From an uncultured Bacteroidales bacterium (GTDB taxonomy: Bacteria > Bacteroidota > Bacteroidia > Bacteroidales > UBA4417), in the NCBI GenBank assembly GCA_903913645.1, contig CAIWMA010000067.1:1-36700 (forward strand): DNA of 36,700 nt, given 5' to 3'. The notes beneath the pieces were generated by a model that saw nothing but the letters and a program-made list of their open reading frames with translations, was not told where the DNA came from and did no database searches. Below are positions 1-36,700 of this stretch, piece by piece; within the stretch, counting starts at the first letter, position 1, and each line of letters begins with the position of its first letter. The translations under genes were made by a program, and so were the position numbers.

Positions 1-183
1 CTTTTCAAGTTTGAATAGAATAGCAATTAACCTGCTTAGAAAGAGTGAGTTGAAGGTTGGAATAAAAAGTAGGCGCAAGATTTGTGGTTGGGATAATGAC
101 TATCTCCTGAAAATCCTAAAGAATTAGATGCGTTTGCCCTGGGACCTGGGTATAATATCACTTCCACTTTCCCAAATTAGTTT

Positions 184-191
184 TACCTTTG
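184..191 (+). promoter_or_regulatory. Candidate -7 element of the transaldolase operon
   Basis: TACCTTTG matches the Bacteroidetes TAnnTTTG -7 consensus and lies 24 bases before the transaldolase ATG. No TTTG is present at the usual -33 distance, so this is only a half-match. Confidence 0.4.
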
Positions 192-215
192 TTTTTCAAA
201 TTTAAACTTTACAAT

Positions 216-1172
216 ATGAACCTTCTTGAACAGCTAAAGCAATATACACAAGTGGTTGCCGATACCGGTGATTTTGAAAGTATCGCACAATTTAAACCCA
301 TTGATGCAACTACAAATCCATCGTTGATCTATGCCGCATCCCAGAAAAAGGAATATTCTCACTTGGTTGATTCAGCTGTAGAATACGGCAGAAAAGCGGG
401 AAGTAATTCTGAAACCCGGCTTGCTGAAAGCCTGGATATGCTTGCCGTTAATTTTGGGATGGAAATATTGAAAGTTGTTCCACGAAGAGTATCAACGGAA
501 GTAGATGCGCGACTTTCGTTCGATATTGAAGGAAGCCTGGCCAAAGCCAGGAAATTAATTGGAATTTACGAAGGAAACGGAATTAAGCGCGACAAGATTT
601 TAGTTAAGCTTGCAAGTACATGGGAAGGTATCCGCGCTGCCGAGCAACTCGAAAAGGAAGGCATACATTGTAACCTCACCTTGCTTTTTAGCAAAGCGCA
701 GGCAATTGCGTGTGCTGAAGCCAGGGTTCAGCTTATTTCGCCTTTCGTTGGCCGTATTTACGACTGGCATAAGAAAGACCTCGGTGTGGATTCGATACCT
801 GCAACTGAAGATCCGGGAGTGCTGAGCGTGAATTATATTTATAACTATTATAAAAAGTTTGACTATGAAACCGAGGTAATGGGAGCCAGTTTCAGGAATA
901 TCGGGGAAATTGTCGAACTTGCTGGTTGCGATCTGTTGACCATTTCGCCAAACCTTCTCTCAGAACTGGAAAATAAGCAGGGTGAACTTCTCAGGAATCT
1001 TGATCCTGAAACATCAAAAAATATTGATATTCAGCAAATTCACCTCGACGAGAAAGCATATCGCTGGATGCATAATGAAGATGCTATGGCTGTTGAAAAA
1101 CTCTCGGAAGGAATCAGAAAATTTACCGAAGATCTTGTCAAACTTGAAAAATTTATTTCTACCAAACTTTAA
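216..1172 (+). CDS. tal: Transaldolase (TalB type)
   Basis: Cytosolic enzyme of the non-oxidative pentose phosphate pathway that moves a dihydroxyacetone unit between sugar phosphates. The 318-residue length matches the classical TalA/TalB family (about 316). Residues seen: Asp16 in VVADTGDF, Glu95 in VSTEVDARL and the Schiff-base Lys131 in [11 protein letters not shown], matching the D17/E96/K132 set known in E. coli TalB. I chose the ATG at 216. A TTG nine codons earlier (189) is in frame but adds residues foreign to the family and overlaps the candidate -7 promoter element. It is the first gene of a tight four-gene run, with the next gene starting 9 bases after its stop. The 215 bases upstream contain no open frame. 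Identification is firm. Confidence 0.95.
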
Positions 1173-1181
1173 TCACATTTC

Positions 1182-1802
1182 ATGCCTGTGCAATCCGAAA
1201 ATCTTAATGAAATTATTGACCTTCTGAAAAAGGAAGCTGAAGCAGTTCAGAACATACCTGTTTCCGACAGTTATTTTAAAGCAGTGGACCTGATTTACCA
1301 GAAAGTTCATGTAGAAGGTGGAAAAGTTATTGCCAGCGGAATGGGAAAAGCCGGCCAGATAGCTGAAAATATTGCTACAACACTGAGTTCTACGGGAACT
1401 CCGGCAGTATTTCTTCATCCCAGTGAAGCTCAGCACGGCGATCTGGGCGTGTTTCGTGAAAATGATGTTCTTATTGTGCTTTCCAATTCCGGTAAAACCC
1501 GAGAAATACTCGAATTGGTTCAGCTTACGCATAATCTTTACGAACAGGTTCCGCTGATTGTAATTACCGGAAACCCGGAAGGAGAACTTCCGAGAATTGC
1601 TGAAGTAAGCTTGTTTACAGGCAATCCGGAGGAAGTTTGTGCTCTTGGTTTAACCCCTACAACTTCTACCACCACAATGACCGTTATCGGCGATATACTG
1701 GTAGTGCTGGAAATGAAGAAAATTGGTTTCTCACATGCCGATTATGCTAAACGGCATCATGGCGGTTATCTTGGGCAGAAATCAAGAAACGAGGCTAAAT
1801 AG
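1182..1802 (+). CDS. SIS-domain sugar-phosphate isomerase, CBS-less KpsF/KdsD type (probable arabinose-5-phosphate isomerase)
   Basis: A single SIS domain of 206 residues. The motifs are those of the KdsD/KpsF/GutQ family, which interconverts ribulose 5-phosphate and arabinose 5-phosphate for Kdo synthesis: ASGMGKAGQIAEN with Lys56, STGTPAVFLHPSEAQHGDLG with His85, the SNSGKT phosphate loop near 101-106, TTSTTTMTVIGD near 160-171 and the terminal HHGGYLG. The usual C-terminal pair of CBS domains (about 120 residues) is missing, and the protein stops just after the SIS domain. CBS-less forms of this family are known in Bacteroides. The sequence does not resemble 6-phospho-3-hexuloisomerase. 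Its position between a transaldolase and a sugar kinase fits pentose-phosphate supply. The next gene begins two bases after the stop, suggesting translational coupling. Confidence 0.85.
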   Translation: MPVQSENLNEIIDLLKKEAEAVQNIPVSDSYFKAVDLIYQKVHVEGGKVIASGMGKAGQIAENIATTLSSTGTPAVFLHPSEAQHGDLGVFRENDVLIVLSNSGKTREILELVQLTHNLYEQVPLIVITGNPEGELPRIAEVSLFTGNPEEVCALGLTPTTSTTTMTVIGDILVVLEMKKIGFSHADYAKRHHGGYLGQKSRNEAK

Positions 1803-1804
1803 TT

Positions 1805-2347
1805 ATGCGAATACTTAAAGAAGATACAATCGGTGTTTTTATTGATATCCAGGAACGTCTGTTTCCTCATATGCAGGATATGGACCAACTGGAACAGAAT
1901 CTGTTAACGCTGGCTGCCGGTATAAAAGTCCTGGAAATACCAATTGTAATTACTGAGCAATATACCAAAGGATTAGGATTTACAATTCTTCCTTTAAAAA
2001 TGGCTTTTAGCGAGTACTCAGTCATTGAAAAAACAGCTTTTTCCTGTTGTGATGAACCTCGTTTTGCGGATACACTCAAGGAAATCGGCAAGAAAAGTGT
2101 TATCCTTTGTGGCATTGAAACACACGTCTGCGTTTTGCAAACTGCCATTGATCTGATTCAGGCAGGTTACCAGCCAATTGTAATCGAAGATTGCGTTTCG
2201 TCGAGGAAGCTTTCGGATAAGATTACGGCCATCGAACGCATGCGGCAGGAAGGCGCAATAATTTCAAGCCTTGAATCCATATTGTTTGAATTGACCCGTT
2301 TCAGCGGAACTGAGACTTTTAAAGCTATTTCGAAGTTGGTGAAGTAG
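1805..2347 (+). CDS. Isochorismatase-family cysteine hydrolase
   Basis: A 180-residue alpha/beta hydrolase of the isochorismatase/nicotinamidase superfamily. The catalytic triad is visible: Asp14 in VFIDIQERL, Lys76 in VIEKTAFSC and the nucleophile Cys109 in CGIETHVCVLQTA, with the usual non-proline cis-peptide context just before the Cys helix. Length and motifs resemble the small YcaC-like hydrolases found widely in bacteria, whose substrates are mostly unknown, rather than true isochorismatase or nicotinamidase (no obvious metal-binding triad). It starts two bases after the SIS isomerase and is followed after 67 bases by a PfkB kinase, so it is part of the same operon. How it serves a sugar-phosphate operon is not evident; clean-up of a side product is only a guess. 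Confidence 0.85.
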   Translation: MRILKEDTIGVFIDIQERLFPHMQDMDQLEQNLLTLAAGIKVLEIPIVITEQYTKGLGFTILPLKMAFSEYSVIEKTAFSCCDEPRFADTLKEIGKKSVILCGIETHVCVLQTAIDLIQAGYQPIVIEDCVSSRKLSDKITAIERMRQEGAIISSLESILFELTRFSGTETFKAISKLVK

Positions 2348-2414
2348 ATTATAATTGGGGAAAGAAATATTAGAGAAATACTCAGGCTAAAAATATTCTT
2401 CAAATCCTGATAGC

Positions 2415-3350
2415 ATGGCACGTGTTTTTGCATTTGGCGAAACAGTTTACGATATTATTTTCAAAAACGGGCAACCCATTAGTGCCAAAGCAGGAGGTTC
2501 AATGCTAAATACTTCCGTAAGTCTTGGCCGGCTTGGAATAGATGTGAATTTTGTATCTGACATGGGAAAAGACCCGATTGGTGATACTATCATTAGTTTC
2601 CTGTCCGGAAACGGAGTTTCAATAAAATTTATTGAACGGTACGAAAACCGCAAAACAGCCATTGCCATTGCTTTTCTCGATGAAAGAAACGATGCATCCT
2701 ACACTTTTTATAAAGATTTTCCTGTAAATCGGTTAGCAACAGTGAAACCATGTTTCGGGGAAGGAGATATAGTTTTGTTCGGAAGTTTTTTCGCTCTTAC
2801 CGAAAGTGTGAGATCTATACTCCTTCAATCCCTGAAGCAAGCCCGTGAAAATGGGTGTATCATCATTTACGATCCGAATTTCAGAAAACCACATTTGCAC
2901 GAACTTGAAAAGCTTAAACCCTATATTCTTGAAAACATTGCTATTGCAGACCTTGTAAGGGCTTCTGACGAGGATTTTGACTTGATTTTTGATATAAATA
3001 ATGCGCAGGATGCATTTAAAATCCTAAGGGAAAATGGTTGCGATAATCTGATTTATACGGCTAACAGTAAGGATGTAATTATGATTTCGCAGGAACATAC
3101 AGTAAGTGAGGTTGTTCCGGTTATTGATCCAGTAAGCACAATAGGAGCAGGAGACAATTTCAATGCAGGTCTTATCTGGACTCTTGTAAATCATGGAATT
3201 ACCAAAAGTGAAATGAAACACCTTCCTGAAAATGTTATGGAAAATATAATTTCAAGTGGAATTTCATTTTCTGCCGAAGTCTGTAAGAGTTACGAAAATT
3301 ATATTTCTGTTGAATTTGCCGACAGGTTAAAGTCGGGTCTCACCAAATAG
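2415..3350 (+). CDS. PfkB-family carbohydrate kinase (fructokinase-like)
   Basis: A 311-residue ribokinase-fold sugar kinase. It has the N-terminal PfkB signature (GETVYDIIF, then AGGSMLNTSVSLGRLG near 26-41, with GG contacting substrate) and the C-terminal signature DPVSTIGAGDNFNAG near 238-252, in which GAGD supplies the anion hole and catalytic Asp247. Substrate cannot be fixed from sequence. Fructokinase or another hexose or pentose kinase is likely, and the upstream transaldolase and isomerase favour a route feeding the pentose phosphate pool. It is the last gene of the run starting at 216, separated from the hydrolase by 67 bases, and converges on the START-domain gene. The 66 bases between the two stops hold an AGAGCC/GGCTCT pair, but its loop is too long to call a terminator. 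Confidence 0.88.
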   Translation: MARVFAFGETVYDIIFKNGQPISAKAGGSMLNTSVSLGRLGIDVNFVSDMGKDPIGDTIISFLSGNGVSIKFIERYENRKTAIAIAFLDERNDASYTFYKDFPVNRLATVKPCFGEGDIVLFGSFFALTESVRSILLQSLKQARENGCIIIYDPNFRKPHLHELEKLKPYILENIAIADLVRASDEDFDLIFDINNAQDAFKILRENGCDNLIYTANSKDVIMISQEHTVSEVVPVIDPVSTIGAGDNFNAGLIWTLVNHGITKSEMKHLPENVMENIISSGISFSAEVCKSYENYISVEFADRLKSGLTK

Positions 3351-3416
3351 AGCCTCTAAAAAGATATTTCAAACCTATTTGGAAAAGTGGGACCTAATGG
3401 CTCTTTGATAAAATTC

Positions 3417-4049
3417 TCAGTTATTTGCCGGTTTGTCTGATAATGCCCTTTCCCTTAATGTCTTCAGCACATTATACGGAGTTTCCATAACCGTCATGTT
3501 ATAGAGCCACGAAGGGATATTCCCGTTAGGATCAACAAATCCTTCAATAATAACATGAACTTCTCCCTTATTCAGGGGTTGAACCGTCCATTTCTGCCAG
3601 TATTTTTTGATCCGTACAAGGTCTTTCTTTTCCGGAATCACATTTAATAGGGGTTTTGCAAGCACCGTTCTCACACCGGTTACGGGATCAGTTGATATCC
3701 TTGCTTCCAATGCCAGGTCTCGGTTCGAAAGAGGCCACGGTACATGGTAAACAAGGTAATATCGTATAAGTTTATTCTTTTGAAATTCCATTATTTTAAC
3801 ATTGCTGATGTTTTTATCCCACCAATCCAGGTTATCCGCATTCCCTACCAATAAATTCACCTTGTTTACATCTGCCTTGAATGTGATTTCTCCCCTGAAC
3901 GATTTGAGGGGGCTGTTCACCTCATCTCGTGTGAATATTTTTATTCCGTCCTTTTCTTTCCTGAAATCCCATGATTGACCGGAGACACCGCTGGTCACTA
4001 TACACTGAAAAAAGGTAAATAGTACAAATATAATGTGGTAATACTTCAT
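3417..4049 (-). CDS. Secreted START-domain (lipid-binding) protein
   Basis: A 210-residue protein with a hydrophobic N-terminal signal (about 1-24, ending near SGVSGQ), so it is probably exported to the periplasm. The rest reads as one START/SRPBCC helix-grip domain: DGIKIFTRDEV at the beginning, GEITFKADVNKV, DWWDKNI, the HVPWPLSNRDL strand that is typical of START proteins, and a long C-terminal helix after MTVMETPYNVLKTLRERA. START domains hold a hydrophobic ligand, usually a lipid, in a closed cavity. It is transcribed divergently from an acyl-CoA ligase, which is compatible with a lipid-related role, but the ligand is unknown. Small secreted START proteins of this type are frequent in Bacteroidetes. 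Confidence 0.82.
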   Translation of the reverse strand: MKYYHIIFVLFTFFQCIVTSGVSGQSWDFRKEKDGIKIFTRDEVNSPLKSFRGEITFKADVNKVNLLVGNADNLDWWDKNISNVKIMEFQKNKLIRYYLVYHVPWPLSNRDLALEARISTDPVTGVRTVLAKPLLNVIPEKKDLVRIKKYWQKWTVQPLNKGEVHVIIEGFVDPNGNIPSWLYNMTVMETPYNVLKTLRERALSDKPANN

Positions 4050-4070
4050 AAATGTAACCTGGATATTTTA

Positions 4071-4078
4071 CAAAAATA
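4071..4078 (-). promoter_or_regulatory. Candidate -7 element of the START-domain gene
   Basis: Read on the minus strand this is TATTTTTG, a full match to TAnnTTTG, 21 bases before the START-gene ATG. No clear TTTG lies at -33. Confidence 0.4.
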
Positions 4079-4185
4079 AGACGATTCTTGTTGAAAGCTA
4101 CATAAATAGTGTTAAACTTGCAGTTCAGTACTCCATTTGGTTTCACAGATAGATTTCAATATGACTGTAATTTGTGCAGAAACCA

Positions 4186-4214
4186 TTTGAGAACCGATGC
4201 TTTACCTATTTTTG
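4186..4214 (+). promoter_or_regulatory. Bacteroidetes-type promoter of the acyl-CoA ligase gene
   Basis: TTTG at 4186-4189 is followed after 17 bases by TATTTTTG at 4207-4214, both exact matches to the sigma-ABfr -33 and -7 consensus with a spacer at the short end of the accepted range. The start codon at 4269 leaves a leader of about 45-50 bases. Together with 4071-4078 it makes a divergent promoter region. Confidence 0.6.
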
Positions 4215-4268
4215 CGATAGTTGTAAGTGACATAAAAAAAGTATAAATTTACTGGAAAATAATCCCAA

Positions 4269-5912
4269 ATGGAGGAATTTGAATGCCTGACTTTCCCGGC
4301 ACTTTTCGCTGAAACAATCAGGAATAATGGCAATCGTCCGGCCATGGCCCTTGTGGGTGAAGATCCTATCACATACGATGAACTTGACCGCAAAATCCAG
4401 GCACTTATTGCATGGTTCGAAAAACTTGGGCTCCATCAAGGTGACAAAATAGCAATTCTCAGTTCCAGTATTCCGAACTGGGGAATTAGTTATTACGCCA
4501 TCACTTTTATGGGCGCCATTGTAGTTCCGTTATTGCCCGACTTTCATACTTCCGAAATCGGGAATATTCTCGCACACTCTGAAGCAAAAGCGATATTTGT
4601 ATCGGATGGTTTAAGGCCGAAACTCAGTGGAATTACGTTGGAACAATTACCTTTGCGAATCAGGATTGAAGATTTTATGCTCTATGAAAATGAAAAGGAT
4701 AAAGCTCTGTTAATCCCTGGAATTAAACCATCCAAGTCGTATAGTGTATCGCCTGCCGATCTTGCAGCTATAATCTATACATCAGGAACTACAGGAAAAT
4801 CAAAAGGGGTAATGCTTTCTCATGGAAACATTTGTTTCACTGCACTGATGAGTAACCGCGTTCAGGAAATAAACGAAACAGATAAATTTCTATCAGTTCT
4901 TCCTCTTTCCCACACCTACGAAAATACCATTGGCTTAATTTTTCCTATGACTCGGGGTGCCTGTATTTATTACCTTGGTAAGGTACCGACTCCTTCGGTG
5001 CTTTTGCCTGCTTTACAAGTGATTAAACCGACTGTAATGTTGACGGTTCCTCTGATTATTGAAAAGATTTTCCGTAACCGCATTAAGCCAAAGTTTACTG
5101 GAAATATTGTGCTTAGGCTTGCCATTCACATCCCCTTCATTAGAAAAAAAATTAATGTGGTCGCCGGGAAAAAACTTATGGAGACATTTGGCGGTGAACT
5201 TCGGTTTTTTGGTATTGGCGGAGCCAAGTTAAACAAAACTGTTGAACGATTTCTGATCGAAGCTAAATTCCCTTATGCCATAGGGTATGGACTAACCGAA
5301 ACTTCTCCGCTGCTTGCAGGCTCAAATCCGCGAAATTTCCGGTTACAGACTGCCGGACCTGCCATTGAGGGCGTTCAACTTATAATTCATAATCCCGATG
5401 CTAAAACAGGCGAAGGCGAGATTTGGGCTAAAGGTCCGAATGTGATGAAAGGTTATTATAAAGAGCACGGACTAACTGAAGAAATTCTAACTCCGGATGG
5501 CTGGCTCAAAACCGGTGATCTTGGTGTTTTTGATGCAGATGGATATCTCTACATCAAAGGACGGATACGAAATATGATAGTACGTTCGGGCGGCGAAAAT
5601 ATCTTTCCGGAGGAAATTGAATCGGTAATAAATAACTTCCGCCATGTTGCTGATTCACTTGTGCTCGATCAAAAGGGGAAGTTGGTTGCTATGGTATATT
5701 TCAACCGTGACGACATAAAGATACAACACCATCAACTGAAAGAAGAAAACGTTGATTATATTGAGCACGAGATTGAAAAACTGCGGATTGAACTCCAATC
5801 CTACGTGAACCACCGGGTGAATAAATTCTCACAAATTCAGTCGGTGACTGTTATGACTGAACCGTTTGAGAAAACCGCAACACAGAAAATAAAAAGGTAT
5901 CTGTATAGTTGA
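4269..5912 (+). CDS. AMP-binding long-chain fatty acid-CoA ligase
   Basis: A 547-residue ANL-superfamily adenylate-forming enzyme that activates a fatty acid as acyl-AMP and transfers it to CoA. Core motifs seen: the P-loop YTSGTTGKSKGVMLSH at 170-185, GYGLTETSPL at 339-348, GWLKTGDLG at 411-419, the hinge GRIRNMIVRSGGENIFPEE at 431-449, and a C-terminal A10-like segment TATQKIKR with the likely catalytic Lys540. The overall style (LPLSHTYENT, GGAKLNKTVERF) is that of long-chain acyl-CoA synthetases of the FadD/FAA type rather than a non-ribosomal synthetase domain. It has no signal peptide and so is cytosolic or peripheral to the membrane. It stands alone as a single-gene unit with its own promoter. 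The chain-length preference is inferred from family, not seen. Confidence 0.9.
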   Translation: MEEFECLTFPALFAETIRNNGNRPAMALVGEDPITYDELDRKIQALIAWFEKLGLHQGDKIAILSSSIPNWGISYYAITFMGAIVVPLLPDFHTSEIGNILAHSEAKAIFVSDGLRPKLSGITLEQLPLRIRIEDFMLYENEKDKALLIPGIKPSKSYSVSPADLAAIIYTSGTTGKSKGVMLSHGNICFTALMSNRVQEINETDKFLSVLPLSHTYENTIGLIFPMTRGACIYYLGKVPTPSVLLPALQVIKPTVMLTVPLIIEKIFRNRIKPKFTGNIVLRLAIHIPFIRKKINVVAGKKLMETFGGELRFFGIGGAKLNKTVERFLIEAKFPYAIGYGLTETSPLLAGSNPRNFRLQTAGPAIEGVQLIIHNPDAKTGEGEIWAKGPNVMKGYYKEHGLTEEILTPDGWLKTGDLGVFDADGYLYIKGRIRNMIVRSGGENIFPEEIESVINNFRHVADSLVLDQKGKLVAMVYFNRDDIKIQHHQLKEENVDYIEHEIEKLRIELQSYVNHRVNKFSQIQSVTVMTEPFEKTATQKIKRYLYS

Positions 5913-6040
5913 TTGATAAAGTGAAAATCCTTCATTTATTTTTATTTTTTTTGATTTGAAGGCTTGAATTCTGCACATATTTCTATTTTTGGCTCAAAGA
6001 AAAAGGCATGAAGAAGTTAGATTTGGATGAGGAAATGGTA

Positions 6041-6048
6041 TATATTTG
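6041..6048 (+). promoter_or_regulatory. Candidate -7 element of the T9SS cargo gene
   Basis: TATATTTG matches TAnnTTTG 20 bases before the ATG at 6069. A TTTG at 6022-6025 is only 15 bases upstream, shorter than the usual spacer, so the -33 assignment is uncertain. Confidence 0.45.
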
Positions 6049-6068
6049 CCTAAATCTTGTATACGGAT

Positions 6069-6956
6069 ATGAAAAAACTCTTTCTCACTCTGATTGCTCT
6101 TTTTGTTGTAATTTCCAGCTTGTCCGCTCAAATTAAAAACAGTGAGGAAGAAGAGTCTGATAATTCAGTGAATTGTGGCGGTGTAGAACGTTGGAACGAA
6201 AAAGTACTGACTGACGCTAAAGTGAATTTAATTGATTTTAATCCTATCAGTACAACGGTTTTGGGTTTGGTATCGATTGTTACTCCAAAACCAAGTACCA
6301 CAATGCTACGCTACGATGGTATTGAAGATAAAACGTATAAACTAACCTGTAAGATTACTATCAAGAAAAGTGAAGCTGATGATGATTATCATTTAGTGCT
6401 CAGTGACGGAACCAACACCTTTATTGGCGAAATACCTAATCCAGTATGCGCTACTGCATCTGCATCGGCTTATACTGATAAATATATTGCAGCAAGGAAC
6501 TTCATTGATAGCTTTATACCTTATGCAAATTCAAGCAATGTTAATCTTCCTGAAGTAGAAGTAACCGGTGTTGCTTTCATTGATATTGCTCACGGGCAAA
6601 CTGGCAGAGCGCCCAACAATATTGAATTTCATCCTATACTTGATATTCATTTCGCAACATTAACGGCTATGGAAGATTTATCCACGGCGAAAGTTCTTTC
6701 TGTTAACCTCGCCCCAAATCCTGCTCATAATAAAGTAACAGTAAATATTACTTCGAGAGATGCCTTACTTGAAGATTGCAGCCTTAAATTGTTTGATATT
6801 CAGGCGAATAGCGTAGGGGCTTTTCAATTGACGGCAACAGGAAATAAAAATATTTCTGAAACAATCAATTTGCATAATCTGGCTGCTGGCATATATATTT
6901 ATAAGATACAGAATAAGGGCAAGACCATTTATGATGGGAAACTGGTGGTAAATTAA
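6069..6956 (+). CDS. Type IX secretion system cargo protein with C-terminal sorting domain
   Basis: A 295-residue exported protein. A Sec signal (MKKLFLTLIALFVVISSLSA, cleaved before QIKNS) is followed by an acidic EEEESD stretch, a central region of about 180 residues that I do not recognise, and a type A T9SS sorting domain of about 75 residues at the end. The sorting domain shows NLAPNPAHNKVTVNI, then LKLFDIQAN, LHNLAAGIYIYKIQN and the closing GKLVVN, which is the standard order in this family. The protein should therefore cross the outer membrane and be released or anchored at the surface. The central region has strand-like alternation (KTYKLTCKITIKKS, YHLVLSDGTNTFIGEI) and could be a small beta domain. 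I use the ATG at 6069; an in-frame TTG four codons earlier is weaker. Confidence 0.82.
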   Translation: MKKLFLTLIALFVVISSLSAQIKNSEEEESDNSVNCGGVERWNEKVLTDAKVNLIDFNPISTTVLGLVSIVTPKPSTTMLRYDGIEDKTYKLTCKITIKKSEADDDYHLVLSDGTNTFIGEIPNPVCATASASAYTDKYIAARNFIDSFIPYANSSNVNLPEVEVTGVAFIDIAHGQTGRAPNNIEFHPILDIHFATLTAMEDLSTAKVLSVNLAPNPAHNKVTVNITSRDALLEDCSLKLFDIQANSVGAFQLTATGNKNISETINLHNLAAGIYIYKIQNKGKTIYDGKLVVN

Positions 6957-7076
6957 TGTTCCTGTTAAATCACCCCACTTTTCAGGAATAAGGAGCCCTT
7001 AATGAATTAGTTTTGGCTTTTTTAGGATAAATGCCGTGGTACTACGAGATTAATAAAAAATACAATCCAGGTGAAA

Positions 7077-7553
7077 ATGGACGTAATAGAGATTATTCAT
7101 AAACTTCAACTGAAAGCTCATCCTGAAGGAGGATATTACAGGGAAACATACCGTTCGAACGACAGTACAACCAACAGTAAAGGTGAAGTAAGGAATTACA
7201 GCACGGCTATATATTATTTGTTGGAAAACGAAAATAAATCGCATTTTCACCGCATTCAATCAGAGGAACTTTGGTTTTTTCACCAGGGACAAACGCTTGA
7301 AATCTGTTTAATCCGCGACGATGAAATAGTTTCTATATTTCTGGGAAATGATATTGAGAGCGGGGAAGTTCCGCAGGCAATAATTCCGGCAAACTGTTGG
7401 TTTGCTTCTTCAATAAAAAAAGGTCTTGGATATTCACTGGTGAGTTGTACTGTTGCTCCTGGTTTTGATTTTTCGGATTTTGAACTGGGAGAGAGAGTGA
7501 CCCTGATTGAACAATATCCTGGTTTAAAAAACGTCATTGAAAAGTACACATGA
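7077..7553 (+). CDS. Cupin-fold protein, DUF985 (cupin_5) family
   Basis: A 158-residue single-domain protein. It begins with the signature of the DUF985 family (IIHKLQLKAHPEGGYYRETY) and contains the cupin metal/ligand strand pair SHFHRIQSEELWFFHQG, followed by GDDIESGEVPQ-like turns and a C-terminal SCTVAPGFDFSDFEL that is typical of this family. Members bind a small ligand or metal inside a beta barrel; for most, including this one, the reaction is unknown. There is no signal peptide. The start is ambiguous: the GTG at 7071 is in frame two codons earlier, but the ATG at 7077 gives the family N terminus. It stands between the T9SS cargo gene and a convergent small gene. Confidence 0.85.
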   Translation: MDVIEIIHKLQLKAHPEGGYYRETYRSNDSTTNSKGEVRNYSTAIYYLLENENKSHFHRIQSEELWFFHQGQTLEICLIRDDEIVSIFLGNDIESGEVPQAIIPANCWFASSIKKGLGYSLVSCTVAPGFDFSDFELGERVTLIEQYPGLKNVIEKYT

Positions 7554-7640
7554 TTAAAATCCGTTGAGGTTTAATGCCTGAACTTCTGAGACAAAGCAAT
7601 ACGAGCACTAAAATAATATTAACCATTTTGAAAAGGAGAA

Positions 7641-7856
7641 TCAGGATGCCCGAGACCGTAATTTCATATTCTTTTCGGCAGCATAGTCATCGGATTCTTT
7701 CGCAAGGCGATTAATCGTATTGCTATTTACAAGAAGTTCCAGCACCTCTTCGATACTCTTTAACTGATAATCCTTTTGGATTTGCAGAAGTTTGCCAAAA
7801 TTGTCATCAGAAATCCTGATCCACAGATTACTGTATAGTTTTTCCCAGTTACTCAT
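7641..7856 (-). CDS. Small protein, possible ribbon-helix-helix fold
   Basis: A 71-residue open frame with an ATG and an even, gene-like composition. A strand-like NLWIRIS is followed by two predicted helices (DDNFGKLLQIQKDYQL and SIEEVLELLVNSN), the spacing expected of ribbon-helix-helix DNA-binding proteins such as antitoxins, and then a charged tail. That fold is an inference from pattern only. No toxin-like partner is adjacent: the neighbours are the convergent cupin gene and a 420-base gap. Its reality as a gene is likely but not proven. Confidence 0.5.
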   Translation of the reverse strand: MSNWEKLYSNLWIRISDDNFGKLLQIQKDYQLKSIEEVLELLVNSNTINRLAKESDDYAAEKNMKLRSRAS

Positions 7857-8276
7857 TAGTGATTCTTTTTTATCCCGGTTTTACGGGTAATCCGTAATAA
7901 ATTTCAATCAGATTTTGTAAAGCTGGTTATGAATGTAAATTCCAAGAAGATGTTACTGCATATTTGGGATTCCTTACACTCAACCATATATATCAGATTG
8001 CAAAAATTATTCCAATTATTTATTTGGTTGATTAATAGTTATTTGCATAAACTTGACGGGTACACTTTAGGACATCACTGGTTTCAAAATGAGACTCCCA
8101 AAACATGATAAATTGCCAAATACTCCAATTGAAAAGTAATTCGTAGGATAAATCAGTTAAAATTATTTGACTGGCAAAAGTGTAAGGATAGGTTTGTGTT
8201 TGTTAAAATTTGGGAAAGTGCTTGTAATAATATGGCTGACTGATGATTAATGCCCAACCTGTGTGCTCGCTTAAGT
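7857..8276. other. Non-coding gap of 420 bases
   Basis: AT-rich, with stop codons in all frames. It contains only a weak CCCG/CGGG pairing near 7875-7890 (upstream of the small minus-strand gene). I see no tRNA, riboswitch, array or convincing promoter here. Confidence 0.6.
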
Positions 8277-8858
8277 TTATTTGGGATTAATATATATAGG
8301 GTTATGAGCATTATATTTTAAAATATAGGAGTATAGTGTCTTCTTTTTTGTGGAATTGGGTATTTCCGAATATGTAGAATATATAGAACTGTCTCGTTTT
8401 AAAATTTCGTCCATGGTATCAACATTCACTTTGTCCATTATGCCTGTTTGTATGTCCCAATAAAATAGTACAGTTTGTGTATTTGCAAAATTACTGGAAT
8501 ATACTACTGTGTTTTCGATATAAAATGTTGATATGGCGCCTGTTAGTATCAATTTGCAAAAATAGTTTTTATACCTTACATATCTGTTTCCATCTTCTAC
8601 AACAAACAGAATAGTGTCATTAAACTCATGCCTGGTTCCTGTTTTGTCAAAATAATAAATTGACATATTGCCAAACCAGAAACCTACTTTAGTCTCAAAC
8701 CGGCAATCATTGTACTTTGGACTATTGTTTAGTACTTCAGAAAGTGAGGTGTAAACACCCTCAGTAAGTTCAACTTGATTGTTAAATACCGACATTTCAT
8801 TCTGGCTAAGAAGAAATTCAGGAAATATCAGAAAAAAGAATATTATATAATGTTTCAT
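8277..8858 (-). CDS. Hypothetical secreted protein
   Basis: A 193-residue protein starting with a short hydrophobic signal (MKHYIIFFFLIFPEFLLSQ, probable cleavage after the final Ser-Gln), which indicates export. The mature part is rich in aromatic and beta-prone residues (VGFWFGNMSIYYFDK, FVVEDGNRYVRYKNYF) and has two cysteines that could form a disulfide (in NDCRF and YFCKL). I recognise no family. It lies alone in an AT-rich stretch, in the same orientation as the response regulator 230 bases upstream, and has no visible operon partner. Confidence 0.7.
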   Translation of the reverse strand: MKHYIIFFFLIFPEFLLSQNEMSVFNNQVELTEGVYTSLSEVLNNSPKYNDCRFETKVGFWFGNMSIYYFDKTGTRHEFNDTILFVVEDGNRYVRYKNYFCKLILTGAISTFYIENTVVYSSNFANTQTVLFYWDIQTGIMDKVNVDTMDEILKRDSSIYSTYSEIPNSTKKKTLYSYILKYNAHNPIYINPK

Positions 8859-9088
8859 TTTGATTATTTGTTTTTCGCCGTTTTAAATCCTTAAGATAAA
8901 CAGGTAACTAATGCATTAATTGTCAGGATTGTATGGATTAAATAGGATAGATAATATTTCAGGTAAAACTATTAATAAATAATGATTTGTATCAGGGAAA
9001 TGGATAAATCAATAATGGTTAATGCCTTTAAACCTGAAGGAACGTATTTAGCAATGTCCTGAAAAAGAACAACAATGAATCCAATAAT

Positions 9089-9451
9089 CTAGTTAGCGGC
9101 TACTACCAATTTTATAACAGCCTCCCTGATTTCATCTTCCGTGAAAGGTTTAGCCATAAAAGCATTGATCCCCGCTTTAGCGCATTCAATTTTAGTTGGG
9201 TAATCAATGTGTGATGAAACAGCAATAATAGGCGTCATCGTATTAAAAATCCTGATTTGTCTTGCCGCTTCTATGCCATTCATCACAGGCATATATACAT
9301 CCATAATAATGGCATCAAAATCAACAGTTTTACATATATTAACTGCCTGTAAACCATTCTCAACCAACTTATAATCCCATTCCAAGATACCCATGCATAT
9401 ATCCATGAGCGTTTGAATCATATAATCATCTTCAGCTATAAGAATATTCAT
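9089..9451 (-). CDS. Single-domain response regulator (CheY-like receiver)
   Basis: A 120-residue stand-alone receiver domain without an output domain. The acidic pocket Asp8-Asp9 (ILIAEDDY), the phospho-acceptor Asp51 (IIMDVYMPVMNG), the switch Ser79/Ser80 (IIAVSSH) and the conserved Lys101 (AFMAKPF) are all present, so it should be phosphorylatable. Such proteins act as phosphotransfer intermediates or bind a partner protein. No histidine kinase is next to it. The hybrid kinase at 13161 has a receiver with very similar wording (MDMHMPVMNGFDA), which hints at related ancestry or a shared pathway, but this is inference. Confidence 0.9.
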   Translation of the reverse strand: MNILIAEDDYMIQTLMDICMGILEWDYKLVENGLQAVNICKTVDFDAIIMDVYMPVMNGIEAARQIRIFNTMTPIIAVSSHIDYPTKIECAKAGINAFMAKPFTEDEIREAVIKLVVAAN

Positions 9452-9810
9452 TGCTTAAAAAATGTAATTTATTTTAGGATAAAAGAAAAGGTGAATTCTC
9501 TGACATTTTGATTTGGTTATACTTCCAATTCTCAATCTATGGAACCAAAATTAAAACAAATGTAGCTAATCAACATGATTAAAAGACATTTTAACTGTAT
9601 ATGCAGCAAATTTCTCTGATTCATTCAGCTTTCAGCAGTTTTCTACATAAAATCTAATCCTATTCAATGGATTCTTGTTCATCAAATCTGCAACATTTCC
9701 GGAAAATATTTCATTGAAATAAATATAGGCATAGCGGTTAGATATCAAGAATAATTATATATATTTACATTTACAATTCAAAAGTATATATAAGTCTAAA
9801 AATTGCAAAA
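9452..9810. other. Divergent intergenic region of 359 bases
   Basis: It separates the minus-strand response regulator from a plus-strand secreted protein. It is strongly AT-rich, notably TATATATTTACATTTACA near 9757-9774, but I find no exact TAnnTTTG with a paired TTTG, and no structured RNA. Confidence 0.55.
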
Positions 9811-10176
9811 ATGAAAAAACTTAGTTTACTTTTTGTTATTCTGGCGATTGCATCAGGCCTTTCCGCATTTGCTCAAAATGAAAAATGTCTGGCTTTTTCG
9901 AATCATATAATTAAGGATGCCCAGGGGGAAATCCTAAAGCAGGCTGTTGATTATAATGATGCTTATTTCATCAAAGCAGAAGTCCCTTCAACCTATACAA
10001 TTGAAACTATAAAGACGATATGTGATACCAATGCTGTTAACAAAAAAGTATCTTTTAACTGGAGACTTAACAGCGACAGAAATCAGGAGAAAGAATATTT
10101 AATCAATGGTAAAAAAGTGTTGATTACATACTATCCGCAGGATAAGTTTCTGTATTTTGAGTTTCCAAAAGAATAA
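9811..10176 (+). CDS. Hypothetical small secreted protein
   Basis: A 121-residue protein with a clear Sec signal (MKKLSLLFVILAIASGLSA, cleavage near AFAQ-NEK). The mature part is about 98 residues, with two cysteines (EKCLAF and KTICDTN) that may pair after export, and a C-terminal strand-rich segment (KKVLITYYPQDKFLYFEF). I recognise no family. It is a single gene in the AT-rich stretch upstream of the recombinase, reading in the same direction as the next small gene, which begins 229 bases later. Confidence 0.7.
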   Translation: MKKLSLLFVILAIASGLSAFAQNEKCLAFSNHIIKDAQGEILKQAVDYNDAYFIKAEVPSTYTIETIKTICDTNAVNKKVSFNWRLNSDRNQEKEYLINGKKVLITYYPQDKFLYFEFPKE

Positions 10177-10405
10177 ATGATTGAGAGTTCAAACGACAAA
10201 AAAGGGATTTATACGTATTTATTTGTGTTAATTCCCAGGTCGCACTAACCCTAATGAAGTATCATGAATAGATACTGGATTATTAAGATTATTATTTATG
10301 AATTTATGCTTGCTGAATAATTTTTCAAATTGTAGCTGATTACCATCAAAACAGGAACATGTCAAACCCATTTTTATAAAAATATAACTTAAAAACCGTA
10401 TAGTT

Positions 10406-10705
10406 ATGAATGGAAAGCGATTAATCCTAAAATTATCTGAGAACCCTCAGGCGAATAAGAATTTTATTGAGGTTTTAAAGTCGGAAGCTAGAAAATATAA
10501 TTTCCATTGTGCTATGGATAAGGGTGGATTTGTATGTTCTTCAGGTCATCCATCGGATTCTGATTTAACAAATTATTGGCAATGCCGGCTTGTAATAAGC
10601 GATAGTACGAGGAAACAATTCCTGCTTGAACTATTACATACGGTAGAAGTAAAAACAAGAGTTAATGCACAATTCAGATTAGAAGATGTTGAAGTAACCG
10701 ATTAG
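10406..10705 (+). CDS. Hypothetical cytosolic protein
   Basis: A 99-residue protein without signal peptide or membrane segment. It looks like a mixed alpha/beta domain: a strand GKRLILKL, a helix NKNFIEVLKSEARKYN, a Cys-containing hairpin HCAMDKGGFVCSSGH, and a C-terminal strand pair. No family recognised. A good intrinsic terminator follows 42 bases after the stop, which supports its being a real single-gene transcription unit. It precedes the tyrosine recombinase by 389 bases. Confidence 0.6.
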   Translation: MNGKRLILKLSENPQANKNFIEVLKSEARKYNFHCAMDKGGFVCSSGHPSDSDLTNYWQCRLVISDSTRKQFLLELLHTVEVKTRVNAQFRLEDVEVTD

Positions 10706-11094
10706 GTTTACGATAACTACTCTTCATGAAGGATTTTCCTTCACTATGATTCACTTACATCTTATGTGAATCAGTTTTTATATTCTATCTGGTATGTTTA
10801 GCTCTTACCATATTAACGTTGCTTTAGGTTCAGCCTTCGGGGCTGAATCTTGATTGTACGTTATAAAGTCCTAATCTGCCACTTTGATTCTGAGAACTGT
10901 GATCAGCAATGAAATAATCCGGAATACTTCTTGCATACTAAGTAGAGGGATTCGCTTTTATAGGTGAATGCATTAACCTGTATTCAAATATTTACCGGAA
11001 TGTTTATATGTTTTATATATCATTTCAAAAAAAAGTGTAATTTTGGTATTTATAGTACCTATCCAACTAATATGGAGAATAACTACTATAAATT
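10706..11094. other. Non-coding region before the recombinase, with a second hairpin
   Basis: 389 bases with no open frame of note. Apart from the terminator above it contains a stable 9-bp hairpin at 10827-10849 (GGTTCAGCC / GGCTGAATC, 5-base loop, one G-T pair) that is not followed by a T run on either strand. It is therefore not a normal terminator and its role is unknown. The final 100 bases before the ATG at 11095 are AT-rich leader. Confidence 0.6.
10747..10779 (+). terminator. Intrinsic terminator after the 99-residue gene
   Basis: An 8-bp perfect stem (TGATTCAC at 10747-10754 with GTGAATCA at 10766-10773), an 11-base loop and a following GTTTTTA. It lies 42 bases downstream of the stop at 10705. 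Confidence 0.7.
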
Positions 11095-12738
11095 ATGATT
11101 AAAGCCAGCAGAATTTTTCATAGTGGTGAAGATAGACTGAAACTTGATTTTCCTTACGATTCGTCTATTTCCGACCAGATAAAGAAGATCAGTAAAGCTG
11201 AATGGAGCCAATTGCAAAAAGCCTGGCTTATTCCTTATACGGAAGAAGCAGTGAGTCAGTTAAAAGCCATGTTTCCAGATACTAACTTAGCCTTAGCTTT
11301 TATGATCCAGCCCCAAGCTATTGAAACGGGAATTGCCGCAGATCGGCCAGGTAAATCTAAAAGCAGGGAACAAAAAACATTTACCGAACGAAACCTTATT
11401 AAGGTAGAGGTAATCGGTAAAAAAATAATCCTGAAAATACCAAAGAATGAGTCAGATATTATATTTATTAATTCATTTAAATACAGCAGGTGGGACGCAC
11501 AAATGTTTTGCTGGGAAATACCTAACAACCCAGGTAATCTTGAACTGATAAAAGATTATTTCACTGACAGGATTGGCGAGTTTGTAATGCACGAAAAGTT
11601 AAATGTAAGTGTTCAAGCTGAAACAAACAATGGTGGCATTGACGAATTACAGATTACAAAGACACGAACCGGAAGGCTCAGGCTTGTTTTCGGGGATCAG
11701 AATGTGTTGCACCTACTGATTAAAAACATCCCCTATAGCAGTTGGGATGCCAAAAACAAGTGGTGGACTATACCGTACTCTGAAATATTTCTAACCCAGG
11801 TACAAGCGCTGGCAACTGCAGCCGGATTAAAAGTTACCTATGATGAAGAACCTACTGCAAACTCCGGTGTAAAAAGAATCAGCGCTTACGATGTACCTGA
11901 TTACCATGAATGCCCGCAAGAAATGGTTTTAAAGCTAAGGGAATTGAGCTACAGCGAAAAAACCATAAAGACCTATAAAGGTATGTTTGAGGAATTTATT
12001 AACTACTATCATAATTGCGATATCAGCAAATTAGATGAGACACAGATCATACGTTTTCTGCGGTTCCTGACTACAGAACGGAAAGTATCCACTTCCTACC
12101 AGAACCAGTCGATTAATGCAATAAAATTCTATTATGAGCAGGTGCAGGGTGGTCAGCACAAGTTTAATTTCATTGACAGGCCTAAGAAGGAAAAAGCTTT
12201 GCCAACAGTATTAAGTGAAGGGGAAATAATCCAGCTGTTCAGGGCAGTAGACAATATAAAACACAAGTGCATGCTTATGCTTGCTTATTCGGCAGGGCTG
12301 AGACTGGGTGAAATATTGCGTTTGAGGCTAGTGGATATTGGCCGGGAGCAAATGCAGATACATGTGGAGCAGAGCAAAGGCAAAAAAGACAGGTACACCA
12401 AACTGTCGAGCCGTTTCCTTGTTATTTTCGAACAATATATAGAGAAGTATAAACCTGTTAATTTGGTGTTTGAAGGTGTCTCCGGGGCTGAATATTCAGC
12501 CAGCAGCCTGCAAACCATTATGAAAGCGGCAGCAATAAAGTCTGGAATAAAAAAGCCTGCCACTATGCAAACCCTGCGGCATACTTTTGCCACGCATAGC
12601 CTTGAAAACGGTGTCGAACTGCGGAAAATCCAATCCATGCTTGGCCACGACAGCAGCAAGACCACTGAAATATATACCCATATCACAACCAAAGGATTTG
12701 ATCAGATTAAAAGCCCGATGGACAACCTGGATTTATAA
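11095..12738 (+). CDS. Tyrosine recombinase/integrase with three N-terminal repeat modules
   Basis: A 547-residue site-specific recombinase, unusually long for the XerC/D-like class (about 300). Residues 1-255 hold three copies of a module of roughly 55 residues, best seen as RWDAQMFCWEIPNN (132-145) and SWDAKNKWWTIPYS (216-229), with a more divergent first copy (EWSQLQKAWLIPY at 36-48). The pattern recalls HARP-like modules seen in SMARCAL1 and in the N termini of some Bacteroidetes integrases. Next come a SAM-like core-binding domain (about 275-350) and a catalytic domain. The latter has Arg403 (SAGLRLGEI), Lys428-431, Arg495, His518 (MLGHDSSKTTEIY) and the nucleophile Tyr527. The His of the HxxR box is Gln492 (MQTLRHTF). 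The gene reads toward tRNA-Arg, as expected for an integrase beside its attachment site. Confidence 0.9.
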   Translation: MIKASRIFHSGEDRLKLDFPYDSSISDQIKKISKAEWSQLQKAWLIPYTEEAVSQLKAMFPDTNLALAFMIQPQAIETGIAADRPGKSKSREQKTFTERNLIKVEVIGKKIILKIPKNESDIIFINSFKYSRWDAQMFCWEIPNNPGNLELIKDYFTDRIGEFVMHEKLNVSVQAETNNGGIDELQITKTRTGRLRLVFGDQNVLHLLIKNIPYSSWDAKNKWWTIPYSEIFLTQVQALATAAGLKVTYDEEPTANSGVKRISAYDVPDYHECPQEMVLKLRELSYSEKTIKTYKGMFEEFINYYHNCDISKLDETQIIRFLRFLTTERKVSTSYQNQSINAIKFYYEQVQGGQHKFNFIDRPKKEKALPTVLSEGEIIQLFRAVDNIKHKCMLMLAYSAGLRLGEILRLRLVDIGREQMQIHVEQSKGKKDRYTKLSSRFLVIFEQYIEKYKPVNLVFEGVSGAEYSASSLQTIMKAAAIKSGIKKPATMQTLRHTFATHSLENGVELRKIQSMLGHDSSKTTEIYTHITTKGFDQIKSPMDNLDL

Positions 12739-12758
12739 ATAAATTTGTGTGTATAGAT

Positions 12759-12795
12759 AAAAAACCACCTATAAGTAATTGACAAATAGGTGGTT
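12759..12795 (-). terminator. Intrinsic terminator for tRNA-Arg (minus strand)
   Basis: A perfect 10-bp stem (AACCACCTAT at 12763-12772 with ATAGGTGGTT at 12786-12795) and a 13-base loop. Read on the minus strand it ends in a run of six T, and it begins 13 bases after the tRNA 3' end. In the plus direction it could also slow transcription from the recombinase gene, but the T run there is poor. Confidence 0.75.
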
Positions 12796-12808
12796 GGTAA
12801 ATTATATG

Positions 12809-12881
12809 TGACCCCGATAGGATTCGAACCTATGACCCGCAGCTTAGAAGGCTGCTGCTCTATCCACTGAGCTACGAGGCC
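12809..12881 (-). tRNA. tRNA-Arg (anticodon TCT)
   Basis: A full cloverleaf can be folded: acceptor GGCCTCG with CGGGGTC (two G-U pairs), D arm GCTC/GAGC, anticodon stem GCAGC/GCTGC around loop CTTCTAA giving anticodon TCT for AGA codons, a five-base variable loop and T arm ATAGG-TTCGAAT-CCTAT. The discriminator is A and CCA is not encoded. Its 3' end faces the recombinase gene. Confidence 0.95.
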
Positions 12882-12893
12882 GGGTAAGGGCTG

Positions 12894-12901
12894 CAAAGAT
12901 A
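12894..12901 (-). promoter_or_regulatory. Candidate -7 element of tRNA-Arg
   Basis: On the minus strand this reads TATCTTTG, an exact TAnnTTTG, ending 12 bases before the mature 5' end of the tRNA. No TTTG is found at -33. Confidence 0.5.
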
Positions 12902-13160
12902 TAAAAACATTTCTTATTAATTTCCCTTATTAAGAGCTATAGTTTAAACGAAGATCGCTCAACCTGAAGGTTATAAGCTGGGTTTTGTTATATTGTTGTA
13001 AATGAATAGTATAACGATTTTCGGGCAATTTATTTATCTCGGCATTATTACTTTTTAACCATAGTGTAATAAACTACTAAACAATTCTGTTTTTACTTGC
13101 TTTTTTACTTGATTACCTACTACTTAATACACTTGTCTCACTTTTATAACTCGTAATACT

Positions 13161-15434
13161 TTGAAAACTTCAAGTAAATACCTGAGCTCCGGAACAATCA
13201 TACTGATTGTTTTTATTATCATAGCGCAGGTAACAAGCAATTTCTCTGGTATTTTACTTCTACCGCTTTCCTGGTTTGTTTATTACAGGCTTTCCCTGGC
13301 TTCTGAAATGCCTTTGATTGTTCAATTGGTATTTTTATCCGGGGTTTTTATGTTGGTAGCCAGTTTATTGAAATTTTCAATTACAGGAAAATTTAGTATC
13401 CCCGGTATACATATTAATGAACTGCAATCGAACACTGGCGGCAGTGTTATTTACCTGGCTGCTCAGGTGCTTGGTACAGTAAAAGATGATCTGAAGAAGA
13501 ATACTACCGCTATTGCCAATGATTATAATAAGAAGCCAGGTGATGAGCAGGGGATTTTAATGATAACTTCAGGTAGTATCATGTTTGCTAATAAGGCTTT
13601 TTTCAAAATGACAGGATATCAGCCTTTAGATGTTTTTGGAAAAGATTTTGCCTCGCTTATTCACCCTGATTCGCTGGTAAATTTCACAATGCTGGGCCGG
13701 TTGACGGATCAGGAAATTCAAAAGTCCCAGGGTATCGGGATAATCACAAAGAACAATAAGAACATTTCCGCTTATAGTGCCGCCACTCCCGAAAACAGAT
13801 TCAACCCCAATGGAATCAATATTTTTTACCTGAAACAGGATGAGACTGTTAAGAAAGCAGAATCAAATTTAAATTCTTTGTTTTTTGATTCGATTGAGAA
13901 CGTAGATACGTTGCATTGGATATGGGATGATAAAGGGATAATATATTTAAATAATAGCTGCCGTAATAATCTGCCTTTTACAATAGGCAAGATTATCAAT
14001 CAGCCTGGTTTGATGCTGAAAGCTGTCAGGAAAGAGGATCGTGGTGCAATTCGTATAGCTTTAAAGGAGTATTTGAAAACCGGTAAATTTAATGAAGAAA
14101 TATGTTGCATTTCCGAAAACGGAGAAGAAAGATATTACAAGGTAAATATTACGGTTCAAAATGAACACCTGGGTTTCCCCATTAGGAATTATGCTATTGC
14201 TTATGATATCACCAACGAAAAACGGTCTCTTTGCCATGCTGAAGCTGTCGCCTTGGAAGCCGAAACTGCCAATAAAAACAAAACTGCTTTTCTGGCTAAT
14301 ATGTCACACGAAATCCGTTCACCGCTTAATGGAATTATAGGGTTTTCCGAATTACTAGCCGATAAACACCTAACCGACGATGAACGTGAAAGATATCTGA
14401 ATATTATCCAGAATAATGGAAATGCACTGATATCATTGCTAAGCGACCTGATTGATATCTCTAAACTTGAAACGGGTAAGCTCGAAATTGCTAACCGCAA
14501 GTTTAAGCCAAGTGGTTTAATGGAAGATCTAAAGCATCAGTTTGAAAGTTCATCCAATGGTAAATCTGAAAATGTACGATTCCTTTTCAATACCAATTCA
14601 AAATACAGGGATCAAGAGATAGACTCAGACCCGAACAGACTGCGGCAAATACTTGTGAACCTGATTACTAATTCAATAAAATTCACAACAGTCGGCAGAA
14701 TCGAGGTCGGCGCTGATTTCGCCGGGGAAGAAATGCTGTTTTGGGTTAAAGATTCAGGAATCGGTATCCCTTATGAAAACCAGCAGTCGATTTTTGAAAG
14801 ATATCGCCAGGTCGATACAAAAGATTCAAAGCCTGTTATTGGTTTCGGACTAGGGCTCGCAATCTCTAAGGCAATAGTCGAATTATTAGGCGGCCATTTA
14901 TGGGTCGAATCAATTCCGGATCAAGGCTCACTCTTCGCATTCACAATAAAAACTAATATTATAATAAATACAAACATGGAAACAACTCAATTAAACAACA
15001 GCTCTTATCCATATGATTTTAAAGAGCACACAGTCCTTATCGCTGAAGATATCGATTTCAGCTTCCTTTACATAGAGGCAGTACTTCGCCGTACCGGGGT
15101 AAAAATTCTATGGGCACAGAATGGTAAAGAAGCCATTGAACATGTAAAAACTAACCTGGACATCGATGTAGTTCTGATGGATATGCATATGCCGGTTATG
15201 AATGGTTTTGATGCTACCAGCATAATTTCAGCTCTCAGGCCAGAACTGCCGGTAATTGCTCAAACGGCATTTGTTCTTCCTGATGATGTGAAGAAGTGCT
15301 ATGCAGTTGGTTGTACCGGATACCTTGCAAAGCCTATCCGCAAAGAACAGCTTTTGAATACGTTGTCGGAGTATTTCGAAAAAATGGAACAACGTGCGGA
15401 GGAAGTTACTGTTTACCGGGCGAATGTAGGATAA
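13161..15434 (+). CDS. Membrane hybrid histidine kinase with PAS and C-terminal receiver domains
   Basis: A 757-residue sensor. Two or three membrane segments lie within 11-72 (GTIILIVFIIIAQV, ILLLPLSWFVYY, QLVFLSGVFMLVASLL). A PAS domain follows at about 125-225 (GSIMFANKAFFKMTGYQPLD), then a second PAS-like region at about 245-350. The kinase core has the phospho-acceptor His383 (MSHEIRSPLNGIIGFSELL), an N box (RQILVNLITNSIKFT), G1 (DSGIGIP) and G2 (GFGLGLAISKAIVELLGGH). The receiver has acidic pocket Glu629-Asp630, phospho-acceptor Asp674 (VLMDMHMPVMNG) and Lys724. All catalytic positions are intact. No extracytoplasmic domain of any size is present, so the stimulus may be cytosolic or in the membrane. 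The start is a TTG: the next in-frame ATG (residue 50) would remove the first membrane segments. No target regulator is adjacent. Confidence 0.92.
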   Translation: MKTSSKYLSSGTIILIVFIIIAQVTSNFSGILLLPLSWFVYYRLSLASEMPLIVQLVFLSGVFMLVASLLKFSITGKFSIPGIHINELQSNTGGSVIYLAAQVLGTVKDDLKKNTTAIANDYNKKPGDEQGILMITSGSIMFANKAFFKMTGYQPLDVFGKDFASLIHPDSLVNFTMLGRLTDQEIQKSQGIGIITKNNKNISAYSAATPENRFNPNGINIFYLKQDETVKKAESNLNSLFFDSIENVDTLHWIWDDKGIIYLNNSCRNNLPFTIGKIINQPGLMLKAVRKEDRGAIRIALKEYLKTGKFNEEICCISENGEERYYKVNITVQNEHLGFPIRNYAIAYDITNEKRSLCHAEAVALEAETANKNKTAFLANMSHEIRSPLNGIIGFSELLADKHLTDDERERYLNIIQNNGNALISLLSDLIDISKLETGKLEIANRKFKPSGLMEDLKHQFESSSNGKSENVRFLFNTNSKYRDQEIDSDPNRLRQILVNLITNSIKFTTVGRIEVGADFAGEEMLFWVKDSGIGIPYENQQSIFERYRQVDTKDSKPVIGFGLGLAISKAIVELLGGHLWVESIPDQGSLFAFTIKTNIIINTNMETTQLNNSSYPYDFKEHTVLIAEDIDFSFLYIEAVLRRTGVKILWAQNGKEAIEHVKTNLDIDVVLMDMHMPVMNGFDATSIISALRPELPVIAQTAFVLPDDVKKCYAVGCTGYLAKPIRKEQLLNTLSEYFEKMEQRAEEVTVYRANVG

Positions 15435-15828
15435 GTTTTTAGCTGCGATTCAAATCCACAACACAATATATTTTATTGTTTAATTGGGTAGTGGAAGATA
15501 CAACTGTGTATCATATCTGATAATTGGAAACTATAAAAGAGATATTAATTCTTGAGTTTAATATTTAGGTTTACCAGAGAACAAAACCCTGCGATCGCGG
15601 GGTTTTTTTTATGCATTAGGGAATGCAAATAATGGATATCCAAACTAAATGTATATAAAGTTCGTCATGATTAAGAGTTTAAGTGTGGTTTTTTAAAGTT
15701 TAGGATAACTTAAATCTCTCATTTAAAATATATTGCTAATATTTGGGCGCAGGCTTTTATCCGTTAACGCCTAAGTAAGTTGAACAGCTAAATCTTGATA
15801 TATAAATAATATAGATATCCAGACACTT
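15435..15828. other. Convergent intergenic region of 394 bases
   Basis: It lies between the 3' ends of the hybrid kinase and the amidase. It holds the terminator at 15584-15610; otherwise I see no open frame, repeat or RNA. Confidence 0.6.
15584..15610 (+). terminator. Intrinsic terminator downstream of the hybrid kinase
   Basis: AAAACCCTGCGATCGCGGGG forms a long stem with one G-T pair centred on GCGATCGC and is followed by eight T. It lies 150 bases after the kinase stop. Confidence 0.85.
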
Positions 15829-17499
15829 TTATTTAAACAACGGAGGCCTTTGGTTATCGAAAGCAGTTACATCCTGGTAAATTTTAGCAAAGGATAACAA
15901 AGTTGCTTCATCATACAGGTTGCCTATAAAACTGATACTGGTTGGATGTCCGCTTTTATCAAATCCATTTGGGACAACCACGCAAGGATTACCCGTCAGG
16001 TTAGAAAGCAATGATTGATTGCCGCTCATACTAGGTGAAATAATTACATCATACTGTTTCATAATAGCATACATTTCCTGGATAAGTTTGTACCGTATCC
16101 TGTTTGCCTGAATATATTGAACAGCTGGAATAAACTGAGCTGCCCGAAAAATATTTGGCCATGCATTTTTATCCTGCAGATTCAGTTCATCGTCTTTATT
16201 GGAGCGTGTAAGGCCATCAAAAGCTGAAGCTGCTTCGGCCACAAGGACAATTGCAAGTGATTTCACCGGGATTGTTGCTGAATCGGGCAGTGCAACAGGC
16301 ATCAAAGTAATTCCCATTTTTCGGAATTCATTCAGTGTAACGCTGTCGTTAATCCGGTTTTCATTCAGATCAAACAACGACTTCAGGTATCCGACTTTCA
16401 ACTTTTTAATATCCACTGACGAATTGTAATTAAACGGATAGTCAGTTACAGACTGGTCAAACCCATCAGATCCCAATAAAGAGTTGAACACTAATGCACA
16501 ATCAAATGCACTGCGGCAAATCGGGCCAACTTTATCCATACTCCAACTCAGCGCCATAGCGCCTGTGCGGCTTACGCGTCCGTATGTTGGGCGTAACCCG
16601 GTTACGCCGCAGCGAGTGCTTGGCGAAACAATCGATCCCCAGGTTTCGGTTCCTATGGCAAATGGGACAAGTCCGGCTGCGGTAGCAGATGCCGATCCTG
16701 CAGAAGAACCACTTGATCCCTGGTTCAGATCCCACGGATTACGTGTTAGCCCACCAAACCAAACGTCATCCATGGCCAACGATCCGAGCGAGAATTTTGC
16801 CAGAAGAATAGCACCAGCGGCATCCAGTTTTTTAACAACTGTGGCATCTTCGCTGAGCATCTGATCTTTATATGGAGCAGCGCCCCATGTTGTTTTATAG
16901 CCTTTAACCGAGAACAGGTCTTTTATTCCATACGGAATTCCGTGTAAAGGTCCCCGATATATGCCACGGGCAATTTCCTCATCTGCTTTCTGCGCCTGTC
17001 TTAGAGCCCGTTCTTCCGTATATGTGATTACGCAATGAAGTGTGTCGCTATATTTTTTTAGCCTTTCCATGAAATAACGGGTGAGTTCAACCGAACTTAT
17101 CTTACGGGTTTTTATCAAAACCGAGAGGTCAGCAACCGAATACCAGGCAAGATCTTTTTTATCTGCAGGCATTGAAGCACTTGCAGAAAGCTTCCAGTCT
17201 ATTGGTTTTTGTATTCCGTTATATATGACCCCAGCCGGAACCGGGTTGAACCAAATAGCCGGAGGAACTGAGTTGTCGATTGACTGGCTGTGAATAATGG
17301 TATAGTCACTCAATTGGCTTTCAAGCGAGGAAATCATTGAATCACGCTCGGGAGCAGTCATCCTTAAATTAAACAACTTTTCAGTAGCTGAAACCAGGTT
17401 TGGGGTAACAGTTGTTTCAGCGGATTGGTTTTTGCAACCGGTAAGGTATAAAATTCCTAATAGAAGGGCTAGTCGCAGGCTGAGTGAATAAATTCTCAT
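15829..17499 (-). CDS. Amidase-signature family lipoprotein
   Basis: A 556-residue amidase-signature enzyme that hydrolyses amide bonds. The N terminus is a lipoprotein signal with lipobox LTGC at 19-22, so the protein should be lipid-anchored in the cell envelope. The catalytic triad can be placed by the family pattern: Lys193 in HGIPYGIKDLFSVKG, the cis-Ser (about 269) in GSSAGSASATAAGLVP and the nucleophile Ser289 in GTETWGSIVSP. About 110 residues precede the usual start of the fold (SVADLSVLIKTRKISSVELT). Envelope-located homologues are common in Bacteroidetes; the substrate is not known, and aryl or acyl amides or peptide amides are all possible. It is a single-gene unit, divergent from the AraC operon across a 394-base gap. 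It is not GatA, which is cytosolic and sits with GatB/GatC. Confidence 0.88.
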   Translation of the reverse strand: MRIYSLSLRLALLLGILYLTGCKNQSAETTVTPNLVSATEKLFNLRMTAPERDSMISSLESQLSDYTIIHSQSIDNSVPPAIWFNPVPAGVIYNGIQKPIDWKLSASASMPADKKDLAWYSVADLSVLIKTRKISSVELTRYFMERLKKYSDTLHCVITYTEERALRQAQKADEEIARGIYRGPLHGIPYGIKDLFSVKGYKTTWGAAPYKDQMLSEDATVVKKLDAAGAILLAKFSLGSLAMDDVWFGGLTRNPWDLNQGSSGSSAGSASATAAGLVPFAIGTETWGSIVSPSTRCGVTGLRPTYGRVSRTGAMALSWSMDKVGPICRSAFDCALVFNSLLGSDGFDQSVTDYPFNYNSSVDIKKLKVGYLKSLFDLNENRINDSVTLNEFRKMGITLMPVALPDSATIPVKSLAIVLVAEAASAFDGLTRSNKDDELNLQDKNAWPNIFRAAQFIPAVQYIQANRIRYKLIQEMYAIMKQYDVIISPSMSGNQSLLSNLTGNPCVVVPNGFDKSGHPTSISFIGNLYDEATLLSFAKIYQDVTAFDNQRPPLFK

Positions 17500-17893
17500 G
17501 GAAATATATTTATAAGTAAGTGAACTTTAACTCTAAGGTTTTAGGTGTTTGAAGCCTCAAATGTAATAATTAATTAAACCGGTAGGAGAGGATCAGGAAA
17601 TTCAATATTTCACTGTAAAACAGTTCCATAAGAGATTGATGTTAACTTTTATAAACATTTTCAGGCTGCGCATGGCTGATGATGAGCAAGGCAAAATGAA
17701 ATTATATTTTTTTAGACAGGTATACAGCATTGTACTTTTAAATTTACTTTTGTTTTTGCTACTGGAATCAAACAATTAGAAAATCTTTTAAGATACTTCT
17801 TTAAATTAGTTTGCTAATAATCAGATACTAGTAAAGCTCTCTTTAGCTCGCAATATTGAACTTACTTTACCTATTCATTAATAGAATATTTCG
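17500..17893. other. Divergent intergenic region of 394 bases
   Basis: Shared upstream region of the amidase and the AraC-family operon. It is AT-rich. I find no exact TAnnTTTG/TTTG pair and no obvious inverted repeat that could be an AraC operator. Confidence 0.5.
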
Positions 17894-18841
17894 ATGCATG
17901 AACCTCCTGGAAATAGTAAAGAAAAGGAATACCTTCAAAGAATAAGGAAGGTGCTTTCCTATATTCAGGAAAACCTGGCTGAAGAACTTTCTTTGCAGAA
18001 GCTTGCAAGCCTAGCTTTCTTTTCGCCATTTCATTTTCAGAAGATTTTTTTAATATATGTAGGTGAATCCCCCAAGCAATACATTATGAGGCTGCGGCTT
18101 GAGCGGATTGCGCATTACTTGAAACTTTTTCCTGATTTAAGTATAAATGAGGCAGCTTTTCAATGCGGATTTGCTTCATCTTCAACATTCATAAGAGCTT
18201 TTAAGAAGTATTTTGCTATTACTCCTGAAGCTTTCCGCAACCTTTCATTTGATGAAATCAGCAAGATTGGCACATCGAAACCTAATAAAGGCAAATCTTT
18301 TAACCTCAATCCTTCTGAATTTTGGAGCCTGAATTTGACTGACGAAGAAGTTAATGGTTTGACTTCAGAAATCAATATCGAGGTGAAAACAATGCGTTCT
18401 TTGAAAGTTGCTTTTATAGATTCACACCTGGGCGAAGAAGATGCTATTACGAATACGTTTAAAGTATTAATGCGGTGGGCTGAACCACGGGACCTGGTTA
18501 CTTCGGATACTCAGTTTATTGGTGTTTTTCTTGATATGCCTTTCTTTACCGAATTTGAAAAATGCAGGTTCAGGGCTTGCATCACTATTGACGAAGACAT
18601 TTCACTACCAAAAGAAATAGGTTCTGTTTCAATTCCGGATGGGAAATATGCCACATTTTCAATGAAAGGATCGATCCGGAGTGTTTTCAGCAATCTCATA
18701 GCTTTCAGGCACGGATGGTTAGACCAATCAGGTTACCAGATTGCTGAAATTATGGGCTTTGAACTTTTTACTGAGAATCCTGCAACTAAACCCTACGAAA
18801 GCATACAACGCCAGGTATTTATTCCTGTCAAACCAGCTTAA
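17894..18841 (+). CDS. AraC-family regulator with GyrI-like effector domain
   Basis: A 315-residue regulator. The N-terminal half (about 18-115) holds the two helix-turn-helix motifs of AraC/XylS proteins (SLQKLASLAFFSPFHFQKIF and SINEAAFQCGFASSSTFIRA, followed by FKKYFAITPEAFR). The C-terminal half (about 155-315) is a GyrI-like/AraC effector-binding domain, seen in VKTMRSLKVAFIDSHLG and GVFLDMPFF, and ending with the typical QRQVFIPVKPA. Proteins of this layout (Rob/SoxS-related, BmrR-type ligand pocket) often sense hydrophobic or cationic compounds. It heads an apparent operon with a membrane methyltransferase (72-base gap) and a membrane protein, which it may control. The ligand is unknown. 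Confidence 0.88.
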   Translation: MHEPPGNSKEKEYLQRIRKVLSYIQENLAEELSLQKLASLAFFSPFHFQKIFLIYVGESPKQYIMRLRLERIAHYLKLFPDLSINEAAFQCGFASSSTFIRAFKKYFAITPEAFRNLSFDEISKIGTSKPNKGKSFNLNPSEFWSLNLTDEEVNGLTSEINIEVKTMRSLKVAFIDSHLGEEDAITNTFKVLMRWAEPRDLVTSDTQFIGVFLDMPFFTEFEKCRFRACITIDEDISLPKEIGSVSIPDGKYATFSMKGSIRSVFSNLIAFRHGWLDQSGYQIAEIMGFELFTENPATKPYESIQRQVFIPVKPA

Positions 18842-18913
18842 CTTCCTTTTTAATCAGATTTACCCTTTGAATAATTCATTGGGGAAATTAAATTTACGAA
18901 AGGAGAAATTAAA

Positions 18914-19873
18914 ATGAAAAATCGACCTTGGTTATCTGTAATGGGGCATACAAAACTTGTAGCCGTTATTGGCATAATTGCCTCTGTTTTGATCCTGATC
19001 CTGATGCCAGCCTTACATTGGGTTGCTGAACTCACACTTGTTGTAGTACTGGTTCACATTGCTATCTTCCTGGTTCTATCGTTGTCTGTATTGGTTATGT
19101 TGCCAGAAAAGATTAAAACCTGTTTAAAGATTTTTTTCGGTAAAAACGAAAAGAAGTTTGATGCCGGCTGGAGTGTAGGTTGGATGAACGGATTTTGGGT
19201 GGTCTCGGCTGCTTTTCTTGCTGTCGCTGTACTTATTTATTTTTCGTTTGCAAACCTGCAGCTATTGGCATTTCTATTATTCCTGTTGTCACTCAATTTT
19301 TTTATCGGTAACCTTATTATTCGGTCACCAGAGCACACCCAATACCTTACTTTACCCTGGGTCAATTTATTTGATGAAGGGAGCCCCCGTATTCTGGATG
19401 CCGGATGCGGGGCTGGCCGCACAACCGTTGCGTTGGGTAAGATTTATAAAGGTAAAATTACCGCATTTGATATGTTCGATTCAGATTATATCGAAGGTGG
19501 CGGCAATACTTTACTTGAAAAGAACCTGAAGCTGGTGGGACTCACGAAAAAGGTTGAAATCATACACGGAGATATTACCAAAACAGAATTTCAGGATGAA
19601 ACTTTTGATGCTGTTGTCAGTTCTTATATGATAGATCATCTTGGTGATCAGAAAAAAAATGCACTGAATGAAATCAACCGGATACTGAAACCCAAAGGAA
19701 AGATGCTTATGATTGTATTGACTCCCAACCTTTCAGCTTTTGGTTTACTGAATGTGCTTTCATTTATGGTGATGTCAAAAAAGCAATGGAGAATACTTTT
19801 CACTAATTCAAATTTCAAACTCATAGAAGAAGGTGAAGTTAACGGGGGAACGTATTTCTTAATTGAAAAATAA
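18914..19873 (+). CDS. Membrane-anchored class I SAM-dependent methyltransferase
   Basis: A 319-residue protein with about four membrane helices in the first 136 residues (KLVAVIGIIASVLILIL; a second near 38-62; GFWVVSAAFLAVAVLIYF; LLAFLLFLLSLNFFIGNLI). A cytosolic Rossmann methyltransferase domain follows from about 150. The SAM-binding motif I is ILDAGCGAGRTTVALG at 160-175, the acidic motif II is ITAFDMFD near 182-189, and motif IV-like TFDAVVSSYMIDHL follows, with the post-motif EINRILKPKGKML. The arrangement is a complete methyltransferase tethered to the inner membrane, which suggests a lipid, quinone or membrane-delivered substrate, but this is inference. It sits between an AraC regulator and a metal-transporter-like protein, in the same direction and with short gaps. 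Confidence 0.85.
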   Translation: MKNRPWLSVMGHTKLVAVIGIIASVLILILMPALHWVAELTLVVVLVHIAIFLVLSLSVLVMLPEKIKTCLKIFFGKNEKKFDAGWSVGWMNGFWVVSAAFLAVAVLIYFSFANLQLLAFLLFLLSLNFFIGNLIIRSPEHTQYLTLPWVNLFDEGSPRILDAGCGAGRTTVALGKIYKGKITAFDMFDSDYIEGGGNTLLEKNLKLVGLTKKVEIIHGDITKTEFQDETFDAVVSSYMIDHLGDQKKNALNEINRILKPKGKMLMIVLTPNLSAFGLLNVLSFMVMSKKQWRILFTNSNFKLIEEGEVNGGTYFLIEK

Positions 19874-19893
19874 ATTTACAAAAATAAAACACT

Positions 19894-20535
19894 ATGTACC
19901 AGATATTTATTGGAAGCCTTGTTCTTAGTCTTATTCATGCTTTGATTCCGAACCATTGGTTGCCTTTGATTGCCGTTAGTAAAACCGAGAAATGGACTCA
20001 AAGCCAGACCTTGTGGGCTACCATCATTACCGGGATTGCTCACACCTTAAGTACAATTATTATAGGTATCGTGGTTGGGCTTATAGGACTCAGACTGGCA
20101 GCCAGTTATGCTGTAATTTCTGAAACTATAGCTCCCTCAATATTAATTGGGTTAGGTTTGGTATATATTATCCTTGATTTCCGGAGTCATCATCACCATC
20201 ATAGCCATGAAATAAATCTGGAAGTAATTGAATCGGGCCTGAACAAATCAAGGCGGATTGCAATATTGACGACACTAAGTATCGCAATGTTTCTGACTCC
20301 TTGCATCGAAATTGAAGCGTATTACTTCCAGGCAGGAACAATTGGATGGCCGGGGATATTTATCGTATCGTCTGTCTATCTTGTCACTACTGTATTAGTG
20401 ATGCTAGTCCTGGTTTACTGGGGAATTAGAGGAGCTAAATCCTTCAAATCGCACTACCTGGAACATCATGAAAAACGTATTACAGGATTAGTTTTGATAG
20501 CGCTTGGAATATTGGCGCTAATAGTAAAATTTTGA
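19894..20535 (+). CDS. Polytopic membrane protein with His-rich loop, possible metal transporter
   Basis: A 213-residue integral membrane protein with about six hydrophobic segments. The first carries conserved-looking HALIPNHWLPLIAVS, with two histidines in a membrane helix; a second histidine occurs in GIAHTLSTIIIG. Between the third and fourth segments is a cytosolic loop with RSHHHHHSHE, a candidate metal-binding patch, followed by LTPCIEIEAYYFQAG. The layout recalls small NicO/RcnA- or LysE-like transporters for Ni, Co or related ions, but I could not match a defined family motif, so the transport role is tentative. It begins 20 bases after the methyltransferase and is the last gene before a terminator shared with the convergent tRNA operon. 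Confidence 0.7.
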   Translation: MYQIFIGSLVLSLIHALIPNHWLPLIAVSKTEKWTQSQTLWATIITGIAHTLSTIIIGIVVGLIGLRLAASYAVISETIAPSILIGLGLVYIILDFRSHHHHHSHEINLEVIESGLNKSRRIAILTTLSIAMFLTPCIEIEAYYFQAGTIGWPGIFIVSSVYLVTTVLVMLVLVYWGIRGAKSFKSHYLEHHEKRITGLVLIALGILALIVKF

Positions 20536-20550
20536 ATTCAACAATAAATG

Positions 20551-20583
20551 AAAAAGCCTGTAAATCTATGACTTACAGGCTTT
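20551..20583 (-). terminator. Bidirectional terminator between the membrane-protein operon and tRNA-Pro
   Basis: A perfect 11-bp stem (AAAGCCTGTAA at 20553-20563 with TTACAGGCTTT at 20573-20583) with a 9-base loop. On the minus strand the stem runs into five T, and it starts 5 bases beyond the tRNA-Pro 3' end. On the plus strand it closes the operon ending at 20535. Confidence 0.8.
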
Positions 20584-20587
20584 AAAG

Positions 20588-20662
20588 TCGGGGTAGTAGG
20601 ATTCGAACCTACGACCCCCTGGTCCCAAACCAGGTGCGCTAACCGGACTGCGCTATACCCCG
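20588..20662 (-). tRNA. tRNA-Pro (anticodon TGG)
   Basis: The cloverleaf is complete: acceptor CGGGGTA with TACCCCG, D arm with GCGC pairs, anticodon stem CCTGG/CCAGG around loop TTTGGGA giving TGG, and T arm GTAGG-TTCGAAT-CCTAC. The discriminator is A and CCA is not encoded. It lies six bases after the stop of the four-helix-bundle gene on the same strand. Confidence 0.95.
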
Positions 20663-20668
20663 AACTAT

Positions 20669-21028
20669 TTAATCAATTTTACCGTTGAAGCTTTTATACA
20701 TTCCCAGCAACATTTTCGAGATCCGCTCGTAGTTGTCGTACAACTCCTGGTAAACAACAGGTGATATTCCGTTGGTGGATTTCACCAGGTCAAGCAGAGA
20801 TGAACATTCAAAAATGTATCCCCTGGATACGGTAATCAAATCTTTCTTCTCATTACTATTTACTCTTGCTGAAGCCTGAACCAGGTTCATAACAGCGAGC
20901 AACATTGCGTTTTTCCAATGGTCGTGAACCTGCCGGTCCATTTGATCATCTTGCCTGAGCATCAACATCACTTTGTTGTGCTGATCTTTCATAAGTTGAT
21001 ATACTTCTAACTTTTCGAAATCAAACAT
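20669..21028 (-). CDS. Four-helix-bundle protein, S23/IVS-like family
   Basis: A 119-residue, almost entirely helical protein. It begins with the family hallmark FDFEKLEVYQLMKD, continues with four amphipathic helices of about 20-25 residues, and has the charged MDRQVHDHWKNAMLLAVMNLVQASARV and SRGYIFECSSLLDLV segments expected of the 23S rRNA intervening-sequence (S23) family. The molecular role of this family is not established; crystal structures of relatives show pentameric bundles. The gene sits 40 bases after the 3' end of tRNA-Ser and six bases before tRNA-Pro, all on one strand and with no terminator between them, so it is probably cut out of a common tRNA-mRNA transcript. Confidence 0.85.
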   Translation of the reverse strand: MFDFEKLEVYQLMKDQHNKVMLMLRQDDQMDRQVHDHWKNAMLLAVMNLVQASARVNSNEKKDLITVSRGYIFECSSLLDLVKSTNGISPVVYQELYDNYERISKMLLGMYKSFNGKID

Positions 21029-21068
21029 TTCAGACAGAGAAAACGATAATTTTAAACTTTAAAAGAAC

Positions 21069-21159
21069 TGGCGGAGAAAGGGGGATTCGAACCCCCGGTA
21101 CCCTAATCGAGTACGACAGTTTAGCAAACTGTTGGTTTCAGCCACTCACCCATCTCTCC
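21069..21159 (-). tRNA. tRNA-Ser (anticodon GCT)
   Basis: A class II tRNA with a long variable arm. Acceptor GGAGAGA pairs with TTTCTCC, anticodon stem ACAGT/ACTGT encloses TTGCTAA giving GCT for AGC/AGU codons, and the T arm is GGGGG-TTCGAAT-CCCCC-like. The discriminator is G and the following bases read CCA (21069-21071), unlike the other two tRNAs of the window, which lack an encoded CCA. Confidence 0.94.
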
Positions 21160-21479
21160 AATGGTTTATGAAAAAACGTTTAAGTTCCTTCAATAAGGGA
21201 GTGCAAAAGTACACATAATAATGACAAGTGCAAATTTATTTGTCGTTTCCTGAATTATTTATTCATTTCCGTGTAATCACTGTAAAAAGAACATCTGAAA
21301 TGATCTGGAAACGGCATTCAATGTTTTTTCAACAGAACCTTTTAATACCTTACATTTGTCTGAAAATCATGTTAGGGTTAGCGTTGCTTAACAGATTTCT
21401 ATACAGAACTTAAATAACCAATCATAATTAACTGTTTTTCTATCAACCAATTTCTATTAACCTACTCAAACCATCCATT
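21160..21479. other. Divergent intergenic region of 320 bases
   Basis: It contains the tRNA operon promoter (21204-21234, minus strand) and, on the plus strand, a possible -7 element TACATTTG at 21351-21358 for the outer-membrane-type gene at 21480; a matching -33 is not seen and the leader would be about 115 bases. Nothing else is recognised. Confidence 0.5.
21204..21234 (-). promoter_or_regulatory. Promoter of the tRNA-Ser / S23-like / tRNA-Pro unit
   Basis: On the minus strand TTTG (21231-21234) is followed after exactly 19 bases by TACTTTTG (21204-21211), a full match to the Bacteroidetes -33/-7 consensus with the most favoured spacer. It ends 44 bases before the tRNA-Ser 5' end. Confidence 0.8.
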
Positions 21480-22079
21480 ATGAGAAAGATCTTCATGGTA
21501 ATACTGGTAATTATTATCTCCTCAGGAGCATTTGCACAAATACTTTCAACGGCAAACTCGCCCGAATACAAAAATATTTTAAAAATGTCGGTTTCCCAGT
21601 TTACCCGGAGTACATTCCAGATGGGATATGAAAGGTTCTTTACCCCGACCACTAGTTTTTATCTCTCTGCTGGCTTAAGTTTCGAGGATTCAGACAATGT
21701 TAAAACATGGGGCTTACGAAATGAAGCACAAATGCGATTTCATGTTTTCACTGTGATCAAACCTACTGAAAGTCACAGGTTGTATTTTGCTCCGTACCTG
21801 ATGAATCAATATTTTGAAACTCAAAACAAAATATTCAATAACAATGGAATCTATACCTGGAAAACTGATACTTTCGATGCAGTTGGCGGTGGTATGCTTT
21901 TCGGATGGTCATTTTCTTTTGCCAACAGGATCAACCTTGACATATATACCGGGGGTGGAATACGGAAAACTTTCGGTTATGATCAAACCCTGAATACATA
22001 TAATAGTGGAGGCGTTTTTGATTACGGCTACAGCGGAATTGTACCGCGGCTGGGAATCGATATTGGATTCTGGTTTTAG
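21480..22079 (+). CDS. Hypothetical outer-membrane beta-barrel-type protein
   Basis: A 199-residue exported protein. The Sec signal (MRKIFMVILVIIISSGAFA, cleavage before QILST) is followed by alternating aromatic/polar strands typical of small outer-membrane barrels: MGYERFFTPTTSFYLSAGL, RLYFAPYLMNQYFE, MLFGWSFSFANRINLDIY, with GGGIRKTFGY and a C-terminal RLGIDIGFWF that ends in Phe, as barrel proteins do. It resembles in style the DUF3575-like and OmpW-like small barrels of Bacteroidetes, but I cannot assign a defined family. It is a single-gene unit closed by a strong terminator. Confidence 0.75.
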   Translation: MRKIFMVILVIIISSGAFAQILSTANSPEYKNILKMSVSQFTRSTFQMGYERFFTPTTSFYLSAGLSFEDSDNVKTWGLRNEAQMRFHVFTVIKPTESHRLYFAPYLMNQYFETQNKIFNNNGIYTWKTDTFDAVGGGMLFGWSFSFANRINLDIYTGGGIRKTFGYDQTLNTYNSGGVFDYGYSGIVPRLGIDIGFWF

Positions 22080-22099
22080 ATGCTCGCATCCTTGCTAAC

Positions 22100-22134
22100 A
22101 ACTCCTGCCTTATTGAATTTGCAGGAGTTTTTTT
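22100..22134 (+). terminator. Intrinsic terminator after the beta-barrel-type gene
   Basis: A 9-bp perfect stem (AACTCCTGC at 22100-22108 with GCAGGAGTT at 22121-22129), a 12-base loop and seven T, 20 bases after the stop at 22079. Confidence 0.9.
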
Positions 22135-22183
22135 ATTCCTATAATTTTCTTTTTTCTCTCATAAATTTTTCGAAATTTACTCC

Positions 22184-22220
22184 TTTGAAATTCTATATGA
22201 TACATCGCTGGATAAATTTG
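22184..22220 (+). promoter_or_regulatory. Candidate promoter of the aconitase-family gene
   Basis: TAAATTTG at 22213-22220 is an exact -7 match, 33 bases before the ATG. The nearest TTTG (22184-22187) is 25 bases upstream, slightly beyond the usual spacer, so the -33 part is doubtful. Confidence 0.45.
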
Positions 22221-22253
22221 TAATACATTCAAAAACAAGTAAATATATACGTC

Positions 22254-24029
22254 ATGGGAAAAACATATGCTGAAAAAATTCTAGGTGCCGAAGCGGGTGC
22301 AATCGTGTTTCGCAGGCCAGATATCATATTAACACATGATAATACTGCCAGTATTGCCAATACATTTAAAAAAATGGGTGGCGAAAAGGTCAAAGATCCT
22401 GATCAACTCCTGATCGTACTTGATCACAACGCTCCGCCTACAAGCGCCGAACTAGCGAATGATTACCAGAAAATCCGTGATATTGTTAAAGAACAGGGCA
22501 TAAAGAAATTTCATGACGTAGGCAAAGGAATCTGCCATCAGATCATGGGGGATTATGCTAAACCCAATATGATTATTGTTGGTAGCGATAGCCATACCTG
22601 TACAGCCGGAGCTTTTAATTCTTTTGCCGCAGGAATTGATCGCACAGAAACTGCCGGATTGTGGCGCCAGGGCGAAACCTGGTTTCGTGTTCCTGATTCA
22701 ATTAAAATTACTTTAAACGGCAAGTTGCCCGATGGCGTGTACGGTAAGGATTTGTCGATATGGATTATTGGTATGATAGGATCGAGTGGTGCAGACTATA
22801 TGTCGATAGAGTATCATGGTGAGGGAGTAAAATCCTTGTCAATATCCGACAGGATGACGATTGCAAATCTTGCTTCAGAAATGGGCGCCAAGAATGCGGT
22901 TTTTCCTGCTGATGATATATTGGCAAAGCATTTGGGTACATCAATCGAAGGCACATGGGCTGATGAAGATGCCGTTTATGTCAAGGAAATTGTAATCAAT
23001 CTCAATGAATTATTCCCCGTAGTTTCCGCTCCTCATAATGTTGACAACGTAAAGGCGCTTGCCGAAGTGAAAGGCACCAAAATACAGCAGGCTATGATAG
23101 GTACTTGTACCAATGGCCGTATTGACGATTTGCGGGAGGCTGCCATGATTCTGAAAGGCAATAAAGTGCCGGATGGATTTCAGTTGCTCATCATTCCTGC
23201 ATCGCAACAAATCTACCTGCAGGCAATGGACGAAGGTTTAATTCGCATTTTTATGGAAGCCAATGCCAGCGTTCTGGCCCCATCATGTGGCCCATGCCTG
23301 GGAACTGGACAAGGAATTCCTGCTGATAATATGACAATTATTTCCACAGCAAACCGCAATTTCAAAGGGCGCATGGGAAATAAAACAACATTTATTTACC
23401 TTGCATCACCAGCAGTAGTGGCGTATTCGGCACTCAAAGGTGAAATCCATGATCCTCGAGAAAAGGAAGCCAATGATAAATATCCTTTCACCATTGCGCA
23501 AAGCAAGACCGTGGATATCAGCGCTGATGATGATCGATACTCAGCAGGAACCTGGAATTATGCAGATGTCGACAACCTGAATACCGACCAGATGTTTGCC
23601 GGGAATCTTACTTATAATGTTAAAAGTTCCGAGGCTGAAAAAATTATGCCGCACCTTTTCAAGGGCTTCGATGATAGTTTTGCCGAACGAGTTAAAGAAG
23701 GGGATATACTTGTTGCAGGCGCAAACTTTGGTTGCGGAAGTTCGCGTGAGCATCCGTCGGTTGGATTGGCATTTGCAGGTATCAAAGCTGTAATTTGCAA
23801 AAGTGTGAATCGCATATTCTATCGGTCTTCGGTAAACCAGGGATTACCTATTATTTTACTTCCCGATGCCGTTGATGCTTATAAACAGGGAGATAAGGTG
23901 GATATTGACTTTGAAGCCGGAAAAGTTATGATTGCAGGGAAAATCTATGGATTTTCACCACTCCCAGATAAACTAGTAGGGATTTTTAAAGCCAAAGGAC
24001 TTGTGAATTACGTTAAGGCAAGTTCATAA
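22254..24029 (+). CDS. Fused LeuC-LeuD / aconitase-family Fe-S hydratase
   Basis: A 591-residue one-chain hydro-lyase: residues 1 to about 420 are the LeuC-like catalytic part and about 440-591 the LeuD-like swivel domain. The [4Fe-4S] ligands are Cys285 (MIGTCTNGR) and Cys345/Cys348 (LAPSCGPCLGTGQG). Substrate-site patterns include DHNAPPT, VGSDSHTCTAGAF and the swivel NFGCGSSREHPSVGLAFAG (491-509). It is shorter than classical aconitase (about 750-890) and the LeuC/LeuD order matches a simple fusion. Neither leuA, leuB nor gltA/icd is adjacent, so isopropylmalate isomerase, aconitase, homoaconitase or dimethylmalate/methylcitrate-type dehydratase cannot be told apart here. An aconitase-type role in the Krebs cycle is plausible. 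It is a single-gene unit with its own terminator. Confidence 0.85.
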   Translation: MGKTYAEKILGAEAGAIVFRRPDIILTHDNTASIANTFKKMGGEKVKDPDQLLIVLDHNAPPTSAELANDYQKIRDIVKEQGIKKFHDVGKGICHQIMGDYAKPNMIIVGSDSHTCTAGAFNSFAAGIDRTETAGLWRQGETWFRVPDSIKITLNGKLPDGVYGKDLSIWIIGMIGSSGADYMSIEYHGEGVKSLSISDRMTIANLASEMGAKNAVFPADDILAKHLGTSIEGTWADEDAVYVKEIVINLNELFPVVSAPHNVDNVKALAEVKGTKIQQAMIGTCTNGRIDDLREAAMILKGNKVPDGFQLLIIPASQQIYLQAMDEGLIRIFMEANASVLAPSCGPCLGTGQGIPADNMTIISTANRNFKGRMGNKTTFIYLASPAVVAYSALKGEIHDPREKEANDKYPFTIAQSKTVDISADDDRYSAGTWNYADVDNLNTDQMFAGNLTYNVKSSEAEKIMPHLFKGFDDSFAERVKEGDILVAGANFGCGSSREHPSVGLAFAGIKAVICKSVNRIFYRSSVNQGLPIILLPDAVDAYKQGDKVDIDFEAGKVMIAGKIYGFSPLPDKLVGIFKAKGLVNYVKASS

Positions 24030-24050
24030 GTTCATTTGATTCTGTAGGTT

Positions 24051-24086
24051 AAATAAGGCTGTTATCAAAATAACAGTCTTATTTTT
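24051..24086 (+). terminator. Intrinsic terminator after the hydratase gene
   Basis: A 15-bp stem with one G-T pair (24051-24065 with 24070-24084), a CAAA loop and a T-rich tail, 21 bases after the stop. Confidence 0.88.
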
Positions 24087-24144
24087 ATTTTGCACAACAA
24101 ATTAAACTATTTTGTTTAATTTCACATGCTTGAAGTGCGAGTAA

Positions 24145-25476
24145 ATGAAGGTATTAAAAAACGGGTATGTTTTGCAAATGGCAGTGGTTGTAGCTATAAT
24201 TCTTATAGCCGGCAGTTTTGAATTGCCCAAATATACCAGCCGTTTGATCGTACTTGCTGTGCTCGCTGTTATTGATATGCGCTATTGGTATTCAGTGAGG
24301 AAGTATTTTACCCGACGATTTAAAAGGGTTCTGACTATCGCATACTGGCTGCCATTGTATATGCTATTAGTGTTTTTTATCAGTGGCGTCATAACTCCTT
24401 ACATCGAATGGAACTCATTCGTCCGGATTTACTTCCCCGGAATTTTGCTCATTTTACTTATTGGCAAAGGGATATTCATAACATTAATAGTTTTTGGAGA
24501 TATTTTTATTATTCCACTCAATGTTATCAGACATATAAATCCTGAGAATATTGAAAGGTTAGGCAAATGGTACAGGCCGCGTATTTTTCTGCTTACTTCT
24601 GCCGGAATTGCTTTTTTGGTAATGATGACCTACGTTTCAGGAATGTTTTTCTGGGTAAACGATTTTAAGCTTACGAAAGTTGAATTACCGATTAAAAATT
24701 TGCCACAGTCATTTGATGGGTATAAGGTAATACAGTTAAGTGATTTTCACCTTGGTAGTTTTTTAAATGATAAGCCAATTAAAGATATTATTCGGATAGT
24801 GAATGAGCAACATCCTGATTTGATTGTTTTTACCGGTGATATGGTAAGCTTTACAACAGATGAAGTGTATCCTTTTGAAGAAGAAATGAAGAAATTTTCT
24901 GCAAAGGATGGAATTTATTCAATACTTGGAAATCACGATTATGGTGAATACACTAACTGGGATTCGCAGGAAGATAAAGATTTGAATAACAGAGAATTGT
25001 TTGAGTTTTATGATCGGATTGGCTGGCACATGCTTCGGAATCAGAATGCTATAATCAGCAGGGATACATCTTCAATTGCAGTCATCGGAGTTGAAAACTG
25101 GAGCGAAACGAAGCGTTTTGGCAAAAAAGGTGATCTTAAAAAAGCTATTATTGGAACTGAACAGACACAATTTAAGATTTTGTTGTCACATGATCCTTCC
25201 CACTGGGACGGAGAAGTAAATAAAAAGTATCCGCAGATTGGTCTGACTTTATCAGGGCACACCCATGCTTTTCAATTTGCAATAGAAACTAATTCGGTGA
25301 AATGGAGTCCTGCTTCATTACTTTTCAAGGAATGGGGTGGATTATACCAAAAAGTACTGGAAAAAGGTGGAATTCAGTATCTCTATGTTAACCGCGGTGT
25401 TGGTACCCTGGGTTACCCGGGCCGTGTAGGCACCAGGCCAGAAATAACACTTATTGTGTTACGAAAGGAACTTTAA
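24145..25476 (+). CDS. Membrane-bound calcineurin-like metallophosphoesterase
   Basis: A 443-residue protein with about five membrane helices in residues 8-170 and a metallophosphoesterase domain from about 190. The dinuclear-metal motifs are in order: SDFHLG (Asp200, His202), FTGDMV (Asp232), LGNHDYGEY (Asn263, His264), LLSHDPSHW and SGHTHAFQF. The domain resembles the YkuE/YaeI-like phosphohydrolases, known or suspected to act on lipid or cyclic nucleotide phosphoesters, here presented on one side of the inner membrane. The substrate is not evident. The gene is monocistronic, starting 115 bases after the hydratase, and ends 74 bases before the convergent, broken aminotransferase gene. Confidence 0.88.
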   Translation: MKVLKNGYVLQMAVVVAIILIAGSFELPKYTSRLIVLAVLAVIDMRYWYSVRKYFTRRFKRVLTIAYWLPLYMLLVFFISGVITPYIEWNSFVRIYFPGILLILLIGKGIFITLIVFGDIFIIPLNVIRHINPENIERLGKWYRPRIFLLTSAGIAFLVMMTYVSGMFFWVNDFKLTKVELPIKNLPQSFDGYKVIQLSDFHLGSFLNDKPIKDIIRIVNEQHPDLIVFTGDMVSFTTDEVYPFEEEMKKFSAKDGIYSILGNHDYGEYTNWDSQEDKDLNNRELFEFYDRIGWHMLRNQNAIISRDTSSIAVIGVENWSETKRFGKKGDLKKAIIGTEQTQFKILLSHDPSHWDGEVNKKYPQIGLTLSGHTHAFQFAIETNSVKWSPASLLFKEWGGLYQKVLEKGGIQYLYVNRGVGTLGYPGRVGTRPEITLIVLRKEL

Positions 25477-25550
25477 TAAGTCTATCCAATATAGTCCTGA
25501 GTCATTTTGCGGAAGAAATTTCCTGATAGGAATTCCTTTCTGAATACTGG

Positions 25551-27027
25551 TTATTTGTCCAGTATAAACCAGCTATCTACCAGTTCATCTTTCTGATGAC
25601 CTTCACTTAAATGGATAAATTCATTCGTGTGTTTATTGTATAAATATTCTTTATTCCATTCGAGATGATGCACGGAAACCTGTTTAATGGCATCAATAAT
25701 GTAATGAAGCTCTTCATCTGTCATGGTAGGGTGGAGGGACAGCCTAATCCAACCTGGTTTCTGTGAAAGGTCACCATGAGTTATTAGGTCGGTTATTTCA
25801 CGCGATTTTTCGTGGCTGACATCTAATAAAAAATGGCCGTATGTACCGGCACATGCGCATCCTCCCCGAAGTTGTATGCCATACTTATCGCTCAGTAGTT
25901 TTACTACCATATTAAAATGTATTCCAGCAATATAAAATGAGATGATTCCCAGTCGTTTTTTCTGGCTGTCGGCCAGGATGTGAACCCCGGGAATGCAGCA
26001 TAATTCCTTAAAAGCCACAGCAACAAGTTCTTCTTCCCGCCGCCTTATGAGTTGAGTGTTCATTTCGTTTTTCAGATTGATGCACAATGCTGTTTTCATT
26101 GCTTGCAGAAAACCAGGTGTGCCACCATCCTCACGTACTTCTATATTATCAATGAATTTATACTCACCCCATGGGTTTGTCCAGTCGACAGTGCCTCCAC
26201 CAGGAGCATCAGGAACCCTGCAATGGTACAATGACGAATCGAATATCAAAACACCGGAAGTGCCTGGTCCACCTAGGAATTTATGAGGTGAGAAGAACAC
26301 AGCATCCAGTTTTTCCATCGGATCACCAGGATGCATATCTATATCTACGTAAGGCGCTGAAGCAGCGTAATCCGCAAAACAATAACCTCCGGCTTCGTGC
26401 ATTATTCGAGCCAGTTCATAAATATGCGTTTCAATTCCTGTAACATTAGAACATGCTGTAAAAGAACCTAATTTCAGGGGTCGGTCTTCAAATTTCTTAA
26501 GTAACTCGCGCAGGTTTTCAGGATTTACAAGCAAATCTTTTCCGGGAGGAATAACTTCAACATCAGCAATGGTATGATACCACGAGGTATGGTTCGAATG
26601 GTGTTCCATATGAGTGATAAAAAACCACGGGTTTTTTACCTGTATACACAAATTCACCGGCAATATTTTTTTCGGGAACCTTAAGGTTCAACATACGCTG
26701 AAATTTCACCAGAACATTGGTCATTCCGAAGCCTGAAGTAATAAGTACATCGCCCGGACCGGCATTTACATGTTCTTTAATAATATGCTGTGCTTTGTGA
26801 TATGCTTTGGTCATCATCTGCCCGCTTTCGCAGGTTTCGGTGTGGGTATTTGCAACCCAGGGGCCGATGACTTTTGAAATCCTATCTTCAATAGGGCCGT
26901 AAAGCCTGCCGCTGGCCACCCAGTCGGCATAAATCATTTTACGAGTCCCAAAATGTGTTGTGTATTCCAGGTCATTTCCCACTATTTCCTTACGGAATTT
27001 GCTGAAGTGCTCTGCTAGGTCTGCCAT
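25551..27027 (-). pseudogene. Class V aminotransferase / cysteine desulfurase-like gene, broken by a +1 frameshift
   Basis: Two overlapping frames together form one PLP-dependent enzyme of about 491 residues. The upstream piece (ATG at 27027; reads MADLAEHFSKFRKEIVGND and continues through TSGFGMTNVLVKF) is in frame down to GKKPVVF. The downstream piece supplies ITHMEHHSNHTSWYH, GGYCFADYAASAPYVDID, the PLP-lysine motif FFSPHKFLGGPGTSG, and a C-terminal domain with RGGCACAGTYGHFLLD. The break falls in a run of six A on the plus strand (26619-26624); five would restore the reading frame exactly. Without correction the upstream piece ends 48 codons later, at 26563. All key residues are otherwise intact and there is no other lesion, so the break is either recent or a base-calling error. 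The natural substrate is unknown; the family includes cysteine desulfurases and related lyases. Confidence 0.8.
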
Positions 27028-27278
27028 TTGAATGTTTGAATTTGCTTTGGCAAATATCTGAAAATAATAATAGAATCAAGGATTTGTTTTGGAGAGATTT
27101 TGAAAATGAAAATGTATTGCACCGAAGTTCAGATAACACTAACGATCACAGCGAATTAGAAAGCTATATATGAAGTATTCATCACCTATTAGCTTGATTT
27201 TCTGTATATATTCTCCTTGTCACCCTTCGCCAGGTCAACTTGTCCCTCATAAAAATCAATACCGCACAGGCTTTGTTT

Positions 27279-30155
27279 TTACTCCCCTGCAGCAATCTGA
27301 ACTTCCATGATTTCAATTTCGCCTGTTTCAACAGAAATGCTTATCCAATTATTTTCCTCGCGGAACCACTTGTCCTGGATGCTGATGCTGATAAGGTAAT
27401 CGCTGAGGGAGGATTTATCAAAATTACGAAGTACGATACCTCCGTTTTTAGTTTCATCTTTCCCATAATTCAGGTAGACTTTTGGAACGGTTCGGCCGGT
27501 TGAACGTGCTTTAAGAAGGATGTAATTGTTTTTACGTAAACTCGGTTCGATAGCAGAAAAAGGAAATTTCTTTTCATTTCCTCTGCCGATAATCACTTTT
27601 TGCGAATAGAGATTTAAAATAGAGTGATCTGACATGTACTTTCTGATTTTACTGATTTGGAGTTCAGGATAAGCATCACCTGGATTCATGCTAGCTGCTG
27701 TTTCATACGCATCAATGGCCTGATCATAAACCTTTGAGTTGAATAGTTTGTCGGCGTTTTCGATTGCTTTATTATATTCAGCCGAGCGTGTCAAGGCTAT
27801 TCCCTCGGTAATATTTTTTATTTCAATCATACGTTGTTTTGGATAAGATTCAGCTGGTTTTATTGCTGAAGCTTTGGCGAAAGATGCATTTGCGCCAGAA
27901 TAATCTTTCATCCCGAAAAGCTTGTCACCTTCTGTAATGGCTAATGTATAATTATTATCAACGGATTGCGAGCCTAAAAGTATTTCATCGATTTTCACGA
28001 TTTGGTCCTGAGGGTATTTTTCATTCTTTTTTATCCCAACTGCTTCTGCGTAAGCAGTTTTCGCTCCGTTATAGTCTTTGCTCGAAAACAACTGGTCTCC
28101 GGTTTTTACTGCCATTGCATATTTATCATTTTTCTTTTGCTGATTAGCTGTTTCTGCCTTTATTTCAGTTATCTGTTCAAGTGGATAAAGCTCTTGAGGC
28201 TTTATTTTATTAGCATCCTGGAATGAGGTTAATGCAAGGCTAAAATTACCGGCAGCCAGTGCTTTTTCTCCTGTTCTTAGTGCCTGGGCATAATTTTCAG
28301 CATCTGTTGATTGTTTTAGAAGGATTGAATTTATCTCAGTAGTTTTACTTAATGGGTACGTTTCATTAGGCTTAATAGTAAGGGCTTGCTTATAAGCGCT
28401 TAATGCATCGGTGTATTTCAATGATGAAAAGAGTCTGTCGCCATTAGAAATTGCGGAAGCATAGTTTTCATCTTTGTTTTTTGATAATGCGATCAAACCT
28501 TGAGCATCTTTTATTTTCTGCTGAGGATAGGTTTCAGCAGGTTTAAACCCGAGGGCTTTGTTATAGGATAATATTGCTTCCTCAAACCTGTTTCCATTAA
28601 ATTGAATGTCGGCTTCAGCAACAGATTTACTGTAGTTTTCATTAACTTCTTTCTGCTTAGCTGTGAGCGATGTTATTTCTTCGATTTTTTGAGAAGGGTA
28701 CTTTTCTTCAGGAAACAGAGCTAAAGCAGTACGGTATTCAGTCAGGGCGGCATCATATTTTTTTTCATTCAACGACTGATCTCCATTTTTTATAGCAATA
28801 TCATAAGCGTTTTTATGGAAAATATTTAATGAGAGTAGCTTTTCAATTTCTGCTATTTTAGTTTTAGGATAAGTTTCAGAAGGTTTAATATCTGATGCTG
28901 ATTTAAATCCTGCCAAAGCGTACTCGTAATCAGCTGATTTTAATTCAATTTCGGCACTTGCAAGGGCAGCATCATATTTTTGCTGAGTTAATTGCTGAGC
29001 TAGGTCGTTTTTGATTTTTACAAGCATTTCTTTCGGATAGGTGGCATCTGGTCTTGTGTTGATCGCTTCCTGGTACTTGAGGCTGGCATCGTTAAATTCA
29101 CGGTTTTTATAAAACTGATCCGCAAGTTCAATGGATTTATCATAGGTATCCGCAGGTGTTTTTTTACTATTTGCATTGATATCTTTCGCTTCCTTGTTGT
29201 TTTCTTTCGTATTCAGGTCAGCAGCTGCTACAGCAATAGCAACTTGATTTTTGTTGCTTGCGCTGTTTGTTTTTTCTGATGGAAGTTTGTCAGCGGAAGC
29301 TTTATTTGTTGTTTTCTGCCCGGCTTTTGCGATATATTCAACTTGAAGTTTTTTCGCATCAGTAATTTTTCTATTGACAAATTTTACATTTGGATGCAAT
29401 TTGAGAGCGGCTTCGTAAAACATGATAGCATGGTCAAAATCATTTATGGCAAGTTCCCTGTCTCCAGAGGAAAGAGCAAGATTAAAATTAGCCATATCTT
29501 CCGGATCAATGTAACTGGCACTTAACTCCAACAACTTGTCTTTGGGTAATTGAGCAGTTGGGTCGATTAATGTAGCCTTCTGATATTCGGCCTTTGCTTG
29601 CTGATATTTTTTTTGCTCATTTAAGCTATCTGCTTTCAGAATCGTTTTTTGAAAAAGTGCGTTTTTTGAATCAGGTGATGCGTCCAGTTTGGAATTTATC
29701 TCTTCTATTTTTGTAGTGGCATAGTTATAATCGGGTTCTGTCTGATACGCTTTTTCATAAAGGAGTAATGCTCCTCCATAATCTTCAATAGCCAAAGCAT
29801 AGTCGGCCTGAGCGATTATAGTTTTATAGCTGTTATTGCTGTTTTTACTTGGTGTATGTGATGAAACTTTTGGATCACCCCCTCCTTCAAGTAATTTTTT
29901 TGTTATATCGATTTTATCTGCAGCATAATTATATTCGGGTTCAACCTCGTGAGCTTTTTCGTAGAGTTTTAATGCTCTTGCATAATCTCGTGCTGCAAAT
30001 GCCTGGTCAGCCTGTTTTATATACGTTTTATACGTTCCAGGTGTTTCTGTATTTTGAGCAAAACTTGGTTTAGTACAGGATAGTAAAAATAGGATTCCAA
30101 TAATAGCAAACTTAAAGTTTGTTGAGAATCGATTCTGTAAAATATGATTCTTCAT
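27279..30155 (-). CDS. Secreted giant TPR-derived repeat protein (958 residues), smaller paralog
   Basis: The signal sequence (about 1-34, ending SFAQ; LLSC at 24-27 could alternatively be a lipobox) indicates export. Residues 42 to about 845 form 13 units of about 57 residues. Each unit has a TPR-like pair of helices (pattern A/G-D, Y17, A20, Y/F24, A27, P32 within the first 34 residues) plus a third helix starting YPxxxIxEI. Between units 4 and 5 is a 56-residue Asn/Lys/Ser/Ala-rich linker (282-337). A C-terminal domain of 110 residues (849-958) is beta-rich and ends EVQIAAGE. Units 2-11 correspond one by one to units 1-11 of the larger paralog except at the linker. The gene follows the LolD gene by 127 bases on the same strand. 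A scaffold or binding role is inferred; no catalytic motif is present. Confidence 0.85.
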   Translation of the reverse strand: MKNHILQNRFSTNFKFAIIGILFLLSCTKPSFAQNTETPGTYKTYIKQADQAFAARDYARALKLYEKAHEVEPEYNYAADKIDITKKLLEGGGDPKVSSHTPSKNSNNSYKTIIAQADYALAIEDYGGALLLYEKAYQTEPDYNYATTKIEEINSKLDASPDSKNALFQKTILKADSLNEQKKYQQAKAEYQKATLIDPTAQLPKDKLLELSASYIDPEDMANFNLALSSGDRELAINDFDHAIMFYEAALKLHPNVKFVNRKITDAKKLQVEYIAKAGQKTTNKASADKLPSEKTNSASNKNQVAIAVAAADLNTKENNKEAKDINANSKKTPADTYDKSIELADQFYKNREFNDASLKYQEAINTRPDATYPKEMLVKIKNDLAQQLTQQKYDAALASAEIELKSADYEYALAGFKSASDIKPSETYPKTKIAEIEKLLSLNIFHKNAYDIAIKNGDQSLNEKKYDAALTEYRTALALFPEEKYPSQKIEEITSLTAKQKEVNENYSKSVAEADIQFNGNRFEEAILSYNKALGFKPAETYPQQKIKDAQGLIALSKNKDENYASAISNGDRLFSSLKYTDALSAYKQALTIKPNETYPLSKTTEINSILLKQSTDAENYAQALRTGEKALAAGNFSLALTSFQDANKIKPQELYPLEQITEIKAETANQQKKNDKYAMAVKTGDQLFSSKDYNGAKTAYAEAVGIKKNEKYPQDQIVKIDEILLGSQSVDNNYTLAITEGDKLFGMKDYSGANASFAKASAIKPAESYPKQRMIEIKNITEGIALTRSAEYNKAIENADKLFNSKVYDQAIDAYETAASMNPGDAYPELQISKIRKYMSDHSILNLYSQKVIIGRGNEKKFPFSAIEPSLRKNNYILLKARSTGRTVPKVYLNYGKDETKNGGIVLRNFDKSSLSDYLISISIQDKWFREENNWISISVETGEIEIMEVQIAAGE
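27612..30032 (-). repeat. 13 tandem 57-residue TPR-derived units (smaller paralog)
   Basis: Unit borders by protein residue: 42-109 (with linker), 110-166, 167-221, 222-281, then the low-complexity linker 282-337, 338-393, 394-450, 451-507, 508-564, 565-621, 622-678, 679-735, 736-793, and 794 to about 848. The first two units are near-duplicates of each other (YKTYIKQADQAFAARDYA versus YKTIIAQADYALAIEDYG). The repeats are degenerate at DNA level. Confidence 0.85.
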
Positions 30156-30204
30156 AGAGCACTTTGATTTTTAATAGTGTTAAAAAAGTTTCAATCAATA
30201 TTAC

Positions 30205-30212
30205 CAAAAATA
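30205..30212 (-). promoter_or_regulatory. Candidate -7 element of the 958-residue gene
   Basis: Minus-strand TATTTTTG matches TAnnTTTG, 49 bases before the ATG. No TTTG at the proper -33 distance, so a weak call; the gene may instead be read from upstream. Confidence 0.3.
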
Positions 30213-30282
30213 TCAGTTCAAAAAGCAGGAGTAATTGTTTATTTATTATGGCTGTTTAAGTTGGTGCTTGCTACACCAATTA

Positions 30283-30933
30283 TCACATGATCCTGCCATC
30301 CACCATCATTAGTTTACGGTCACTCATGTCGGCAAGCTCCTGGTTATGAGTAACTATTACGAAGGTTTGATTGAATTTTTTGCGAAGTTCAAAAAACAAT
30401 GCATGCAGTTCTTTGGCATTGGCTGAATCGAGGTTTCCTGAAGGCTCATCGGCCAGTATTACCGATGGATGGTTCATCAGGGCGCGTGCTACGGCTACTC
30501 TTTGTTGCTCACCACCTGAGAGTGCTGAAGGCTTATGTTCAGCCCGATCGGTGAGATGCAGGAAATCAAGCAGTTCTAGCGCCCTTTGCTTGGCTTCCTT
30601 CTGCGAAATTCCAGCTATAAAGGCCGGAATACAGAGATTTTCGTGCGCAGTGAATTCAGGTAATAAATGATGAAACTGGAATACAAACCCGATATTCCTG
30701 TTTCTAAACGAGGCGAGTCGTTTTTCGCTTAGCGATGACACGTCCTGATTATCAAACGAAATAGAGCCTGATGTAGGATTGTCGAGCGTGCCTATAATCT
30801 GTAGCAATGTGGTTTTACCGGCACCTGATGCACCAACAACCGATACTATTTCTCCTTTGTTAACTTCGAGGTCAATACCCTTCAGTACTTCGAGAGTTCC
30901 ATATGATTTGTGAATATTTTTTCCGGATATCAT
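30283..30933 (-). CDS. lolD: LolD-type ABC transporter ATP-binding protein
   Basis: A 216-residue ABC ATPase. Walker A is [11 protein letters not shown] (34-44), the Q-loop is [16 protein letters not shown] (Gln86), the signature is [15 protein letters not shown] (138-152), Walker B is VILADEP (158-164) with the D-loop SGNLDS, and the switch His196 lies in VTHNQE. The [12 protein letters not shown] segment is a hallmark of LolD, the ATPase of the LolCDE complex that releases lipoproteins from the inner membrane for transfer to the outer membrane, rather than of MacB or FtsE. No LolC/E permease gene is in the window, as is common in Bacteroidetes where lolD is separate. It lies 180 bases after the giant 1852-residue gene and 127 bases before the 958-residue gene, all on the minus strand. 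Confidence 0.9.
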
Positions 30934-31113
30934 AAAGTGATTTCTGATTACAAATATACAAGATATTCAATGAGGAATTGTCATTCTTTCCCTTAAAAGG
31001 AGTTTCAGTAATTCAAGGTTTCTGGTTTCGGTTTTTTGCTAAATCGCCACGTTCTACCAGTCGCTCCTTGCCCAGTCGCTCAATTTCTTCATTAATCAAA
31101 AAAGCTTAGAACG

Positions 31114-34100
31114 CTACTCATCCCCGGCAGCAATCTGAACTTTCGTGATCTCAATATCACCGGTTTCTACAGATAAACTGATCCAGTTATTGTCTTCGCG
31201 ATACCATTTGTCCTGTACGCTTATACGGATTAAATAGTCGCTGATGGTTGATTTATCGATACTTCGAAGTACAATTCCTCCATTCTTGGTGTTATCTTTT
31301 CCGTAATTCAGGTAAACTTTCGGAGCAGTTTTCCCGGTTGATCGAGCTTTAAGTAGAATGTAATTGTTCTTACGCAGGCGAGGTTCAATGGCAGAGAATG
31401 TGAACTTTTTTTCATTGCCTTCGCTGATTACAAATGTTTGAGAGAAAAGATCCTGAATGGCGTGATCCGACATATACCTTCTGATTTTTCCTATCTGCTG
31501 CTCGGGATAGGAGTCGCCCGGATTAATTTTAGAAGCTGTTTCATAGGCATCTATTGCCAGGTCGAAAACTTTGGTATTATATAACTTATCTGCTTCTCCA
31601 ATTGCCTTGTTATATTCAGCTCTGCGCGCCAGTTCTATTTCCTCTATAATTTTATTGATTTCAGTAATTCGTTGTTTTGGATAGGTTTCACCAGGTTTTA
31701 TTCCTGAAGCTTTCGTGAAATCAGAAATAGCACCTGAATAGTCTTTTGCCCCGAACAGCCTGTCACCATCAGCGATATATGATGTGTACATTTTTTCCAT
31801 TTCTTCCTTTTGAGCGAGTAGCGCTACATTGATATCAGATATTTTTGTTTTGGGATATGCCTCACCAGGCTTAATTTCCAGTGCATTCTGATATGCATTT
31901 AATGCCTCCATCAGGTTTTTGGAAGCCAGTTTGCTATCGCCCAATGCGATTGCCTTGGAATAATTCTCATCAATAGCTTTTGTTTCCGCTTTAATTGCAG
32001 TTATACGATCTTGAGGATATTTTTCTGCAGGCTTTATTGTAAGAGCCTCTTCATATGATTTGATTGCTCCGGGAAGATTTTTTGAATTGTACAGATCAGT
32101 AGCAGCTGTGATTGCTTTTGTATAATTCTCGTCTTTCAGTTTTGATACAGCCAGTATTCCATTGATTTCCAGAATTTTTTCTGAAGGTAATTTTTCTATA
32201 GGTTTAAGTGTATTGGCTTTGGTGTACAAACTGACTGATTCATCATATTTGCCGGCTTTGTACCGGGAATCAGCATCATTTACCAATTTCTGATAATCTT
32301 CATCCAGTTTTTTCTGTTCGGCGATTAGGCTATTTATACGGGTAATTTGTTCCTGCGGATATTTTTCTGCAGGTTTTATTGTACTTGCACGTTGGTAAGG
32401 CTCCAGAGCATCAAGGTATTTCTGCGATGTGAAAAACTTATCAGCCAGGACCAATGCCTCCTGGTAACGGGTATTTGCAACTTTTTGCTTATCCATTACA
32501 GACTGAATTTCTACCATCTTTTGCTTTGGATAGGCTTCAGTTGGTTTAACCGAATTTGCTTTTGTAAATGCAATAAGAGCGTTTTCATAATCACCGGCAG
32601 TCATTTTAGTATCACCCTCAGATATAGCTTTATCATAAGTTTCCTGAAGCATTTTCTGATCGGCAATTAGCTTCTCTGTTTCAGCTATTTTTTCGGCAGG
32701 ATATTTTTCGGTTGGTTTCAATGCTTGGGCTTTCCTATATTCCTGTAAGGCTTCATGGTACTTTTTGCCGTCAAAAAACTTATCGGCAGTGGCTAAAACG
32801 GCCAGGAAATTGTCATCCAGTTTCTGCTGTTCGGCCATCAGGGTATTTATTTTTTCAACCTGGTTTGTCGGATAGGATTCGGCTGGTTTTAATGAAGAAG
32901 CCTTTTTGTAAGATAGCACGGCTTCAGCGTATCTTTTTGCGGCAAAGTATGTATCTCCCTCTGTGATTGCGCTGGTATAGTTTTGTTCTTTTTGTGCCGA
33001 CGCAGAAAGTATCTCATCAATTTCTGCAATTTTATCTTTCGGGAGTTTTTCCTGAGGCTTCAGTATACCTGCACTGGAATATAGTGCCCGGGCTTCAGAA
33101 TGCTTACCAGCTTTTAACTGGATATCAGCATCCGTAATAGCTTTCTGGAAATCATCATCCAGTTTTTTTTGTTTGGCCAGTTGCTGATTGATTTCCGTTA
33201 CCTGATCCTGCGGATATTTCTCCGATGGTTTAATTTTAAATGCGCGTTGATAGGGTTCGAGTGCTTCGGTGTATTTCTTGTCGGCAAATAATTTGTCAGC
33301 AAGTACAATTGCTTCCTTGTAAGCCTGGTCTTCGGCCTTGTTTTTATCTAGAATAGCCTGGATTTCTCTTATTTTCTGGTTCGGATATGCTTCGCCTGGT
33401 TTAATGGATTTAGCACTGTTGAATGAAGCCAAAGAATTTATATAATCCTTTCCTGTAAAGAACTTATCGCCATCAGCAATAGCTTTAGTATACGAATCCT
33501 GTATTGCTTTTAGGTCAGTTATTTGTTTTTCAGCTTCAGCAATCTTATCCGTCGGGTATTTCTCAGATGGTTTTAAAACTGAAGCTTTCTTAAATTCAAT
33601 GATAGCATTCTCATAATTCTTAGCACTAAAAAGTTTATCCGCTGATGATATTGCTGCTATATAATCAGCATCAAGCTTTGTTTGTGTGGCAAGTTGAGTA
33701 TTGATCTTGTCAACCTGTGATTTCGGATAGGTTTCGGCAGGTTTTAAAGCACTTGCTGCATTATATGAGCCGATTGCTTCAGCATATTTCTTCTCTTTAA
33801 AGAACGAATCGCCTTCCTTGATTGATGTAGAATAGTTTTGTTCTTTTTGCGCAGATGCAGAAAGTATTCCATCTATTTCGGCAATCTTATCTTTCGGGAG
33901 TTTTTCCAGCGGTTTCAGAGCAGCAGCGGCGGAATATAAATTCCTTGCTTCATCATATTTTCCTGCTTTCAGTTGAATATCGGCATCACTTATTAATTTC
34001 TGATAATCGAATTCCAGTTTTTTCTGTTCGGCAAGCGCCTGGTTGATTTTTTCAACCTGATCCTGCGGATATTTCTCCGATAGTTTGATTTTAATTGCGC

Positions 34101-36672
34101 GTTGATATGGTTCGAGCGCTTCGGGGTATTTCTTATCGGCGAAAAATTTGTCAGCCATGGCAATAGCTTCCTGGTAAAGTTGTCCTTCAGCTTTATCTTT
34201 GTCAAGAATGGCCTGAATTTCAGTGATTTTCTGGGTTGGATATGCTTCGCCGGGCTTTGCTGCATTTGCAATTTTGTATGAGGCGATTGAACTTACATAA
34301 TTTTTTTCTGTAAAGAACTTGTCGCCAGCAGCAATTGCTTGGGTGTAAGCTTCCTGAGTTGCTTTTATGTCAGCAATTTGCTTTTCAGCTTCAACTATTT
34401 TTTCTGCAGGGTACTTCTCCGATGGTTTCAAAACCTGTGCTTTTCGAAAATCAATAACAGCATCTTCATACTTCCTGGCAGTAAAAAGCTTATCTGCAGA
34501 CGTGATAGCAGTTAAATAATCTGCATCCAGCTTTGCTTGGGCTGCAAGTAATCCGTTAATCTTTTCAATCTGATCTTTTGGATACGATTCTACAGGTTTA
34601 ATTAAAGATGCTTTTTTGTATAAGACAATTGCTTCATTAAGTTTTTGACTGTTAAAATTATTGTCGCCTTCAGCTATTGCTAGCGAATAATTTTCGTCCA
34701 CCACCCGTAAATCTCCCAATATTTTATTGATTTTACCAACCTGGTCCTGCGGGTATTTTTCATTCTTTTTTAATCCCGAAGCTTCTGCATAGGCGGCCAG
34801 GGCATGGCTATATTCTTTAGCTGAAAACAATTGGTCGGCTGTTTTTAATGCAGTCGAGTATTTCTCATCACTTTGTTGCTGAGTTGCTACAGTGACCTTT
34901 ATTTCAGCAATTTTATCCTGTGGATATTGTTCAGAAGGTTTAATCTTCTGCGCCTCCTGAAATGACTTGATGGCCACTTCTAAATTTCCTGACGAAAGCG
35001 CTTTATCTCCTTTTTCAATTGACTTGGTATATTTATTAAGTAAAAATGAAATTTCGGATATTTTACTTATCGGATACCCTTCGAAAGGTCGTACAGAGTT
35101 GGCAAGTTCAAAAGCAGCCAAGGCTTCGTTGTATTTGGATTCAGCTAACAGCCGGTCGCCGTCGGCAATTGCCGTGGTGTAACTGTTATCCTTGCTCTTT
35201 GAAGCGGCTAATTTGATTTGTGCATCTGTAATTTTTTGTTGCGGATAAGTTGCTTCCGGTTTAAATTCAAGTGCTTTGGTATAAGCAGGAATTGCATCTT
35301 CGAATTTATTTTTATTAAATAGCTTATCGGCTTCAGCAACAGATTTCAGGTAATTATCATCAGATTCTTTCTGCTTACCTGTGATAACGGTTATTTCGTC
35401 TATTTTTTGAGAAGGATACTTTTCAGCAGGTATTAATGATAAAGCATTCCTGTAAAAACCTAGGGCAGCATCGTATTTTTTATCGTTCAACGACTGATCT
35501 CCATTTTTTAATGCAAGGTCATAAGCTTCCTTGCGGGAAGTATTGTCGGCTATGAGCTTTTCAATTTCCGTAATTTTAGTTTTCGGATAATTTTCTGAAG
35601 GTTTGATAGCCAACGCAGATTTAAAACCAAGCAAGGCGGCTTCGAAGTCTGACGTTTTCAAAAAGTTTTCGGCGTTTGCCAGGGCTGCATCATATTTTTG
35701 CTGGTCCGACTGAAGCAGCGATTCGCCTAATTTTGTTTTTTCAAGCATTTCTTTCGGATAGCGGGCTTGCGGTTTTGCATTGAGCGCTTCCTGGTATTTT
35801 AGTCGTGCATTGGCAAAATCACGGTTGATGTAAAACTGATCAGCCTGCTCTATGGATTTATCGTAATTATCCTGTAGTGCCTTATTTTTCTGACTAAAAT
35901 TGTCTATTTCCTGGATCTTTTGCTTGGCATACTGGTTTTCAGGAGTCAGGTCCAATGCTTTCTGGTATTCATCACGGGCCTCAGTTCGTTTTTCAGCCTG
36001 GAGTAAGATATCCGCCGTTGCAATATTTTTTGCCGACTGTTCAGCCTTTGATTTATATTCAACTTGTTGCTTCTTGGCAGCTGTAATTTTATCTTTCAAC
36101 GTTTTGTTATTCGGCTTTACTGCAAGGGCTGTTTCATACGAAAGTACAGCTTTGTCAAAATCATGTTCGGTAAGTGCTTTATCGCCAACAGCTACAGCCT
36201 CATTAATAACAGCTATATCGTCCGGATCTGAATACAACGTACTTATTTCCGATAACCGGTCTTTTGGAAACTGTGCTGAAGGGTCAATCGAAAGAGCTTT
36301 TTGGTATTCTGTTTTAGCTTTCGCATAGTCTTTAAGTTTGAATAAGTTTTCTGCTTTCAGAATTAAATCCTCAAATAACCTGGACTTAGAATCAGGAGTG
36401 GCATCCAGAATTTTATTTATTTCGTTGATTTTACCAGTGCTATAGTTGTCATCAGGCTTGGCCTGGCTGGCTTTTTCATAAAGTACCAATGCTCCTGCAT
36501 AATCTTTTGCGGCTAACGCCTGGTCAGCTTGTTGAATGATTGTTTTATAGCCAGCTCCAGTCGTATTACTTTGCGAAAAGCAAGGATTCGTATAGGATGC
36601 TAAAAAAGTTATTCCAATAAAAGCAATGAGAATATATATATGTAATCGATTCAGGGAAATGCATTTCTTCAT
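31114..36672 (-). CDS. Secreted giant TPR-derived repeat protein (1852 residues), larger paralog
   Basis: An N-terminal signal (about 1-34, cleavage near CFSQ) precedes 30 units of about 57 residues (42 to about 1741) and a C-terminal 111-residue domain (1742-1852, ending QIAAGDE). Each unit combines a TPR-like helix pair with an additional helix, typified by ADKLFADKKYTEALEPYQRA followed by KPSEKYPQDQV. The composition is rich in Ala, Lys and Glu, with few Cys. Units 12-16, 17-21 and 22-26 are three successive copies of one five-unit block. The protein could exceed 100 nm if fully extended, but TPR superhelices would be much shorter. There is no catalytic motif, no T9SS sorting domain and no membrane anchor. 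The start lies 28 bases from the window end, so the promoter is outside. A scaffold, tether or adhesion role is inferred from architecture only. Confidence 0.87.
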   Translation of the reverse strand: MKKCISLNRLHIYILIAFIGITFLASYTNPCFSQSNTTGAGYKTIIQQADQALAAKDYAGALVLYEKASQAKPDDNYSTGKINEINKILDATPDSKSRLFEDLILKAENLFKLKDYAKAKTEYQKALSIDPSAQFPKDRLSEISTLYSDPDDIAVINEAVAVGDKALTEHDFDKAVLSYETALAVKPNNKTLKDKITAAKKQQVEYKSKAEQSAKNIATADILLQAEKRTEARDEYQKALDLTPENQYAKQKIQEIDNFSQKNKALQDNYDKSIEQADQFYINRDFANARLKYQEALNAKPQARYPKEMLEKTKLGESLLQSDQQKYDAALANAENFLKTSDFEAALLGFKSALAIKPSENYPKTKITEIEKLIADNTSRKEAYDLALKNGDQSLNDKKYDAALGFYRNALSLIPAEKYPSQKIDEITVITGKQKESDDNYLKSVAEADKLFNKNKFEDAIPAYTKALEFKPEATYPQQKITDAQIKLAASKSKDNSYTTAIADGDRLLAESKYNEALAAFELANSVRPFEGYPISKISEISFLLNKYTKSIEKGDKALSSGNLEVAIKSFQEAQKIKPSEQYPQDKIAEIKVTVATQQQSDEKYSTALKTADQLFSAKEYSHALAAYAEASGLKKNEKYPQDQVGKINKILGDLRVVDENYSLAIAEGDNNFNSQKLNEAIVLYKKASLIKPVESYPKDQIEKINGLLAAQAKLDADYLTAITSADKLFTARKYEDAVIDFRKAQVLKPSEKYPAEKIVEAEKQIADIKATQEAYTQAIAAGDKFFTEKNYVSSIASYKIANAAKPGEAYPTQKITEIQAILDKDKAEGQLYQEAIAMADKFFADKKYPEALEPYQRAIKIKLSEKYPQDQVEKINQALAEQKKLEFDYQKLISDADIQLKAGKYDEARNLYSAAAALKPLEKLPKDKIAEIDGILSASAQKEQNYSTSIKEGDSFFKEKKYAEAIGSYNAASALKPAETYPKSQVDKINTQLATQTKLDADYIAAISSADKLFSAKNYENAIIEFKKASVLKPSEKYPTDKIAEAEKQITDLKAIQDSYTKAIADGDKFFTGKDYINSLASFNSAKSIKPGEAYPNQKIREIQAILDKNKAEDQAYKEAIVLADKLFADKKYTEALEPYQRAFKIKPSEKYPQDQVTEINQQLAKQKKLDDDFQKAITDADIQLKAGKHSEARALYSSAGILKPQEKLPKDKIAEIDEILSASAQKEQNYTSAITEGDTYFAAKRYAEAVLSYKKASSLKPAESYPTNQVEKINTLMAEQQKLDDNFLAVLATADKFFDGKKYHEALQEYRKAQALKPTEKYPAEKIAETEKLIADQKMLQETYDKAISEGDTKMTAGDYENALIAFTKANSVKPTEAYPKQKMVEIQSVMDKQKVANTRYQEALVLADKFFTSQKYLDALEPYQRASTIKPAEKYPQEQITRINSLIAEQKKLDEDYQKLVNDADSRYKAGKYDESVSLYTKANTLKPIEKLPSEKILEINGILAVSKLKDENYTKAITAATDLYNSKNLPGAIKSYEEALTIKPAEKYPQDRITAIKAETKAIDENYSKAIALGDSKLASKNLMEALNAYQNALEIKPGEAYPKTKISDINVALLAQKEEMEKMYTSYIADGDRLFGAKDYSGAISDFTKASGIKPGETYPKQRITEINKIIEEIELARRAEYNKAIGEADKLYNTKVFDLAIDAYETASKINPGDSYPEQQIGKIRRYMSDHAIQDLFSQTFVISEGNEKKFTFSAIEPRLRKNNYILLKARSTGKTAPKVYLNYGKDNTKNGGIVLRSIDKSTISDYLIRISVQDKWYREDNNWISLSVETGDIEITKVQIAAGDE
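32125..32979 (-). repeat. Five-unit supermodule, copy C (855 bp, residues 1232-1516)
   Basis: Units 22-26. The most divergent of the three copies (for example the fifth unit reads YQKLVNDADSRYKAGKYDES), suggesting it is older or under different constraints. It ends at ILAVSKLKDEN before the shorter unit 27. Confidence 0.82.
32980..33834 (-). repeat. Five-unit supermodule, copy B (855 bp, residues 947-1231)
   Basis: Units 17-21. Its fifth unit and that of copy A agree at 46 of 57 positions and the fourth units at 44 of 57 by hand alignment, versus much lower similarity between adjacent units. Confidence 0.85.
33835..34689 (-). repeat. Five-unit supermodule, copy A (855 bp, residues 662-946)
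   Basis: Units 12-16. The copy opens with YSLAIAEGDNNF and closes with ILSASAQKEQN. Each of the five units matches the unit at the same position in copies B and C better than its own neighbours. Confidence 0.85.
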
Positions 36673-36700
36673 TGAGCAGGCAGGTTTGTTTTTTTTTGAA

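What the first reader, a model, noticed from the sequence alone, without database searches (positions are those of the whole stretch)
32125..34689. A higher-order 5 x 57-residue supermodule repeated three times in frame
Seen: units 12-16, 17-21 and 22-26 of the 1852-residue protein align position by position (46/57 and 44/57 identities for units 16/21 and 15/20 by hand), each block being exactly 285 residues or 855 bp, while adjacent units differ strongly. The blocks show a fixed internal order, with EGD, SAD, xGD, xAD and DAD openings and the LPKDKIAEID signature only in the fifth unit. Inference: growth by unequal crossing-over of a five-unit block, perhaps because five units make one superhelical turn or one ligand-binding period.
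Basis: seen in the sequence. Interest (0 to 1): 0.75.

Follow-up and report, generated by a model that had tools for sequence, protein, structure and literature searches.

The report
Five-unit block repeated inside rod protein
A long, probably exported helical repeat protein of uncultured bacteria grew by repeatedly copying a block of five repeat units, so related species carry different numbers of blocks; this is a clear bacterial example of a known way that repeat proteins grow.

Summary
Residues 662-1516 of the 1852-residue protein (window 32125-34689, minus strand) are three in-frame copies of a 5 x 57-residue block: units five apart share 35.5 of 57 residues on average, most other lags 18-21, and no shuffle of unit order matched it. 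Relatives explain it. In one genus, complete genes have 20 to 35 units; seven of ten show lag 5 as the best lag, with two, three or four tandem blocks. The last block is shared by all species in the tree, while inner blocks group within species in three of them, and in two of these three are far less diverged at silent sites than the two species' single-copy flank: recent duplication or homogenisation. The structural reason offered for five is not supported: arrays of 57-residue units without blocks show no lag-5 signal, and other families expanded by one, two, three or four units; the pitch could not be measured. The units are TPR-derived but carry an extra helical stretch, suggesting an extended rod. 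Block-wise growth of repeat proteins is known (nebulin, cadherin; PMC1553488).

The parts
31114..36672 (-). 1852-aa TPR-derived repeat protein (P): signal-peptide-like N-terminus (by eye), 30 units of about 57 aa, C-terminal beta domain
   Evidence: Pfam TPR_2 E 1.3e-47; orthologues of 1851-1859 aa have a similar N-terminus
33835..34689 (-). block 1 (units 12-16, residues 662-946)
32980..33834 (-). block 2 (units 17-21, residues 947-1231); 70% protein and 73% DNA identity to block 1
32125..32979 (-). block 3 (units 22-26, residues 1232-1516); 55% protein identity to blocks 1 and 2; groups with the last block of the other eight genomes in the tree
34690..36549 (-). units 1-11, before the blocks; units 1, 2, 5-8, 10 and 11 have a best partner in the paralogue Q
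31444..32124 (-). units 27-30, after the blocks; units 29-30 pair with the last two units of Q
31117..31461 (-). C-terminal domain of about 115 aa, predicted mostly beta; no Pfam family above cut-off, no NCBIfam match
   Evidence: found in 81 of 393 sampled genomes of the order
27279..30155 (-). paralogue Q, 958 aa, 13 units and the same C-terminal domain, without the block array
30283..30933 (-). LolD-like ABC ATPase; a homologue precedes the rod gene in 19 of 25 related loci inspected
   Evidence: TIGR02211 275.8 bits, below its cut-off 307.75

Best explanation
P is an exported helical rod protein built from TPR-derived 57-residue units and ending in a beta domain. In an ancestor of this genus's P lineage, five neighbouring units (855 bp) were duplicated in tandem. 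From then on the best DNA match inside the gene lay at an offset of 855 bp, so later unequal exchange or conversion added, removed or homogenised whole five-unit blocks in frame. The inner copies turn over while the last block is kept, and copy number now ranges up to four blocks between species. SHOWN: the blocks and their extent, differences of whole blocks between species, grouping of inner copies by species in three genomes, low silent divergence of inner copies in some genomes, and fewer protein-changing than silent changes. INFERRED: homologous recombination as the mechanism; export (signal peptide judged by eye); that each block lengthens an extended rod (36-residue helix minus 14-residue return helix, about 33 angstroms per unit, about 16 nm per block); that the protein is a periplasmic or surface spacer that presents the C-terminal domain.
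For: Three blocks at lag 5. Orthologues in the genus: 35 units (four blocks), 30 (three), 25 (two, G007), and 27 in G004 versus 22 in its sister G006. Block tree: last blocks of all nine genomes together 99/97; inner blocks of G002 (97/90), G005 (97/93) and G011 (97/93) group within species. Silent divergence of inner copies in G002 and G011 is 0.45-0.47, against 2.40 between these two species in the single-copy flank; G013 0.68 against 1.60 for the G000-G013 flank. dN/dS 0.07-0.23 in the nine pairs of blocks with measurable dS outside L095. In L095 units 10-14 equal 15-19 (57, 57, 57, 57, 55 of 57) with dS 0.01. Unit = helix of about 36 residues + helix of 14.
Against: Gene conversion alone could homogenise copies, and the tree cannot separate it from repeated duplication. 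Not all inner copies are recent: G000 b1-b2 dS 1.26, G008 1.33, G004 1.76, and G005 b1-b2 and L094 are saturated at silent sites although G005's two group together. Silent distances above about 1.5 are near saturation. Three of ten complete genus arrays do not have lag 5 as best lag: G006 (lag 3, p 0.024), G014 (lag 4, with lag 5 close, z 3.8 and 3.7) and G001 (none, p 0.16), so other step sizes occurred too. The lag-5 tract of L094 spans eight units, not a multiple of five. All sequences are metagenome bins, and short-read assembly can mis-count near-identical copies. The rod shape rests on a model with pTM 0.27.
Confidence: 0.72

Rival explanations
1. Five units form one superhelical turn or one binding period, so only five-unit additions preserve the surface geometry and are kept by selection.
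For: Five-unit duplications seem to have begun more than once: the P lineage; a phase-shifted one in G015 (units 9-13 match 14-18); a two-block G004 beside a one-block sister G006; and family f76 (L094, L095), whose block units score at most 6 against the genus's position profiles. The fresh L095 copy is exactly five units.
Against: Arrays of 57-residue units without blocks show no lag-5 signal. Other proteins expanded by 1 (L154, L171, L173), 2 (L046, L065, L185), 3 (L155, L156) or 4 units (L162, L181). The predicted unit does not look stacked like a TPR. G004 could be explained by loss in G006. An older weak five-unit similarity in the genus (G014, G006) could underlie the G015 event.
Confidence: 0.13
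2. The array is an ancient feature under plain vertical descent: three blocks were present in the ancestor and the copies have only diverged since.
For: The last block is shared across the nine genomes of the tree (99/97), and six genomes have three or more blocks on one contig (G000, G013, G002, G005, G008, G011); in the window's own genome b1-b2 is as diverged at silent sites as b1 is from its G013 orthologue (1.26 and 1.31).
Against: Inner blocks group within species in three genomes; silent divergence in G002, G011 and G013 is below that of the single-copy flank; G007 has two blocks and G011 four.
Confidence: 0.08
3. Assembly artefact: repeats collapsed or expanded by short-read assembly.
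For: All genomes are metagenome bins; the L095 copies are nearly identical.
Against: In the window the copies differ at 27-38% of bases, far beyond misassembly, and lengths of 1851-1859 aa recur in separate bins.
Confidence: 0.02

Closest known systems
Block-wise expansion of domain repeats (nebulin seven-domain unit, cadherin peak at five; Bjorklund et al. 2006, PMC1553488: abstract and the sections on duplication patterns and duplication sizes read)
   Same: Several neighbouring units are copied together, often in the middle of the array, seen as a peak in unit similarity at a fixed lag.
   Different: Nebulin and cadherin are, as I recall, eukaryotic; that paper names TPR among families with similarity decreasing by distance and common single domains, whereas here TPR-derived bacterial units move in fives.
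TPR solenoid proteins (Pfam TPR_2, TPR_11; designed consensus TPR superhelices)
   Same: Sequence profile of each unit matches, and part of the unit is predicted as a helix-turn-helix hairpin.
   Different: Unit is 57 not 34 residues; an extra helical stretch merges into a helix of about 36 residues, so hairpins are predicted far apart.
Spectrin-like rods (recalled, not tested)
   Same: Long helix linking successive helical bundles, extended rod.
   Different: No sequence relation was tested or seen; units are about half the size (recalled).

Membership tests
TPR repeat family | Match to TPR profile above curated cut-off | tested here: met
   TPR_2 156.4 bits versus cut-off 27; TPR_11, TPR_1 and TPR_8 also above
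TPR repeat family | 34-residue unit of two helices, stacked into a superhelix | tested here: not met
   Unit is 57 residues with helices of about 36 and 14 residues. Stacking: the 50 listed Foldseek alignments to solved helical-repeat proteins have rmsd 41-92 angstroms and TM at most 0.15; this second part is low confidence, since the model has pTM 0.27.
Block-expanded repeat proteins (nebulin kind) | Significant similarity peak at one multi-unit lag | tested here: met
   Lag 5 z 8.8, reached in none of 1000 shuffles
Block-expanded repeat proteins (nebulin kind) | Expansion in the middle of the array | tested here: met
   Blocks are units 12-26 of 30; units before and after are not part of the pattern, and several pair with Q
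Block-expanded repeat proteins (nebulin kind) | Copy number varies by blocks between relatives | tested here: met
   Two blocks in G007, three in G000, G013, G002, G005, G008 (and G003 over two contigs), four in G011
T9SS sorted cargo (C-terminal sorting domain) | Por_Secre_tail or related C-terminal domain | tested here: not met
   Nine C-terminal domains scanned: no Pfam family above cut-off, best DUF1093 E 0.015; the window's domain has no NCBIfam match at E 0.01. A protein elsewhere in the window and one in L076 do carry the sorting domain.
Carbohydrate-binding modules | Beta-sandwich fold with ligand site | tested here: inconclusive
   Predicted beta strands; Foldseek rows include several carbohydrate-binding modules among unrelated proteins, all with low TM; no ligand site tested

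The most novel reading that the evidence does not exclude
The five-unit block is a length quantum: selection for stalk length in steps of about 16 nm (one turn of a long-helix rod) makes lineages independently and repeatedly duplicate exactly five units, so the gene acts as an adjustable molecular ruler for how far the C-terminal domain stands from the cell.
Probability: 0.1. Interest if true: 0.65.

Novelty: new member of a known kind. Interest (0 to 1): 0.36.

Why it matters
It is a well-resolved natural series, in one bacterial genus, of a repeat protein changing by multi-unit blocks, with two, three and four tandem copies and both old and recent ones. Such series let the mode of repeat growth (exchange versus conversion, inner versus end copies) be measured. 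The family has a C-terminal domain of its own without a curated family, present in 81 of 393 sampled genomes of the order, and awaits a function.

Tried and rejected
A five-unit geometric constraint was tested indirectly on arrays without blocks and found no support (nine 18-unit orthologues used, others such as L139 left out because they were not in that table). A common origin of the f76 five-unit blocks with the genus blocks was tested with position profiles and not supported. The weak lag-6 signal of the 18-unit proteins (p 0.012; lag 3 p 0.016; 12 lags tried) was not followed. Literature: six searches; only the titles and abstract starts of the rows listed were seen (15 of 16, 2 of 2, 15 of 160, 12 of 31, 12 of 46 and 2 of 2), and none of those is on this family or on five-unit TPR blocks; most subscription papers are not held. 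One search was a script with a syntax error, rewritten.

Full report
WHAT WAS CLAIMED AND WHETHER IT IS THERE. The window is the whole of contig C67 of its genome, a 5.7-Mb assembly in 593 contigs. The named records of its relatives are metagenome bins titled Bacteroidetes, Bacteroidales, Lentimicrobiaceae or Lentimicrobium. ORF 31114-36672 on the minus strand encodes 1852 residues and starts 28 bases from the contig end; orthologues have a similar N-terminus. A position-specific scan cuts it into 30 units, nearly all 57 residues apart. Mean identity at lag 5 is 35.5 of 57 (10 pairs) and at lag 10 31.2 (5 pairs); lags 1-4, 6-9, 11 and 12 give 18.0-21.2, lag 13 gives 25.0 from two pairs and lag 14 gives 19 from one. 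In none of 1000 shuffles of unit order did the best lag reach the observed score. Small corrections: the LPKDKIAEID signature has decayed in the third copy, and the second unit of the third copy opens TAD.

WHAT SURROUNDS IT. The neighbouring ORF 27279-30155 (Q, 958 aa) is a paralogue. Of its 13 units, ten have a single clear best partner among P2, P5-P8, P10, P11, P29, P30 and P1 (which two Q units match, Q1 and Q2); Q4 fits nothing well and Q9 has no single partner; P12-P28 have no counterpart of their own. A tree of the C-terminal parts places Q inside the P lineage with moderate support (87/88), suggesting that Q was copied from P and lost, or never had, the blocks. Of 25 related loci inspected, 19 have a LolD-like ATPase before the rod gene and 18 a class V aminotransferase after it, not always as the next gene; some of the others are cut by contig ends. 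In the window the ATPase lies between P and Q. Several relatives have a DUF5916 protein upstream. These neighbours do not reveal a function.

HOMOLOGUES. Of 16 genomes held for the family (one genus), 13 have the C-terminal domain; G015 has the array on a broken contig; G009 and G012 gave no match to P. Unit counts for the ten complete genes: G011 35; G000, G013, G002, G005 30; G004 27; G007 and G014 25; G006 22; G001 20. G008, G003, G010 and G015 are cut by contig ends. Mapping units onto P and onto profiles of the five block positions gives four blocks in G011, three in G000, G013, G002, G005 and G008 (and G003 when its two contigs are viewed together), two in G007, two in G004, one in G006 (clear at positions 2-4), and isolated matches in G014 and G001. 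Lag 5 is the best lag in seven of the ten complete arrays; G006 peaks weakly at lag 3 (p 0.024), G014 at lag 4 with lag 5 close behind (z 3.8 and 3.7), and G001 has no significant peak. G015 carries a five-unit duplication of different phase: units 9-13 match 14-18 (44, 36, 38, 32, 37 of 57).

HOW THE BLOCKS EVOLVED. A maximum-likelihood tree of 24 blocks from nine genomes puts the last block of all nine in one group (99/97). The other blocks group by species in G002 (97/90), G005 (97/93) and G011 (three blocks, 97/93); in the G000/G013/G008/G003 group they are mixed and partly unresolved. Silent divergence is low for G002 b1-b2 (0.47), G011 b1-b2 and b2-b3 (0.45, 0.46) and G013 b1-b2 (0.68), against 2.40 for G002-G011 and 1.60 for G000-G013 in the single-copy C-terminal flank, and 1.78 for the last blocks of G002 and G011. 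It is not low elsewhere: G000 b1-b2 1.26 (its b1 differs from G013 b1 by 1.31), G008 1.33, G004 1.76; G005 b1-b2, L094 and the window's b3 are saturated. So first and last block are old, and inner copies have been renewed recently in some species only. Protein changes are held back (dN/dS 0.07-0.23 in nine block pairs with measurable dS, within and between species; the near-identical L095 pairs give 0.38 and 0.48). In L095, of another family, units 10-14 equal 15-19 (57, 57, 57, 57, 55 of 57) and the DNA is 100% identical over long stretches: the freshest case, exactly five units, subject to assembly doubts. Its units 8-9 also resemble 13-14 (51, 52), and the lag-5 tract of L094 spans eight units, so these arrays have a more complex past than whole-block steps.

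IS FIVE SPECIAL? The C-terminal domain occurs in 81 of 393 genomes sampled from the order; I fetched 60 stretches from these, in addition to earlier loci. Of 107 repeat proteins or fragments, 83 had at least ten units and were tested. Lag 5 is the best lag with no shuffle reaching it in 12 of 83 rows: ten from this genus and two from family f76 (L094, L095). Six other rows reach that level at lag 4 (L062 of this genus, L162, L181), 2 (L185) or 1 (L171, L173); L155, L156 (lag 3) and L065 (lag 2) have p 0.001-0.002. Rows are not independent, since many are orthologues. Block units of f76 score at most 6 against the genus's position profiles, and G015 and G004 add further five-unit events, so five probably arose more than once; G004 may instead reflect a loss in G006. 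Against a geometric reason, nine 18-unit orthologues of the same 57-residue unit, averaged, show no lag-5 signal (p 0.18), nor do units 1-11 of six genus arrays (p 0.56). Once a first five-unit duplication exists, the strongest DNA match lies 855 bp away, which by itself makes later changes come in fives (inference).

WHAT THE PROTEIN IS. Pfam places the units with TPRs (TPR_2 E 1.3e-47). Predicted structures (282 residues, pLDDT 93, pTM 0.72, 966 residues, pLDDT 83, pTM 0.27) give each unit as a helix of about 36 residues and one of 14; one long helix in the middle of the larger model is broken in two. Foldseek aligns the large model to helical-repeat proteins, many of them TPR proteins, but in the 50 rows shown with rmsd of 41-92 angstroms and TM of at most 0.15, which I read as hairpins much further apart than in stacked TPRs, though a poor overall model could also do this; it fits 54 minus 21 = 33 angstroms per unit. 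Hence an extended rod, about 16 nm per block, is my inference, not a measurement. The C-terminal domain is predicted as beta strands; nine copies match no Pfam family above cut-off and the window's copy no NCBIfam family; Foldseek rows for the model that holds it include carbohydrate-binding modules among many others. The N-terminus looks like a signal peptide (by eye). I consider a periplasmic or surface spacer most likely, untested.

COMPARISON WITH WHAT IS KNOWN. Bjorklund et al. 2006 (PMC1553488; abstract and the sections on duplication patterns and duplication sizes read) describe expansion by several domains at once, often in the middle of the array, with nebulin moving by seven and cadherin peaking at five, and name TPR among families whose similarity falls with distance. 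Persi et al. 2016 (PMC5120217, abstract read) report faster divergence between copies within a protein than between orthologues; here, at silent sites, inner copies in G002, G011 and G013 are less diverged than single-copy flanks between species, a different measure. The rows listed by six searches hold nothing on this family. The finding is therefore a good new example of a known kind.

Noticed in passing
window 25551-27027 (-): The class V aminotransferase beside Q is split over two overlapping frames (370 aa matching the later part of the profile, and 154 aa with no Pfam match); relatives mostly have one ORF of about 490 aa, so it is broken here or carries a sequencing error.
   Followed up: partly
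window 31117-31461 (-) and relatives: The 115-residue C-terminal domain matches no Pfam family above cut-off, yet occurs in 81 of 393 sampled genomes of the order.
   Followed up: partly
window 27279-36672: The LolD-like ATPase lies between P and Q here, but before P in relatives such as L072, hinting at a tandem duplication of an ATPase-rod pair.
   Followed up: no
L173, L171: Single-unit arrays: offset 57 identity 0.78 over 837 residues (L173) and 0.74 over 511 (L171) in the same protein family.
   Followed up: no
L181: Nested expansion with peaks at both two and four units.
   Followed up: no
L185: A 2378-residue member with a 111-residue two-unit repeat, 0.78 identity over 365 residues.
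   Followed up: no
G007:C1:12791-12946: A 64-codon open frame 87% identical to the last 52 residues of P, probably a remnant of a paralogue.
   Followed up: no
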